Source of the DNA: a virus
Virus record (IMG/VR): IMGVR_UViG_3300003322_000810
Location: 1-46,286 of that record
Length of the DNA stretch: 46,286 nt
Strand: one strand, 5' to 3'
Made by a program: the position numbers and the translations under genes. This document shows, one piece after another, positions 1 to 46,286 of the stretch. Under the pieces are notes generated by a model, which was given only the letters and a program-made list of their open reading frames with translations, was not told where the DNA came from and ran no database searches. The first letter of the stretch is position 1. The number at the start of each line of letters is the position of its first letter.

Positions 1-154
1 TGAGGCGATGCGCAGAGCTAAGGAAAAGGCTGGATTATAGGCGGATGGCACCCCCGGTCAAGGTACTGCCTGTGTTGTATAAAATATCCAACGTGGTCAT
101 TGTCGCGCTCGCGCTATTAGAGATGCGGCAGAATGCGAAATGGTATACAGGTGG

Positions 155-183
155 TTTACATGGTTGACGCTTGGTGCTATATT
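155..183 (+). promoter_or_regulatory. Promoter of the packaging operon, predicted leaderless
   Basis: The -35 box is TTTACA (155-160). A 17-base spacer leads to a TATATT -10 box (178-183), which is preceded by TGC (extended -10). The expected +1 is base 190, the G of the GTG start of the first gene. No ribosome binding site lies before that GTG. The same layout recurs at five other genes. Bases 1-154 hold nothing else I can call except a GGTATACAG motif (142-150), which is also found at the far right end. Confidence 0.7.
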
Positions 184-189
184 TGATGC

Positions 190-846
190 GTGGTTGGAAT
201 AATTTACATTGTCCGCAACCGTGAAAACGGCAGAATTTATATAGGCCAAACAACGAAGTCACTCCTCATACGCCAGCGGCAGCATGAGAGTGAGGGACGA
301 AAAACAAATCCAAGCGGTTTACTTGATGCTGCAATAGGACAGTTCGGAGAAGATGCTTTCGATTGGGAAGTTATAGACCGCGCCAATTCCTTCGCTGAAC
401 TGAACGAAAAGGAACGGTGGTGGATCCGGTTCTTTAACTCGACGGTTCCTGAGTTTGGGTATAACACCAGGCACGGCGGATATCGAGAACGGCAGGAAGG
501 ACCACTTTGTTACCGTGAGAACCCGACGCCATCAAGTATTTATGCATATTGGTTAACCCCAGAGGAATTCAAAAACAGACCAAACCATAATTTCATAATC
601 CATAAGGATAGCGGACTTCTTTTTTGGGATGAAGAGACAGCTGCCCGATCGGTAAATAGAAATATCGAATGGGTTCGTGGAAAACTCTCTTACCGATCCG
701 AATGGGATATTTACAATTATGTTGACCCTGAGCATTACCGAAACGTAAGCAAAAGACTCATCGAAAGAAGTGAGCAGCGTCTTTCTAAGATTGATGAGCT
801 AATAAAAAATAGAGACAAAAAAAGGCAAGCCCATGACTCTGAATGA
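190..846 (+). CDS. Free-standing GIY-YIG homing endonuclease
   Basis: The N-terminus (residues 3-20) carries the GIY-YIG signature: GIIY, about ten residues, then IYIG. It is followed by an Arg-containing helix, a conserved LNEKE segment near residue 75 (likely metal-binding Glu) and an FGYN motif near 92. The family cuts a target allele so that its own gene is copied in. The C-terminal half (residues 110-218) is unrecognised and probably binds DNA. The GTG start at 190 coincides with the predicted transcription start. The gene is AT-rich compared with most of the window and overlaps the small terminase gene by 14 bases, a common neighbourhood for phage homing genes. Function as a homing enzyme is inferred. 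Confidence 0.85.
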   Translation: MVGIIYIVRNRENGRIYIGQTTKSLLIRQRQHESEGRKTNPSGLLDAAIGQFGEDAFDWEVIDRANSFAELNEKERWWIRFFNSTVPEFGYNTRHGGYRERQEGPLCYRENPTPSSIYAYWLTPEEFKNRPNHNFIIHKDSGLLFWDEETAARSVNRNIEWVRGKLSYRSEWDIYNYVDPEHYRNVSKRLIERSEQRLSKIDELIKNRDKKRQAHDSE

Positions 847-1453
847 AATTGCCGCCGCCGCCGGTGTCTCAAAAATGGCTGTATCAAAGAAAAACTTACC
901 GCATATAAAAAATCCAAATGGTACACTTTATTTCGATCCTGAAAACATTGATGTCAAAAACTATATAAATCGAACGACAAGAAACCGAGAAGTCGCTCGA
1001 CGTAATAAAGGGTCTTTAATAAAAAAAACAAAAACAACTACCATTAGATCCCAAACAGAAAAAAAGACAACTGATAATTACGCATCTGGCGAAGATGAAG
1101 ATTATCGGAATATGATTCTAAAAAATAAGAAACTTGAACTCGACATTGGTAAAACCCGCGGTGATCTTATCCCCGTCACCCTCGTAGAGCGCTGGATCAA
1201 ACACCTGTTCGACGCCGACACCACCGCACTCAAAGTCATCGCCGACCGCATCGGCAGTAACGTCGCGATGCTCGCCCGCGGTGCCGAGGACGAGGCAACG
1301 GCAGGCAACCTCGTGCGTAATCTCATCAACGACGAAATGTCCCGCGTCCTCGCCGGCATAAAGCGTGTCCAAAAAGATTTCAAGAAATCCATAGAGCCCG
1401 GTTTGTTCGACCGGGTCGAGACCGTAGACGAGTCAGAGCAGGAGGCGGTATGA
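833..1453 (+). CDS. Terminase small subunit
   Basis: A Nu1-like protein of 206 residues. Residues 2-20 (LNEIAAAAGVSKMAVS) form a helix-turn-helix that should bind the packaging site. A Lys/Thr-rich linker follows, then a helical C-terminal part (from about residue 95) ending with an acidic tail that would contact the large subunit. Position immediately ahead of the large terminase, with only the J-domain gene between, supports the call. Codon use changes sharply: the first 95 codons are AT-rich with A-runs, while from about base 1140 the gene has the GC-rich style of the structural genes. This suggests that the DNA-binding half was acquired with the adjacent homing gene. Confidence 0.8.
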   Translation: MTLNEIAAAAGVSKMAVSKKNLPHIKNPNGTLYFDPENIDVKNYINRTTRNREVARRNKGSLIKKTKTTTIRSQTEKKTTDNYASGEDEDYRNMILKNKKLELDIGKTRGDLIPVTLVERWIKHLFDADTTALKVIADRIGSNVAMLARGAEDEATAGNLVRNLINDEMSRVLAGIKRVQKDFKKSIEPGLFDRVETVDESEQEAV

Positions 1454-2073
1454 ATCCGTATGAAGTCCTCGGTGTTGACCGAACGGCGAACGACGACTGG
1501 ATCAAGAAAGCGTACCGCGACCTATCAAAAGTCCATCACCCCGACAAAGGCGGCGACCCCAAACAATTCGATCTCATAACCAAGGCGTATAACATCCTCA
1601 TCGACCCCGAACGCCGTGCCCGCTACGACGCCACCGGAGAGACCGAGAACAAACCAGATCCCATAGAGACCGCCGCTCGCCAACAGTTCTTCGCCATGTG
1701 CGAGGAGCTATTCTTCAAAAACGGCAGTGTGAATTTTACGGAAAACATGAAGGCGTTCAAACAGCAGTCACAAGCTCACCTCGACAAACAACGCGCCGAC
1801 AACGAACGAACCAGGACCCGCGCTGAGGAAGCCCGAGAGCGCATCAAAAAATCGCCAGCCGAAAATGACCTGCTCGGTGGACTCATTCAACAAAAGCTTG
1901 ATGAATGCGCGCGAGCCGAAGTAAACATCGACCAAGCACAAAAGATATTTGACCGCGCCTATGAGTTGTGGGCCGAGTACGAGATTGACGACTCGAAGGC
2001 GCCAGTGCGGCAATATATGCAGCAGGGCATGATTTTTGTTGGTGGGTCGACCACGGCCACGGGTGGATTTTGA
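1450..2073 (+). CDS. J-domain (DnaJ-like) co-chaperone protein
   Basis: Residues 1-65 are a canonical J domain: the start NPYEVLGVD, the basic helix II, the HPD motif at residues 30-32, then helix III and the RRARYD end. The HPD loop stimulates the ATPase of host DnaK. The remainder (about 70-207) is highly charged and helical, probably coiled coil, with no zinc-finger or client-binding domain of DnaJ. The start overlaps the small terminase stop (ATGA) and the stop overlaps the TTG start of the large terminase, so the three genes are translationally coupled. I infer that it recruits DnaK to terminase or capsid assembly; the client is unknown. Confidence 0.85.
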   Translation: MNPYEVLGVDRTANDDWIKKAYRDLSKVHHPDKGGDPKQFDLITKAYNILIDPERRARYDATGETENKPDPIETAARQQFFAMCEELFFKNGSVNFTENMKAFKQQSQAHLDKQRADNERTRTRAEEARERIKKSPAENDLLGGLIQQKLDECARAEVNIDQAQKIFDRAYELWAEYEIDDSKAPVRQYMQQGMIFVGGSTTATGGF

Positions 2074-4082
2074 GCACCATCATCGACCCCATCCAGTCCG
2101 ACTACGACCACCTCGACCGCCTTATCGAGCAAAAACCAATCTATCCCCCGCCGCCGCTCATATCCGAGTGGGTGCAAGGTCGCCGAGTACTCCCACCAGG
2201 CACGCCATTCCCCGGCCCATGGGACAACGCCAAGACCCCGTACTTCGTCGAGATCATGGATGCGCTCAGCCCGAATTCACCCGTGCAGCACGTCGTCCTC
2301 ATGAAATCCCGCAAGGTCGGCGCCACCACGATGGCCGAAAACGTCGTCGGGTACTTTATTGAGAACCCATCACCGATCGAGTATGTGACCGCTACACAAG
2401 ACCTTGCGAAAGACTGGGCAACCTCAAAACTCCCGGCGATGCTCACGTCTTGCAAACTCCAGGGCCGCATCACAACATCGAATACCGAGAATGCGAAGTC
2501 CCGCCGAACCGGCGATACCACCTTCCGGAAAGAGTTTTTCGGCGGCGTGCTGGACATAACAAGCTTCGAGTCCAAAAAAGCCCAACGCGCGGGAGACTAC
2601 CGCGTCCTCATCCGCGACGAGATAGACGGCGTCAAAGCCCAGCTCTCAAGCGGTGAGGGAAATGTCCTGGAGGTCAACGAGGGCCATACAATGAGTTGGG
2701 GCGACCGCCGTAAGATTCTCGACTTCTCGTCCCCCACCACCATCGACGACTCGAATATCTGGCAGTACTTCCTCATCGGCGATCAGCGAAAATTCCATCT
2801 ACCTTGCCCGCATTGCGATACCGGCCAAGAACTTCTATTCGGCAACCCCGACGGCGAGGACGCCACCGATTACGGACTCAAGGGAGTTTTCGACGACGAA
2901 GGCAACATCACCGATTGCTATTACCTCTGCCACCACTGCCACAAACCGATAAAAAACCACCAAAAATCATGGATGCTCGACCGCGGTATCTGGCGTCCGG
3001 ATCGAGTTACCCGCGACCCGACCTACCGGAGCTACCACATATCGTCGCTATATGCCCCGGCTGATATGTTCTCGTGGTTATCGCTCTACAAAAAATACTT
3101 GAAGTCCATCGAAGATCCCGACAATATCGACGACGGGCGCCGGAGTTTTGAGAACCTCTATCTCGGCCTACCCTTCAAAGAGTCCGGCGTCCGCCCGAAA
3201 ATCGAGAACCCCAACGACCGGGTTGGTAATTATGCCCGAGGCACAATCCCCGAAGGCGTGATTTATCTCACCATGGCCGTCGACGTGCAGACAGGTAAAA
3301 AGAACCCGCGCCTTGAGCTCCAAGTCTTAGGCATCGGACTCGGTTATCGAACATGGGTCATCGACTATGTAATCCTCACCGGCGACACGGAGCACACCGA
3401 TACCGAGGGCGGTGCATGGCCAAAACTCCACGAGTGGATTGTAAACGAGAGTAAGTTCACCGACTGGCGCGGCCGAACCTTCCGGCCCGTCATCGGCTTC
3501 ATCGACTCGTCAGACGGGAACGTCATGGAGACTGTATACCAGTTCTGCGCAGCGCACAAAAACCTGTTTCCCTCAAAGGGACAGCAAACCATCCGCGCGA
3601 GCCACGAGAAAAAAGAAAACTCCGACGACCCACTCCGCAACGAAATGAAATACGGTTTCACCCGCATCGGCCAGTCCGACCGGTTCCTCTATCGGGTATC
3701 GACGAACCACTATAAGCGCGTGATCTTCTCAAACCTCAGCGTCGAGCGGGTCGGCTACCCGGATGAGAACAAGGTCCAGCGGGCACACTTTATCGATTTT
3801 CCATCAGATTTCACCGATGCATACTTCGACGGCCTTATATCCGAGGAGCTGCGCGCCGATGGTGCCTACTACAAAATCCATGAGCGGAATGAACCATTGG
3901 ACACGTTCGTCTATGCTCTCTGCGCCTCCGACGTCTGGCTCGACGACCAAGTGCGCCGCGCACAGGAGAACTGGAAGCGTCAGCATCCCGAGGCAACGAA
4001 AGACGATATCGCTAAAATCAATGGCTGGATGGCTCTTGAGAGCCTGAAAAAACAATTGGATATGCAGGTTGTGGGGAGGTAG
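2070..4082 (+). CDS. Terminase large subunit (GpA family)
   Basis: A 670-residue packaging ATPase/nuclease. The ATPase domain shows a Walker A-like SRKVGATT (residues 80-87) and a Walker B ending in RDE (183-184). A zinc ribbon follows near residues 245-285 (CPHC and CHHC). The nuclease domain begins with MAVDVQ near 405, the usual first metal-binding Asp of this family. The length matches lambda gpA (641 aa). The TTG start at 2070 overlaps the preceding TGA. With the small subunit it should cut concatemers at the packaging site and pump DNA into proheads. Confidence 0.95.
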   Translation: MSTIIDPIQSDYDHLDRLIEQKPIYPPPPLISEWVQGRRVLPPGTPFPGPWDNAKTPYFVEIMDALSPNSPVQHVVLMKSRKVGATTMAENVVGYFIENPSPIEYVTATQDLAKDWATSKLPAMLTSCKLQGRITTSNTENAKSRRTGDTTFRKEFFGGVLDITSFESKKAQRAGDYRVLIRDEIDGVKAQLSSGEGNVLEVNEGHTMSWGDRRKILDFSSPTTIDDSNIWQYFLIGDQRKFHLPCPHCDTGQELLFGNPDGEDATDYGLKGVFDDEGNITDCYYLCHHCHKPIKNHQKSWMLDRGIWRPDRVTRDPTYRSYHISSLYAPADMFSWLSLYKKYLKSIEDPDNIDDGRRSFENLYLGLPFKESGVRPKIENPNDRVGNYARGTIPEGVIYLTMAVDVQTGKKNPRLELQVLGIGLGYRTWVIDYVILTGDTEHTDTEGGAWPKLHEWIVNESKFTDWRGRTFRPVIGFIDSSDGNVMETVYQFCAAHKNLFPSKGQQTIRASHEKKENSDDPLRNEMKYGFTRIGQSDRFLYRVSTNHYKRVIFSNLSVERVGYPDENKVQRAHFIDFPSDFTDAYFDGLISEELRADGAYYKIHERNEPLDTFVYALCASDVWLDDQVRRAQENWKRQHPEATKDDIAKINGWMALESLKKQLDMQVVGR

Positions 4083-4085
4083 AGT

Positions 4086-4295
4086 ATGGCCAGTTTAGGC
4101 GAAGAATTGCCAAAAGAACAGGCGCGAGTTCGGGAGTTGATACGGCAGTATCGAGACCCAATAATGAATGGCGCGGGAGAAATTGCCGCTCGAATGATGG
4201 AGGCATCATTGCAAAATGCTGACCGCGCAGTCATGAGCGGCGACGTTGTGTCGATGATCCAAGCCTATGAGGATCTGAAAGGATTCACGGGGTGA
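4086..4295 (+). CDS. Small conserved phage protein between terminase and portal
   Basis: A 69-residue, mostly helical protein starting MASLGEELPKEQARVREL. Short proteins with this opening are frequently found downstream of GpA-type terminases in lambda-like head clusters. Their role is not established. It starts 3 bases after the terminase stop with GGAGG just upstream, so it belongs to the same operon. Confidence 0.7.
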   Translation: MASLGEELPKEQARVRELIRQYRDPIMNGAGEIAARMMEASLQNADRAVMSGDVVSMIQAYEDLKGFTG

Positions 4296-4298
4296 AAT

Positions 4299-4329
4299 AA
4301 AAAACCCCGCCACGGCTGAAATGGCGGGG
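4299..4329 (-). terminator. Rho-independent terminator, minus strand
   Basis: An 8-bp perfect stem (4305-4312 with 4322-4329, CCCCGCCA/TGGCGGGG) with a 9-base loop. The run of six T falls on the minus strand (4304-4299), so it terminates leftward transcription. It may also weakly stop the rightward packaging operon. Confidence 0.65.
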
Positions 4330-4376
4330 CCGGCTCATGAGCCGCGCTCGCGCTGGATACGAGCGGAAAAGGAGGT
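4299..4376 (-). ncRNA. Candidate reverse-strand small RNA with an anti-Shine-Dalgarno segment
   Basis: A minus-strand promoter (4383-4412) and a minus-strand terminator (4299-4329) bracket about 78 bases with no plausible protein. Near its 5' end the RNA would read TACCTCCTTTT, which is complementary to strong ribosome binding sites. It would also contain a perfect 14-base palindrome (4331-4344). A regulatory RNA acting on AGGAGG sites is an inference. The alternative is a plus-strand ribosome binding site (4371-4376) that happens to lack a start codon. Confidence 0.4.
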
Positions 4377-4382
4377 ACTGTC

Positions 4383-4412
4383 ATAATACCACGCGGGTAC
4401 CTCGGAAATCAA
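4383..4412 (-). promoter_or_regulatory. Reverse promoter with flanking inverted repeat
   Basis: Minus strand: -35 TTGATT (4412-4407), an 18-base spacer and -10 TATTAT (4388-4383). A 7-bp inverted repeat, GAGGTAC (4372-4378) and GTACCTC (4397-4403), flanks the -10 box and could be an operator. Confidence 0.45.
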
Positions 4413-4497
4413 ACCCAACGAAAACATGAAAAATATACAAGATGTTTGATTTTTCCCCACCGTTATGATTACTCTCTGGTATGCGCTGGAGACACCC

Positions 4498-4833
4498 ATG
4501 AGCTCATTGTCCGACGGCCTTGACCCAAACACCGGGAATATCCCCGGCCAGATCATGAACTCTCTCCCGTCGAATGTGGCTGCCCATTATTTGGATCGCC
4601 TAAACTTCTGGCGGGCAAAGCTCGCTATCCTTGATGCATCCTATGACAAAATCGCATCCAGTAGCCTCGATGAGTATACCCTCACATCCGGCGATGGTAT
4701 GACCCGCGCCAAGCGACGAAACCTTAAAGAGATGGGCGGCGAACTCGCGTTCGTCGAGTCACGCGTTCAGTATTTCCATATGAAACTCTATGGCCGTGGC
4801 GTCATGACCCAGCGTTTCCGGCGGAAGGGCTAA
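4498..4833 (+). CDS. Putative gpW-like head-tail connector protein
   Basis: 111 residues. The ATG at 4498 is preferred because GGAG sits 6 bases upstream, whereas the ATG at 4465 has no ribosome binding site. The middle shows a short beta hairpin region (DEYTLTSGDGMTRAKRRNL) typical in layout of gpW-like connectors. The position, directly ahead of the portal gene as lambda W is, supports this. No residue-level proof; a head-tail joining role is inferred. Confidence 0.5.
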   Translation: MSSLSDGLDPNTGNIPGQIMNSLPSNVAAHYLDRLNFWRAKLAILDASYDKIASSSLDEYTLTSGDGMTRAKRRNLKEMGGELAFVESRVQYFHMKLYGRGVMTQRFRRKG

Positions 4834-4835
4834 CC

Positions 4836-6623
4836 GTGGCTAAACAAACCCTAATCCAACGAATCTTCGGAATACAGCCTAAAAACACTGCGACTACGGA
4901 TCCGAACGATCCCCAATGGTACCGCGACCGCGCCGCCGCCCTCACCGAACTCGACAAAGAATACCCGGGCGCAATAAACCTGGTTCGAAACCAAGCCGCC
5001 CGCGATACCATCCATCAAATCAAGGCCGGTATAAACGTCGGAGTACCCGGTGTCTTTGGCTCATGGTCGCGATCCGCAGGCGCGAAATTCCCCGGCGGCC
5101 TATCAAATGCCTATGGTGGAATAACGTTTAACAACTGGCAGCTCCGCCAACAGGCACGCGATGTCTACGAGGACTCAGTACAAGCCCGCGCCATGGTTGA
5201 CCGATTCGCAGATACCGTCGTCGACTCTGGTCTCACCGTCGAGCCCGAGCCAATGGCGCAAATACTCGGCATCACCCAAGAGGCCGCGCAAGCATGGAGT
5301 GAGCGTACCCGAACAGCCTTCGACATGTGGGCCAAACAAAAAAACCAACACCGCGCGGGGCTGTTCAATTTCTACCAAATCCAACGCCTCATCGCGATTT
5401 ACGACGAGCGCGATAACGACACTTTCATGCGCCTGTTCTACTCGGACGACCGCGCGCTCATAAACCCGCTGCAATTCGAAATCCTGGACACAAACCAGAT
5501 ACGCGGCGACGCCGTTACCTCAACAATTCTCGTCGGTCGTTTCTACGACGGCATCGAGCGCGATGACTCTGGCATCGAGACCATGTATCACATTTGGGTC
5601 CAGAATAACGCGCCGTCCTACACCCCGGTAGATATTCCCCGTATCGGCCCGGGTGGCAAACGCAACATGCTCCATGGTTTCGTCCCCACCTACGGCGGAC
5701 AAGGCCGCGGACTCTCCGGGCTCGGAAACACCTTACAAGAGTTCGAGCAACTGACCGACCTTGAGCAAGCGACGGTCATAAAAGCCATCAACCATGCCTC
5801 TATAAACATGTACGTCAAACCAAGCCAGACTGCACCCAGCTCGAATCCCTTCGACCAACTTGGCGTCATGGGCCAAGGCGTGTCGTCAATCCAGGTCGGC
5901 GCACCAGGCTCGTCAAGCGTCGGCAATGCCGCCATGATCTCGTCCCCCACTGTAACCATGACCCCCATCGAGGAGGCCGCGTTCCGGCAGCCCGGCATCA
6001 ACGTATTCAGCCTCGACATGGGCGAGGATCTTGTCCCCTTTGACTCAAAAACCCCGAGCGAGACCTACGGCGCGTTTGTAGACGCCTTTTGCTCCTACCT
6101 CTGCGCCGCCCGTGGTATGCCGCTTGAGGTTTTGCTCATGCGTTTCAACGCGAACTACTCCGCCTCCCGCGCGGCCATCCTCCTCTTCTGGCGCGTCGCC
6201 TGCATGAAACGTGACTTTATGGACTCGAATTTCATCGGCCCTGTCTACGAGGAGTGGTTGTCTTGCGAGGTCGCAGCCGGCCGTATTAGCGCACCAGGCT
6301 GGACCGACCCGATACTTCGCGCCGCATGGTGCTCGCACCGCCTCAACGGCACCCCGATGCCAAACATCGACCCAAGCCAAACCGCCGAAGCCGACCAGAA
6401 ACTTATCAGCATGGGCGCAAAAACCCTCGACGACGTGGCACGCGAAACGAACGGCAGCTCCGGAAAAGCCAACCGCGCCGCGATTACCAAGCAATTCGAG
6501 GAAATGCGTGGCGCCGGCGTCGCCCCCTGGCTCGTGCAGTCTCAACAGCAAAATAACCCCGGATTCGGTGAAAAACCCGCAAATAACCCAAGCAAATCGG
6601 AAAAAACAGGAGTTTCCAAATGA
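4836..6623 (+). CDS. Portal protein (lambda gpB family)
   Basis: 595 residues. The N-terminal region, a central part with RALINPLQFEILD and a DFMDSNFIGPVYEEWL segment, and a C-terminal SRAAILLFWR helix match lambda-type portals. The portal forms the dodecameric ring at one capsid vertex, through which the terminase packages DNA and to which the neck attaches. It starts with GTG 2 bases after the connector stop. The last about 40 residues (Gln/Asn/Pro-rich) look disordered. Unlike lambda, the protease gene does not follow directly; 3.2 kb of small genes intervene. Confidence 0.92.
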   Translation: MAKQTLIQRIFGIQPKNTATTDPNDPQWYRDRAAALTELDKEYPGAINLVRNQAARDTIHQIKAGINVGVPGVFGSWSRSAGAKFPGGLSNAYGGITFNNWQLRQQARDVYEDSVQARAMVDRFADTVVDSGLTVEPEPMAQILGITQEAAQAWSERTRTAFDMWAKQKNQHRAGLFNFYQIQRLIAIYDERDNDTFMRLFYSDDRALINPLQFEILDTNQIRGDAVTSTILVGRFYDGIERDDSGIETMYHIWVQNNAPSYTPVDIPRIGPGGKRNMLHGFVPTYGGQGRGLSGLGNTLQEFEQLTDLEQATVIKAINHASINMYVKPSQTAPSSNPFDQLGVMGQGVSSIQVGAPGSSSVGNAAMISSPTVTMTPIEEAAFRQPGINVFSLDMGEDLVPFDSKTPSETYGAFVDAFCSYLCAARGMPLEVLLMRFNANYSASRAAILLFWRVACMKRDFMDSNFIGPVYEEWLSCEVAAGRISAPGWTDPILRAAWCSHRLNGTPMPNIDPSQTAEADQKLISMGAKTLDDVARETNGSSGKANRAAITKQFEEMRGAGVAPWLVQSQQQNNPGFGEKPANNPSKSEKTGVSK

Positions 6624-6991
6624 GTAAAATTCGTGACTTGGTATTGGCTATGCCCCGCCTCTGCGGTGTCGAACAACACGAGCGGTGGTCAAAAATGTTC
6701 GAGCTGGTCTACGACCACGAGGCTGCGAATAAGGAAAGTGTATTCGCCCGTGACCCGAATGAGGATTTCGATACTCGTACCGAGGTTCTCCGTGGAATTT
6801 TCGGCGTCGTGAACGATTCTGATAAAGCCGATTACATCTGGTGGCTACTTGAGGTCTGCGATTTTGCCATTCAGGGGAAAATTAGCGATGAAGAAAAATC
6901 GGAAATATCCGCCCGCGATGGCGAATATCTGGAAGTTGACGCCATCCTGAAACCGTCCGAGGCCGTCATTCAAACTTTTTGGGCGCCATGA
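6620..6991 (+). CDS. Hypothetical protein downstream of portal
   Basis: 123 residues, acidic, soluble, no signal or membrane segment. No family recognised. Contains several Trp/Tyr-rich stretches (KADYIWWLLEV) suggesting a compact fold. It overlaps the portal stop by 4 bases and the next gene by 4 bases, so it is co-translated with them. Confidence 0.6.
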   Translation: MSKIRDLVLAMPRLCGVEQHERWSKMFELVYDHEAANKESVFARDPNEDFDTRTEVLRGIFGVVNDSDKADYIWWLLEVCDFAIQGKISDEEKSEISARDGEYLEVDAILKPSEAVIQTFWAP

Positions 6992-7533
6992 TTTCGTTAC
7001 AAAAGCGCGTAGCCATAGCGATCACCGCGTTATCTGCGGTGACGCTCATCGGAAATATAGCCCGCCCGCAACCCGAACTCATATATCACACGATATTAAG
7101 TATAATTGAGGCATCAGCCGGGATTGTAATATTCGGGTTGTCGTTTTTCTTTGAAAACGTCACCATGAAGATTTCTCAGGTTTTTATGATTCTCATGGTC
7201 GGATCAACGACCGCACTTATCCCCGATAACGAAATTCCTCAAATCGTTTTCGGCGTCATTCTTATTTTGATTTCCATAAATCTTGCATGGTCCTATGATT
7301 TCTTCGACAAAAAACCGGTAGTAGCCTTGATTTTTTCGATGGTCATTCTCACCGGGATCATGTCTTTTTTACAATCATCGATCATAACAGGCTCCGCGAC
7401 CGCGCTCGGAATCGCGGTCGCCGCCGCTATTTTTTGGACAATTAGTTATGATAAGGTTAGGCGATTGCAGGAAATCGCACGCCGTGCCATGGATTTGGCG
7501 AAGCGCGCGGACCCAGGGGATGAAAATGGATGA
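6988..7533 (+). CDS. Multi-pass membrane protein
   Basis: About 181 residues with five or six hydrophobic helices spread over residues 10-155 and a basic C-terminal tail. I chose the ATG at 6988 because it overlaps the upstream stop (ATGA); a TTG at 6979 is possible. No family recognised. It heads a row of small membrane proteins that ends in lysis genes, so a role in lysis or in altering the host membrane is possible but unproven. Confidence 0.6.
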   Translation: MISLQKRVAIAITALSAVTLIGNIARPQPELIYHTILSIIEASAGIVIFGLSFFFENVTMKISQVFMILMVGSTTALIPDNEIPQIVFGVILILISINLAWSYDFFDKKPVVALIFSMVILTGIMSFLQSSIITGSATALGIAVAAAIFWTISYDKVRRLQEIARRAMDLAKRADPGDENG

Positions 7534-7849
7534 TAAAGAACTCAAGCAATGGCGGGAAGACTATATCCGGCTGGAACAGGATTACCGCCGGGAGGTTCCG
7601 GAAATGAAGCAAAAACAAATTCTCCATGCCAACGCGATCAATGAGCTACAAACAGCAGAGGCAAACAGAAAACAAAATACAGCAGAGATCGCCGACGCCT
7701 CGATAGAGCGATGGATGAAACAGAAGGGCCGCCGCCTTGAGCGCTGGACCCCGATAATTGTGCAGCTTATCATCGCCGCCGGAGTCCTCGGCGTCGCCTA
7801 TATCGGCTATCTTGGAATCATTGCGCAACTGAAAGGAATTATCCCATGA
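7526..7849 (+). CDS. Coiled-coil protein with one C-terminal membrane helix
   Basis: 107 residues. The ATG at 7526 has AGGGGA 5 bases upstream and is preferred over starts further upstream. Residues 1-70 are charged and predicted coiled coil. One hydrophobic segment lies near residues 78-98 (IIVQLIIAAGVLGVAYIGYLGII). This N-in layout resembles small phage holin-associated or haemolysin XhlA-like proteins, but no decisive motif is seen. It overlaps both neighbouring genes by 4-8 bases. Confidence 0.6.
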   Translation: MDDKELKQWREDYIRLEQDYRREVPEMKQKQILHANAINELQTAEANRKQNTAEIADASIERWMKQKGRRLERWTPIIVQLIIAAGVLGVAYIGYLGIIAQLKGIIP

Positions 7850-8148
7850 CCCCAGAACAATGGCTCGCATCAGGAATTTCATGTCTCGTTTGTAGCGGCC
7901 TCACCGTCCTACTCATGCAGGTTGTAAAAAAATACGACCCCGATCAAAAACTGCGGTCACTCCGATTGCTTATTGTTTTTGCCGCAGCCATGATAAGTTC
8001 GTTTGTCGTTTTTCTCGCCGGCGCGTTCCCGATTGAGCATATACCACTTCAGGTCACCGCGACATTCACGATCGCGACACTTTTTCACTCTTGGATCTTG
8101 CATGCCATCGAGAAAAAATTGAAAGAAAAAACAGGGGCAATAAAGTGA
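7846..8148 (+). CDS. Putative holin (three membrane helices)
   Basis: 100 residues with hydrophobic segments near 8-27, 41-62 and 69-88 and a strongly basic C-terminus (KKLKEKTGAIK), as in class I holins. It sits directly upstream of the putative endolysin gene, which overlaps it by 4 bases (GTGA). Holins permeabilise the inner membrane at a set time so that endolysin reaches the wall. The assignment rests on topology and neighbours, not on a family match. Confidence 0.6.
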   Translation: MTPEQWLASGISCLVCSGLTVLLMQVVKKYDPDQKLRSLRLLIVFAAAMISSFVVFLAGAFPIEHIPLQVTATFTIATLFHSWILHAIEKKLKEKTGAIK

Positions 8149-8543
8149 GACAAGGAATTCAACTCGAACTTAAGGACCAGGAAATAAAAGAATACGGCTG
8201 TTATGCCTTATGCATCATCCAATGGGCCGAACTCGAAACCAGTCAGACATTCGACGACAAGGATGTCAAACGTATTATCGGTGATGCAAAACAGAAATCC
8301 ATCATAGGCCCCGAGTGCTTCGTCAAAAACCCGCCAGCACTCTTCAACCTCGCCGCCCAGAAAGATCTGAAAACGCAATGTCTAAAAACAACGTCTCCGG
8401 TGCCAACTTGCATCTGCTGCAATAAAAAGCCAATGTACACGCATTTCACCCTGTGGCATGACGGAAAAACATGGGACCCGCTCCCACCCGGTCGCCCGAG
8501 TGCGAAGGCATACAAGCCTGATTCATGGCGAGTATTATCGTGA
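8145..8543 (+). CDS. DUF261-like protein, putative cysteine peptidase endolysin
   Basis: 132 residues from the GTG at 8145, which has AGGGG 7 bases upstream and overlaps the holin stop. The EYGCYALC opening and the C-terminal HFTLWHDGKTWDPL followed by a Ser-Arg-Val end recall DUF261, a family I know from spirochaete phages and plasmids. An N-terminal Cys and a later His-Asp region fit a papain-like fold. Cys39-type peptidase or endolysin activity is inferred from this and from the holin-like genes on both sides. A CICC pair in the middle could bind a metal. If it is not the endolysin, the phage has no recognised one. Confidence 0.5.
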   Translation: MRQGIQLELKDQEIKEYGCYALCIIQWAELETSQTFDDKDVKRIIGDAKQKSIIGPECFVKNPPALFNLAAQKDLKTQCLKTTSPVPTCICCNKKPMYTHFTLWHDGKTWDPLPPGRPSAKAYKPDSWRVLS

Positions 8544-8602
8544 ACTCGGACTCAATACAGACGCTCGCGAGCGTTGCAAATCAGAAACAGGAGGGCCAGA
8601 AA

Positions 8603-8806
8603 ATGCCCGATAAAAAATGGAAGGTCTCTGACCTCTGGACCGACGCGCAGGGAAAACTCGATGAAAAACGTGTACTCGGCTGGCTACTCGCCATCGGCGC
8701 CATGGCGTATTTCATCATCCGCGGCGACGTCAATGGCTTTGTCGCTGGCATCAGCGCGAGCGCCGGATTCTTCGGCATATCGGTCGCGGCAGACCAGGGG
8801 AAATAA
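8603..8806 (+). CDS. Small holin-like membrane protein
   Basis: 67 residues. The ATG at 8603 has AGGAGGG (8589-8595) 7 bases upstream, a strong site; the open frame extends upstream without a better start. Two hydrophobic segments (about 25-40 and 44-60) connected by a short GDVNG turn, as in class II holins. May act with or antagonise the product of 7846-8148. Confidence 0.6.
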   Translation: MPDKKWKVSDLWTDAQGKLDEKRVLGWLLAIGAMAYFIIRGDVNGFVAGISASAGFFGISVAADQGK

Positions 8807-9382
8807 GTGTGGACAAAATCAACAAAGCCTTCGAGTGGCTCAAAACTCGGCCCACGTGGCTTAAAATTCTGCTTGTTGTTCCTGGCTTTCTGCTTGCCCT
8901 CATTGTCCTGGGCGCAGCAATCGCCCGAGCCGCCCGCGAGCAATCCATTTCTGGATGGACTACCACAACTACCAGAGCAGCCGAGCTCCACGATCAATCC
9001 GCCGATGCCACAAAAGAGCGACAAGCCGCTGAGCTTGCAGTTAGCCGACAGGCTGGAGAGTTGGGACAAATTCTGGACGATGGACGTTCGACCGTTGATA
9101 CAGGATTGGCAGACCTACGGGACCGAGGTGCAGACGTGGTATCAAAAGGTGACAGCCTCGTGGAATCTGATGCTGACCTCATTGCGCGAGCGCGACGAGA
9201 AAGCGGCGAAGGAACTGGCGGCGAAGGACGCTGAGATCGAGTACTTGCGCAGCGAGAATATACGTTTGAATATTGCTAATGCAGGTTTGAAATCAGATCT
9301 CAATCGCGCGCGAGGCGGAATGGTAATTACCGGGATAACCGGACTCGGCGTCGGATTCATACTCAAAATGCTCATAAAATGA
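8807..9382 (+). CDS. Putative outer/unimolecular spanin in the overlapping frame
   Basis: 191 residues. A basic N-region and hydrophobic segment (residues 20-36) ending SWA-QQ look like a secretion signal, with a Cys in LAFC that is a poor lipobox. A proline-rich stretch (38-70), a coiled coil (95-165) and a C-terminal membrane helix (about 172-188) ending in Lys follow. Signal plus proline-rich part plus C-terminal helix is the layout of unimolecular spanins such as T1 gp11. After 9234 this is the only open frame and its coding character (coiled coil plus helix) is clear. The GTG at 8807 is only 5 bases from the ribosome site, so coupling or an internal start is possible. Confidence 0.5.
   Translation: MWTKSTKPSSGSKLGPRGLKFCLLFLAFCLPSLSWAQQSPEPPASNPFLDGLPQLPEQPSSTINPPMPQKSDKPLSLQLADRLESWDKFWTMDVRPLIQDWQTYGTEVQTWYQKVTASWNLMLTSLRERDEKAAKELAAKDAEIEYLRSENIRLNIANAGLKSDLNRARGGMVITGITGLGVGFILKMLIK
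8809..9234 (+). CDS. Putative inner-membrane spanin (i-spanin-like), overlapping frame
   Basis: 141 residues. The N-terminus is basic, then a hydrophobic helix spans residues 19-40. The rest is Ala/Glu/Asp/Arg-rich and helical, the layout of Rz-like i-spanins anchored in the inner membrane. Its GTG start has AGGGGA 7 bases upstream, the better spacing of the two overlapping GTG starts. The whole gene is contained within the gene in another frame at 8807-9382. Function from topology and lysis neighbours only. Confidence 0.55.
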   Translation: MDKINKAFEWLKTRPTWLKILLVVPGFLLALIVLGAAIARAAREQSISGWTTTTTRAAELHDQSADATKERQAAELAVSRQAGELGQILDDGRSTVDTGLADLRDRGADVVSKGDSLVESDADLIARARRESGEGTGGEGR

Positions 9383-9405
9383 AAAAGGCCCCGGAAACCG
9401 GGGCC
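9382..9405 (-). terminator. Rho-independent terminator of the reverse mini-operon
   Basis: An 8-bp perfect G+C stem (9387-9394 with 9398-9405) with a three-base loop. The T-run (9386-9382) is on the minus strand. It lies 7 bases beyond the stop of the leftward 58-residue gene. Confidence 0.75.
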
Positions 9406-9411
9406 GGTAAA

Positions 9412-9588
9412 TCATCGGCCGGGACGGTGTTTCCTCCGAGCCTTGATTTTTACTGAATTGGAAAATCGAGATATCTCAGATTTTCCAAGCTGATAACCAC
9501 CCTTATAATCCGAGTTTGAATCCAAATCCTTATCGGGTATTCGGGTATTAAGGGCATCGTTTCTGCCCCGTTCGAAGTCTTCGCTCAT
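9412..9588 (-). CDS. Small basic hydrophilic protein of the reverse mini-operon
   Basis: 58 residues (MSEDFERGRNDALNTRIP at the start, ending KARRKHRPGR). The acidic N-terminus and strongly basic C-terminus suggest nucleic acid or protein binding. No family recognised. Its ATG overlaps the stop of the upstream 34-residue gene (ATGA) and the terminator follows at once, which makes a real gene likely despite its length. Confidence 0.6.
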   Translation of the reverse strand: MSEDFERGRNDALNTRIPDKDLDSNSDYKGGYQLGKSEISRFSNSVKIKARRKHRPGR

Positions 9589-9689
9589 TTGCCGTAGAAA
9601 ACAACGTAGGTTGATTGACCTACTGCCAATTGACTGGTAACGATCGGAAATCTCTTAACAAGAATTCCGGAATTGATTGCGTTTTTCAT
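9585..9689 (-). CDS. Small protein, first gene of the reverse mini-operon
   Basis: 34 residues (starts MKNAINSGILVKRFP). AGGAGG lies at 9704-9699, 9 bases upstream of the ATG, and a near-consensus promoter lies at 9766-9738. No family recognised. The leader around the ribosome site is repeated upstream of the minus-strand gene at 40633-40875. Confidence 0.6.
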   Translation of the reverse strand: MKNAINSGILVKRFPIVTSQLAVGQSTYVVFYGK

Positions 9690-9690
9690 C

Positions 9691-9713
9691 TATGTGCGCC
9701 TCCTAAGCGCTTT
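9691..9713 (-). promoter_or_regulatory. Repeated ribosome-binding leader, copy 1
   Basis: A 23-base segment matching 40878-40900 at 21 of 23 positions. Read on the minus strand it contains the palindrome AGCGCT immediately before AGGAGGCGCACA. It covers the ribosome site of the gene at 9585-9689. Such conservation outside coding sequence suggests a shared translational or transcriptional control site. Confidence 0.55.
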
Positions 9714-9737
9714 GGTGCATCAGCACCTTATACATAC

Positions 9738-9766
9738 AATATAGCTCTAACCGGTCAAACTGTCAA
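9738..9766 (-). promoter_or_regulatory. Near-consensus sigma-70 promoter of the reverse mini-operon
   Basis: Minus strand: TTGACA (9766-9761), exactly 17 bases, TATATT (9743-9738). The -35 box and spacer lie in a 25-base block (9747-9771) that recurs with one mismatch at 31757-31781 in front of another leftward gene. The spacer contains TTTGACCGGTTAG, a candidate operator. Confidence 0.8.
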
Positions 9767-9803
9767 GTTAAAATGATGAAAAATATAAAAATAATGTCGT
9801 GAT

Positions 9804-9832
9804 TTGACTTTTTTTTATGGCGTCCGCACTAT
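9804..9832 (+). promoter_or_regulatory. Promoter for the protease/capsid operon, predicted leaderless
   Basis: TTGACT (9804-9809), 17-base spacer, CACTAT (9827-9832; the A at position 2 and T at position 6 match consensus). Six bases later comes the ATG at 9839, which has no Shine-Dalgarno. It would restart rightward transcription after the reverse mini-operon. Confidence 0.5.
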
Positions 9833-9838
9833 TGGCGC

Positions 9839-11260
9839 ATGGCGAAGGAACAGGTCTGGGCTATGGAGCCCAATTACCTGCACAATTATCTCGAACGTCT
9901 CGAACTCGCGGCAACTCAACCGATGCCGAAATCATGGTTTGACGACGATGAAGACGACGAGCCTGAGTCAAAACTCTATAGCATCGACGATGCTGGCGTC
10001 GCCACCATCCCAATTAACGGCCCACTCTCCATGAGCGGCCCAAGCTGGTGGGCGCGCATATTCGGCTTCGGCGGCACCGGTTATACCGATATTCTCACCG
10101 CACTCGAAAAAATCAACTCAGACCCCAGTGCTAAGGCCATCATGCTCGCAGTCAACTCCCCCGGCGGCGAGGTTAACGGCTGCGACCAAGTATGGCAGGC
10201 GATCCGCGCCAGTCAAAAACCAGTCATGGCCCTGAACTGCGGACTCATGGCAAGTGCCGCATACTATTTATCGAGCGCCGCGAAATCCATCTATGCCACG
10301 GGCCCCGGCGACGAGACCGGCTCTATTGGTGTTGTGGTCTCCGGGTGGGACGACTCCGCATATATGGAGAAAAACGGCGTTCGCCGCATCAACATTTACA
10401 GTAAAAACGCTCCGAACAAGGCAATGTCATTCTCGACCGAGAAAGGTCGAGAGCTTTTACAAGCCCGCGTCGACGCCTTCGAGCGCATCTTCCACGCGCG
10501 CGTAGCCGAGGGCCGAGGCATTGCCGCCGCCGATGTCGGCGAGCGTTTCGGATCGGGTGGCATATTTGTCGCCGAAGACCCGGACAAAACGCAGCCGAAC
10601 GCCGTAAAAATGGGCCTCATCGATGGTATCGGAAACGCGCATGCCGCGCTACTCCGCATGGTCGAGTCTGGCCCATCCAGTATGCGCGCAACCCTCGTTG
10701 TGCCCATCGGATTTAAGACAGTAGAAAACCCGGAAAAACCGGAAAAATCACCCGAATCCAAAAAGCCCCAGGAGGGTAAAAGAATGGATCTCAAAGAATT
10801 CATGGCCCAGGGGCCGCTTGCCGTCGCGGAAATCGAGGCCATCAAGGCCGAGGCCCGCAAAGCAGGCATCAAGGAATTCCAGGAAATGAGCGCGAGCGTA
10901 TCCGCCATCCTGGAAAAAGACGCATACAAGAGCGTGACCGCACTCCACACTCACGGCCTCGCGGTCATGAAGGGTGAAGTCAGCTTCGAAAGTTTTAAAA
11001 TGCTCGTCGCTACCTACGACATGATGAAGGCCGACGCATCGCTCAAGCTTGAGCAGTCGTCGAAACTCCCCGAAACCCCCGCCGCGCTGCAAGCAAAGGG
11101 CGCCGAACTGGTAGCCGACGCCGAAAAATACAAGATCAACATCCAGCAAATCCAGGCCGCGGCCAAAGCTCAGGGCATCGATCCTGACAAGGCGGTGCTC
11201 GCGGCCATCGATAACGCGAAGCTTATCGCCGCCGACCGTGGCGAACTGGTGGGGGCGTAA
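9839..11260 (+). CDS. Prohead protease (S49 family) with C-terminal scaffold
   Basis: 473 residues. Residues 50-285 are an S49/SppA-like serine protease as in lambda gpC, with NSPGGEV (106-112), the nucleophile Ser in LMASAAYY (Ser139), GSIGV (161-165) and a candidate Lys near 190. From about residue 315 the sequence is helical and charged like lambda Nu3 scaffold. The enzyme is built into the prohead, then processes head proteins and itself. ATG 9839 lacks a ribosome site but matches a predicted transcription start. A second in-frame start at 10784 would make scaffold alone. Confidence 0.92.
   Translation: MAKEQVWAMEPNYLHNYLERLELAATQPMPKSWFDDDEDDEPESKLYSIDDAGVATIPINGPLSMSGPSWWARIFGFGGTGYTDILTALEKINSDPSAKAIMLAVNSPGGEVNGCDQVWQAIRASQKPVMALNCGLMASAAYYLSSAAKSIYATGPGDETGSIGVVVSGWDDSAYMEKNGVRRINIYSKNAPNKAMSFSTEKGRELLQARVDAFERIFHARVAEGRGIAAADVGERFGSGGIFVAEDPDKTQPNAVKMGLIDGIGNAHAALLRMVESGPSSMRATLVVPIGFKTVENPEKPEKSPESKKPQEGKRMDLKEFMAQGPLAVAEIEAIKAEARKAGIKEFQEMSASVSAILEKDAYKSVTALHTHGLAVMKGEVSFESFKMLVATYDMMKADASLKLEQSSKLPETPAALQAKGAELVADAEKYKINIQQIQAAAKAQGIDPDKAVLAAIDNAKLIAADRGELVGA
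10784..11260 (+). CDS. Internal in-frame scaffold protein (Nu3-like)
   Basis: Inside the protease gene, in frame, an ATG at 10784 has AGGAGGG (10770-10776) 7 bases upstream, the best ribosome site in the region. It would give a 158-residue, helical, acidic protein (MDLKEFMAQGPLAVAEIEAI at the start). Lambda Nu3 is made in the same way from within gene C. The surplus of free scaffold over protease fits capsid assembly needs. Confidence 0.75.
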   Translation: MDLKEFMAQGPLAVAEIEAIKAEARKAGIKEFQEMSASVSAILEKDAYKSVTALHTHGLAVMKGEVSFESFKMLVATYDMMKADASLKLEQSSKLPETPAALQAKGAELVADAEKYKINIQQIQAAAKAQGIDPDKAVLAAIDNAKLIAADRGELVGA

Positions 11261-11263
11261 AAG

Positions 11264-11857
11264 ATGGACATCGGAGCCTTTAACAGCTCGGGCGGCAATC
11301 TCGCGAACGCCGTCGATATCGTCGGCGCGGGTGCCCTCTCTCTCACGGGTCAGAACGGCCAGGCCGGCGTGTTCTCCGCCACCGCAACCGGCGTAACCGG
11401 TGCGGTCCTCGGAACCGGTAGTTTGCCCATTTTGCATAACCCCGCCGGAAACAACAAGCTTTTCCGCATCATATCAGTTCGTTACGGCGACGTGTCGGGC
11501 ACGATTATCCGCGCCAATATCCGGTACGCATTCCTCGATCTTGTCGCGACAGCCGCGACTATCTCCGCTCAGACAGCAGGAGCGATCCGATCAATGACGC
11601 GAAACGTCGCAAGCACCGGATTTTTCTACACCGCCGCGACGCTCAGTGCCATAACCGGTGCTGTACAAATGGCAACCGGCCTCGGATCAGGCGGCGCAAT
11701 CGCGGCACAATTCTACAATCTGCGATCCGACGAGGAAGGTATCGTCACGGTAAAACCCGGCGAGCTTTTCTATCCCTATATATCAAACGCCGCCATCGCC
11801 ATGGTCGCGGACGTCACCGTCATCTGGGCCGAGACGCCCATCCCCACAGGAGCATAA
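11264..11857 (+). CDS. Probable head structural protein
   Basis: 197 residues, rich in Ala, Gly, Thr and Ser with beta-strand periodicity and no signal or membrane helix. It lies between the protease/scaffold and the decoration gene, starting 3 bases after the protease stop. A second decoration or head fibre protein is possible. No family recognised. Confidence 0.6.
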   Translation: MDIGAFNSSGGNLANAVDIVGAGALSLTGQNGQAGVFSATATGVTGAVLGTGSLPILHNPAGNNKLFRIISVRYGDVSGTIIRANIRYAFLDLVATAATISAQTAGAIRSMTRNVASTGFFYTAATLSAITGAVQMATGLGSGGAIAAQFYNLRSDEEGIVTVKPGELFYPYISNAAIAMVADVTVIWAETPIPTGA

Positions 11858-11860
11858 CAA

Positions 11861-12349
11861 ATGGCAGGAGCAAGCCAGTCCCGCGCGGACTCTAACAGTT
11901 TTCCGTTTATCGTCGGCGGCGAGGGATTTATCAAAGATAGCGAGACTGTCCTCCAGGATGGTTCCCGAACCGTAGTCCTCGCCCAATATACAATCATGGC
12001 TCAGGTGGCCTCAACCAAAAAATGGGTACCGTGGTTGAATGCCAACCTCGGGGGAACTACCGGTACGCAATATCCTCTCGGGTTCCTCATGAATCCCGGT
12101 GGAATATCGGCGGCGGCCAATGCTGCGGGTGATGTTACCGGAGCGCAGATCATGTATGCAGGAAAGGGATGTCAACTCGATTCGGGACAGGTAGTCTTCG
12201 ACAAAGGATCTACCGGTGCTGGAACCCCGAATACTCTGGATAGTGTACCCACCGTCCCCACGAACTTGGCACTCACGGCCGAGCAGATACTCGCCATGAA
12301 GGGCTTTGTATTCATCTCGACCGTGGCAATCGATAACCTCGAAAACTAA
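11861..12349 (+). CDS. Head decoration protein (lambda gpD-like)
   Basis: 162 residues, beta-rich. Position between scaffold and major capsid gene is that of lambda D, and the C-terminal ALTAEQILAMKGFVFISTVA resembles the end of D-like trimeric decoration proteins. It would bind the expanded shell at three-fold sites and stabilise it against DNA pressure. Confidence 0.7.
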   Translation: MAGASQSRADSNSFPFIVGGEGFIKDSETVLQDGSRTVVLAQYTIMAQVASTKKWVPWLNANLGGTTGTQYPLGFLMNPGGISAAANAAGDVTGAQIMYAGKGCQLDSGQVVFDKGSTGAGTPNTLDSVPTVPTNLALTAEQILAMKGFVFISTVAIDNLEN

Positions 12350-12372
12350 GCCGTTACAAGGAGAAATGAAAA

Positions 12373-13596
12373 ATGGCAGCACCCGGATCCCCTGTAGCGG
12401 TTGACTTTTTCAGCCGATTTTTCGCGAACATGTTCGATGAAAAAATTTACATCACCGAGCGAACCGCAGGCCAGTCGTTCTTCGGCCGCGCCGAAACCGG
12501 ATCGATGACGATTTTCTCGCCCGACGCGCTGGACATCGATATGGACATCGTGCGCGGAAACGAGAAGGCCGCTAACCTCGTCGTCCGTGGTATGGCCGGT
12601 CGCATCACCGGTACCACGCACGTCGATATGCAGATCGGCCAGACCTCGACATTCAGCCGTCAGTTCCCGCTCATCGAGGAGCAGTTCAATCTCGGCGCCG
12701 CGCAGATCAACTACCGCATGCCCGGCGAAGGCCCCTATCAGAACGTCGGACCTCAGGCCCGCTTGCGCTCGCTCGGCACCCGCGCCTACCTGGAAGGCAT
12801 CCGCCGCATCATCCGCTTGCAGGAAATACTCGCATGGCAGTCCTTGCGCCTCGGCGTCCAATCGATATCGAATATCGCCGACACCACGAACAACATCTAT
12901 GATTACCGCCGCAACAGCGCGAATACCCCGAGCCTCACCAATGGCTGGGGCAATGCCGCGGGCGTTCCGCTCGTGGACATCGACGCACTGTGCGACACCC
13001 TGCTCGCTAACGGCAAGCTCATGCCCGATTTCGCCATCTTCGGCGGCACGACCATGCGTTACTTCCAGGCCAACAGCCAGGTGTCGACCAACTACGCCAA
13101 CAAACTCTACTTCGACCTCTTGCAGTTCGGCGAGAACTTCAAGGCCGGTCCCGAGTTCGACCGCTTCGTAGCATCGGGCCTCATCCCCTACGGTCGCCTC
13201 CGCACTCCCAAGGGCTACACCCTCACGGTTTTCACCTATCCCTATGTGTACACCGCGACCAACGGCACCGCGACCAAGTATTTCCCGGACACCGGTTGTC
13301 TCATCGGATCGAGTCAGGCCCGCGCCGACCGTGCCTTCGGCCCCGCCGAGGCAATCCCCATGACCAGCATCGACATGCAGCAGATCATGGAGTGGTTCGG
13401 CATCAACCCGATGTCCCCGGCGATCCCGTCCAACGTACTCAACCCCGGTGCCACCATCCAGCCGAACGAGTTCTACCTGCGTGCGTATCAGTCGGACGAC
13501 AAAAAGGCCGTGAGCATGGCCATCCAGGCAGCCCCGATTTTCTGCACCACACAGACCGACGCATGGGGCTACATGGTCGCGGGTGTCAACACGTGA
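12373..13596 (+). CDS. Major capsid protein (lambda gpE family)
   Basis: 407 residues. The opening (FANMFDEKIYITERTAGQSF), the central KLMPDFAIFGGTTMRYF and the C-terminal KKAVSMAIQAAPI fit the Phage_cap_E family in order and length (lambda E is 341; this one is longer). It forms the icosahedral shell. A good ribosome site (AAGGAG) precedes the ATG. GC-rich, strongly biased codons fit high expression. Confidence 0.92.
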   Translation: MAAPGSPVAVDFFSRFFANMFDEKIYITERTAGQSFFGRAETGSMTIFSPDALDIDMDIVRGNEKAANLVVRGMAGRITGTTHVDMQIGQTSTFSRQFPLIEEQFNLGAAQINYRMPGEGPYQNVGPQARLRSLGTRAYLEGIRRIIRLQEILAWQSLRLGVQSISNIADTTNNIYDYRRNSANTPSLTNGWGNAAGVPLVDIDALCDTLLANGKLMPDFAIFGGTTMRYFQANSQVSTNYANKLYFDLLQFGENFKAGPEFDRFVASGLIPYGRLRTPKGYTLTVFTYPYVYTATNGTATKYFPDTGCLIGSSQARADRAFGPAEAIPMTSIDMQQIMEWFGINPMSPAIPSNVLNPGATIQPNEFYLRAYQSDDKKAVSMAIQAAPIFCTTQTDAWGYMVAGVNT

Positions 13597-13778
13597 TGAC
13601 CCTGACATTCTGGTGGCTCGGACCCGGTGATCTTGTTTACAACGGCGACCGGGACCGAGGCCATCAGACAATCATGCAGGCGCCACCGCGCGGGGAGAAA
13701 TACCTCGTTCGGACGGCGCTCATCAGTCCCGAGCGGCTTGAGCAATTGATCCGCGAGGGCAAAGCGGCTCCGAAATGA
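13596..13778 (+). CDS. Small hypothetical head-region protein
   Basis: 60 residues from the ATG overlapping the capsid stop (TGATG). Begins MTLTFWWLGPGDLVYNGDRD and ends with a helix rich in Glu and Arg. No family recognised. Probably translated by coupling to the capsid gene. Confidence 0.6.
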   Translation: MTLTFWWLGPGDLVYNGDRDRGHQTIMQAPPRGEKYLVRTALISPERLEQLIREGKAAPK

Positions 13779-13823
13779 GAGTTAAACATACCCTCCGAAT
13801 TTCGAAGGGAAGAGAGGTAAAAG

Positions 13824-14060
13824 ATGCTCGCAGTAACAATCTACCCCCGAAACGGCAGCGATACCTCTAACTATTGGACGGGCGTCTGTCCGGTATGCAG
13901 CAAGGTGCATAAGATGTACTCGCGCGGTCCATACGTGTGTTATGGCCTTGGCTCTCCCGGTACCGTCGTCGACTCGATCACCGTATCGACGCAGGATGTC
14001 AAAGACGGGGACGCCGCAGCGCAACTTTTGATCGACGCTGGAACTGTAATCGAATCGTAA
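13824..14060 (+). CDS. Small protein with a CPVC zinc-knuckle-like motif
   Basis: 78 residues. GVCPVCSKVHKMYSRGPYVC contains CxxC plus His and Cys, which could bind zinc. No family recognised. A strong ribosome site (AGAGAGG) precedes the ATG; the 45-base gap upstream holds an imperfect hairpin (about 13793-13810). Confidence 0.6.
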   Translation: MLAVTIYPRNGSDTSNYWTGVCPVCSKVHKMYSRGPYVCYGLGSPGTVVDSITVSTQDVKDGDAAAQLLIDAGTVIES

Positions 14061-14087
14061 GGAGGCCGGGGCGACCCGGATAAACAA
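14061..14087 (+). promoter_or_regulatory. Ribosome binding site containing a GNRA-type hairpin
   Basis: GGAGG (14061-14065) is 22 bases from the next ATG, too far to work. Between them a perfect 5-bp stem CCGGG/CCCGG (14066-14070 with 14075-14079) with loop GCGA (a GNRA tetraloop) would remove 14 bases and leave a spacing of 8. Phage T4 gene 25 is a known case of this arrangement. Confidence 0.65.
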
Positions 14088-14219
14088 ATGAAAGAAATCG
14101 GATTTTACGGCGACCCGAAAGCGGTCGGATATATCGGCTGGATCGAAACCGCCGACGGAATCTATTTTGTTGATCTCGACGGCAAAATCAGCAAGCCCGA
14201 TATGGGCACCTCGGAGTAA
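14088..14219 (+). CDS. Small hypothetical protein (43 residues)
   Basis: Begins MKEIGFYGDPKAVGYIGWIE and looks beta-rich. Its translation appears to depend on the hairpin-containing ribosome site just upstream. Regular spacing to the next gene (4 bases) and codon use like its neighbours support a real gene. Function unknown. Confidence 0.6.
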   Translation: MKEIGFYGDPKAVGYIGWIETADGIYFVDLDGKISKPDMGTSE

Positions 14220-14223
14220 TCGT

Positions 14224-14670
14224 ATGGCAAAAGCAAAACCCTTTCGCTGGATCGGCGACGTCGAGAATCGCTGTCTCTGGCTCAACTTAAAAAACGGCGA
14301 CCGTCTGGTAATTAGCCCTGGCGGAACCGTCAAGAAAGAGGAGAATCTCGAAGGCATCACCCACGAGTGGCAGAAAGAACGCGAGAAAAAAGGCTTGCTC
14401 GAATTCCTTGGCGCATTCAGCGACGCCGCAGACGGTGCCGTCGATCCGAGCAAACTCGGCGGCGAACCCCTCGACGCGAACGACCATAAGCTTGCTCAAG
14501 ACACATTGAGCGCGTCACTCGCCGACTCCAAGGTCATCGAGAAAAACAACAAAATCAAGGCCGACAAGGAACTCGAAAAAGCCATCGACGCAAGCGACAA
14601 GCGCGAGAAAGAGGTAGCGGGTAATACCACCGACACCGCAGGCCCCGACCTCGGCGGAGGCATCGAATGA
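14224..14670 (+). CDS. Hypothetical head/neck-region protein
   Basis: 148 residues from ATG 14224 (GGAG 7 bases upstream); an upstream ATG in frame at 14167 would run through the preceding gene and is not preferred. The first 40 residues form a small beta region (WIGDVENRCLWLNL). The rest is charged and helical with a Lys/Glu/Asp-rich tail. No family recognised. Confidence 0.6.
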   Translation: MAKAKPFRWIGDVENRCLWLNLKNGDRLVISPGGTVKKEENLEGITHEWQKEREKKGLLEFLGAFSDAADGAVDPSKLGGEPLDANDHKLAQDTLSASLADSKVIEKNNKIKADKELEKAIDASDKREKEVAGNTTDTAGPDLGGGIE

Positions 14671-14840
14671 AAGTCCCCATCGGCCCCGATAATGCCGACC
14701 TGACCTTCCGTGTCGGCGGCCTCACCCTCAAAAGCGGCGACGAGATCCCGGCAGAGTTTAACGCCCTCGTCCCCGAGGAGTGGAAACAGTCCGGCCAGCG
14801 CCATGTTAAGCCCGAGGCAACGCAGGGAGAACTCAAATAA
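14667..14840 (+). CDS. Small hypothetical protein (57 residues)
   Basis: MKVPIGPDNADLTFRVGGLT at the start; overlaps the upstream stop (ATGA) and its own TAA overlaps the next ATG (TAATG). It lies between capsid and tail genes, where lambda-type phages keep head-completion proteins. Function unknown. Confidence 0.6.
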   Translation: MKVPIGPDNADLTFRVGGLTLKSGDEIPAEFNALVPEEWKQSGQRHVKPEATQGELK

Positions 14841-15259
14841 TGTCCGTCTCAGAGCGCGCGCTCATGGAGTCCGATCTTATCGATATTGTCGAGGGCGAGT
14901 TCGCCCTACCCGTAGTCCTGCGGGGGCCAGACGGCGAGACGTACGATAAAAACGCGAATGACCCTACCGGAAATACTCCACTCATGGGCAATGTACTCTA
15001 TGACTCGCGCCGCGAGACACCAACCGAAGGCGGTGTCATGGTGACCAAAGAGATGGTCGTCACGCTCCGCCGCACGAGCTGCCCACCCGATTTACTGGTG
15101 GCAACCCGTTTAGACAAGTGGGAAATCAGAGTCCCGCAGAATCCAACCGCAGGCGCACCCATGGTGTCGTATATGCTTGGCCCCTCCAAGTCCCCCGACT
15201 TCGGCCAAACCATAGGAACCATACGCCTGTATCCCAAGAGAGCGAAGCAAAGCGCATGA
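14840..15259 (+). CDS. Probable head-tail completion protein
   Basis: 139 residues, soluble, with a repeated beta pattern (MVTKEMVVTLRRTSCPPDLL, KWEIRVPQ). Position and size match neck or head-tail joining proteins of contractile-tailed phages. It is coupled to both neighbours by overlaps. Assignment by context only. Confidence 0.5.
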   Translation: MSVSERALMESDLIDIVEGEFALPVVLRGPDGETYDKNANDPTGNTPLMGNVLYDSRRETPTEGGVMVTKEMVVTLRRTSCPPDLLVATRLDKWEIRVPQNPTAGAPMVSYMLGPSKSPDFGQTIGTIRLYPKRAKQSA

Positions 15260-15951
15260 CAGTCCAAGCGGTCAAAACAGCACTACAAGCACTACTCAAC
15301 GCAAACGCCTCTACCGATTTTTTTGTCATCGGCGCACAGTCCCAAGGTATAAACTCCGAGGACGTATATGATCGGCCAATGGTTCAAGTCTTCCTCTCAC
15401 AAACCGATTTCGACGAGTCCCGGTCGCCCCGTATCGGCAAAGTCACCGGACTCGCGACATTTCGAATTGAGCTTACAATCGCAAGTCCGTCCATCGTAGA
15501 CGTAGCCACACTCGACGATCCGACCTCAACACAAGGCCAAATCGCCGCAGCACTCGCCGCCTCATTCGAGGCCATGGACGTCGCTGATGCCGCCATGGAT
15601 AACCTGTACTCGAAGGTCTGGAATATCCTGCACAACCCTCAAAATAGAAACTTTGGCATAGACCCGTCCGTCTTTCAGGTATCCGATAATTGGATACCGA
15701 CATTCCGCAAAGGCGCGCCTTTACAGCGCGGCGAGGTAGTCGTTATCTCGGCCAACCTCAGTCTTCAATGCAAAATCGTCGAGTATCCGCAGTCCGCAAC
15801 CGAAGTGCCGGGACTCGCAATAGACACCGTAATCAACGCGACCATAGACCGCACAGCCGTACCGGCGGACGGAATTGCCGCCACATTCGGCAACCCACCC
15901 ACAAGCCCGAAATACGACCCGGCCCGACAGGGCGCAAAGGTAGGAACCTGA
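15256..15951 (+). CDS. Probable tail terminator or neck protein
   Basis: 231 residues from the ATG overlapping the previous stop (ATGA). The N-terminal helix (TVQAVKTALQALLNANAS) followed by a beta region is the usual pattern of tail-terminator/neck proteins (lambda U, Mu gp37-like). It is the last sizeable gene before the sheath. Family not proven. Confidence 0.5.
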   Translation: MTVQAVKTALQALLNANASTDFFVIGAQSQGINSEDVYDRPMVQVFLSQTDFDESRSPRIGKVTGLATFRIELTIASPSIVDVATLDDPTSTQGQIAAALAASFEAMDVADAAMDNLYSKVWNILHNPQNRNFGIDPSVFQVSDNWIPTFRKGAPLQRGEVVVISANLSLQCKIVEYPQSATEVPGLAIDTVINATIDRTAVPADGIAATFGNPPTSPKYDPARQGAKVGT

Positions 15952-15952
15952 T

Positions 15953-16015
15953 ATGACAGACCTCGAAGGCATCATCAATCCGATGCGCCGCCGAATAATC
16001 CGGAGGAAAAACTAA
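15953..16015 (+). CDS. 20-residue mini-gene ending at the sheath start
   Basis: ATG 15953 to TAA 16015, immediately followed by the sheath ATG. The peptide ends in a basic stretch (MRRRIIRRKN) and its last codons contain the CGGAGG site used by the sheath gene. It may couple translation into the sheath gene, or be chance. Confidence 0.3.
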   Translation: MTDLEGIINPMRRRIIRRKN

Positions 16016-17605
16016 ATGCCCATAACCCCCAGCTCTCTCGCGGCAGGTGTCGCGGCAGGCGTAACCAACGTCCAGTTTACCCCGAGCGCGCAGGTACTCG
16101 CCCGTAACCTCTTGGTCATCGGCACCGGTCTACCCGCAAGCTATACCGCCAACAATATCGTGGTCGCCGTCCCGCAGCTTATCACGAGCCCCGCTCAGGC
16201 AAACGCGCTGTATGGTGCAGGCTCCATGCTCGCACGCCTCATCGCCGCGGCCTTCGTTGGCACCAACGGCGCGGTACCGATTTACGCATTCCCCGAGACC
16301 GAGAACTCCGCCATTGCAAATGGCGTCATCACGTTCACAGCGTCGTCCCCGGCAGCTGGCAGCCTCAATATCTATATCGCGGGAACCCGGTATACCATCA
16401 CGACCGAAACTACCGACACCCCAACGACCTTATCGAGCAAGGCCCAGGCTCTCATAAACGCCGACCCGAACTCGCCGGTTATCGCCGCCGGGACTACCAC
16501 CCTCACGCTCGCGGCCAAGTCCAAAGGCATATGGGGGAATTTCATCAGTTTGGCCATCGCAAGCCAGCCCGGAGATACACTCCCGTCCGGCATCGGTGGA
16601 TCGGTCACAACTCCGATGGCATCCGGCGCGGGTGTTCCATCGGCATTCGCCACCGACCTGTCAAACGGTCTCGGCTCAGGATCGAATCAAAACCTGCTCC
16701 CCAACGGTCAGCAGGTTACCGACATAGTGCATGGCTACATGCAAGACTCGACCGTTATGGCCGCACTGTCGACCTACAACGGCGTCGCCAACGGTTTCAC
16801 CGGCAACTACGACCGCATCGTGGGCCGCCCCTTCCGTGTCCTCATGGGTGACACAACCACATCGAGCCAGCCATCAACCCTGCTCGCCACCGCGACCGCA
16901 AACATGACCGACCGCACTAACGGTATCGTAGCCGTTCCCGGATCACTCACGCACCCGGCAGAAATCGCGGCCGTAGCGATCGGCGTCATGGCGCGCATCA
17001 ACGCTACCCGCGCCGAGCAGAATTATGTCAACGAGGTTCTCTCGGGCGTTGATCCTGGATATGCCGCCAAGCAGGCCGGTACCCGATGGACCGACGACTA
17101 CTCGGTGCGCAACACCGCGGTATCAGGTGGCATCAGCCCGACGGTTGCGCAAGGCTCCGTCGTCAAACTGCAAAACGTGGTCACGTTCTACGCGGCCAAT
17201 ACCGGCGTTGCCGCGACCTCGAACGCATACCGGGAAATGGTAAACATCTCCAAAATGCAAAATATGATTTCGGCCACGAAGCTGAATTTCCAGTCCGAGA
17301 AGTGGCAGGGCTACACCATCGTGGGCGATGTGGCGAACGTGACGAACATCAACAGCCGCCAGAAGGCCCGCGATACCGGGTCTGTCGTTGATGACCTCGT
17401 GGCACTTGCCTATGCCTTCGCCGCAAACGCCTGGATTTACACACCCGATTTTACTATCGATGCGCTCAAGGCAGGCACCGCCGTACAGGTTCGAACCGGT
17501 GGCGACGGGTTTACGATCCAGTTGCCCGCAATCCTCTCGGGAGTCGGCAATATCATCGACGCAACTCTCAACCTCGATATCAGCCTCGCGGTGCTGAGTA
17601 ACTAA
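16016..17605 (+). CDS. Tail sheath protein (Mu gpL-like)
   Basis: 529 residues. The N-terminal NLLVIGTGLP, insertion domain rich in Thr/Ser (about 100-220), a middle domain with GRPFRVLMGD, and a conserved C-terminal region (NARQ-like NINSRQKARDTG, TIDALKAGTAVQVR) follow the Mu-type sheath pattern. It polymerises around the tube and contracts at infection. Strong GGAGG site and GC-rich codons suggest high expression. Its presence fixes the phage as a myovirus. Confidence 0.88.
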   Translation: MPITPSSLAAGVAAGVTNVQFTPSAQVLARNLLVIGTGLPASYTANNIVVAVPQLITSPAQANALYGAGSMLARLIAAAFVGTNGAVPIYAFPETENSAIANGVITFTASSPAAGSLNIYIAGTRYTITTETTDTPTTLSSKAQALINADPNSPVIAAGTTTLTLAAKSKGIWGNFISLAIASQPGDTLPSGIGGSVTTPMASGAGVPSAFATDLSNGLGSGSNQNLLPNGQQVTDIVHGYMQDSTVMAALSTYNGVANGFTGNYDRIVGRPFRVLMGDTTTSSQPSTLLATATANMTDRTNGIVAVPGSLTHPAEIAAVAIGVMARINATRAEQNYVNEVLSGVDPGYAAKQAGTRWTDDYSVRNTAVSGGISPTVAQGSVVKLQNVVTFYAANTGVAATSNAYREMVNISKMQNMISATKLNFQSEKWQGYTIVGDVANVTNINSRQKARDTGSVVDDLVALAYAFAANAWIYTPDFTIDALKAGTAVQVRTGGDGFTIQLPAILSGVGNIIDATLNLDISLAVLSN

Positions 17606-17617
17606 GGAGACGCTTAA

Positions 17618-18001
17618 ATGGCACGAGACACCAGCGGATCAATCATCCGCGTCAGCATAAACGGCGTATCATACGACGCCCTGTCCGACGCCGACTTTGG
17701 CGTTACCCCATCTCGATGGAAAAACGAGGCTGTCGCAACGTCTGGCCGCGCGATCCGCAAACGCACCCGTCAGGTCGAGGACGTCAAGAGCGTGACCATC
17801 GCCTGTAATGGCGACGAGCGCGTGGCACTCAAGTCCTACGCCGAGAATCAAATCGACGTGACTCTGTCGTACACCACGGCAGCAGGCGACACATATCGAG
17901 CGCAAGGCTGGATCGACTTCGAGACCTGGAACAACCAGGACAACAAAGCGACTCTGACCATGTTCCCGCGTCAAACATGGGATTCGTTCATCGCAGCTTA
18001 A
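17618..18001 (+). CDS. Tail tube protein (Mu gpM-like)
   Basis: 127 residues, the length of Mu gpM (118). The order of beta segments (SIIRVSINGVSYDA, KSVTIACNGDERVAL, NQIDVTLSYTTAAGDTYRAQG) fits tube proteins that stack as hexameric rings inside the sheath. It directly follows the sheath gene as in Mu. A tRNA gene begins 4 bases after its stop. Confidence 0.85.
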   Translation: MARDTSGSIIRVSINGVSYDALSDADFGVTPSRWKNEAVATSGRAIRKRTRQVEDVKSVTIACNGDERVALKSYAENQIDVTLSYTTAAGDTYRAQGWIDFETWNNQDNKATLTMFPRQTWDSFIAA

Positions 18002-18005
18002 TAAT

Positions 18006-18078
18006 CGCGGGGTAGATTAGTTGGCAAATCACCGGACTCATAATCCGGAATTCGCGGGTTCGAGTCCCGCCCCCGCAA
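18006..18078 (+). tRNA. tRNA-Met(CAT) with initiator features
   Basis: A 73-base cloverleaf. Acceptor CGCGGGG pairs with CCCCGCA leaving the C1:A72 mismatch. D stem GATT/AATC has A11:U24. The anticodon arm is CCGGA-CTCATAA-TCCGG, and the T arm is GCGGG-TTCGAGT-CCCGC. C1:A72 and A11:U24 are hallmarks of bacterial initiator tRNA. Of the three G:C pairs that mark initiators, 29:41 and 30:40 are present, but 31:39 is A:U. CCA is not encoded. The gene sits inside the tail operon, between tube and chaperone genes, and could be cut from the late mRNA. Methionine and tRNA-Ile2 (CAT modified) are the alternatives. Confidence 0.88.
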
Positions 18079-18209
18079 AACCCGGTTCACTCCGGCGCAT
18101 GGCACTGTAGAGAAAAGGCCCGAGCAGCAATCGTTAACTGTTGTGGCAGCCGGAAAATTAGACAGGCCACGGCACCCGCGCGAGCGGTTCATCGATAAAA
18201 GGAGTTTGT
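18079..18209 (+). other. Non-coding spacer after the tRNA
   Basis: 131 bases with no plausible gene. Short self-complementary pieces are visible (CCGG at 18082 with CCGG at 18092, GTGGC near 18142 with GCCAC near 18164). AAAAGGAG before the next ATG is the ribosome site for the chaperone gene. It may serve as the 3' trailer of the tRNA. Confidence 0.4.
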
Positions 18210-18647
18210 ATGGGTAAGTTTTCGCTCACCGGTGCCGAGTATAAAATCTCGGAAGAAACTGCAATCAAGCAGGTCAAAGAATTTTTGGAGTACTACGGTA
18301 AAGATCCCGACGAGGGCGATAAAGACAAACAGAAGTCCGTCGAGTCCATGCTAAATCGGATAGTCAAATACATCCGTCAAGGTTTTGTAGAGATTCGTCC
18401 CGACATGACCATCTACCAAAAAATCCAGCGACCCACCGCCGGAAGCACCGCGAGCGACATTACCTATCGAAAATTCAAAGGCTCCGACATCATCGAGAGC
18501 GAGGGCACCGACGAGACCAAGTTTGGCGAGCGTATCAATAATCTCTTGGGCCGTCTGTCCGGACTCGACCCATCCGTATTCGCCAAGGTGCTTGAGCCTA
18601 TCGACTCAAAAGTCAGTGAGGCAATCGGCGTCCTTTTTTTTCTGTAA
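18210..18647 (+). CDS. Tail assembly chaperone, short form
   Basis: 145 residues, acidic and helical, between tube and tape measure genes, where contractile and siphophage tails encode their chaperone pair (gpG/gpGT in lambda, gp41 region in Mu). The protein ends right after a run of eight T (18634-18641) with FFL and a stop, while the -1 frame stays open for 60 more codons. It likely coats the tape measure protein before tail assembly. Confidence 0.8.
   Translation: MGKFSLTGAEYKISEETAIKQVKEFLEYYGKDPDEGDKDKQKSVESMLNRIVKYIRQGFVEIRPDMTIYQKIQRPTAGSTASDITYRKFKGSDIIESEGTDETKFGERINNLLGRLSGLDPSVFAKVLEPIDSKVSEAIGVLFFL
18634..18644 (+). other. Programmed -1 ribosomal frameshift site
   Basis: Eight consecutive T followed by CTG and the zero-frame stop (18645-18647). 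Slippage by one base at TTTTTTT would continue reading as TCT GTA AGG and onward to the stop at 18823, making a 204-residue fusion. The location in the tail chaperone gene is the classic place for this event. Confidence 0.8.
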
Positions 18648-18655
18648 GGGCCACC

Positions 18656-18823
18656 ATGGCACGCCTCATGTACAATGTGGCGTATCGATACCATGACCTC
18701 GCCTATATCGAGAGTGCGGATATAACCCGGATACGATTCTGGAACTTCGGACATGAGGCGCTACTCAATGCGGAGATGCGAGAGCGCGAGGAAAACTTGA
18801 GGCGGTTACAGCGTGGCCAGTAG
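18656..18823 (+). CDS. Tail chaperone extension (frameshift product C-terminal part)
   Basis: Open in the -1 frame from 18641 to TAG 18821-18823. It begins independently at ATG 18656 (AAGGG upstream) to give 55 residues (MARLMYNVAYRYHDLAYIES at the start), or is made as the tail of the 204-residue frameshift fusion. The C-terminus is charged and helical (REREENLRRLQRG). It would bind the tail tube or tape measure protein, as the T part of lambda gpGT does. It overlaps the GTG start of the tape measure gene. Confidence 0.75.
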   Translation: MARLMYNVAYRYHDLAYIESADITRIRFWNFGHEALLNAEMREREENLRRLQRGQ

Positions 18824-20438
18824 AGATTTCGCGATAAGAACCATCCTCACCGCGAACGATGCCCAGCTAAAAGCCGCATTCGGAGATGCTGGGTCATCCG
18901 TCGCTAAGCTCGGCCGTCAACTCCAAAACGAGGCACGTCAAGCAACCTCAATGTGGGGCCGTTTGAAAAGCCAAATAAAAGACGGCCTCTTTATGGGTGG
19001 CGGCATGGCAATCGCAAACCGCGCAATCGGCTTCGTAACCGACAAAATCAAAAGCCTCGCGCGCGAGCTGCCCGATTTTGTGGAGAAGGCCGACAGTATC
19101 GGTAAATCATCGGCGAAACTTGGACTCACAACCGATGCGTTCCAGCGTCTCAGCTATGCTATGAACCTATCCGATGTATCAGCCGAGACCTTCGAGGGAA
19201 CGTTCAAAAAGTTAAACATGGGTCTCGGGCAGCTTAAAACATTCTCCGGCCCCATAGAGTCCGGCCTTAAGCGACTCAATCCACAGCTATCCCGCAATCT
19301 CCGATCAGCCAAGGACTCAACCGAGGCATTCTTACTTACCGCCGACGCCATCAAAGCGACGGTTGACCCCGCCAAACGAGCCGCGATCGCACAGGCCGTA
19401 TTCGGCAAACAGGGCCAAGAGCTGTTGCCTATCCTCATGCAAGGCCGTGAGGAGATAACCGCCCTCATGGACGAGACCGAGAAGTACGGCGAAATACTCT
19501 CGGGCGATACCATCGAGGCTGCGGGTAAATTCCAGGACTCGCAAAAGCGGCTCACCGCAAGCCTCACGCAAATCAAAGGCGTCGCACTTTCGACGTTGGT
19601 TACGACGCTTGAGCCGTTCGTCACAAAAATATCCGAGTGGGTTGCGGCGAATAAAGAACTCATCGGATCGAAAATAGACACGTTCCTAAAATCCTTCGTC
19701 AGCAAAGGCACCGAGTTTTTTAACATGATAAAGCCGCTACTTCCGGCGGTCATGGAGTTAGCGAAGTCGGTCGGCGGTTTCTTCGGTAAAGCATTCCAAG
19801 CCGCGCAGCCGCTGCTCGAAAAAGTACTTCCGGTAATCGGCCAGTTATTTGACGGTATCGGCCCCGCGCTCGTAACCGTAATCGATAAACTCACGCCGCT
19901 CATCACGACGCTTGCGGATCTCGTAGCTCAAGCCATCAGTTTCATCGTGGGAGACACCGAAGACAAACACGCTGCCATCGGCGTTCTTGAGCCTATTCTT
20001 GGTGGAGAGGTAGCCGCTCAAAAACGAGAATCGCAACACGATGCGCGCAAGGATATTCAAAACGCCATCAGTAGCGGCAATTTCTCAAACCTCGGGCAAT
20101 TCGCGGTCGAGCAACTTATCGCCGATCAAATGGACGACATGCGCCGTCGCCGCATTACCTCGTTCGGTCTCCCTTTCGGTTTCGACAAAGAGCAAGGCGT
20201 CGCCGAGGCGATGTCGCAACTCAACCCGCAGCAGCAGCAATGGGCGCGCGGCTTCATGGCTCCGAATCAAGGGCAACTCGGCGTGCAAAACTCTTTGAAC
20301 AATAACATCAAGGTTGAGGTTAACGGCGTCCCCGGCGCTCAAGTCAAAGTCACTCAGGATGTGGGTACTCAAACAACCTCGGCAGGCAAGACCGCACCGG
20401 CAATACCTACGCGCTCAAGGGGTGGCGACTTAGAATGA
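18813..20438 (+). CDS. Tail tape measure protein
   Basis: 541 residues from GTG 18813. Long helical stretches, a Gly-rich hydrophobic region (GLFMGGGMAIANRAIGFV, residues 47-65) and repeated hydrophobic segments in 280-390 are typical. The length sets tail length; at about 0.15 nm per residue this predicts a tail near 80 nm. It lies after the chaperone pair and before gpN, as in Mu. The C-terminal 60 residues are Gln/Thr-rich and may be removed. Confidence 0.85.
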   Translation: MASRDFAIRTILTANDAQLKAAFGDAGSSVAKLGRQLQNEARQATSMWGRLKSQIKDGLFMGGGMAIANRAIGFVTDKIKSLARELPDFVEKADSIGKSSAKLGLTTDAFQRLSYAMNLSDVSAETFEGTFKKLNMGLGQLKTFSGPIESGLKRLNPQLSRNLRSAKDSTEAFLLTADAIKATVDPAKRAAIAQAVFGKQGQELLPILMQGREEITALMDETEKYGEILSGDTIEAAGKFQDSQKRLTASLTQIKGVALSTLVTTLEPFVTKISEWVAANKELIGSKIDTFLKSFVSKGTEFFNMIKPLLPAVMELAKSVGGFFGKAFQAAQPLLEKVLPVIGQLFDGIGPALVTVIDKLTPLITTLADLVAQAISFIVGDTEDKHAAIGVLEPILGGEVAAQKRESQHDARKDIQNAISSGNFSNLGQFAVEQLIADQMDDMRRRRITSFGLPFGFDKEQGVAEAMSQLNPQQQQWARGFMAPNQGQLGVQNSLNNNIKVEVNGVPGAQVKVTQDVGTQTTSAGKTAPAIPTRSRGGDLE

Positions 20439-21733
20439 GCTGGCAGGACCGAATCCAACCAGACGCCGTTTTTATCTCACCCGAAGGCAATCTCTATCGT
20501 GCAAAATGGAGAGGGGACTCTATTACTGCCGAAAAGCGAGTCGCGCAATTCGACTACCCGAACGTCGACGGCACCGTGGTCCAAGACCTCGGCGTCAAGG
20601 GTTTTGACTGGCCGATGACCATCTACTTCGATGAGGACATTGACGCGGGCTATCTCGATCCGGACTCTACATCCTTGAAATTCTTCGAGTCGATCAAAGA
20701 GAAAGGCAGCGACGGTCGCGCAATCTGGAACGTCACGCATCCGATCTACGGCGTCCACGAGTTACAAGTCCTCAAGTTCGAGATGCAGGCCAACCCCGTC
20801 GAGTCCGGCGGCGTATTCCTTATCAACACAACCTGGATCGAGCCGATCGCTCAGAGGTCGGTGCTCTCAACGGCCGCCCGCGTTAACGGAATCGTCGCCC
20901 ACGTGGCGGAGTTCAACGCAATATCAGCCGCACAGGCCGCTCTCAACGCAATACAGAACATCCAGGACCAAGTCTATGCGCTCAAGTCCGGGTATCAGCA
21001 GGCGCTCAATCAAGTAAAATCCGCCATCGGCACGGCCAACGCGGCAGTCAACACCATCACCGAGACCGTAGACGCCCTGCTCGTTGCACCCGTCCTCGAC
21101 GTCGTAAGCGTCACCACGCAGATTCAAACCCTCGTCCAGTCGCCCGAGATAATCGGCGACAACCTCAATCAAGCAATCGGCGCGCTCAAATCCATGGCGG
21201 TCAATGTACTTTCGTTCCTACCGGTTGCAACTCCGGCGGACTCGGCTAAAAGCATCAACAGCCGAAACGTCGTCACCGCGATCGAGGCTGTGGCCCTTGG
21301 AATCTCAGGTGCCGCCGCACTCGTTGCCGCCGATGCTGAGTTGACCACGCGAGCCGAGGCAGTAACCGCGGTCAATGCCCTGTCTGATTTACTCGATACC
21401 GTTACCAACGCGCTCGACAACAGCCAGGCATACTACGATGGCGTCAATATTGAGGGACAGTATTTCAGTCAATCGAAGTCATACGCCAATCTCGCTGACT
21501 TGATTGCCGAGACACAAGCCTATCTCGGCGAGGTATCGTTCTCGCTCAAGGCCGTCAAAACGTATCCATTGGCATCAGGTCGCGCGAGCATGGAGATTGC
21601 AATGTCCGAGTACGGCGAGAAAGGCGTACCATGGGACGACGCGAATTTCGACCTGTTCATAAACTCGAACAACCTTATCGGTAACGATATTCTCTGGCTC
21701 CCGGCAGGTCGTCAGGTGGTGATTTATGTCTGA
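20435..21733 (+). CDS. DNA circularisation / baseplate protein (Mu gpN-like)
   Basis: 432 residues. The N-terminal 130 residues (a basic opening, then YPNVDGTVVQDLGVKG and a distal FLINTTWIEP) match the conserved N domain of Mu gpN-like proteins. The remainder is Ala-rich and helical. In Mu gpN is part of the baseplate; the circularisation name is historical. It overlaps the tape measure stop by 4 bases. Confidence 0.82.
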   Translation: MSWQDRIQPDAVFISPEGNLYRAKWRGDSITAEKRVAQFDYPNVDGTVVQDLGVKGFDWPMTIYFDEDIDAGYLDPDSTSLKFFESIKEKGSDGRAIWNVTHPIYGVHELQVLKFEMQANPVESGGVFLINTTWIEPIAQRSVLSTAARVNGIVAHVAEFNAISAAQAALNAIQNIQDQVYALKSGYQQALNQVKSAIGTANAAVNTITETVDALLVAPVLDVVSVTTQIQTLVQSPEIIGDNLNQAIGALKSMAVNVLSFLPVATPADSAKSINSRNVVTAIEAVALGISGAAALVAADAELTTRAEAVTAVNALSDLLDTVTNALDNSQAYYDGVNIEGQYFSQSKSYANLADLIAETQAYLGEVSFSLKAVKTYPLASGRASMEIAMSEYGEKGVPWDDANFDLFINSNNLIGNDILWLPAGRQVVIYV

Positions 21734-21917
21734 CACCAGTCACGCCGCGATACTTGCTCGCCATATTTCATGGGCAATCATCCGAGAACTCGGCGAGCAT
21801 CCACTCGTAGATTCGTTAAAACTCGCTGAAATTATTTCAGACGTGCTTTTATCAACTGAGAAGAAACAAGTTTTCGAACTGGCGCAAGAAAACCCATGGC
21901 GGTCTGATCATGGCTGA
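21726..21917 (+). CDS. Small hypothetical protein between gpN and gpP
   Basis: 63 residues, helical and mildly acidic (HPLVDSLKLAEIISDVLLST). Overlaps both neighbours by 8 bases, so it is translated within the tail operon. Not part of the usual Mu set; function unknown. Confidence 0.55.
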   Translation: MSDTSHAAILARHISWAIIRELGEHPLVDSLKLAEIISDVLLSTEKKQVFELAQENPWRSDHG

Positions 21918-22935
21918 TTTCTCTCTCGAGGTCGGCGGCTACAACATCAACGTGGATACGTTTCGCGCCAACCGAACCATCGACAGTATGGCAGACGTTT
22001 TTACCGCAACCGTCGCATGGACACCCGGACTCGACCCGAATATCGATCGCGTCTTAAAGCCGTACTCGTACCAGCCGTTTGAGCTAAAACTCTTCGGCGA
22101 GCTTATCCAAAAAGGCGAGGTCTACGACATCACGAACTCGCTGAAAGTCGGTGGCGGACGCACGAAAACATTCGTCGGCTACTCGTCGACCATCGTGCTC
22201 GTTGATAGTCAGCTCCCGCTCACCATGCGGCAGTTCGACGGGCAGTATATGTCCGGTATCGCATCAACAATTGCTCGCCAATTTGGCCTTACCTCATCTG
22301 GGCCGCAGGGAGTTTTATTCGATCAGATATGCCCCGGCCTCACCGAGAGCGCCGGTAAGTTCATCGACCGAATCGCGTTTCAGTCGTCGCTCTTAGCCAC
22401 GAATGACCGAAACGGCCAATTGATTTTTTACGATGCCCGAGAGCTATCGCGCATCCCGACCGTTGGAACTATCGAGGAAGGCCGAGACCTGCCGCAAGAG
22501 TTTGAGATTACCGCAGGCGGTCGTGATAGGTGGTACAATTATATCGCGGTCGGTGAGTCCGGAGACGCCGACGACATCCAGTCAACGGCGATAGACGCTC
22601 CTATTCCGCGAAAACGCGTTAACATTTTTACCGCCGACGATATTCCGCAAGGTAGCGCGGTCTCGGTTGCAAAGTGGCGCCGATCAAAACAGATTACACG
22701 CGCGCTCACCATACCGTTACCGCTGTCCTCGTGGAAAACCCCGAGCGGCGTTGTCTGGCGCCCCGGCATGATGGTGACCGTCGTATCGGACACGCTCGAA
22801 CTCGGAAACGGGTTTACATTCATGGTTCGTGAGACCGAGCACACGTTCGACTCGCAGGGCCAGCGATGCACGATCAAGGTTGTGCCGTATCAGGCATACA
22901 CCGGCGACAATCTGCCGTCTGGTCTATGGAGTTAA
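21910..22935 (+). CDS. Baseplate hub protein (Mu gpP/gp44-like)
   Basis: 341 residues, close to Mu gp44 (379). The region SMADVFTATVAWTPGLDP near the start and the later YDARELSRIP and YNYIAVGESGD segments fit hub proteins that form the trimeric centre of the baseplate and connect tube to spike. Position after gpN and before the gp45-like spike matches Mu order. Confidence 0.82.
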   Translation: MADFSLEVGGYNINVDTFRANRTIDSMADVFTATVAWTPGLDPNIDRVLKPYSYQPFELKLFGELIQKGEVYDITNSLKVGGGRTKTFVGYSSTIVLVDSQLPLTMRQFDGQYMSGIASTIARQFGLTSSGPQGVLFDQICPGLTESAGKFIDRIAFQSSLLATNDRNGQLIFYDARELSRIPTVGTIEEGRDLPQEFEITAGGRDRWYNYIAVGESGDADDIQSTAIDAPIPRKRVNIFTADDIPQGSAVSVAKWRRSKQITRALTIPLPLSSWKTPSGVVWRPGMMVTVVSDTLELGNGFTFMVRETEHTFDSQGQRCTIKVVPYQAYTGDNLPSGLWS

Positions 22936-22936
22936 C

Positions 22937-23494
22937 ATGGGCGAGCTAAGAGTATCCAAGGCCACCGGCCAGCAAAAGGTAGACACCGCCGTAAACTCGG
23001 CACAAGGCTCTGCCCAAACCCGATTCGTCCAGGTTGAGGGCGCGGGCGCTGGAACTCGCTATGTCCAGATCATCATGCAGGCAGGCGAGGATTGGTGTCC
23101 GCAGCCCGGTGACCGGGTATTCCTTGTTGACTCCGGTGGCCGCGTCTACGGCGTGGCAAGCTCGGATAAAATCACGCCCGCGGTAAATCCCGGCGAGGTC
23201 GAGCGGTACTCGTACAACTCATCGGGTGTAAAGCTCGCGCGGCATAAACTTAAATCGAACGGCAAACACCTGATAAAAAACGAGACGGCATCCGCAGACC
23301 TCAGGACCGGACTCGACAATCTGTTTACCGCGATAGACTCGTTTTCGAATGCGACCGCGCAGGCTGCGATTACATCCGGCGGTACGTCATCTGTATCGCT
23401 GGCGGCAGCTATCGTTGCGCTACAAACCGCGCTCAACTCAGCGGCGTCAGCGGCCAAAACCATCGTCGATAACGTTTTAGACAACGCGCCATGA
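22937..23494 (+). CDS. Baseplate spike / assembly protein (Mu gp45-like)
   Basis: 185 residues from ATG 22937 just after the hub stop. The middle shows an OB-fold-like pattern (GDRVFLVDSGGRVYGVASS), then a KLARHKLKSNGKHLI strand segment. The C-terminus is Ala-rich and helical instead of the usual spike tip. It likely forms the membrane-piercing spike or its base; the altered C-terminus leaves some doubt. Confidence 0.65.
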   Translation: MGELRVSKATGQQKVDTAVNSAQGSAQTRFVQVEGAGAGTRYVQIIMQAGEDWCPQPGDRVFLVDSGGRVYGVASSDKITPAVNPGEVERYSYNSSGVKLARHKLKSNGKHLIKNETASADLRTGLDNLFTAIDSFSNATAQAAITSGGTSSVSLAAAIVALQTALNSAASAAKTIVDNVLDNAP

Positions 23495-23594
23495 AAAACC
23501 GAGGCGCGAGGATTGATTTGGAGACTGTTTTATGAGCAAAGCCATATACTCGGATGCCCTAAATATAGTGTCGCCTCAAAATCGTTTTAAACGC

Positions 23595-23681
23595 CTTTGT
23601 AAATCTATACAAAGCAACAACTTACATAAACAAGTCAAATTGACATGTTATTCGCATAACGACTACGCTATAGGTAGCGTA
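23595..23681. promoter_or_regulatory. AT-rich control region with three inverted repeats
   Basis: Three perfect inverted repeats follow in close order: CTTTGTA/TACAAAG (23595-23614), GTTAT/ATAAC (23647-23660) and TACGCTA/TAGCGTA (23664-23681, loop of 4). They lie between the gp45-like and gp46-like genes, immediately before a predicted leaderless promoter. They could be operators or RNA hairpins. The 216 bases from 23495 to 23710 hold no convincing gene. Confidence 0.5.
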
Positions 23682-23695
23682 CCTACTACGAAATG

Positions 23696-23704
23696 TGGTA
23701 TATT
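23696..23704 (+). promoter_or_regulatory. Extended -10 promoter, predicted leaderless
   Basis: TGG plus TATATT (23699-23704); six bases later the ATG at 23711. No clear -35 box and no ribosome site. The same TGTGGTATATT string stands at the same distance from the ATG at 32042. Confidence 0.5.
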
Positions 23705-23710
23705 ATGGGC

Positions 23711-24142
23711 ATGATCGATAGATACTCCGGCGACCCAAAAGTTATAGTCACCGCGTCAGGCGCCACCTTCCAGTGGATCGGTGGCCAGCCCGTCATGGAC
23801 CAAGGCGTCGAGAATCACGGCATCATGGCGCTTTTGATCGATGATGACTGGTGCGGCAACCTTTTACTTGATGACGATCATCAGATTGGTAGCGACTTCG
23901 AGGAGGCTGTCATCGGTCAGGCTATCACCCTCCAGGGTCTCGACCTTATCCGTAACCGCGCCGAGATTGCTTTGACCTCGCCATTATTTCCCGACCGTGC
24001 TGTGAGTGTGGTCAACCCCGTGAGCGATCAGATTAAACTTGTGGCAACACTTGGTCCCGGAACCGCGCCGCTTGAGTTGAACCGATACGGACAGAATTGG
24101 CAGAACCAGGCGGAGAATCCTGCGTATAAGAGGGTGATATGA
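23711..24142 (+). CDS. Baseplate protein (Mu gp46-like)
   Basis: 143 residues from ATG 23711; an ATG at 23705 is in frame but also lacks a ribosome site. LLIDDDWCGNLLLDDD and the LTLQ-like AITLQGLDLIRNRAEIAL helix match gp46 family proteins, which form the wedge of the baseplate. The start coincides with a predicted transcription start, suggesting that the distal baseplate and fibre genes have their own leaderless message. Confidence 0.75.
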   Translation: MIDRYSGDPKVIVTASGATFQWIGGQPVMDQGVENHGIMALLIDDDWCGNLLLDDDHQIGSDFEEAVIGQAITLQGLDLIRNRAEIALTSPLFPDRAVSVVNPVSDQIKLVATLGPGTAPLELNRYGQNWQNQAENPAYKRVI

Positions 24143-24285
24143 CCGGTGATCGCGAAATAACGAAGACCTGCTCCGATATGTATTGGTTCGAGCCGGTTAG
24201 CCAAAAAAATAAACGATATCACAAACGTCTTCGCCGGCGCGGAATTCGCCGAATAAATAAACGGGTGGAACAATGGCTGGCGTAA
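24139..24285 (+). CDS. Small basic protein between gp46 and gp47 genes
   Basis: 48 residues, very Arg/Lys-rich (RYHKRLRRRGIRRINKRVEQ). The ATG overlaps the previous stop (ATATGA) and the gene overlaps the gp47-like start by 13 bases. The charge suggests nucleic acid binding, or chance reading of the leader. Function unknown. Confidence 0.4.
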   Translation: MTGDREITKTCSDMYWFEPVSQKNKRYHKRLRRRGIRRINKRVEQWLA

Positions 24286-25496
24286 CAATCCCCTCAACGC
24301 TCGAACAGGCGGCCACCAACAAAGCCAACATCGAGGCGCGCCTCAACCAAGAGACTCCCGCCGCTCCCCAGGCGTATAACAACGTCATCGCCGCCATGCA
24401 GGCGATGAGCTTTACGACACTATACAAATACGGCGCCGACCGATTTCAAGCTGGTCTTTGGATTTCGGCCAAAGGTTCCGACCTCGATTATCTCGGAACC
24501 GAATACAACATCCCGCGCCAGACTGCGACGGCAGCAACAATTACCGCGACAATGCCCGCTACAGACGCGACGGTTATACCGATCGGTACGATTTTCACCT
24601 CATCGGCAAACGGTCTCCAATACCAAACAACCGCGGCGGTAACGGCCCCATTCCCTGGCGGACCTGGAACCGGCGTGACACTGACGCTTGTTTGCCAGAC
24701 CACAGGCACATCCGGAAACTTGTCGAACGGCTCAACTCTCACGATACAGACGCCAATCTCTGGTGCATCAGGACTTGCGACGGTAGCGTCAACCGTTACC
24801 ACGGCTGCGGACGCTGAGTCGGACGACGATTACCGGCAGCGCGGACTTGCGTTTGTCCAGACGTTGCCGAATGGATCAAACGCGAGCTCGTATCGTTTGT
24901 GGGGTGAGTCCGTCGAGGGGGTGACCCGGGTTTACCCATACTCGGGCAATCCAATACCGTCGGCGTCGTATCCCGGTATGCGGACGATTTACGTCGAGTG
25001 CGATACGTCAATCCAGCCTGACGGAATCGCGCCCGGCACATGGGACGGAACTGTACCCGCTGGCACCGGCCTTGTCGGACAGGTCGCTGAGGCGATTATC
25101 ACCGACCCGGTTACCGGACTGGCGCGCGAGGATCTTGGACTTGTTGTCTCACAACTCTATGTGTTGCCGATTACGCGCACGCCTATATTTGTCGTTGTCA
25201 CCGGTCTCAACGTTCCATCAGGTGCGACCGCGGCAGCTCAGGCGGATATTCAGACGGCGTTGACGAATTTCCTGCTTACTATCTCGCCGTTTATTTCTGG
25301 CGTCGATCCGGTTTTCAACCGTAACGACACATTCACGCAGCTTTTGGCCGCGACCGTGGTACAGTCGGTACTCACGAGTTACGGCGCATTCGTGCAGTCG
25401 GTGGCGTTCGGGTTGACATCGACGAACTTCCTGCCGTCGTATCAGGTTGGTCAAGGCGAGAAGCTGAAACTCTCGGCCCCGGTGATATTCGCATGA
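24273..25496 (+). CDS. Baseplate J-like protein (Mu gp47-like)
   Basis: 407 residues. The TAATITATMPATDATVIPIGT segment, the ADAESDDDYRQRGL turn near residue 190 and the C-terminal SPFISGVDPVFNRND region are typical of the Baseplate_J family. These proteins form the wedges of the baseplate and transmit the contraction signal. Order gp46, gp47, gp48 is conserved with Mu. Confidence 0.9.
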   Translation: MAGVTIPSTLEQAATNKANIEARLNQETPAAPQAYNNVIAAMQAMSFTTLYKYGADRFQAGLWISAKGSDLDYLGTEYNIPRQTATAATITATMPATDATVIPIGTIFTSSANGLQYQTTAAVTAPFPGGPGTGVTLTLVCQTTGTSGNLSNGSTLTIQTPISGASGLATVASTVTTAADAESDDDYRQRGLAFVQTLPNGSNASSYRLWGESVEGVTRVYPYSGNPIPSASYPGMRTIYVECDTSIQPDGIAPGTWDGTVPAGTGLVGQVAEAIITDPVTGLAREDLGLVVSQLYVLPITRTPIFVVVTGLNVPSGATAAAQADIQTALTNFLLTISPFISGVDPVFNRNDTFTQLLAATVVQSVLTSYGAFVQSVAFGLTSTNFLPSYQVGQGEKLKLSAPVIFA

Positions 25497-25603
25497 TAGA
25501 ATTTAAGATAGACACCGTCGAATCAATTATATTCTGGTCTGGGCTGGCGATCATGTTTATTTGCTTTGGTATCGCTGCAATCATAAAGGCCCATCGAAAA
25601 TGA
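25493..25603 (+). CDS. 36-residue single-helix membrane protein
   Basis: One hydrophobic helix (residues 12-31, IIFWSGLAIMFICFGIAAII) with a basic C-terminal tail. It overlaps the gp47-like stop and the gp48-like start by 4 bases each. Membrane proteins are unexpected between baseplate genes. A lysis-timing or superinfection role is speculation. Confidence 0.55.
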   Translation: MIEFKIDTVESIIFWSGLAIMFICFGIAAIIKAHRK

Positions 25604-26502
25604 GTACTCTCACTCGCGCCCTCGTTGACGGGCTGTGGCCAAAAGGATCGGCGGCAAACCCAGCGCCCGATAGCGACCTCGATAATTTTCTTGAGGCTAT
25701 AGCTGATAATACCGAGGTACCACGCGCGTTTCTCGAAAGCGTCGCCTATATCCGTGACCCGTACAAAACCATCGTCTTGGACGACCTTGAGCGCGAGTAT
25801 GGGATCATGTTCAATCCGGTGCTAACCGAGGCACAGCGGCGGCAGAATGTCGCGAACAAGAAATTCAAAAAGGCGTCTGGAACCCTTTGGGCGCTCCAAG
25901 AGGCGCTCGACCTCGCGGGATTTGGCCAAAGTGGTTACGGCCTCATGGTCTACGACAATAATGGCGGGGCCAACCCGAATGACTTCGTGACTGGTGAGTG
26001 GCGAATGTACGCCGGAGCGACGGGGCTGCCGATCTACGCCGGCAACTCTGGGGCCTTCGCCAGTTTCATAGGTGGAACCGCCGAGTTGATTGTCAATGGG
26101 CCGCAGTTCACCGCCGCCCCGGAGTATTGGGGGTGTGGCATGGCTGTGTACACCGGCAACACGATTGCTAACTGTGGGTACTATCTCAAACTTGCATATA
26201 CACCAATCGATTACCCCATCCCGATTGACTCGGGATACTGGCCGTTGTTTTTCTTCATTGGCCGAAATCCGACGTATATTACGCCAGACTCCTCATTTGT
26301 GATAACATCGAGGGGTAACAACGTTGTGACCTCGCGCGGAAATCTGGTCACAACGAATGGCGGGAATGGTACGAGTATTCCGTATATAAACACAATCGAG
26401 TCACCTGATGTTCCGGCTGACAGACACGCGGAACTCGTCGAGCTTATTTTGCGATGGAAGCCCGTGTTTACATGGGGATTGCTGTTTGCGAATTATATTT
26501 GA
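25600..26502 (+). CDS. Tail protein (Mu gp48-like)
   Basis: 300 residues from ATG 25600, which overlaps the small membrane gene. The first 110 residues (DLERYGI-like DDLEREYGIMFN, QRRQNVANKKFKKASGTLWALQEAL) fit the gp48/DUF2313 pattern for the fibre-to-baseplate connector. The rest is Gly/Asn/Tyr-rich and longer than in Mu (about 195 aa), so a fused receptor-binding or fibre-attachment part is likely. Confidence 0.7.
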   Translation: MSTLTRALVDGLWPKGSAANPAPDSDLDNFLEAIADNTEVPRAFLESVAYIRDPYKTIVLDDLEREYGIMFNPVLTEAQRRQNVANKKFKKASGTLWALQEALDLAGFGQSGYGLMVYDNNGGANPNDFVTGEWRMYAGATGLPIYAGNSGAFASFIGGTAELIVNGPQFTAAPEYWGCGMAVYTGNTIANCGYYLKLAYTPIDYPIPIDSGYWPLFFFIGRNPTYITPDSSFVITSRGNNVVTSRGNLVTTNGGNGTSIPYINTIESPDVPADRHAELVELILRWKPVFTWGLLFANYI

Positions 26503-26511
26503 GGTAACAAA

Positions 26512-27042
26512 ATGGCTACAGAGAGTTTGAGTACGTTTCCAGCGGGTAGTACCCCATCTTTGGGGGCTGATTTCGTTTATACAAGTCAGGGTGGCGTGGA
26601 TGTAAAAATGACGCCAAATCAACTTGGACTATACAACGGTGGCGTTCTGACCGGAACCCCATCGAATCCGACGGGTACAACGAATACGGGTGGCCTCATG
26701 ATGGGGCTTGCTCAGCTTTTCACACCTGGATTCTCGACTCGTATCAAAATTGAGATCGTCGGAATGATGGCGAATTCGACTATTAACGATGGAGCGACGG
26801 TACAAATTCGATATGGAACAGGATCAGCGCCGGCGAATGCTGCTGCTTTGACGGGTACCGCGATCGGTGCCGCACAGACATTTACCTCATTGGTCGCTGC
26901 CGGGAAAAGCGGGTTTTGTCTCACGGCTATCGTGTCCGGACTTACAATTGCGACGCAGTATTGGATTGACGTGAGTCTGGCGGCAGTAACCGGTGGTACC
27001 GCGACTATCACGAACTTGACCGTCACGGTCCATGAGGTTTGA
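26512..27042 (+). CDS. Probable tail fibre or appendage protein
   Basis: 176 residues, rich in Thr, Gly and Ala with beta pattern, no membrane segment. The ALTGTAIGAAQTFTSLVAAG region resembles carbohydrate-binding or fibre head domains in composition only. It lies just before two collar-domain fibre genes. Function by position. Confidence 0.5.
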   Translation: MATESLSTFPAGSTPSLGADFVYTSQGGVDVKMTPNQLGLYNGGVLTGTPSNPTGTTNTGGLMMGLAQLFTPGFSTRIKIEIVGMMANSTINDGATVQIRYGTGSAPANAAALTGTAIGAAQTFTSLVAAGKSGFCLTAIVSGLTIATQYWIDVSLAAVTGGTATITNLTVTVHEV

Positions 27043-27043
27043 A

Positions 27044-27889
27044 ATGAAAGATTATTTAGCCACGTATGGCGCGAATGTCACCGGGAGTTTTCCGGTTACG
27101 GCCGCGAAAAACTCTACCACCTCGGTATCAACCGACGGTACGCCGTTTACTGCCGATGGATACAATGACATGTGGCCGCTCTGGATGGCGCTACTTGACC
27201 GTGTTGCCATGGTTCCGTCTGGGTCCGACGAGGCGTATGTCGCCGTCGGGTCTGGGTCGGCATCCGGTCAAGGCGCCGTTGTTGGCTCGGCTACGCAACA
27301 AAAACTTTGGAGTTTTCAACGGCAGTTCTCGCAACCTGGTGACATCATCGCGCATTTTCGGAATGCCACGAGCCAGAGCCAGACGAGGGAGTTGCTGCTC
27401 ACCGGCCAAGTCGTCGACGGGTATTTGTATCCCGACCTCTGGTATAATACATGGGTTGGAGCCGGGATAAACAACACGGCCCCTGCGTTCTACACGACTT
27501 CCGATAGTGGCGGTACCACCAGGGCAACAACCGGCCTGACAGTTAACGGGGTCACTGGCGGGAGATATTTGAAGTTGCCGGATTTGAGGGGATACGGGTT
27601 GAGAGGTGTCGACACCGGCAATCTCCGGGATCCGGCAGGCTCCACCCGCGGGCTCGGGTCTGCGCAGTTGGATGCGTTCCAAGACCATGTTCATTGGCGA
27701 AATGACCTGCATCGCAATGAATCGGTAATCACCCCGATTGGTGGTGGAAATTATGCATTCGCAAATACTGGGGCTGATGTTGGCCTTACCTCAAATATTA
27801 CAGGCGGGACACGTTCCGGTGTCGGATATCGTTTTTCGACAGAAACACGCATGGTCAACGTAAACTGCTATTTCTCTATAAGGTATTAA
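27044..27889 (+). CDS. Tail fibre with collar domain, copy 1
   Basis: 281 residues from ATG 27044 (GAGG 6 bases upstream; ATG 27032 is an alternative). Residues from about 140 contain the collar-type block FYTTSDSGGTTRATTGLTV, then LKLPDLRGYGLRGVDTGN, and it ends NVNCYFSIRY. This block is nearly identical in protein to the next gene, while the first 100 residues and the tip differ. Tail collar fibres bind host receptors. Confidence 0.75.
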   Translation: MKDYLATYGANVTGSFPVTAAKNSTTSVSTDGTPFTADGYNDMWPLWMALLDRVAMVPSGSDEAYVAVGSGSASGQGAVVGSATQQKLWSFQRQFSQPGDIIAHFRNATSQSQTRELLLTGQVVDGYLYPDLWYNTWVGAGINNTAPAFYTTSDSGGTTRATTGLTVNGVTGGRYLKLPDLRGYGLRGVDTGNLRDPAGSTRGLGSAQLDAFQDHVHWRNDLHRNESVITPIGGGNYAFANTGADVGLTSNITGGTRSGVGYRFSTETRMVNVNCYFSIRY

Positions 27890-27890
27890 A

Positions 27891-28754
27891 ATGAAAGCAT
27901 ACGAAGCTGTTTCCGGCCAGGTTTTGAACACTTTTCCAACGGTAGCCGCGAAGAACTCAAGCACCGGGACATCGGTTGATGGAACCCCACTCCTTGCGGA
28001 TTACTGGACCGACTTCTGGGCTTTTTACCAAGGTCTCATGCATCGCGCTGGTACGGTGGCTATGACACCGAGTGGAACTGTAGAGGCATATACTGCCGTT
28101 GGCGCCGGGTCCGCCGCCGGCCAGGGATATATCATCGGAAATCCCGCGATGCAGCACCTCCAGTCGATGATGTCGCACTTCGGTATGCCCGGGGAGATCG
28201 TGCCGCATTTCCTTAATACGACCACGCAGGCACTTGTGAGGATGTTGACACTCACTGGCCAAGTTGTCGATGGGTTCTTATATCCTGATTTAGTATATGC
28301 GACGTGGGTTGGGTCATCGGCGAATGCGACGGCACCTGCTTTCTACACCACGAGTGATTCAGGTGGAACGACCCGAGCCACGACCGGTCTCACCGTAAAC
28401 GGGGTTACATCGGGCCGCTACCTCAAACTCCCCGACCTCCGCGGCTATTCCCTGAGGGGTGTCGATACTGGCAACCTCCGGGATCCTGCGGGATCGACCC
28501 GAGGGCTTGGATCCGCGCAGTTGGATGCGTTTCAGGGGCATTTTCATCGTATAAAAAGTCCAGACTATCTCGATAATTTTGCCAGTGATGGGGGGGCAAA
28601 TGCAAACGGTGCGCAGATAGCAAGATCTGCCGTAGCTGGTGTAAATTATTGGTCGGCGACGGCCCCAATAACCGACGGCACTAACGGCACCCCGCGTACA
28701 GCGGTTGAAACCCGTATGGTGAATGTGAACTGTTTCTTCGCGATACGGTATTGA
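27891..28754 (+). CDS. Tail fibre with collar domain, copy 2
   Basis: 287 residues, starting 1 base after copy 1. Shares the block from about residue 148 to 225 (YLKLPDLRGYSLRGVDTGN, LGSAQLDAFQGHFH) and the C-terminal ETRMVNVNC end. DNA identity in the shared block is clearly lower than protein identity (many third-base changes), so the pair is an old duplication or came from related phages. Two fibres could widen host range. Confidence 0.75.
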   Translation: MKAYEAVSGQVLNTFPTVAAKNSSTGTSVDGTPLLADYWTDFWAFYQGLMHRAGTVAMTPSGTVEAYTAVGAGSAAGQGYIIGNPAMQHLQSMMSHFGMPGEIVPHFLNTTTQALVRMLTLTGQVVDGFLYPDLVYATWVGSSANATAPAFYTTSDSGGTTRATTGLTVNGVTSGRYLKLPDLRGYSLRGVDTGNLRDPAGSTRGLGSAQLDAFQGHFHRIKSPDYLDNFASDGGANANGAQIARSAVAGVNYWSATAPITDGTNGTPRTAVETRMVNVNCFFAIRY

Positions 28755-28768
28755 GAAAAGGAGAGGGT

Positions 28769-28939
28769 ATGAGCGATGAAAATCAAGAGAAAGATATTCT
28801 CGAAAAAATAGCGGACGCGCATCGACAGGCGACAGAGGAGCATTCACATTTCTATATGGGTAGAATTCTTCGCGAGTGCGCTGAGGAAATCATGCGGTTG
28901 CGGGAATCTCTTTCTATACTCGGAGGGAAAAAATCATGA
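28769..28939 (+). CDS. Small helical protein downstream of fibres
   Basis: 56 residues from ATG 28769 with AGGAGAG 6 bases upstream. Entirely helical and charged (EKIADAHRQATEEHSHFYMG). Overlaps the next start (ATGA). Could be a fibre assembly chaperone by position; unproven. Confidence 0.5.
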   Translation: MSDENQEKDILEKIADAHRQATEEHSHFYMGRILRECAEEIMRLRESLSILGGKKS

Positions 28940-29760
28940 AAACCATATTCCACGCCAACATCGATGGCTACGAGATCATAACCGGCTTTGCCGACGCCAC
29001 ACCCGACCCGATGGCGACGATGGCAAAAATATCACCGATGCTTCCCGGACTCCCTGAGCAACAGGCGGTCAACGAGATCAATGACAAGATCGCTGCGCGC
29101 CGGCAAAAGGTCATCGACGAGTTCAAGGGTATTTTCGGCCACGAGCCTATCGAGTTACGATCGGGTGCCGAGGGCCAATGGTTCGCTGAGGCTCGCCATA
29201 AATGCGAGCAAGATGTGAGTGCACTGGCCACGCTCTTGGTAGATCCGACCCGAGCGCGCGACCTTGCGGTGAAACGCCTCTACGACGCTAACACGGTGTA
29301 CTTCCAGCCCGGCGAGCTTGAGTACCTCGACACCGAGAACCGAGCCGATACGCTGATTCCGATTTTCGTCGGTCGATCCGACAGCGAGCAGGTTCAACTC
29401 GATGGCACGTTGATACCAGATTTCCGGGGGCGGCGCGTCTGGCAGAAAGGAATCTGGCGTGATCGAGTCATATCGAAACTTGGCGACAAGCCCGGAGACG
29501 ACGAGACTCTCGACGATGACCTTAGCGATACCGATCGATCAACCATCGCCGATAAGAAAGAAACCGAACGTGTCTACTTGCTGACGACTGAACAAAAAAC
29601 CGCCGAGGTCAAAATGATTCTCGACGGCTTGGCTGCTCAGGCTGCGGCGCGGAAGGATGAGGCGATTATCAAGGGCGAGTCGACGGATCATGCGCTCCGG
29701 GATGCCCAGGCGTGGTACAAAGCGGAGGAAGAAAAGGTTAGAGCGAAGTACGAACTATAA
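28936..29760 (+). CDS. Tail-associated hypothetical protein, last gene of the late operon
   Basis: 274 residues, acidic, helical at both ends. A central beta part (VYFQPGELEYLDTENRADTL) lies between them, plus an acidic linker (DDETLDDDLSDTDRST). No family recognised. It ends the rightward late genes and overlaps the stop of the leftward RHH gene by 6 bases, tail to tail. Confidence 0.55.
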   Translation: MKTIFHANIDGYEIITGFADATPDPMATMAKISPMLPGLPEQQAVNEINDKIAARRQKVIDEFKGIFGHEPIELRSGAEGQWFAEARHKCEQDVSALATLLVDPTRARDLAVKRLYDANTVYFQPGELEYLDTENRADTLIPIFVGRSDSEQVQLDGTLIPDFRGRRVWQKGIWRDRVISKLGDKPGDDETLDDDLSDTDRSTIADKKETERVYLLTTEQKTAEVKMILDGLAAQAAARKDEAIIKGESTDHALRDAQAWYKAEEEKVRAKYEL

Positions 29761-29955
29761 GCAAAGAACGATTTCCTTCTCTATCTTCCCGTCGTTTATT
29801 ATCGAAATAGATTTCCCATCTAAGACAGATTTGTGCAGAACGGCATATGTAAGTAATGCCTTTCTCATCAATTCAGATTGGGAAATCTGTTCCTCTCCTG
29901 CTATTTGCTTGAAAACAGAATCGAGTTTGCTTGGAATTTCAACTGAGTATCTCAC
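29755..29955 (-). CDS. Ribbon-helix-helix regulator
   Basis: 66 residues. MRYSVEIPSKLDSVFKQIAG followed by ISQSELMRKALLTYAV gives the short beta strand and two helices of RHH/CopG-type DNA-binding proteins. GTG start with GGAGGA 6 bases upstream. Probably represses a phage promoter as a dimer. It lies at the left end of the leftward genes and may face transcription running in from the late operon. Confidence 0.7.
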   Translation of the reverse strand: MRYSVEIPSKLDSVFKQIAGEEQISQSELMRKALLTYAVLHKSVLDGKSISIINDGKIEKEIVLCL

Positions 29956-30127
29956 GATTCCTCCACGCTTTCATCGCTCGCTTCCGATATGACCGATCCG
30001 ACTCAATGAGCCGAAGCCCGAGGAAATGGCGGACTCTCCGCTTGACCCCGATGGCTTCGGCGTAGATGGTGAGCATTGCGCCCTTGGCGTAGTGGATCAT
30101 AAAGCGCCCCGTATTTTTTTCAGGCAA
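29939..30127 (-). CDS. Small basic hypothetical protein
   Basis: 62 residues from a TTG at 30127; an ATG at 30100 is equally possible and would overlap the upstream gene's stop by 4 bases. Strongly basic C-terminal part (RLIESDRSYRKRAMKAWRNR). No family recognised. Confidence 0.4.
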   Translation of the reverse strand: MPEKNTGRFMIHYAKGAMLTIYAEAIGVKRRVRHFLGLRLIESDRSYRKRAMKAWRNREILS

Positions 30128-30261
30128 CGTGAGCAGGTGACTTTATCATGATCGTCAGTCATCTGGAGATGAAAAACAACACCCGCATGTAACTTGCAGC
30201 GTATTCCGAGAAAACGCTTACCGTCGCAATTCTTATAATGTCTTAGGTGAGCCTTACTCAT
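30097..30261 (-). CDS. Small zinc-knuckle-like protein
   Basis: 54 residues from ATG 30261. It is basic and contains a C-terminal VTCSRCLKKI and an earlier GIRC and Cys-His residues, a possible zinc-binding set. Small Cys-rich proteins of this kind often regulate translation or transcription in phages (for example Mu Com), but no match is claimed. Confidence 0.45.
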   Translation of the reverse strand: MSKAHLRHYKNCDGKRFLGIRCKLHAGVVFHLQMTDDHDKVTCSRCLKKIRGAL

Positions 30262-30344
30262 TCCACCACCCACATAATCTGATCCTCCGCGAATGCCTGA
30301 AACGTCATGTCTGACAGATTCAGATCCCATAGCGTACCGTTTTC

Positions 30345-30384
30345 AAAAAAAATGCCCGGGCCCGAGTATCCCGGGCGGTTTTTT
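30345..30384. terminator. Bidirectional terminator between late and early genes
   Basis: GCCCGGG (30354-30360) pairs with CCCGGGC (30370-30376) around a 9-base loop. Six T follow on the plus strand (30379-30384) and eight A precede (30345-30352), giving a T-run on the minus strand. It stops the leftward operon that includes the lipoprotein gene and also any rightward late transcript that has read past 29760. Confidence 0.8.
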
Positions 30385-30404
30385 ACATTATGAACCGATC
30401 AATA

Positions 30405-30881
30405 TTACCGAATCCGGTGATATAATTGAGCTTGCTCAATCAACTCGTCGAATGTGTAATATTGTCTCGCTGGCGTAAACAACTTTGGCATTATCGCAAA
30501 GATTGCCCACTGCGGACTGATCCATTTGTTGTCGTACTCCGTGAGCATGTGCCCAAAATCGCTGCCGTCGGAGTTTATCGGATCGGCAGACGCAAGACTT
30601 GTCACAACAAGCACAGCCCTGCTATCATATCCACGCGCTCTCAACGCACTGATAAATAACATTGCCGCATCCTCACAGTCCCCGGCGCCGCGACTCATTG
30701 TCTCCGATGGCAATTGCCAGTAATCTTTTCCAGGATCATCAGCGACATACTTGATGTTATCGTGTATGAACTGAATCGCCTCGGTCGGCTCGCCTAAATC
30801 GATGATTTCCGCGTCCGGCTGGATGAGCGAACACCCAGCAAGTAGCAAAAATTCCAAAACGCATATGATGCATTTATACAT
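30405..30881 (-). CDS. Lipoprotein with transglutaminase-like (cysteine peptidase) domain
   Basis: 158 residues. The N-terminal signal ends in the lipobox LAGC (Cys17), so the protein should be a lipid-anchored envelope protein. The catalytic set of the transglutaminase/BTLCP fold is visible: Cys69 in RGAGDCEDAAM, His111 in DFGHML and Asp116. A strong GGAGG lies before the ATG. Lipid-anchored phage proteins often block superinfecting phages or act on the wall; which one applies here is inference. Confidence 0.75.
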   Translation of the reverse strand: MYKCIICVLEFLLLAGCSLIQPDAEIIDLGEPTEAIQFIHDNIKYVADDPGKDYWQLPSETMSRGAGDCEDAAMLFISALRARGYDSRAVLVVTSLASADPINSDGSDFGHMLTEYDNKWISPQWAIFAIMPKLFTPARQYYTFDELIEQAQLYHRIR

Positions 30882-30899
30882 TGAAGACCTCCAAAACCA

Positions 30900-31124
30900 T
30901 CACTCGGCAATGGTCTTTTCGTTTGATTTGATACGCGCCGCTTTGATCGCCCGGCGCATGGCGTGCTCGATAATGCGTAACTCGTCCTCGTTGATGTCGT
31001 AGATGTACCGGCGTCCGACTGAGCCTGTTGGAGCCGGTATGGTTCGGTGACCCGAGCGACCGCAGTAGCGCTGTACACGGTCGACGGTGAGGCCGAGACG
31101 GTCGGCTGCTTGTTGGGTGGTCAA
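30900..31124 (-). CDS. Helix-turn-helix DNA-binding protein (excisionase/MerR-like)
   Basis: 74 residues. TQQAADRLGLTVDRVQRYCG is a winged-helix N-terminal motif as in MerR/excisionase-type proteins, followed by a strand (GSVGRRYIYDINEDEL). The TTG start overlaps the upstream stop (TTGA). No integrase is present, so a regulatory rather than excision role is more likely. Confidence 0.65.
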   Translation of the reverse strand: MTTQQAADRLGLTVDRVQRYCGRSGHRTIPAPTGSVGRRYIYDINEDELRIIEHAMRRAIKAARIKSNEKTIAE

Positions 31125-31273
31125 GATTTAACCCGCCTGCCGATCCAGATGTGAAATGCAAGCCAAATAAAATGATACCAAACATGACCATCTTCGGTAA
31201 AACCATCGGGCTTTTCTCGTTTCGGATGAATGGTGAAAAGACCGCGAGCCCTCTTAAATATTTCGATTTTCAT
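31121..31273 (-). CDS. Small hypothetical protein (50 residues)
   Basis: Begins MKIEIFKRARGLFTIHPKRE, with an aromatic C-terminal half (HVWYHFIWLAFHIWIGRR). Start and stop overlap the neighbours by 4 bases each, and GGAGG lies upstream inside the preceding gene. Function unknown. Confidence 0.5.
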   Translation of the reverse strand: MKIEIFKRARGLFTIHPKREKPDGFTEDGHVWYHFIWLAFHIWIGRRVKS

Positions 31274-31425
31274 CCCCTCGTCTCCTCCATCTGCTCAACG
31301 ATAATGTACTTTTTTCCTTGGTACTCGACTGGTATTTTGCTTGCGGCACGGTGCTTCATGAAACTCGGTACCGACATGGCAGCGATGACGTAGCCGATTA
31401 CGATGCCTATGATGAGTTCGATCAT
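31270..31425 (-). CDS. Small single-helix membrane protein (51 residues)
   Basis: Residues 2-20 (IELIIGIVIGYVIAAMSV) form one membrane helix; the rest is a basic then acidic cytoplasmic tail ending MEETRG. Overlaps the preceding gene by 4 bases. Function unknown. Confidence 0.5.
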   Translation of the reverse strand: MIELIIGIVIGYVIAAMSVPSFMKHRAASKIPVEYQGKKYIIVEQMEETRG

Positions 31426-31730
31426 GATTTGCTCCGTAAATATTCCTGTAAAGCGGGTAGTACCTGTTCCGAGAACCGCTTTGCGCCGTCTCTGATCTTG
31501 TTGCTCATTGCAACATAAACAAACCCTTCATACATCTTTGATGCAAAATAGGTCGTGTCCAGTTTGAGCAAAAACTTTTTGAAGTCATCGCCGAACGATC
31601 GCCACGAGTATGAAAAATTTCCATAATCCGTGACCGCCGCGAACATGCCGTCGCTCGTTATAACGACTTGACCAAGCCAACCACCGTTTTGTGTTTTGAG
31701 CGTTATGCTCTCTGCTACTACGTTATCCAT
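31422..31730 (-). CDS. Hypothetical protein, first gene of a small leftward operon
   Basis: 102 residues from ATG 31730, with GGAGGAGG 5 bases upstream (better than a start at 31745). Beta then helical pattern (GGWLGQVVITSDGMFAAVTD, then FKKFLLKLD). No family recognised. It follows the promoter with the repeated 25-base operator. Confidence 0.6.
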   Translation of the reverse strand: MDNVVAESITLKTQNGGWLGQVVITSDGMFAAVTDYGNFSYSWRSFGDDFKKFLLKLDTTYFASKMYEGFVYVAMSNKIRDGAKRFSEQVLPALQEYLRSKS

Positions 31731-31747
31731 GAATTCCTCCTCCACAA

Positions 31748-31776
31748 ACCATATAACTAACCGGTCAAAGTGTCAA
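31748..31776 (-). promoter_or_regulatory. Leftward promoter with repeated operator block
   Basis: Minus strand: TTGACA (31776-31771), 17 bases, TATGGT (31753-31748). The block 31757-31781 matches 9747-9771 at 24 of 25 positions, including the spacer TTTGACCGGTTAG. The identity of a non-coding block in two places makes a shared regulator likely. Confidence 0.7.
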
Positions 31777-32009
31777 GTTAATTTTGCGAAATCGGGGCTT
31801 GTGGTTATGCGAATTTCCCAATTTTCTGATATGCGGAATACGATTTCATACTCTACGCGATTGAAGCCGTGGCCCTCGACTCGTTTTATTTCCTCGTGAG
31901 CACGGACGATATTGTGGCCGTCAACGTCTCGCATGACAACCTCGCCATCTGAGTCGTAAAAATCTGTTTTGTTTTCGTGGCACCATCCAAACCATTTCAT
32001 GATATACAT
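31773..32009 (-). CDS. Small hypothetical protein
   Basis: 78 residues from ATG 32009 (GGAGG 6 bases upstream). Acidic, with strands (KTDFYDSDGEVVMRDVDGHN). Its stop lies inside the 31748-31781 promoter block. It is divergent from the VRR-NUC gene, 32 bases apart. Function unknown. Confidence 0.5.
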   Translation of the reverse strand: MYIMKWFGWCHENKTDFYDSDGEVVMRDVDGHNIVRAHEEIKRVEGHGFNRVEYEIVFRISENWEIRITTSPDFAKLT

Positions 32010-32026
32010 TTCATACCTCCATCTTG

Positions 32027-32035
32027 TGGTATATT
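32027..32035 (+). promoter_or_regulatory. Extended -10 promoter, predicted leaderless
   Basis: TGG plus TATATT (32030-32035), six bases before ATG 32042. No -35 box and no Shine-Dalgarno. The same TGTGGTATATT string and distance are found at 23694-23711. Confidence 0.55.
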
Positions 32036-32041
32036 TCTCTC

Positions 32042-32431
32042 ATGGGACACATTGAGAAACAGATTGCGCGACCATATTTACTGTCGCTCACGCCAGACCA
32101 GCGGCGCGCCCGTATTTCCTGCGGAGTCGCGTGGGTATCCGAGAAGGTCCATCACGTGACCAAGAGGCAGGATATCACGCTGTACCCCGGCGACATCGTC
32201 ATCCGTGGCGGCAGGTCGTTTCATGGCGCACCAGCGGGCACCGCCGACTATGTGGGATTTGACTCGGTGGTCGTTACCCCGGATATGGTCGGCAAGCGTG
32301 TCGCGATCTTCGCCGCCGACGAGATCAAAAGCCCGAATGACCGGATGTCGAAGGTTCAGACCCGGTTTCGGGCTATGGTGCTCCGGATGGGTGGGCGGTA
32401 TCGGGTGATACGGGAATCTCAGAGCGAGTAG
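32042..32431 (+). CDS. VRR-NUC domain nuclease
   Basis: 129 residues from ATG 32042. The C-terminal half shows the VRR-NUC pattern: GTADYVGFDSVVV, then the E-x-K core in AADEIKS, then KVQTRFRAMVLRMGGRYRVIR. These metal-dependent nucleases of the PD-(D/E)XK class resolve branched DNA in phages. It is the only rightward gene among the leftward early genes and overlaps the 3' end of the next leftward gene (32373-32561) in antisense. Confidence 0.8.
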   Translation: MGHIEKQIARPYLLSLTPDQRRARISCGVAWVSEKVHHVTKRQDITLYPGDIVIRGGRSFHGAPAGTADYVGFDSVVVTPDMVGKRVAIFAADEIKSPNDRMSKVQTRFRAMVLRMGGRYRVIRESQSE

Positions 32432-32561
32432 CGAGCACGCAGTAAATAAGTCTATTTTTATTTTGCGGGCATTTTTTCCATTCACAATCCCCATCCTGGT
32501 TAGAATGACATCTTTCTGTAATTTTGTATCCATCAATTTGATATGGCATTTTTTCTTTCAT
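32373..32561 (-). CDS. Small Cys-rich protein overlapping VRR-NUC in antisense
   Basis: 62 residues from ATG 32561, which overlaps the previous stop (ATGA). A block CHSNQDGDCEWKKCPQ followed by a fourth Cys is a likely zinc site. The last 20 residues are read from the strand opposite the nuclease gene and lack clear character. Function unknown. Confidence 0.5.
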   Translation of the reverse strand: MKEKMPYQIDGYKITERCHSNQDGDCEWKKCPQNKNRLIYCVLATRSEIPVSPDTAHPSGAP

Positions 32562-32773
32562 GCGTTTGGGAAAAGCGCAAATTCCCCATTCCTCCGTTTA
32601 TTCATTACTTGCGCGGCATCGTTTATGCCCTGAATATATATTTCGGCACCGATGGTTTCTAAAGTTTTCGTCTGCAATGCATCATGGGTAAAAAAAGCTG
32701 ATGCTCGGCTTTTTGCAAGCATCGCAACGTCGTGCGGTATTTTTATTTCGCCTCGAATCCTGTAACTACTCAT
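32558..32773 (-). CDS. Small hypothetical protein downstream of the helicase
   Basis: 71 residues, mixed strands and helices (RIRGEIKIPHDVAMLAKSRA). Start overlaps the helicase stop by 4 bases (ATGA). AT-rich relative to the helicase C-terminus. No family recognised. Confidence 0.5.
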   Translation of the reverse strand: MSSYRIRGEIKIPHDVAMLAKSRASAFFTHDALQTKTLETIGAEIYIQGINDAAQVMNKRRNGEFALFPNA

Positions 32774-34533
32774 ACCGCATCCCTCTTATGCGCTCGCAGC
32801 GCATCGATTTGATACTTCGCCCATTGAGGTTTATACCCCAGTTGGCGAGCTATTTCATACAGCAATGGGGCTTGTACCGCCATCGCTTTCATTTCCTCAG
32901 TGAGCCGGTAGTATACCCACATCGGCTTTCGACCCAGTTCCTTCGCGATCCGCAGCAAGTCCCCAATCGGTCCCGGCTCGATCTTTCCGGCCTTCAATCC
33001 CGCAACCGCGAGGTCGGTCGCTTTACCGATGCCATCCTGCACCTCTCGCTTCTCCTCGGGTGCCAGGTCGTTGAACTTTACCGGTGCCTTGATTTCCTTG
33101 AGCTTCGCCGTCTCGTCGACTTCAAGCTCCTCGCGGCCCTCTTTCAGCTCGCCACCGTTTTTAACGCAGCCCGACCGGCACGCCTTATTCACGCAGACCT
33201 CATAGTCATTAAACGGGCATGAGGCCACGAGAAATTCCTCGGTTTGTTTCTTTTTCTTTTGGCGCGGACGGCCCTCGAAGTTCCATTGCACGTCATCGAG
33301 GAAAAAGAGCGGGATGCCAGGGTAATCGTCGATTTGGTGGTATTTCACGAGGTTGACGTGATCGAAGAATACGGCGTTTGTTTTACCTGGAAATGTTCGG
33401 AGTAATCGACCAACTTTTTGGAAATAAATGTTTCTGGATTGAGTCGGCCGCAGACTCGCTCCATATTCAAGATTTGGGATATCGACGCCATAAATGACCA
33501 AATCGCAGTTGCACACCCCGTCTATTTTTTCCTGCTCCAGAGCGGTCAATGCTTTCTCTCTCTGATCTTTCGGCATGTTCCCCCAAACCGGGATGAAATG
33601 AAAACCAGCCTCATTGAAATGGCGAGCAGTCTCCTTGGCAGATTTCACCGATCGGCAGAATATCAACGCGGGCTTATTAGGATTCTGCCCAGGTCGTGGA
33701 TCCGGACGGCGCCCATGTTTCTGATAATATTTCACGACGTCACCATAGACCTTGCGCTTTTCGAGGAAGTCGTCAAGCTCCTCCTCGTCGATCTCGCCGG
33801 CGCGCCAATGCAGTTTGTCGAGTCCGTTTATGGGAGGAGCGAAATACCTCAGTGGCGCCAGAAATTCCCGTTCTACCATCCATGGGATCGATGGGCCGTA
33901 TACAATATCCCCATAAATTCCACCAATGTTTTTTTCAAAAATCTCAGAAGAAAATCCAAGTTCATCGCCTGAATTTTCTGATATTATTCTTCGTCTAACC
34001 GGTTCTTTGCATGAATCAAATTCTCGCTTATCAATTTGAATCCAATTTTCCTTGAGGCCGGTCCCATCAGTTCTTTCCGGCGTCGCAGTGAAGCCAATTA
34101 TTCGAGTTGTATCTGGTATTTTTTCAAAAAGCTTTTGCTGAAAATCGAAATTCAGGTGAGCCTCGTCGATAATAATAAGGTCGGGCCAATTCTTTATACG
34201 ATCCCACCGACGGTCGAGTGTCTGTTTTGACACAACATGAACATTGAATGCGCGAGACTCATTTTGACCCGATGAAATGAAGGCATGATTCACACCATGC
34301 TTCGTAAGCTTTTTTCCTGCCTGCTTTCTGATTTCATCTCTCGGGACAATAATCCAAACGCGATTATTCTTCATGTTGCGCTTGTTTGATTCAATGACCA
34401 TATTTACTATTCTGGAGAAAATTTCAGTTTTTCCACCACCGGTAACGAGCTGAACCATAAACGCTCGGTGTTTTCTTATGCCATCGCGTGCGGCAGGAAC
34501 AAGTTCATTCTGGTAATCTCTAAGTTGAGGCAT
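32770..34533 (-). CDS. Superfamily 2 DNA/RNA helicase
   Basis: 587 residues. Motif I TGGGKTE (31-37), motif II DEAH (123-126), motif III TAT (149-151) and a C-terminal RecA-like domain with YGVDIPNL and QKVGRLLR (motif VI) are clear. A Cys cluster near 445-465 (CPFNDYEVCVNKACRSGC) may bind zinc. The C-terminal 120 residues include helix-turn-helix-like repeats. It probably remodels forks or recombination intermediates, like UvsW. Codon use is AT-rich up to about residue 200 and GC-rich afterwards. Its start lies within the end of the GIY-YIG gene. Confidence 0.88.
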   Translation of the reverse strand: MPQLRDYQNELVPAARDGIRKHRAFMVQLVTGGGKTEIFSRIVNMVIESNKRNMKNNRVWIIVPRDEIRKQAGKKLTKHGVNHAFISSGQNESRAFNVHVVSKQTLDRRWDRIKNWPDLIIIDEAHLNFDFQQKLFEKIPDTTRIIGFTATPERTDGTGLKENWIQIDKREFDSCKEPVRRRIISENSGDELGFSSEIFEKNIGGIYGDIVYGPSIPWMVEREFLAPLRYFAPPINGLDKLHWRAGEIDEEELDDFLEKRKVYGDVVKYYQKHGRRPDPRPGQNPNKPALIFCRSVKSAKETARHFNEAGFHFIPVWGNMPKDQREKALTALEQEKIDGVCNCDLVIYGVDIPNLEYGASLRPTQSRNIYFQKVGRLLRTFPGKTNAVFFDHVNLVKYHQIDDYPGIPLFFLDDVQWNFEGRPRQKKKKQTEEFLVASCPFNDYEVCVNKACRSGCVKNGGELKEGREELEVDETAKLKEIKAPVKFNDLAPEEKREVQDGIGKATDLAVAGLKAGKIEPGPIGDLLRIAKELGRKPMWVYYRLTEEMKAMAVQAPLLYEIARQLGYKPQWAKYQIDALRAHKRDAV

Positions 34534-35320
34534 TGATATGTCTCCATGTTCTATTCATTTTTATGCTATAGACAATTGATTTTGAGACAGAATATTTTCG
34601 CTCTATATCACATGGTCGCATACCGGCTTTTAAATCAATTTTTATCCCACGAGCAATATCCGAGGTAATTTTCGCTGTTGGGCAGAGTTCACCGATAAAT
34701 CGACCTTTTCGGGCATCGCTCATTTTTTTCCGGGATTCATCTGTTCTTTTTGATCCGAGATTTGCCTGACGGGTTTTCTCGATGGATTCCGGCTTCCATT
34801 TTCGTCCGAGCATTTTTTGACGTCGTTTTTCTACTACTTCGGGTGGATGCTTCTTTCCGGTTAGAGATTTCCGCATTCTCTCGATGGATTCAGTAGGTTT
34901 CTTTTTCCCACGCTGCGAAAGGCTCATTTTCAATCTTGTCTCACTCGACCGCTTTTTACCGAAATTCGGGTTCTTGAATCCGGTATTGATCTCGGATAAT
35001 TTCTTCTTGGTTTCATCATTTAATTTTGTGGAATCGCCGCCGGTGGTGAGATTATAGCCAAATTCTTTCTTATTCGTTTTCAGCCTATCAATCCAAAACG
35101 ACTCCTTTTTATTCAAATCATCAGCCGTTTCCGCACGGTCAATTACTTCCCATTCGAATGCCTCAACGCCATATTTGCGAATTGCAGCGTGAAAGTAGCT
35201 TGTGCTTTTATATAAATTCGCTTTTCTCTCATGATCCAACCTCCTGAGATGGAGGGATTGAATTGTCTGGCCAATGTAGATTTTACCATTCCCGGTATTT
35301 GTCGCTTTGTAAATTATCAC
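34520..35320 (-). CDS. Free-standing GIY-YIG homing endonuclease with NUMOD repeats
   Basis: 266 residues. MIIYKATNTGNGKIYIGQT is the GIY-YIG core, followed by the LNKKESFWI helix (metal-binding Glu) and FGYNLTTGG. Residues 105-215 carry several NUMOD3-like repeats (ETRLKMSLSQRGKKKP, RMRKSLTGKKHP, KTRQANLGSKRT). A C-terminal helix-turn-helix (CDIERKYSVSKSIVYSIK) completes the Seg-like layout. GTG start fused to a strong promoter with no ribosome site. AT-rich; overlaps the helicase start by 14 bases. Confidence 0.9.
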   Translation of the reverse strand: MIIYKATNTGNGKIYIGQTIQSLHLRRLDHERKANLYKSTSYFHAAIRKYGVEAFEWEVIDRAETADDLNKKESFWIDRLKTNKKEFGYNLTTGGDSTKLNDETKKKLSEINTGFKNPNFGKKRSSETRLKMSLSQRGKKKPTESIERMRKSLTGKKHPPEVVEKRRQKMLGRKWKPESIEKTRQANLGSKRTDESRKKMSDARKGRFIGELCPTAKITSDIARGIKIDLKAGMRPCDIERKYSVSKSIVYSIKMNRTWRHINAST

Positions 35321-35325
35321 AATTA

Positions 35326-35355
35326 ATTATACCACCGTTTCACAGTTAGTGACAA
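35326..35355 (-). promoter_or_regulatory. Strong promoter of the second homing endonuclease, predicted leaderless
   Basis: Minus strand: TTGTCA (35355-35350), 18 bases, TGG then consensus TATAAT (35331-35326), 5 bases, GTG (35320). No Shine-Dalgarno. The -10 box overlaps the stop codon of the upstream gene. Confidence 0.7.
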
Positions 35356-35518
35356 CGTCCTCCACAAACTCGCCAGCGAGGGCGGTGAGAACCAATTCGG
35401 TTATGAAAATCGGATATTCAATGAACGGAGTCCCTTTCGGTACTCCATTTGGATTTCTCGCACGCCGTGCCGACCAGATTTCATTTTCGGTCGCGAGAAA
35501 AATAACATTTCCGTTCAC
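35327..35518 (-). CDS. Small hypothetical protein
   Basis: 63 residues from a GTG at 35518 that overlaps the upstream stop (GTGA) and has GGAGAGG upstream. Residues include ENEIWSARRARNPNGVPKG; the second half is hydrophobic but not a clear membrane helix. No family recognised. Confidence 0.5.
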   Translation of the reverse strand: MNGNVIFLATENEIWSARRARNPNGVPKGTPFIEYPIFITELVLTALAGEFVEDVVTNCETVV

Positions 35519-35706
35519 TTCGCCCTCTCCTGTTTTTGAATGCTTTTGATAAGTTTTACCCAACGAGATTCGCTCATAAGCCGACTTTCAAATCTTCCAA
35601 TAACGCGGAAAAACTCTTTAAGAGCGCGCCAGAAAGTGAATGGTCCAGCGCAATTAAGACCACCGGAACTTGTTTTCACCTTTATCACCCAATATTTACG
35701 TTTCAC
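35515..35706 (-). CDS. Small basic hypothetical protein
   Basis: 63 residues from GTG 35706 overlapping the upstream stop (GTGA). Very basic and aromatic (MKRKYWVIKVKTSSGG, FTFWRALKEFFRVIGRF). The junctions on both sides share the string GGGCGAAGTGAA, which codes the end of one protein (RAK) and the GTG start of the next. Function unknown. Confidence 0.5.
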   Translation of the reverse strand: MKRKYWVIKVKTSSGGLNCAGPFTFWRALKEFFRVIGRFESRLMSESRWVKLIKSIQKQERAK

Positions 35707-36131
35707 TTCGCCCGCTCCCTTGCAATCTTCTCCTCGACTGCCGTCGTTATAAACTCGATCATCGTCGTTTTGCTATGAGTCTCAGTCAGGTACTCGCGGA
35801 TTTTCCAGTAGGTATCCTCATCGATCGATGCCGGTCTGATCTTGCGGCCACGCTTTATTTTTTTCCGTTCCACTTCGGGTGCTCCTTTTTCGTACAGGTG
35901 ATTCCACTTCGGGTGGTGATACCATGTATCCCCAGACTCGTCGGTCTGCTCCCACAAGCATAGCTCGTCCGAGAGCGAGTTCATGAGCGCGGTAACTGCC
36001 GTTTGTTTCAAGCGGCCCATAACGCGGTTGATATCGGCGTTTGTGATTCCACCGGGTGAGTCCGTGATCAGTTTTACAAGCCGGATTTTTCGCCGCTCGC
36101 GGTCGGCATCGAGGATCATGGGGCGGCTCAT
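35703..36131 (-). CDS. Probable winged-helix protein
   Basis: 142 residues. Residues 12-60 (ERRKIRLVKLITDSPGGITN, then VMGRLKQTAVTALMNSLSDE) read as a winged-helix DNA-binding region. The middle has YHHPKWNH and a basic linker (KKIKRGRKIRP), and the C-terminus is a helix. Overlaps both neighbours by 4 bases. A regulatory role is likely but not shown. Confidence 0.5.
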   Translation of the reverse strand: MSRPMILDADRERRKIRLVKLITDSPGGITNADINRVMGRLKQTAVTALMNSLSDELCLWEQTDESGDTWYHHPKWNHLYEKGAPEVERKKIKRGRKIRPASIDEDTYWKIREYLTETHSKTTMIEFITTAVEEKIARERAK

Positions 36132-37180
36132 ACCGACTCCAGATTTATTTTAAGCTGCCGAACCTCGTCGTCAATTCGTTTGTACGCCATATCGATATAT
36201 TGCGGATTCAACTCGATGCCGACAAATTTTCGATTGAGTCGCGAGGCTACAAGTGCCGTCGTTCCTGCACCCATAAACGGGTCAAGAACGATGCCGTTCT
36301 CCGGGGATCCGGCGAGTATGCAGGGTTCAATGAGTTTTTCCGGGAAGGTGGCAAAATGGGCTTCGGGGAATGCTTGCGTAGCGACGGTCCATACGGTGCG
36401 TTTGTTTGCGCCGGTTGCTTGTTGTTCTTGCTTTGACATGCCGTCCCATCGGTCGTTGAATCCCGCATGCCTGCGGGAATGTCCGCGCTGTTTATCTGAT
36501 CTGGGAGCAACGGCTTTCATATTTCCATTGCCTTTCGATGGAGTATAAGATCCGTTTTGATTTTTTATATCTTGATTAAGTCGTGCCACTGAGCTTTCTT
36601 TTATTGGTTCGCGAATAGCGTAGGAATCATAATAGTATTGGGGCGATTTCGAAAGCAAAAACAGATACTCATGCGCCTTCGTTGGTCGGTCTATTACCGA
36701 CTCGGGCATAGGATTTGGCTTACTCCAAATGATATCCGATCGGAGATACCAGCCGTCCGCACGCAGGGCGAAGGCGAGCATCCATGGAATGCCTACCATG
36801 TCCTTTGATTTTATGCCATTTATGGCACCCCTTTTACCATGACGGGTAGCCTTATTTTTGTCTGTGCCAGGTTCGGCAGTTCGAATTCCATCCTTCGCAA
36901 ATGATCCGCCACCGCCATTTCCGCCACCCGCATATGAATCCCCAATATTGACCCACAACGTCCCATCATCCCGAAGCGTTCGGCGAACTTCTCTGAATAT
37001 CTCGACCATGTTCGCGATATATTCTTCCGGGGTGTCCTCAAGACCGAGTTGTCCCGGAACGCCATAGTCACGAAGATTCCAATAGGGAGGGGATGTCACG
37101 CAGGTATTGAAAAATTGGTCGGGAAATTGACGAAGCAGCATGAGGCTATCGTCTTCATAAATCTTATTCAATTCCATCAT
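36128..37180 (-). CDS. DNA methyltransferase (N4-cytosine or N6-adenine type)
   Basis: 350 residues. Catalytic motif IV SPPY (30-33) comes before the AdoMet-binding motif I LDPFMGAGTT (about 300-310), the beta-class order. SPPY is usual for N4-cytosine enzymes but also occurs in N6-adenine ones. The variable region (about 180-260) should set the sequence specificity. No restriction partner is nearby, so protection of phage DNA against host restriction is likely. Its start overlaps the primase stop. Confidence 0.9.
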   Translation of the reverse strand: MMELNKIYEDDSLMLLRQFPDQFFNTCVTSPPYWNLRDYGVPGQLGLEDTPEEYIANMVEIFREVRRTLRDDGTLWVNIGDSYAGGGNGGGGSFAKDGIRTAEPGTDKNKATRHGKRGAINGIKSKDMVGIPWMLAFALRADGWYLRSDIIWSKPNPMPESVIDRPTKAHEYLFLLSKSPQYYYDSYAIREPIKESSVARLNQDIKNQNGSYTPSKGNGNMKAVAPRSDKQRGHSRRHAGFNDRWDGMSKQEQQATGANKRTVWTVATQAFPEAHFATFPEKLIEPCILAGSPENGIVLDPFMGAGTTALVASRLNRKFVGIELNPQYIDMAYKRIDDEVRQLKINLESV

Positions 37181-40173
37181 ATCCCCACCTCATCATCCCA
37201 AATGATCTCGCGAATCCAGACACTCGCTCCGAGGCGCGCGAAATTCTCGTACTTCCAGTACTTCGACGAGCGTTTGAGGAGTTTTGAGTACGTCCTGCCA
37301 CTCATATCCCACACCTTTGATATGTAATCCGAGTTCGCTTTGACCACGAGGCAACCTGATTTTTTATCGACCATGACACCGCGATTGACCGCGGTCGTGC
37401 GCCAGTTGTCCAACTCGGTGTACTCGAGATTCCTCGTCTCGGTTCGACCAGACAGGCCAAGCTCACGGTTCTCCCCGGTTTGCTTCTCGACGACGCCGTA
37501 CTTGATGCCCCTGAGTATCTCGCGCAGGGTCAACTCAGTTTTCGGGTCTCCTGATATTTTCGTCACCTGGTCCAAGAGTTTGTCGAGCATCTCCTCGGTC
37601 TCGTCGCGCTTATCCTCAAGCGGTTTGACCTTGTAGACTTGACCTATCCAGTCGGCGAACTCGTCCTCACCTGGGATCCGGTCTTTGAACACCCGCCAGA
37701 AGGCCGCGAACAAGAGTGCGTCGGCGTATCCTCGGCGCGAGTCCTGGATCATAGCCACGATTGCCCGCGTCATGACGTTTGCTGCCGCGAGGATCTCAGG
37801 CATCTTCGACCATGTAAACGCCCTGATACCTGCGCACACGTCGTCAGTCACGGCCGCCGCAAGGTTGTCCGATATGGTCTCCCACTTGCTTGGATCACCC
37901 GGCACGAGGTTGACCGACATGATTCGGTTGTCTTGCTCGACATTTCCCGTAGCCGGCGTCACCGCCGAGAACAGGAACATGTTGCGCATAAGGTACGATA
38001 GAGCGCCCTCACCGTTCGGCGTGCCCTTGGCGACCTGCGGCGCATCGTCTGAGGTCGATTGCTGCATGAGCGCGAATAGCCCTTGACGCATTTCCTGACC
38101 TTTTTTACCCTCGATGTTGGCCTCGTCGATGATGACCGGTAGGCTATCGAGTCCGGTCTTTTGCCTGACTCCGGCCTCGGATGTGCCTCCCGACAGGTAA
38201 TAGGGTGTAGCCACCAGCGGCATGATGACGCGGAGTAGTAGCGTCGATTTACCCGATTTGCTCTCGCCGGTCAGTACCATCGCGTTGCGCCACGGGAGAC
38301 ATCCGCCGAATGGTGCAAGCAGGCTCCATGCAAGCGCCCTCGTAGTGTCGGCTTTGGTCTCAAAGGTCATAGCCGACACGGCCTCAAGGAATTTCTTCCG
38401 CTCCTCGAATGTCGCATGCCGCTTGTGTAGGCCCACATCGTAGACGGTTTTTTTGAGGTACAACCGGCGGTCGTCCGGCTCGCCGATCGTCTGGTGACCG
38501 TCATGGTAGCAGATACGGCCGTCACGCTCCCGCCATGCACCGCGACCCCGACGGTTCTCAGGATCGAACTCTTGCGCCTGGCTGATGCGGATGACAAAAT
38601 CGGTGGACTCTTGCCAGTCGACGCCACCCTTGTGATTCGGGAACTCGGTAATCCACCATGTGAGTGGTGCCAAGTCAAGCATTTTTGTACTCGTCAGGGT
38701 GTCGAGTCGGTATTTTTTGAGTCGGGCTGAACAGTCGAGGAAGTAGGCGAATCCGTCGTCGGCGACTCCGAGGGGGCGGAAGGGGTAGTCAGTGTTATTG
38801 TTATCCCGTGGGTGCCCGTCTCCTCCTCCCACTTGCCTGCTATGAGAAAGCACCCCTCCGGTGCCCGCAGAAATATTTCCTTTACCGCTTGAATCAGTAT
38901 TTGTTCTACCTGATCCTGGGTCATTGTTTCGAACGGTCTGCTGGGTGCTTCCATTTTGTTCAATTCTACCTTTTCCCGTTTCATTTTTCGCGTGACTCCT
39001 TTTCTTCCTGTCTCGTTCTTCCCAACCCGCGATAAGCGCATCGAGTTCGTCCGTGCTGATCTCGGGACCGTTCAAGATCCACTCGCGCATCTCGTCGGGT
39101 GTTTTGACCTTGAGTGCGTCCACGATGTCCGAGCCGTCGCCGAAGGTTCCTACGGCAGGGCGGCAGACCTTGATCCGTATTTCCGAACGATTTTCTTGAT
39201 TATTCGCATTTTCGGACTGATCGTGTTCCGCTGCTTTCCGCGCTTCCGCTTCCAAACGACGGGCGAGATTCCTTGCGGCCTTAAAACCCGGTTCGTCGTT
39301 ATCTGGATAGTAATAGGCACCATCCCGAGCGATTCGTGCTGATAACGAATTTCCGATATCGAACTTTCCCACACTTTCGACGCCTCGATTCCACGAAAGC
39401 GGCACAATTCCTGTAATCGCCTTAGCTGCCGCTCGACACTTCGCGCCCTCGTGGAAGCAGATGGGCCAGTCTGGGTTTTTTGCGAGCTCGTCTCGTCCGA
39501 AGAGGATGACGGGGGCGTTTTTGGTCTGGATGTATTGTCCGTTGTAGTAGAAGCTGATGACGTTTTTAACGACTGCGTGTTGGCTTCGCTCCACGCCTTC
39601 TCCCACTGTTCCATCGTCATTTCTTTCCTGCTCGAATCTGACATCTACAACCTCCACAAGTCCTTGTTCATTCCGCGCGGCCCATTTGCCCGCTATTCTC
39701 GTACCCCAGCCAACTGACGGGTTCTCAGGTTTTTTGCCGTGCTTATCGAAATACTTCTTGTCGTCGAACTCAGCTTTCCACGCATTCGCCTTCATGAGCG
39801 CGTCGTCCGAGAAAATACGGCGCGCGTCCTCGTTTGTGACCGGCACGACTACTGGGACCTCACGCTCTTTCTTCGTCTGGCGCTTGACCGGCTCGCCCAC
39901 CGATGCGCCGACGGTATCGGCTACACGCTGGAGTACGGTTGGAAAATCAGTCGATCCGCGCAGCCATTGGTCGACCTCGAACACGTCGTAGTTCATCGCG
40001 CATACAAAGCAGTGTATATACTCGTCGTTGGCGATATGCGCATTCTCATACGGCGGACCGTCATTATGCGCCGGGTTTTGGCAGGGCACGTAGTCGTCCG
40101 ATGTTATCTCAATGCCTGATCGCGTCAAGTAATCGCGCAGTCGCGGGCGCAGGTCGTCAGCTTTGAGCCTCAA
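37177..40173 (-). CDS. Primase-helicase replication protein
   Basis: 998 residues from TTG 40173 (AAAGGG about 6 bases upstream). The open frame continues to an ATG at 40314, but that part is read through the tRNA-like element and lacks protein character. A zinc-binding CQNPAH/CFVC region (about residues 31-57) is followed by a TOPRIM-like core with HEGAKC (about 241) and YYPDND (about 285). A C-terminal helicase follows, with Walker A GESKSGKST (about 635) and Walker B VIIDEAN. It likely primes and unwinds at the phage origin. Linker residues 360-450 are charged and low complexity. Confidence 0.85.
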   Translation of the reverse strand: MRLKADDLRPRLRDYLTRSGIEITSDDYVPCQNPAHNDGPPYENAHIANDEYIHCFVCAMNYDVFEVDQWLRGSTDFPTVLQRVADTVGASVGEPVKRQTKKEREVPVVVPVTNEDARRIFSDDALMKANAWKAEFDDKKYFDKHGKKPENPSVGWGTRIAGKWAARNEQGLVEVVDVRFEQERNDDGTVGEGVERSQHAVVKNVISFYYNGQYIQTKNAPVILFGRDELAKNPDWPICFHEGAKCRAAAKAITGIVPLSWNRGVESVGKFDIGNSLSARIARDGAYYYPDNDEPGFKAARNLARRLEAEARKAAEHDQSENANNQENRSEIRIKVCRPAVGTFGDGSDIVDALKVKTPDEMREWILNGPEISTDELDALIAGWEERDRKKRSHAKNETGKGRIEQNGSTQQTVRNNDPGSGRTNTDSSGKGNISAGTGGVLSHSRQVGGGDGHPRDNNNTDYPFRPLGVADDGFAYFLDCSARLKKYRLDTLTSTKMLDLAPLTWWITEFPNHKGGVDWQESTDFVIRISQAQEFDPENRRGRGAWRERDGRICYHDGHQTIGEPDDRRLYLKKTVYDVGLHKRHATFEERKKFLEAVSAMTFETKADTTRALAWSLLAPFGGCLPWRNAMVLTGESKSGKSTLLLRVIMPLVATPYYLSGGTSEAGVRQKTGLDSLPVIIDEANIEGKKGQEMRQGLFALMQQSTSDDAPQVAKGTPNGEGALSYLMRNMFLFSAVTPATGNVEQDNRIMSVNLVPGDPSKWETISDNLAAAVTDDVCAGIRAFTWSKMPEILAAANVMTRAIVAMIQDSRRGYADALLFAAFWRVFKDRIPGEDEFADWIGQVYKVKPLEDKRDETEEMLDKLLDQVTKISGDPKTELTLREILRGIKYGVVEKQTGENRELGLSGRTETRNLEYTELDNWRTTAVNRGVMVDKKSGCLVVKANSDYISKVWDMSGRTYSKLLKRSSKYWKYENFARLGASVWIREIIWDDEVGI

Positions 40174-40202
40174 TGTGTTCCCTTTCCAGTTCCAGCGAAA
40201 AC

Positions 40203-40342
40203 GAGAGACGGCCGGATTTGAACCAGCGACCTTCCGACAAATAGCCTCAACGCGCCTCGACACTGGACATGCACTGACCCCACGTCGACCGGCCCCAGCG
40301 TCTACTTTTTTCATCGGTGCTCTACCACTGAGCTACGTCTCT
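40203..40342 (-). other. tRNA-like element with an enlarged anticodon arm
   Basis: Minus strand, 140 bases. Acceptor AGAGACG pairs perfectly with CGTCTCT. U8 is present. The D arm is GCTC-AGTGGTA-GAGC and the T arm is GCTGG-TTCAAAT-CCGGC, both canonical. CCGAT and GTCGG can form an anticodon stem, but 74 bases replace the 7-base loop, so about 67 extra bases are inserted and no U33 is obvious. The insert itself can fold (TCGAC with GTCGA). It is either an intron-like tRNA, a decayed tRNA or an RNA mimic in the leader of the primase gene. Confidence 0.65.
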
Positions 40343-40632
40343 ATGCCCCCGCGCGGTAATGAGCCGCGCTTTTAGCCTGGAGGTATGTGGTTCTCCGGCT
40401 GTCGTCATGACCAGGGGCGAGAAAGGTTCGGGGCCGTGGATATACCACGATATGCCCGTGGGCTGTAACCCCGAACCAGTGCCGATACATTCGTCGGCGC
40501 GGTGGTTGTCGTTTATCATGATTAGTCAGGTAGGTATCCTCACCCAAGCTCTACAAGGCCCATGACTGCCCGTCCTGCATTGGCACTAATAGCAGGCAAA
40601 CGCAACCCCGCGGGGAGTGCCGCGCATAGTTA
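40343..40632. other. Non-coding region with dense RNA-like structure
   Basis: 290 bases without a convincing gene between the HTH gene and the tRNA-like element. A 9-bp perfect stem (40425-40433 with 40469-40477) encloses two further hairpins, CGTGG/CCACG (40435-40449) and GCCC/GGGC (40454-40463), forming a three-way junction. Nearer 40632 a CCCCGCGGGG palindrome (40605-40614) and paired GGCACT/AGTGCC are seen. Candidates are a structured RNA, an origin region or a leader controlling the primase. Confidence 0.5.
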
Positions 40633-40875
40633 TTATTCGAAGTGATCTGCGCGAACCTGTTTCACGATGTCGATTACCTCAGTAACCTGACTTTCGTTGT
40701 ATAGCTTCGCCGGTTTGCCGAAGGGCTTGCCGTTTGCGGTCAATGGCTGCGGGCCGTCTTTGGTCTCGACCTTGAAGAATCGCAGGATGACGCGGGTCTC
40801 CTCGACGGACACACCGAGTATCTCGGCAGCGTCGGCGGATCGGATGTAGCCTGCGGGTAACGTAGTTTCAGACAT
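40633..40875 (-). CDS. Helix-turn-helix protein
   Basis: 80 residues. YIRSADAAEILGVSVEETRVIL is a helix-turn-helix of the MerR/excisionase kind; the middle (PLTANGKPFGKPAKLYNESQV) resembles the wing. Strong AGGAGG in a leader shared with the reverse mini-operon at 9585. Likely a regulator or replication accessory protein near RecT. Confidence 0.65.
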   Translation of the reverse strand: MSETTLPAGYIRSADAAEILGVSVEETRVILRFFKVETKDGPQPLTANGKPFGKPAKLYNESQVTEVIDIVKQVRADHFE

Positions 40876-40877
40876 GG

Positions 40878-40900
40878 TTTGTGCGCCTCCTTAGCGCTTT
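40878..40900 (-). promoter_or_regulatory. Repeated ribosome-binding leader, copy 2
   Basis: The counterpart of 9691-9713 (21 of 23 identical), directly upstream of the HTH gene start. Minus strand reads AGCGCT, A, then AGGAGGCGCACA. Confidence 0.55.
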
Positions 40901-40906
40901 TCGGAA

Positions 40907-41752
40907 TCAGAATATATCCATCTGGCCGTCGCCTGTGGATCCGGCCTCGGGTTGCTCGGTGACCTGCTCGTGCTCGATGATTTCGGCTTGCTTCATCTGC
41001 ACGGCTTCTTTGATTTCGGAGGGCTCGGTACCCTTCTGATTGACCGGGGCATCGGTTTCTTGGCTCAGCTCGTCGTCGAGTTCGACCGCCTTTTGGACCT
41101 TCGGGCCGAGGTAGACCGATTTCAACAGGGCCTTGAGGACGGTTTTTTCCGCCATGCCGTTGAAATTGGTATTCCAGGCCGATTTCCCGCTCGACAGGCC
41201 CTTGGCGTATTTTTGCTTATGGGCTTCGATCTGCGATTTGTCCATGTATTTGATGACGCAGCGATACGATCCCGCCATAACAAGGGCTGCGAAATACGCG
41301 ACGGGCTCTCCACGGGCAGATAGTGCCGGCGAGAACTCGTACTCGTCGCCGCGACTTGTCTTTTTGATGGTAAGCACGTCTTTGGCGTATACGGTCTCAG
41401 CATGGATGAAGTCGACTTTACCGGTCTCGTGAGCCAAATCGATGATGCCGTTTTTCATGGGCCAGTACTCGACCTTTCCGTTGATCGGAACCAGGGCGGC
41501 TTTGCCCTCTTGGGGATTAAGGCTGAGGCCGGTCGATGCTGCGCGCTGCAATGCCCGCATGAGGCTGATTTTTCCCGCGTCGGTTGTGAGGCACGCACGG
41601 AGGTCTGGATTTTCCAGAACGCACAGTGCCGCAGTCTTAATGAGGGCCGGCGCTCGCCGGGCATCGTCCATGAAGAATGCGACCTCGTCGGTCCATTTTG
41701 CGAGTGTGCCGCGAACGTCTTTGTCCGTGACGGCGATTGCGTTATCGGGCAT
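40907..41752 (-). CDS. recT: RecT-family single-strand annealing protein
   Basis: 281 residues. The conserved RecT core is visible: LMRALQRAASTGLSLNPQEGKAALVP (residues about 65-90), YFAALVMAGSYRCVIKYMDKSQI, and WNTNFNGMAEKTVLKALLK. The C-terminus is acidic and variable, as usual. It anneals single strands made by the exonuclease encoded upstream (42274-43323). Start overlaps the Nmad5-like gene by 11 bases. Confidence 0.92.
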   Translation of the reverse strand: MPDNAIAVTDKDVRGTLAKWTDEVAFFMDDARRAPALIKTAALCVLENPDLRACLTTDAGKISLMRALQRAASTGLSLNPQEGKAALVPINGKVEYWPMKNGIIDLAHETGKVDFIHAETVYAKDVLTIKKTSRGDEYEFSPALSARGEPVAYFAALVMAGSYRCVIKYMDKSQIEAHKQKYAKGLSSGKSAWNTNFNGMAEKTVLKALLKSVYLGPKVQKAVELDDELSQETDAPVNQKGTEPSEIKEAVQMKQAEIIEHEQVTEQPEAGSTGDGQMDIF

Positions 41753-42257
41753 TCTGAGACCCCTTGATTATGTCGCGCGCCTTGTTGATTGTTTCGATAG
41801 CCACAACCGAATTGCCGACAATTTCCGATTCTTGCGGAACGAGGTCGACCAGTTCGGGCATGACTTCAAGTAATTTCTTTGTCGTCGTGCAGGATGCAAG
41901 TACTTGAGATATGGTTCTTTTTTCTTCTTGCCATGCCTCATTTATAGCGTTGTACTTTGCCGTCAAGTCCTTGTTTTCTTCCAAAGTTCTCGAATAGCCG
42001 TCTTTTGAGCAATACGCCTTTGAAAGCCTTATTTGGGGATTTTGTCCGTTGGTGTTATACATTCTGACTGTCTGTATACTGTAGACGAAGGGGGTAAACC
42101 GTTCAGGAACCTCCGAGTATGGAATATCACCACGACTTTTAAATAGCTTGTCGGCGTAAGCCGTCGCCTCTTTATCGAAAACCGCGAAACGTGGTGTTTG
42201 CAGTTTCTTTTCAATACGTTCGAGAATTCCTTCTCGAATCGAGTTCGTCAATCTCAT
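41742..42257 (-). CDS. Nmad5-like nucleotide-modification-associated protein
   Basis: 171 residues from ATG 42257 with GGAGGT 7 bases upstream (a start at 42293 is less likely). MRLTNSIREGILERI, the FVYSIQTVRMYN segment and the C-terminal pattern recall the family named nucleotide modification associated domain 5. That family is often found with phage DNA-modification genes. No catalytic role is established. It lies between the exonuclease and RecT genes. Confidence 0.6.
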   Translation of the reverse strand: MRLTNSIREGILERIEKKLQTPRFAVFDKEATAYADKLFKSRGDIPYSEVPERFTPFVYSIQTVRMYNTNGQNPQIRLSKAYCSKDGYSRTLEENKDLTAKYNAINEAWQEEKRTISQVLASCTTTKKLLEVMPELVDLVPQESEIVGNSVVAIETINKARDIIKGSQNAR

Positions 42258-42273
42258 TTCCAGCACCTCCATG

Positions 42274-43323
42274 CTATCGAAACGTTTTCCCATTCCACGT
42301 GGCCAATTTACGGCCGTCGGAACTTAAGATGATTGTCTTCTCTCGCGAGTCGTCGTCGACCTGCGCGTCTTGTGCCCGCGCCCAGTTTAGGATATCAACC
42401 TTGAGTTGGTCTTTGCGTTTGGACAGCGGTCCTTTGCCACCTATTTCGTCGGTTATGGCGTTTCGCTCGGCTATCCATGCCGCTATTTGATCGGTCGCGA
42501 TTAGCGTGCCAACCGGTGCCGGGAATGCTCGGGCGACGTCCTCGGGTGTCTCAGGACTTGGCTCGGCATCACCCTCGATATGGTCGCGCCAGAACTTTCG
42601 GTATGACTCAAGCATGGCCTCTTGGGCGGAAATGTCGGCGGGGATGATGTATTGGTGGAAGAAGCCCATTTGAGAAAGAATGCGCGCCCAATCGTAAGTA
42701 GTAGACAGAAATTGCCATTCATCGTCAACTCTTCTATTGAGACACCATTCTTCGGTTTGATCTGTCGGGCCATGGCTCAGATGACCAAGTATTATTCCCG
42801 ATTCCTCCCACCGATCGGGCATCTCCGGAAACACCAAGACGCTCAAAATCGTTTGCTCCGCGCCTGATACCAGCATGTCATGCTGCGCCTGTATGGCGTA
42901 TGACTGTGGCACCGCGGCGGTTCCCGGTTCGCCCCATTTGTTGCGGAATGAGATGGCGTTTGTGGTTTTGCCGTTGTGGAGTTTTGTGGGATAGCCCTCG
43001 TCTGATTCGACGGAAAATGCGCCATCAATATGAGCGGTCAGTGACGCGCCCTCCATTGGAGATTGATAGAAGTGTTCGCGACCTACGATTGACTGTCCAC
43101 TTTTCTGCTCCGCAAGGTGAATCACCGCGTCCTCGAAGGCCAGTCCCCAGCGCGTTGAGGCATTGCCCTCGAATACAGGCATTATGTACCCGCGTTTGGC
43201 GTTAAAACCGGGCTCGCGCTCCTCTTTGATCTGTTGCCAGACCTCGAAGCGGCTTACGAACTCGGAGAGGCCGAGGACCGCGGCGGCTCGGGAGCCGGAG
43301 ATGCCCTTCGGTTGACTACCCAC
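42274..43323 (-). CDS. YqaJ-like recombination exonuclease
   Basis: 349 residues. The opening GISGSRAAAVLGLSEFVS, the helix GLAFEDAVIH (metal-binding Glu), TAHIDGAF (Asp) and the QSYAIQAQHDM helix are typical of YqaJ nucleases, which resect double-strand ends for RecT. The usual E-x-K motif reads NGK here (in KLHNGKTTNA), so the second acidic ligand may be missing or moved. Upstream and coupled to the Nmad5 and RecT genes. Confidence 0.85.
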   Translation of the reverse strand: MGSQPKGISGSRAAAVLGLSEFVSRFEVWQQIKEEREPGFNAKRGYIMPVFEGNASTRWGLAFEDAVIHLAEQKSGQSIVGREHFYQSPMEGASLTAHIDGAFSVESDEGYPTKLHNGKTTNAISFRNKWGEPGTAAVPQSYAIQAQHDMLVSGAEQTILSVLVFPEMPDRWEESGIILGHLSHGPTDQTEEWCLNRRVDDEWQFLSTTYDWARILSQMGFFHQYIIPADISAQEAMLESYRKFWRDHIEGDAEPSPETPEDVARAFPAPVGTLIATDQIAAWIAERNAITDEIGGKGPLSKRKDQLKVDILNWARAQDAQVDDDSREKTIILSSDGRKLATWNGKTFR

Positions 43324-43636
43324 GATTTATCTCCCTGAAAGAATTGAAGTGAAGGTATTGTTCCGCATGATTCATTTTTTCAAGCTTCGCGTTATGAATT
43401 CGTGATGCCCAAAAATCGTCGTTATGAATGCATAATTCAATAATGGCAGAAAGGTCTCCGATTTCCCCTTCCAACAATCGTCGGTTTGTTGTTTCTTCGG
43501 GATCAAACGGGTGATGGCTATCATACCCGTGCCGAAGAACTTTTGTGGCTGCCTGAATTATTTCACCGCATTCCTCAATCAAAAGTGCCAGTCTTTCAGA
43601 TTGGGCGGCATTTAGGCCGTTCGTAAATCCACTCAT
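43316..43636 (-). CDS. MazG-like nucleotide pyrophosphohydrolase
   Basis: 106 residues. LALLIEECGEIIQAATKV contains the EExxE metal site (Glu21, Glu22, Glu25) and EGEIGDLSAIIEL the second ExxD motif, as in the MazG/all-alpha NTP pyrophosphatase fold. It may cleave dNTPs or ppGpp-like nucleotides to favour phage replication. Overlaps both neighbours. Confidence 0.8.
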   Translation of the reverse strand: MSGFTNGLNAAQSERLALLIEECGEIIQAATKVLRHGYDSHHPFDPEETTNRRLLEGEIGDLSAIIELCIHNDDFWASRIHNAKLEKMNHAEQYLHFNSFREINRG

Positions 43637-43923
43637 GATTTCACCCGACCCGCACAGCGCTCAATCAGCCCGATTGCCGTATTCAGGTCGTACAGCAATC
43701 CTTGATCCGCGCCGCGTTGCTCGCATGCCCACTCGTAGACATCTCGGAGCGATCGCTCGACGGTGGTGAGGAGTAGGCTTGGTTGTTGATTTTTAAGCCA
43801 AGTTTCTTCAACCCATGTTTTCTGACCTGTTTCAATCTGCCGCATGGCGCGGTCGATCATGGGAGTATTCGATAAATCGCGATTCGGGTCAAACGCCCGA
43901 ACTATTTCTATGTTTTCAGCCAT
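43633..43923 (-). CDS. Hypothetical protein
   Basis: 96 residues, helical, acidic, no recognised family (LLLTTVERSLRDVYEWACEQ). ATG at 43923 with AAGGAG upstream; the tRNA-Tyr gene ends 19 bases before it. Confidence 0.5.
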   Translation of the reverse strand: MAENIEIVRAFDPNRDLSNTPMIDRAMRQIETGQKTWVEETWLKNQQPSLLLTTVERSLRDVYEWACEQRGADQGLLYDLNTAIGLIERCAGRVKS

Positions 43924-43941
43924 ACAAGCTCCTTTTCGAAC

Positions 43942-44022
43942 TGGATGGTGTAGGATTTGAACCCGCTAACCCGTGAGGGGCCTGATCTACAATCAGGTGC
44001 ATTACCACTCTGCCAACCATCC
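43942..44022 (-). tRNA. tRNA-Tyr(GTA)
   Basis: 81 bases on the minus strand. Acceptor GGATGGT/ACCATCC is a perfect 7-bp match. Anticodon arm CCTGA-TTGTAGA-TCAGG reads GTA. A long variable arm (CCCC/GGG) as in bacterial class II tRNA-Tyr is present. T arm GCGGG-TTCAAAT-CCTAC has one mismatch and one wobble. Discriminator A; CCA not encoded. Confidence 0.85.
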
Positions 44023-44028
44023 AAGAAA

Positions 44029-44083
44029 GCGTACCGGCGGGTGACTTGCACCTACTGTAAAATGTTTTTTCATTCCGGTACGC
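44029..44083. other. Three-way-junction element beside tRNA-Tyr
   Basis: A perfect 9-bp stem GCGTACCGG/CCGGTACGC (44029-44037 with 44075-44083) encloses GGTG/CACC (44040-44052) and AATG-TTTTTT-CATT (44061-44074). The layout is like 40425-40477, with no sequence similarity. On the minus strand it lies 6 bases before the tRNA. Possibly a processing signal. The rest of 44084-44210 holds further weak hairpins (for example CCTTGT near 44128 with ACAAGG near 44190) and no gene. Confidence 0.45.
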
Positions 44084-44210
44084 AGTGACGGGCCAAGGCG
44101 CAAGCGCTCATGAACCCCTTGTCAAGCCTTTTTCCACACCCAAACCGACGGGTTACGTCGCTATTTCAGGCCGCAAGTCAACAAGGACTTTACCTCGCGT
44201 TTATTGGATT

Positions 44211-44513
44211 TTATGCTTCTGTTTCGCCCTCCGGACGGGGATCCGGTTGCGGAAACTCGGAGATATTGGACGGCACCACGGGCCCGATAGCCGGCTTCGG
44301 CGCGATACTCGCCAGATACTCCTGGTGCTTCCGATCGGCTCCGACAAGCACCGCATGAAACTTCCGGAAATCGTCCGCGAGCCCGTTTATCGGGTGCTCA
44401 CTCGTCTGGAAGTGGATAAGCTCAAGGGTCTCGATCTGCGCACGCATCTGCATGAGCGCCTGACCGATGATTTGAGCCTCTTGCTGTTTGACGTTGTCTG
44501 TCAGTTGGGACAC
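44211..44513 (-). CDS. Hypothetical protein
   Basis: 100 residues from GTG 44513 with AGGAGGT 3-4 bases upstream. N-terminal coiled coil (LTDNVKQQEAQIIGQALMQM), Pro-rich acidic tail. No family recognised. Confidence 0.55.
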   Translation of the reverse strand: MSQLTDNVKQQEAQIIGQALMQMRAQIETLELIHFQTSEHPINGLADDFRKFHAVLVGADRKHQEYLASIAPKPAIGPVVPSNISEFPQPDPRPEGETEA

Positions 44514-44521
44514 GGTACCTC

Positions 44522-44608
44522 CTATAGTCCGTCTTTAGGGGATTCGGTTTCCGAATTAATGGGTAATTGGACTATGGACTCGACCGGTCTCGATTCCGTT
44601 TCGGTCAT
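44522..44608 (-). CDS. Possible 28-residue peptide
   Basis: ATG 44608 to TAG 44522, acidic, Ser/Glu-rich (MTETESRPVESIVQLPINSE). No good ribosome site; it lies in a region with an inverted repeat, so it may be non-coding. Confidence 0.25.
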   Translation of the reverse strand: MTETESRPVESIVQLPINSETESPKDGL

Positions 44609-44627
44609 ACGTCACTATCCAATTACC
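44562..44627. promoter_or_regulatory. Inverted repeat, candidate operator or RNA stem
   Basis: GGTAATTGGA (44562-44571) and TCCAATTACC (44618-44627) are perfect 10-bp arms 46 bases apart. GACCGGTC (44582-44589) lies between them. Position is upstream of the 44211-44513 gene. Confidence 0.4.
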
Positions 44628-44658
44628 TTCTCTTCGTTCGATTTCACATCACCTACCT

Positions 44659-44958
44659 TTATCGCAAATCCTCGATTTCTTGTTCTCTCATACTCAGCAA
44701 CCACGGCATAAAATGCTCGCAGCCACCAGGGCCGATGTCGGTGTCAACCAACTCGGTTACATGCACAAACTCTTGTGTCGGGTCGGTTGACTGTCGCCAG
44801 AATCGGGCGCAACCGGTTCGGAGCATACACGGCTCGGTGGTTGTGCCGCCCATGCATGCCTTGTCGTCGCGGGTAAACGCCTCTTGCTTGTAGTTGTGAA
44901 AGACCTCGGCTTGTACCCGCTCGCCAATACCTGAGTCTACGGAGGTTCCGCGGATCAT
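44659..44958 (-). CDS. Hypothetical Cys-containing protein
   Basis: 99 residues with five Cys in the middle (KACMGGTTTEPCMLRTGC and others), possibly metal-binding. No family recognised. Overlaps the upstream gene by 4 bases. Confidence 0.55.
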   Translation of the reverse strand: MIRGTSVDSGIGERVQAEVFHNYKQEAFTRDDKACMGGTTTEPCMLRTGCARFWRQSTDPTQEFVHVTELVDTDIGPGGCEHFMPWLLSMREQEIEDLR

Positions 44959-45146
44959 TCAATCCACTCTATACAATCGGGGGTTTGACATTTCCCACGT
45001 GTATGACCGTTCGATGGCGCGCGAGACCATGCGATTATACTTTCACAGCATGGACACTTAACGAATCCAGAGTTTTCAGTTATGGGCTTCTTCTTTATTT
45101 CGACAATGATGGCAAATAGGTCCTTAAAATTTATATCATCACTCAC
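44955..45146 (-). CDS. Small zinc-finger protein
   Basis: 63 residues: acidic N-terminal helix, then CPCC and a second CxxxxxC pair (GKCQTPDCIEW), a plausible zinc finger. Overlaps the next gene by 1 base. Function unknown. Confidence 0.55.
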   Translation of the reverse strand: MSDDINFKDLFAIIVEIKKKPITENSGFVKCPCCESIIAWSRAPSNGHTRGKCQTPDCIEWIE

Positions 45147-45388
45147 TAAAATACCCCTCCGTGATGGATGCGCACCACCGCATCCCGGCCAGCGCCGTCA
45201 ATCGTAATCCAGGTTTCTGAATCCAGCAAGACGGTTTCGCGTGGAATTACTCGCGATTCCGCGGACTCGTACTTCTGGCGCTCTGACTCGGCAAACGCGG
45301 CGACAAACATGAATATCAGTGCGAAAGTGATCGCAATTGATAGCCAGAATCGGCGCTCGAATGTTTCGTTGCGGTAGTGATAGGTCAC
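45146..45388 (-). CDS. Membrane protein with one helix
   Basis: 80 residues; hydrophobic helix at about 15-33 (WLSIAITFALIFMFVAAF), followed by a Glu/Arg-rich outer or inner domain with strands (SETWITIDGAGRDAVVRIH). Coupled to its neighbours. Function unknown. Confidence 0.55.
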   Translation of the reverse strand: MTYHYRNETFERRFWLSIAITFALIFMFVAAFAESERQKYESAESRVIPRETVLLDSETWITIDGAGRDAVVRIHHGGVF

Positions 45389-45837
45389 TCGAGTAGCCCG
45401 CGTATTTTCCCCGAACGATAAGCATCCTCAATTTGAGGCACAAATCGCTCGGCAAATGTCTCCCCACTTGGCAAAACAAACTGAGCAAGGAATTCCTCTT
45501 CAAACGTCACAATGCCAGTCGCGACGGCTTCGAGTTTTGCTTTTATGACAAGACACAAGGCGCGCCACAGTCGACGGCATTCTTGCTCATAGGCCGATTC
45601 AACCGATTGATTAGACCGAATTTTTCCTGTTGCCGTTCGTTTTATGGATTCAACCTTCGGCATCAGTAAAACGAATTTTACTTGCTTTCTGTTTATCTGA
45701 AATACAACAATGGCCTTTTCTGAGTTCACCATATAGCCGAACTCAGTCGCACCATGCTTAGCAAGGTTTTTCTCGATTTCGGACTTTGATCGATCGATTG
45801 AAACGACTGTATCCTCGGCGTATTTTCTGGTGCTCAT
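45385..45837 (-). CDS. Conserved phage early protein of unknown function
   Basis: 150 residues starting MSTRKYAEDTVVSIDRSKSE. Proteins with this opening (RYAEDTSVSVEKSRAEIE-like) recur in many phages and plasmids without known role. The middle has strands (IVVFQINRKQVKFVLLMPKV), the rest helices ending with YRSGKIRGLLE. Overlaps the RHH gene. Confidence 0.65.
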   Translation of the reverse strand: MSTRKYAEDTVVSIDRSKSEIEKNLAKHGATEFGYMVNSEKAIVVFQINRKQVKFVLLMPKVESIKRTATGKIRSNQSVESAYEQECRRLWRALCLVIKAKLEAVATGIVTFEEEFLAQFVLPSGETFAERFVPQIEDAYRSGKIRGLLE

Positions 45838-46010
45838 TCTATTTCCGCCTCATCAACCGGATCGGACGGCGCTACACCGTTCTGTCGATGATATGCCTCC
45901 ATGGCGCGTTTGATGATCTCGCCTTGGGGTACGCGCTTATCCAACGCTTCCTCGATGATGTCCTCGACCACACTCTGTTCTATGGCAAAAGCCCTGGTTA
46001 CTTTCAACAT
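45834..46010 (-). CDS. Early ribbon-helix-helix-like regulator, first leftward gene
   Basis: 58 residues from ATG 46010. LKVTRAFAIEQSVVEDIIEE and VPQGEIIKRAMEAYHRQNG read as strand-helix-helix of the RHH class. The frame stays open to an ATG at 46112, but that extension lacks RHH character and spans a promoter. The ATG sits at the predicted transcription start, so the first message of the early region may be leaderless. Confidence 0.65.
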   Translation of the reverse strand: MLKVTRAFAIEQSVVEDIIEEALDKRVPQGEIIKRAMEAYHRQNGVAPSDPVDEAEIE

Positions 46011-46016
46011 GCCTTG

Positions 46017-46046
46017 AGTGTAAGGCTTGTAATACATGCATGTCAA
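46017..46046 (-). promoter_or_regulatory. Early leftward promoter, predicted leaderless
   Basis: Minus strand: TTGACA (46046-46041), 18 bases, TACACT (46022-46017), 6 bases, ATG (46010). A further TATAAT (46135-46130) without a -35 box lies upstream. Confidence 0.6.
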
Positions 46047-46186
46047 GCACAAATCGGAAAAAATCGAAAATCGACCGGAAACGCCTATAATTATTATCTT
46101 TCCATTTTCCATTATTTTTCACTTTATTCATTATACAGCATGAGTTTAACCCTCGCGTTATATCGTTATTTTTTTCCGCGGGGGAT

Positions 46187-46286
46187 AGACACAGGAAGAT
46201 ACACAGGGTAATACCCATACAGGTATACAGTACATGCACATACAGTTACATAGTAGTAGTAGTAGTAGTAGTAAATAGTAGTAGTA
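46187..46286. repeat. Short direct repeats and a TAG microsatellite at the right end
   Basis: AxACAxAG-type motifs stand at 46187, 46199, 46217, 46225 and 46240. The last 36 bases are TAG repeats with one interruption (46251-46286). GGTATACAG occurs here (46222-46230) and near the left end (142-150). The rest of 46047-46186 holds only AT-rich sequence and a TATAAT. The repeats could be packaging-site (small terminase) or origin sequences; the TAG run could also be a contig-end artefact. Confidence 0.45.

Follow-up and report, generated by a model that had tools for sequence, protein, structure and literature searches.

A reverse-strand two-gene mini-operon with predicted early-type control elements at the portal–protease junction of a contractile-tailed phage

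The minus strand of a phage genome holds, between the portal and protease genes of the rightward late cluster, a complete two-gene unit with its own predicted promoter and terminator (positions 9382-9772). We regard this mini-operon, with a probability of about 0.55, as a protein-coding, self-contained moron under early-type control that specifies small, host-directed proteins. Phage cargo of this kind is familiar, and the unit exemplifies it well; its two proteins are unlike anything known. What is newly seen is that its promoter core, the dyad in this core and its ribosome-binding site (RBS) element recur within the same genome.

The phage genome

The window, that is, the whole stretch of DNA that was analysed, comprises 46,286 bases of the 47,285-base IMG/VR record. 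The far end of the record repeats its start; an essentially complete genome, either circular or circularly permuted, is therefore probable, with one masked stretch. The plus strand encodes TerS, TerL (GpA type), the portal, an S49 protease, the major head protein, a tail sheath and a baseplate, and the phage is therefore contractile-tailed. Between 46.1 and 29.7 kb, the minus strand encodes a MazG-type protein, a YqaJ nuclease, RecT, Nmad5, a primase-like protein, a DNA methylase, a DEAD/ResIII helicase and a homing endonuclease, and from these functions we infer that it is the early, replication strand. No tyrosine integrase (PF00589) was found in the whole record and no CI-like repressor was recognised, which leaves the carrier state proposed in a preliminary description of this DNA unsupported. 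The best TerL relatives were only approximately 30–41% identical, so no close relative was available for comparison.

Structure and coding signal of the mini-operon

Direct reading of the minus strand bore out, to the base, all the elements first described there: the TTGACA-17-TATATT promoter, AGGAGG, ORFs of 34 and 58 codons, their ATGA overlap and the G+C-rich terminator (Table 1). The AGGAGG at 9704-9699(-) lies 9 nt ahead of the ORF1 ATG at 9689. The terminator has a folding energy of -18.3 kcal/mol, and its T-run ends at 9382, the last stop-codon base of the late gene 8807-9382(+). A bidirectional terminator was considered and rejected, because the plus strand has no T-run. The GC content of the unit was 44.6% versus 53% for the phage, a modest difference; 7% of equal windows were lower.

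Table 1. Features of the mini-operon and of related sites in the window
Feature	Position	Strand	Remarks
Predicted sigma70-type promoter, TTGACA-17-TATATT	9766-9738	-	11/12 consensus matches, best of the region
-35 TTGACA	9766-9761	-	Direct reading
-10 TATATT	9743-9738	-	17-nt spacer from the -35
25-bp promoter core TTAACTTGACAGTTTGACCGGTTAG	9747-9771	-	24/25 identical to 31781-31757(-)
Imperfect dyad AACNNGNCANNNTGNCNNGTT within the core	9749-9769	-	Putative operator across -35 and spacer
A+T-rich stretch 5' of the -35	9772-9838		Direct reading; possibly resembles an UP element (minus strand), doubles as protease-gene leader
5'-terminal mRNA hairpin GGUGC-UGAU-GCACC	9714-9727	-	Leader z-score -2.7
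RBS hairpin GCGCUUAGGAGGCGC	9696-9710	-	Encloses AGGAGG 9704-9699
ORF1, MKNAINSGILVKRFPIVTSQLAVGQSTYVVFYGK	9585-9689	-	34 aa; basic, zero acidic residues; orphan
ORF2, MSEDFERGRNDALNTRIPDKDLDSNSDYKGGYQLGKSEISRFSNSVKIKARRKHRPGR	9412-9588	-	58 aa; orphan; ATGA 9588-9585 shared with the end of ORF1
Intrinsic terminator	9382-9405	-	Stem 9405-9387, 8 pairs, all G-C, 3-nt loop, then TTTTT
S49 head-maturation protease	9839-11260	+	Flanks the unit; no evident Shine-Dalgarno
Sister promoter P31776, common core	31748-31781	-	Drives early-strand genes (predicted)
P31776-driven genes	31422-31730 (phrog_13202), 31270-31425, 31121-31273, 30900-31124 (HTH_17)	-	
Third dyad AACAAGTCAAATTGACATGTT	23629-23649		Near-perfect 21-bp palindrome, 9/10 pairs; inside a small ORF
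GGAGG with ATGA-coupled ORF pair	7603-8148; 31730-31270; mini-operon	+; -; -	

Although short, ORF1 and ORF2 are most likely both real genes, because the arrangement exceeds chance and their codon scores are coding-like. The pattern of GGAGG, an ORF of at least 30 aa and an ATGA-coupled ORF of at least 50 aa occurred at three loci in the window, against 0.02 expected from first-order Markov sequence; TTGACA-16..18-TAnnnT occurred four times, against 0.6 expected. When codon log-odds were scored against the phage's own early genes and compared with shuffles, ORF1 reached +0.061 bits/codon (above 98.8% of shuffles, with 1.2% reaching the same value) and ORF2 +0.116 bits/codon (above 99.4%, with 0.6% reaching it). 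Both scores lie within the range of the early genes, whereas the other five frames of the unit had negative scores and contained stops. The codon use of ORF2 matches the early genes and not the late genes (-0.13).

Control elements shared with the early strand

When the unit was compared with the whole genome, two further matching sites came up, both at early-strand genes. The promoter core, TTAACTTGACA(G/C)TTTGACCGGTTAG, recurs at 31781-31757(-) with 24 of 25 positions identical, the next best place in the genome reaching 17/25. The gene behind this sister promoter, 31422-31730(-), belongs to phrog_13202, with Myxococcus phage Mx4 as its closest phage match; it likewise has a GGAGG and an ATGA-coupled follower, after which come a 50-aa ORF and the HTH_17 protein. 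The RBS element, AAAGCGCTTAGGAGGCGCACA, recurs with 20/21 identity at 40900-40880(-), where it forms the RBS of 40633-40875(-), the early-strand gene downstream of recT. Both RBS copies fold AGGAGG into a GCGC-stemmed hairpin. Beyond the phage itself, the longer promoter core was not found in the genome contigs and the RBS element was not found in the viral contigs. One promoter-pattern match in a viral contig (L004) was rejected as chance, because the contig is unrelated and AT-rich, the match falls within a coding ORF, and about one such match was expected.

The mini-operon thus carries control parts of the early strand, and its promoter, rather than being generic, is a near copy of an early-module promoter of the same phage. 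Since the promoter core and the RBS element recur at early-strand genes, early (that is, non-late) expression is supported, albeit indirectly, and these shared elements are the best available clue to the timing of expression; of the two timings first proposed, it is this one that gains. The sharing of the promoter could also reflect duplication without regulation.

The promoter core holds a dyad, TAACNNGNCANNNTGNCNNGTTA, which taken alone does not stand out, since 12–14% of shuffled cores are as good. A third dyad, at 23.6 kb, matches 13 of the 14 specified bases, with 0.0125 such places expected per genome, and overlaps a TTGACA. A common operator of the three sites is suggestive only, because the third dyad lies within a 60-codon ORF, 23532-23714(+), among baseplate genes, and because the motif was defined after the sites had been seen. 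Candidate binders of the dyad are the HTH_17 protein 30900-31124 and the ribbon-helix-helix proteins 29755-29955 (PF01402) and 45834-46112. In the most far-reaching version, one phage repressor would bind AACNNGNCANNNTGNCNNGTT at the mini-operon promoter (P9766), at P31776 and at 23.6 kb, the head-cluster cargo would be wired into the early switch, and the orphan micro-proteins would form a new anti-host pair; we consider this combination rather unlikely.

The portal–protease junction as a site of reverse-strand cargo

The unit had been described as lying inside the head cluster. It does lie between the portal and protease genes, but the gene directly to its left, 8807-9382(+), was not recognised as a head gene and belongs to a stretch of small membrane-protein and DUF261 genes that leads from portal to protease. 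In this stretch, 8807-9382 and 8809-9234 (+) are long ORFs in different frames with GTG starts 2 nt apart and hydrophobic N-terminal segments, and are possibly overlapping lysis (spanin-like) genes.

We compared the junction across 28 distant relatives in which a protease could be recognised and whose portals were at most 36% identical. The unit was absent from the junction in all of these. In a typical relative, the preceding gene shares 4 bases with the protease gene or stops at most a few dozen bases before it. In the present genome, the protease ATG (9839) lies about 70 nt beyond the mini-operon promoter and has no evident Shine-Dalgarno sequence, whereas in most of the relatives the protease start overlaps or nearly touches the preceding gene; the gap may therefore be the trace of an insertion that broke a coupled junction.

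The junction was closed or contained forward genes only in 26 of the 28 relatives, so the mini-operon is accessory. One example is L080, in which the gap holds forward genes, including one for a DUF261 protein (like 8091-8543 here) and one for a small membrane protein, with no reverse unit. The other two relatives carry reverse-strand toxin–antitoxin (TA) pairs in the portal–protease gap: a PrlF/MazE-type antitoxin and a PIN toxin with an ATGA overlap in L058 (5759-6405, -), and a BrnT toxin with an HTH antitoxin in L063 (4422-4926, -). The junction is therefore an occasional home of reverse two-gene cargo, and the present unit marks it as a slot for such cargo. By analogy, the slot would argue for an accessory, host-directed role, and not for homology.

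These neighbours lend some appeal to a TA-like or addiction pair, in which ORF1 and ORF2 would neutralise each other and stabilise the phage or exclude competitors: the slot, the strand and the format of two small genes are the same, and in L058 the ATGA coupling is also shared. However, we consider such a pair improbable. There is no sequence relation to the L058 and L063 modules, both products are shorter (ORF1 has merely 34 aa), no recognisable toxin or antitoxin domain was found in Pfam, NCBIfam, PADLOC or PHROGs, the TA and PADLOC models gave no match, no DNA-binding or nuclease domain could be recognised in either product, and a stable carrier state is not indicated.

The two products and their possible roles

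The products had been described as unknown, and the small-protein-family search agrees: ORF1 and ORF2 gave nothing beyond chance against Pfam, PHROGs, NCBIfam and PADLOC, and no match emerged in any library or collection. For ORF2, neither PDB sequences nor a translated search of phages, viral contigs and genome contigs returned a match. Profile searches recognised no HTH domain in either ORF. Single-sequence structure models had pTM values of 0.32 (ORF2) and 0.40 (ORF1) and were not used for function; that of ORF2 predicts two helices (3-14 and 36-53) with a basic C-terminus and had no match among PDB folds. By eye, ORF2 resembles ribosome modulation factor (PF04957) in a similar RG..(D/A)A...S.(W/Y).GG(W/Y) pattern and in its two helices, but an RMF/CrpP-like identity was rejected, since the family profile, positive in an E. 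coli control, found nothing in this genome at E<=10 and no PDB sequence or fold matched.

Morons are short coding units that lie between adjacent conserved genes and have a promoter and a terminator of their own (definition as quoted in PMC4378225). The earlier proposal of such a unit, expressed apart from the late genes, fits in so far as the reverse unit is complete, its GC content is lower and the junction is mostly closed elsewhere. Like phage morons, the mini-operon has a predicted promoter and terminator of its own and is absent from (distant) relatives; it differs from them in consisting of two coupled genes on the reverse strand, in a promoter that nearly copies the phage's own early-strand promoter and does not look foreign, and in showing no indication of lysogenic expression. 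The acr-aca operons, such as acrIC7-acrIC6-aca10 (PMC9410881) and the anti-CRISPR region of Pseudomonas Mu-like phages (PMC4378225), are similar in being small-gene operons with a strong promoter, a dyad across the -35 and spacer, and an accessory low-GC position. In contrast to these, the mini-operon has no Aca-type HTH gene and no Acr or PADLOC match, its dyad is imperfect and alone does not exceed shuffles, and its candidate regulator is encoded elsewhere. A literature search found no closer case of lytic-phage cargo that lies on the reverse strand and has an early promoter.

With the host-directed moron as our preferred reading, the following course can be proposed. Shortly after entry of the DNA, host sigma70 RNA polymerase would transcribe the unit and the P31776 module alike, and a phage DNA-binding protein recognising the common dyad would later shut both promoters. 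Candidates for this protein are the HTH_17 protein encoded behind P31776 and the ribbon-helix-helix protein 29755-29955. Late rightward transcription across the gap would further oppose the unit. More tentatively, ORF2 may be translated by coupling to ORF1, and the two small products may act on the host, in anti-defence or host takeover. Small early phage proteins commonly act on the host. Wrong-strand cargo in a late cluster would thus probably keep its early expression through near copies of the phage's early promoter and RBS, and if the micro-proteins do act on the host, they would add two short anti-host proteins that are new and simple to test.

About as improbable as the TA pair is a unit for superinfection exclusion or immunity that a resident phage genome would express. 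A constitutive-looking promoter with its own terminator would suit it, as in lysogenic-conversion morons (PMC4378225), and there is a precedent in Fc02, where overlapping small ORFs give rise to a 7.9 kDa protein that excludes phages (PMC9936078); yet the record has no integrase, neither product is membrane-protein-like by eye, and the promoter is common to an early lytic-strand module and not to a repressor gene.

Less probable still is a role at the RNA level, in which a structured or antisense transcript would act on the late mRNA, in which the complement of the whole unit is present (9382-9839). Consistent with this would be the strong hairpins at both ends of the unit and at the RBS, the protease start without an evident Shine-Dalgarno sequence and the fact that the late transcript covers the unit completely, but both ORFs have coding-like codon use, a good Shine-Dalgarno sequence and ATGA coupling, the unit stops exactly short of both flanking genes, and Rfam gave no match to it. 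Similarly remote is an accessory function in lysis or head assembly, such as that of an antiholin-like regulator, encoded on the other strand by chance: the unit adjoins the small membrane-protein genes 7846-9382, and L080 has its DUF261 and small membrane-protein genes at the same place, but the opposite strand, the early-type control elements and the lack of membrane-protein character in either product oppose it.

Other features of the early strand

Several further features of the early strand were observed. Downstream of P31776, 30405-30881 (-) encodes a predicted lipoprotein with a transglutaminase-like core (PF01841). A tRNA-like gene at 40203-40342 (-), with an Rfam tRNA score of 44.5 bits and an insertion of approximately 68 nt, was missed by ARAGORN; it overlaps the annotated start of the primase-like ORF 37177-40314 and may be an intron-like or decayed tRNA. 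Around and beyond the right end of the window (L005 456-555), an AGT/TC microsatellite and a masked N stretch lie at the divergent early/late junction. Finally, the 150-aa early protein 45385-45837 (-) belongs to phrog_17260 and is approximately 47–50% identical to proteins of mycobacteriophages and of Leptospira phage LE1, an unexpectedly wide spread of relatives.

Follow-up and report, generated by a model that had tools for sequence, protein, structure and literature searches.

The locus at positions 8807 to 9382 of the window, by which we mean the whole analysed stretch of 46,286 nucleotides, raises two questions: whether two long reading frames that start 2 bases apart are both genes, and whether their products act together in host lysis as a pair of spanins would. 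The virus record has 47,285 bases, nearly all of which is covered by the window, and it carries the genes of a myovirus, namely terminase, lambda-type portal, head maturation protease, capsid, sheath, tape measure and baseplate; two tRNAs are found in the window as well. A first-pass annotation had described two overlapping membrane-protein frames here, the smaller one entirely inside the larger, which is the reverse of the nesting known from lambda. Both open reading frames are indeed present: the large gene (8807-9382, plus strand) has a GTG start and encodes 191 aa, and the small gene (8809-9234, plus strand), also with a GTG start and 141 aa long, lies wholly within it. Each begins at the first start codon past the upstream stop in its own frame, and the third forward frame contains 7 stops across the pair.

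Two nested frames in four phages

The pair is located between the portal and protease genes, downstream of a DUF261 gene and a small holin-like gene. Direct searches of viral contigs and of an annotated phage set with either protein returned no close relatives, and relatives were instead reached through portal and capsid protein searches of viral contigs (IMG/VR). In this way three divergent contigs were obtained, L003 (portal 56%, capsid 67% identity to the window), L008 (portal 54%, capsid 58%) and L013 (capsid about 40%), and each of them has a nested pair between portal and protease. The large gene of these relatives encodes 152-202 aa with a signal peptide, a helix-rich periplasmic domain and a C-terminal hydrophobic helix; the small gene, nested in the large one, encodes 118-164 aa with an N-terminal transmembrane (TM) segment and a helix. 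The inverted nesting thus recurs in all three, and no stop codon interrupts either frame in any of them, the point on which the first-pass annotation had staked its proposal. With the small frame as reference, the large frame is at +1 in all four phages, the phase that lambda Rz1 has relative to Rz. The proteins share only 21-30% identity with those of the window in pairwise gapped alignments, so that the conserved part is the architecture, the phase and the geometry of the starts.

This conservation sample consists of four loci from one clade. Two contigs with an 88% identical capsid (L009 and L012) start at the capsid gene region or inside it and carry no lysis genes. Between portal and protease, the pair is missing from three more (L002, L004 and L005), and an RTGTG pair with a good Shine-Dalgarno (SD) sequence is absent from five annotated phages that are related in their portal, terminase or capsid proteins. 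No prophage was found by portal and capsid searches of genomes.

Synonymous recoding was used as a control for chance. When the large frame was recoded, the small frame still remained open in 2.7, 4.5, 9.9 and 5.7% of the versions (window, L003, L008 and L013, respectively), and it was open and contained a TM segment in 0.75, 0.07, 0.27 and 0.06%. In the converse test, recoding of the small frame left 1.1, 5.0, 4.0 and 6.9% of the versions with an open large frame; those that also had a hydrophobic N-terminus made up no more than 0.03% in any of the four phages, and 0 of 20,000 trials in the window. The signal-peptide rule recognizes all four large proteins, compared with 0.04-1.25% of the open recoded versions. 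By these controls, chance is very unlikely as the origin of the nested pair.

Codon usage was compared as well. In the overlaps of L003 and L008, both frames are far from all other genes tested, at the level of a wrong frame, and the tail of the large gene is closer to normal than the overlap, most clearly in the same two phages. The trend has the same direction in the window and in L013 and is not decisive there, because some other small genes deviate equally. Two further genes of the window, 190-846 and 833-1453, are as deviant as the overlap, which suggests a recent acquisition or different constraints. Dual coding of the locus is strongly supported, and it is highly probable that both frames are genes.

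A probable shared start site

That the two starts share one ribosome site, as the first-pass annotation had stated, is supported by the sequence. A single SD, AGGGG at 8796-8800 (plus strand), was identified by alignment to the 3' end of the E. coli 16S rRNA, and it is followed by the sequence GUGUG at 8807-8811 (plus strand), in which GTG 8807 opens the large and GTG 8809 the small gene. The motif occupies the same place in all four phages; L003 and L008 have AUGUG, and the other two, the window and L013, have GUGUG. Counted by the convention of Kohl et al. (PMC9841429), the distances from the SD to the large and small start are 13/15 in the window, 12/14 in L003 and in L008, and 14/16 in L013. 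These authors measured dual initiation in E. coli as well as in vitro, with AUGUG at a spacing of 12/14 and with GUGUG at spacings of 12/14 to 14/16 (PMC9841429), and the combination of RUGUG with one SD at a permissive spacing, which characterizes an AUGUG/GUGUG ambiguous start, is found in each of the four phages. In L013, the small frame has a further ATG at 2689, an alternative start 4 nt upstream. As a background, 15 phage records (0.71 Mb of strand-bases) contain 741 RTGTG sites. A good SD precedes 19 of them by 11-16 nt, and the four of these 19 that open two reading frames of at least 100 aa are exactly the four syntenic sites.

By analogy with the rules measured in E. coli, it is quite probable that both proteins start at this shared RTGTG site, and we infer dual initiation. 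According to the published E. coli measurements, 30S subunits positioned by the single SD would initiate at either of the overlapping codons, and the two proteins would be made together in a ratio that depends on the spacing and on the identity of the start codons. The conservation of RTGTG, although both proteins have nearly lost their similarity, suggests selection for two full-length proteins per site.

A different mode of initiation has to be considered, since the holin-like gene upstream ends directly at the start region or within it in each of the four phages, so that termination-reinitiation may contribute: its stop codon TAA abuts GTG in the window, and stop and start overlap in L003 and L008 (TGATG) and in L013 (TGATGGGTGTG). 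Synthesis of both proteins mainly by reinitiation from the holin-like gene, in place of de novo ambiguous initiation, would be compatible with a spanin-like role, but we consider it unlikely, as a good SD is present at 12-14 nt in all four phages and reinitiation alone leaves the conserved exact RTGTG overlap unexplained. The two modes can be combined, however, and reinitiation may add to the ambiguous initiation that we prefer.

Protein anatomy, lysis cassette and spanin class

The small protein has a TM helix at residues 20-38 (8866-8922, plus strand) with a Kyte-Doolittle value of 2.88 and an estimated insertion energy of -2.9; the insertion energies given here for both proteins are rough. 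An AlphaFold2 model of modest confidence, from a shallow alignment, places a helix at residues 57-133 after the TM helix. The TM segments of the small proteins are clearly hydrophobic, and the layout of an i-spanin, an N-terminal inner-membrane TM segment followed by a periplasmic domain, is found in all four phages. Weak matches to the Rz-like spanin family phrog_739 were obtained in L008 (E 0.009) and L003 (E 0.046). The first-pass description of this frame as i-spanin-like is in line with these data, and the predicted anatomy agrees with that of an i-spanin.

The large protein begins with a predicted signal peptide of 36 residues (8807-8914, plus strand), which rests on a rule-based prediction with a recoding control and ends in a signal-peptidase-I site, SWA/QQS. 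The signal-like start that had been noticed earlier is of the signal-peptidase-I type and not a lipoprotein signal. The proline-rich stretch noticed with it is borne out by 14 prolines in the first 90 residues, and residues 37-74 (8915-9028, plus strand) form a linker modelled as disordered at low confidence, with a pLDDT of about 45-60 over most of its length. In the AlphaFold2 model, which is likewise based on a shallow alignment, the signal helix and this stretch are followed by a single long helix at residues 75-190 (9029-9376, plus strand) with a core pLDDT above 90. Its last part, the glycine-rich residues 172-190 (9320-9376, plus strand), lies outside the overlap and corresponds to the C-terminal membrane helix proposed earlier; the helix is present and just weakly hydrophobic (Kyte-Doolittle 1.97, estimated insertion energy about +0.3), and it is similarly marginal in all four phages. 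The coiled coil of the first-pass annotation is a loosely used term, as a heptad periodicity is significant in some of the proteins only.

The annotation had also placed the pair in a lysis context, and the neighbours agree with this, with a holin-like gene and an endolysin, or a candidate for one, ahead of the pair. The lysis-cassette location is clearest in L008, where the order is an M15 endolysin (phrog_465, E 6.7e-20), a two-TM holin-like gene and the pair, and it is similar, with candidate endolysins, in the window, L003 and L013. In the window, the holin-like small membrane protein is encoded at 8603-8806 (plus strand) in a frame that is open from 8525, and its TAA directly precedes GTG 8807. 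It has no family match, and it resembles the holin-like protein of L013 (L013:2435-2689; 30% identity, DQGK in both), which there accompanies a C39-like peptidase. The candidate endolysin of the window is a DUF261 protein at 8145-8543 (plus strand; PF03196, E 1.3e-6), with a homologue in L003 (L003:6594-7049; E 3.6e-15). The two DUF261 genes correspond in position to the M15 endolysin gene of L008 and to the gene for the C39-like peptidase in L013, and a GCY motif with a later His and an Asp-Pro suggests that DUF261 may be a cysteine-peptidase endolysin.

Some further genes in the surroundings deserve mention. In L003, a class 3 lipase gene (L003:8207-8881; PF01764, E 1.3e-12) lies directly downstream of the large gene and overlaps its end, and it could encode an additional envelope-attacking lysis enzyme. 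In the window, a leftward unit (9387-9766, minus strand) converges with the lysis genes. It has a promoter-like TTGACA-17-TATATT at 9766-9738 (11/12), short open reading frames as read from the sequence, of about 34 aa and then 58 aa (9412-9588), and at its end a strong hairpin with a T-run at 9405-9387, immediately past the stop codon of the large gene. Far from the cassette, a 1045-aa protein encoded at 37177-40314 (minus strand), adjoining a DNA methylase gene, has no convincing Pfam match.

The assignment to a spanin class is complicated by the lipoprotein question. An o-spanin is an outer-membrane lipoprotein, and a lipobox is absent from the large protein in all four phages; that of L008 contains no cysteine at all. 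An o-spanin embedded elsewhere in the record was considered and rejected, as the 47.3-kb record, scanned in all six frames with a relaxed lipobox pattern, contains no such open reading frame; lambda Rz1 was detected as a control. A lipobox protein was found at one place only among these loci, L013:4742-5131 (ALGAC/S, 129 aa), downstream of the pair by about 1.4 kb; the record of the window has none. Periplasmic cysteines, which are reported to be ubiquitous in two-component spanins, are absent from three of the four pairs (window, L003 and L008), and outside the signal and TM segments they occur only in the large protein of L013. The large protein of L008 weakly matches the Rz-like spanin family phrog_89 (E 0.0018); the weak PHROG spanin matches could reflect coiled-coil composition, and neither of the two proteins of the window matches a spanin family. 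The anatomy resembles that of a two-component spanin, but for want of the lipoprotein we do not file the pair in this class. The large protein fits the lipoprotein-free description of Kongari et al., provided that its C-terminal helix really anchors it in the inner membrane. As the lipoprotein is missing and cysteines are scarce, a spanin-like role with an outer-membrane function is something that we infer; it is favoured, at somewhat better than even odds, by position and anatomy.

Taken as a whole, we think that the locus is best read as a dual-coded spanin-like pair at the end of the lysis cassette that lacks a lipoprotein, is nested the opposite way from lambda and is initiated ambiguously, a reading to which we assign a probability of roughly 0.58. 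The N-terminal helix of the small protein would hold it in the inner membrane, and its periplasmic helix would be directed outward, as the anatomy suggests. The large protein would be exported by its cleavable signal peptide and would present a disordered proline-rich segment and a periplasmic helix of roughly 100 residues, and its weak C-terminal helix might anchor it in the inner membrane or, which would be less conventional, in the outer one. The helices of both proteins could then form a periplasm-spanning complex. Like Rz-Rz1, but without a lipoprotein, this complex would follow the action of holin and endolysin and disrupt the outer membrane, which the host is assumed to possess.

Both genes could also be real and serve another purpose, such as the timing of lysis (an antiholin or endolysin inhibitor) or a modification of the envelope, for example in superinfection exclusion. 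The lack of a lipoprotein, the inner-membrane-like topology of the large protein, the lack of a strong family match and two more small membrane-protein genes of unassigned role upstream (7448-8148) would agree with this; we nevertheless find it rather improbable, as the pair comes last in the cassette behind endolysin and holin-like genes, both products have long periplasmic helices and weak matches to Rz-like spanins exist. It is very improbable that the large frame is the sole gene and the small frame open by accident. The large frame is the longer one and extends past the overlap, and the small protein of the window has no family match, but the small frame is open and TM-bearing in four divergent phages, the codon usage of the large frame is abnormal exactly within the overlap, and the joint recoding chance, a product of the per-phage values with the four phages treated as independent, is about 7e-6 for an open small frame and about 8e-12 for one with a TM segment. 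The proposal of the first-pass annotation that the large protein is a unimolecular spanin, with the small one as an accessory, would explain the N-terminal signal and C-terminal hydrophobic helix, but we rejected it as hardly credible, since u-spanins require lipoylation (PMC6139136) and these proteins have no lipobox in any of the four phages, no cysteine in L008, a periplasmic domain predicted to be helical and not beta, and a marginal C-terminal membrane segment.

Comparison with known systems

The spanin-like pair that we favour would add to the classification of spanins as embedded, overlapped and separated an architecture that is absent there, and it would supply a concrete candidate for the lipoprotein-free spanins of Kongari et al. 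We put at even odds the wider proposal that the conserved RUGUG of this phage clade is an evolved two-protein device, and that it serves a lipoprotein-free spanin-like complex in which an i-spanin-like gene lies inside the gene of a partner with a type I signal. Such a device would use one SD and two frames to produce two full-length envelope proteins at a fixed ratio.

Lambda Rz/Rz1, an embedded pair (SpaninDB, PMC6139136), shares with the present locus the lysis-cassette position, an inner-membrane protein with a periplasmic helix, a partner in the +1 frame and, in the window, a proline-rich partner with a signal sequence. It differs in that the nesting is inverted here, with the i-spanin-like gene inside the longer one, and in that the starts are 2 nt apart, whereas the lambda partner has an internal start. 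The partner here is also not a lipoprotein, is longer and has a C-terminal hydrophobic helix, and cysteines are few. Unimolecular spanins of the T1 gp11 type are likewise exported, have a hydrophobic C-terminus and come last in the lysis cassette, but here there is no lipobox and a second protein is present, and the periplasmic domain of the gp11 family is mainly beta, in contrast to the one long helix predicted here.

With respect to initiation, the E. coli AUGUG/GUGUG sites of pqiA, tamA and narQ (PMC9841429) have the same motif, and the spacing at our locus is in the range for which dual initiation was measured; pqiA resembles it also in its single SD. Ambiguous initiation in E. coli has been shown mainly with reporters and very short native peptides (PMC9841429). 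The alternative frames of pqiA and tamA encode 15 and 10 aa (PMC9841429), whereas the products here have 118-202 aa and are conserved in a phage clade. The dual start of lambda S105/S107 also yields two lysis proteins from neighbouring starts, but in the same frame and with two SD motifs (PMC9841429). As the only earlier bacterial case, Kohl et al. name the Thermus rnpA-rpmH overlap (PMC9841429), in which one SD and neighbouring starts in different frames likewise give two proteins; there the motif is AUGGAUG and not RUGUG, and the products are bacterial proteins and not parts of a phage lysis cassette.

What the first reader, a model, noticed from the sequence alone, without database searches (positions are those of the whole stretch)
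18006..18078. Phage-encoded initiator-like tRNA inside the tail operon
The tRNA(CAT) has C1:A72 and A11:U24, plus G:C pairs at 29:41 and 30:40, all marks of bacterial initiator tRNA. The third diagnostic pair (31:39) is A:U. Phage tRNAs are usually elongators. An initiator-like tRNA made late could bias initiation, for example on leaderless messages. It is placed 4 bases after the tube gene and must be cut from the late transcript.
Basis: partly seen in the sequence, partly recalled or inferred. Interest (0 to 1): 0.75.

Follow-up and report, generated by a model that had tools for sequence, protein, structure and literature searches.

The report
Phage-borne variant initiator tRNA
A soil phage carries, right behind its tail-tube gene, a transfer RNA that looks like the one bacteria use to start proteins; such tRNAs turn out to be common in phages, but this one has a change in its anticodon stem that was seen repeatedly in phages and in no cellular chromosome searched.

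Summary
It starts 4 nt after the tail-tube stop and encodes no CCA. Two related soil phage contigs carry it at the same spot with a compensatory 6:67 change, so it is under selection. The acceptor stem, A73 and anticodon loop equal E. coli tRNA-fMet, and every formylation determinant checked is present. Best reading: a working initiator-type tRNA made from the late tail transcript. Outside the acceptor its body scores midway between initiators and elongators. The claim that this is rare fails: a truncated scan found at least 119 viral contigs with initiator-like tRNAs, and named phages carry them, one annotated tRNA-fMet. The leaderless-mRNA idea has no support. The unusual part is the third stem pair. 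The A31:U39 initiator variant occurs in 12 viral contigs of several lineages, but in only one of 84,980 genomes, and that hit is a phage contig. The ribosome reads pairs 29:41 and 30:40, which are kept. The altered pair borders the bond (38/39) cut by VapC toxins. Nuclease evasion is therefore plausible but untested. New variant of a known kind.

The parts
18006..18078 (+). initiator-type tRNA-Met(CAU), C1xA72, A11:U24, G29:C41, G30:C40, A31:U39, no encoded CCA
   Evidence: ARAGORN; Rfam; parse; determinants
17618..18001 (+). tail tube gene; its stop codon lies 4 nt upstream of the tRNA
   Evidence: phrog_4699, E 1.1e-6
16016..17605 (+). tail sheath gene, first gene of the local tail block
   Evidence: phrog_165, E 1.1e-48
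18079..18209 (+). 131-nt spacer after the tRNA, not conserved with L003/L004 (spacer about 38 nt there); carries a small CCGG...CCGG hairpin
   Evidence: alignment; fold
18210..18647 (+). phrog_4648 protein (unknown function, between tube and tape measure), with Shine-Dalgarno AAAGGAG
   Evidence: sequence

Best explanation
The element is a functional phage-encoded initiator-type tRNA-Met. It is transcribed within the late sheath-tube-tape-measure message, cut out by host RNase P and 3' processing enzymes, given CCA by the host nucleotidyltransferase, charged by MetRS, formylated because C1xA72, G2:C71, C3:G70 and A11:U24 are present, and used in the ribosomal P site to add to the fMet-tRNA pool when tail and head genes are expressed at their highest. 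The pairs gripped by 16S G1338/A1339 (29:41 and 30:40) are kept, so the altered 31:39 pair should be tolerated. Shown: sequence, pairs, conserved position, compensatory change, initiator-like acceptor stem. Inferred: transcription unit, processing, charging, formylation and use.
For: Acceptor stem 14/14, A73 and anticodon loop 7/7 identical to E. coli fMet; formylation determinants present (determinants listed in PMC7949028). Conserved at the same site in L003/L004 with no broken pair and one two-sided change at 6:67, while the spacer beside it is not conserved. Ribosomal A-minor contacts are at 29:41 and 30:40 (PMC11497404). Initiator-like tRNAs recur in unrelated phages, several downstream of terL in Bradleyvirinae or relatives, which argues that they are useful.
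Against: The third conserved GC pair is lost. Outside the acceptor stem the body scores -4.8 bits, between initiators (median +31.2, 5% point 6.7) and elongators (median -35.7, 95% point -14.9). No expression data, no known host, no own promoter found. More distant relatives with the same gene order lack it, so it is not essential to the tail module.
Confidence: 0.58

Rival explanations
1. It is an initiator tRNA altered to survive host anticodon nucleases. VapC-type toxins that cut host tRNA-fMet between A38 and C39 would spare a tRNA with U39 and an A31:U39 pair, so the phage could keep initiating after host initiator tRNA is destroyed. This adds a selective reason to the main explanation rather than excluding it.
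For: VapC cuts tRNA-fMet at A38/C39 (PMC4105405) and other VapCs deplete tRNA-fMet (PMC8522696). The A31:U39 initiator variant is in 12 IMG/VR contigs of several unrelated phage types and in 1 of 84,980 genomes, that one being a phage contig in a Nocardia assembly whose other three initiator-like matches are GGG/CCC. Among distinct viral initiator-like tRNAs with G29:C41 and G30:C40, 19 of 86 depart from G31:C39, against 0 of 48 cellular matches in sampled Actinomycetota (Fisher p 1.4e-4). Phage tRNA evasion of nucleases has been proposed for elongators (PMC10264068).
Against: The anticodon loop itself, where known escape changes lie, is unchanged. Which residues VapC needs is not established here; no host or nuclease is known. 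Any standard pair other than G:C at 31:39 must change C39, so the change alone does not show nuclease selection; relaxed selection in phages would also do it. PMC10264068 reports that phages generally avoid encoding tRNA-fMet.
Confidence: 0.2
2. A hybrid Met tRNA that acts partly or mainly in elongation: an elongator-like body with an initiator acceptor stem.
For: The body scores between initiator and elongator sets. RiverRider and RHph_X66 carry C1xA72 with the same GGA/UCC stem but U11:A24 or C11:G24. When formylation is low, tRNA-fMet can work in elongation despite C1xA72 (PMC7949028).
Against: A11:U24 and all other formylation determinants are kept in the window; C1xA72 disfavours EF-Tu use (established knowledge of tRNA-fMet).
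Confidence: 0.12
3. Operon punctuation: the tRNA's main value is its position, where RNase P cutting and its stable fold separate the abundant sheath-tube message from the tape-measure message.
For: In relatives without the tRNA the same junction holds a hairpin: L124 (-10.0 kcal/mol, U-run), L126 (-13.2), L127 (-26.3, U-run). The tRNA starts 4-5 nt after the tube stop in all three carriers.
Against: The window has other structured gaps, so the fold alone is not special; a hairpin would do the job without keeping initiator determinants and C1xA72 while the tube protein diverged by 20%.
Confidence: 0.07
4. A relic or attachment site picked up from a host chromosome.
For: Phages often integrate at tRNA genes (established knowledge).
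Against: No second copy or partial repeat in the window; no integrase among the proteins searched; kept intact with a compensatory change in relatives; the GGA/UCC variant was not found in cellular chromosomes.
Confidence: 0.03

Closest known systems
Bacterial initiator tRNA-fMet (E. coli metZWV)
   Same: C1xA72, G2:C71, C3:G70, G4:C69, A73, A11:U24, G29:C41, G30:C40, loop CUCAUAA
   Different: A31:U39 instead of G31:C39, D stem GAUU/AAUC, A9, A26, no encoded CCA
Phage tRNA-fMet/tRNA-Met of Stenotrophomonas phage QDWS359, Pseudomonas phage PaMx74, Variovorax phage VBv52, Xanthomonas phage DoCa5
   Same: C1xA72 and A11:U24 in a phage genome
   Different: in QDWS359, PaMx74 and DoCa5 the tRNA lies just after terL; CCA encoded in all four; stems GGG/CCC, GGG/UCC or UGG/CCA; loops with U32
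Xanthomonas phage RiverRider and Rhizobium phage RHph_X66 tRNA-Met
   Same: C1xA72 with the GGA/UCC anticodon stem
   Different: U11:A24 or C11:G24, CCA encoded, next to other tRNA genes
Mycoplasma initiator tRNAs (AU/GC/GU stem, PMC10568206)
   Same: cellular initiators that lack the full set of three GC pairs
   Different: different pairs changed, and in a cell whose translation machinery co-evolved
Phage tRNAs proposed to resist anticodon nucleases (PMC10264068)
   Same: phage tRNA altered next to a known nuclease cut
   Different: those have anticodon-loop changes in elongators; here the loop is unchanged and the stem pair next to it differs

Membership tests
Bacterial initiator tRNA | unpaired 1:72 (C1xA72 in E. 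coli) | tested here: met
   C1, A72 in window, L003, L004
Bacterial initiator tRNA | formylation determinants G2:C71, C3:G70, A11:U24 and A73 | tested here: met
   list from PMC7949028 plus A73 from established knowledge
Bacterial initiator tRNA | three GC pairs 29:41, 30:40, 31:39 | tested here: not met
   two of three; 31:39 is A:U. The pairs contacted by 16S rRNA (29:41, 30:40) are kept
Bacterial initiator tRNA | initiator-type body outside the acceptor stem | tested here: inconclusive
   log-odds -4.8, between the two classes
Bacterial initiator tRNA | formylated and used in the P site | not testable with these tools
   needs biochemistry
Elongator tRNA-Met | paired 1:72 | tested here: not met
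   C1xA72; 38/60 identity to E. coli metT/U
tRNA-Ile2 (CAU, lysidine) | paired 1:72 and acceptor pairs as in ileX/ileY (C4:G69, C5:G68) | tested here: not met
   window has C1xA72, G4:C69, G5:C68; 37/60 identity
Anticodon-nuclease-resistant phage tRNA | change at the cut site that blocks cleavage | tested here: inconclusive
   base 39, 3' of the VapC cut, is U instead of C; loop unchanged; cleavage untested

The most novel reading that the evidence does not exclude
Phages of several unrelated lineages have independently replaced the third GC pair of an initiator tRNA (31:39) while keeping the two pairs the ribosome grips, giving initiator tRNAs that still start translation but escape toxins that cut host initiator tRNA at 38/39.
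Probability: 0.17. Interest if true: 0.78.

Novelty: new variant of a known kind. Interest (0 to 1): 0.45.

Why it matters
The library papers found here say little about initiator tRNAs in phages, and one states that phages generally avoid them (PMC10264068, for the enteric cases it examined). The data here show that initiator-like tRNAs are widespread in viral contigs and that the third GC pair is altered in them at a rate not seen in the cellular initiators sampled. If these tRNAs initiate, they are natural tests of which initiator features the ribosome needs; if they resist VapC, they link translation initiation to phage-host conflict.

Tried and rejected
Host by prophage: the sheath alignment found no relative in genome contigs; the tube protein has no match in the phage records. 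Elongator Met and Ile2 identity: rejected on 1:72 and the acceptor pairs. Attachment site or relic: no repeat and no integrase seen. Leaderless-message bias: flanking genes have Shine-Dalgarno sequences. Rarity of phage initiator tRNAs: rejected. A survey of Pseudomonadota initiators was not possible, because the genome search accepts only genome handles as a centre, so the cellular sample for 31:39 in general is Actinomycetota only; the A31:U39 count itself is over all 84,980 genomes. An early suspicion that the 31:39 changes single out base 39 was dropped: every standard pair other than G:C changes base 39. Relatives of the odd tRNA-like sequence at 40203-40342 were not found.

Full report
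Observation. The window is a myophage genome fragment (G000, a virus record of 47,285 bases) with large terminase, portal, protease, major head protein, sheath, tube, tape measure and baseplate genes. At 18006-18078 (+) lies a tRNA-Met(CAU) found by ARAGORN and Rfam (66.9 bits). It starts 4 nt after the tail-tube stop codon. CCA is not encoded.

It is not a chance fold. Two soil viral contigs, L003 and L004 (80% identical tube protein, 90% identical sheath), carry the tRNA at the same place, 5 and 4 nt after the tube stop. Between window and relatives the stems differ only at 6:67, G:C against C:G, a two-sided compensatory change; the other differences are in the D loop, base 26 and the T loop. 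The spacer downstream has diverged in length and sequence. The gene is therefore maintained.

Identity. Against the E. coli set, the window tRNA shares 45 of 60 structural positions with tRNA-fMet, 38 with elongator Met and 37 with Ile2; the acceptor stem (14/14), A73 and the anticodon loop (7/7) equal tRNA-fMet. Formylation determinants listed in PMC7949028 are present. A test that ignores the acceptor stem places the body between initiators and elongators: -4.8, with initiator median +31.2 and elongator median -35.7 (the training labels were the 1:72 state, and most of the initiator set was found with a pattern that starts CGCGG). So the head of the molecule is that of an initiator, the anticodon stem nearly so, and the D arm is unusual. 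I file it as an initiator-type variant, not as a canonical tRNA-fMet, because one defining pair is not met.

How common this is. Some may be host flanks or prophage attachment sites, which I did not separate. Named phages include QDWS359 (annotated tRNA-fMet), and PaMx74, DoCa5 and the Janthinobacterium phage Donnerlittchen with an initiator-like or Met tRNA just after terL.

What is unusual. The initiator body with G29 G30 A31/U39 C40 C41 was searched in 84,980 genomes of all phyla: one match, an 11.7-kb contig in a Nocardia assembly that is also an IMG/VR record; the three other initiator-like matches in that assembly are GGG/CCC. The same pattern gives 12 IMG/VR contigs of several unrelated kinds: the window's relatives, contigs with 21-37 tRNA genes, and others. 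In a less selective viral sample 19 of 86 distinct initiator-like tRNAs with G29:C41 and G30:C40 lack G31:C39, against none of 48 cellular matches in a sample of Actinomycetota (Fisher p 1.4e-4); in a larger Actinomycetota sample none of 198 other genomes had a base other than G at 31. The cellular sample is one phylum, so only the A31:U39 count is free of that bias. Known cellular exceptions exist, such as AU/GC/GU in mycoplasmas (PMC10568206), but with other pairs.

Meaning of the change. The 16S bases G1338 and A1339 contact pairs 29:41 and 30:40 (PMC11497404), both kept; 31:39 is not among those contacts. VapC toxins cut tRNA-fMet between A38 and C39 (PMC4105405), so 31:39 is the pair beside the cut. 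Two readings remain: relaxed selection at a pair that matters less to a phage, or selection for nuclease escape. The anticodon-loop changes described for phage elongator tRNAs (PMC10264068) are absent here. I give the nuclease reading about one in five.

Position. Relatives with about 52-58% identical sheath (L124-L127) keep the order sheath-tube-(small gene)-tape measure but have no tRNA there, and the two long records (44 kb each) have none at all. In L124, L126 and L127 the same junction holds a hairpin, with a U-run in two. The tRNA thus stands at a spot where this virus group tends to have an RNA structure, possibly separating the abundant tube message from the scarce tape-measure message. 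Other gaps in the window are also structured, so this is a suggestion only.

Mechanism. Most likely the tRNA is cut from the late message, completed with CCA, charged with Met, formylated and used in initiation, adding to the fMet-tRNA pool late in infection. Transcription, processing, charging and use are inferred; host, expression and need are unknown. The leaderless-message idea is not supported: both flanking genes have Shine-Dalgarno sequences.

Noticed in passing
window 40203-40342 (-): Full tRNA match (Rfam 44.5 bits) with an extended anticodon arm, about 76 extra nt that form a long hairpin instead of a normal anticodon loop; ARAGORN does not call it. Found in no IMG/VR contig by one pattern and in no phage record. 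Intron-bearing tRNA, tRNA-like RNA or relic.
   Followed up: partly
window 43941-44023 (-): A tRNA-Tyr(GTA) near the right end of the window, on the strand of the replication and recombination genes.
   Followed up: no
L124:5968-6036, L126:8128-8175, L127:8317-8390: Relatives without the tRNA hold a hairpin directly after the tail-tube stop, two with a U-run.
   Followed up: partly
L218:2501-2573, L219:2501-2573, L227:1656-1728: PaMx74, QDWS359 and DoCa5 phages carry an initiator-like tRNA just after terL; it is unannotated in PaMx74 and DoCa5.
   Followed up: partly
window 23543-23704 and L003:2435-2596: A 164-nt stretch 69.5% identical between different genome positions of the window and of L003, possibly a moved segment.
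   Followed up: no
window 190-846 (+) and 34520-35320 (-): Two likely mobile endonucleases: a GIY-YIG domain protein (Pfam) and a homing-endonuclease match (PHROGs).
   Followed up: no
window 1450-2073 (+), 30405-30881 (-), 41742-42293 (-): DnaJ-domain protein beside the terminase, a transglutaminase-like protein and an Nmad5 nucleotide-modification-associated protein.
   Followed up: no
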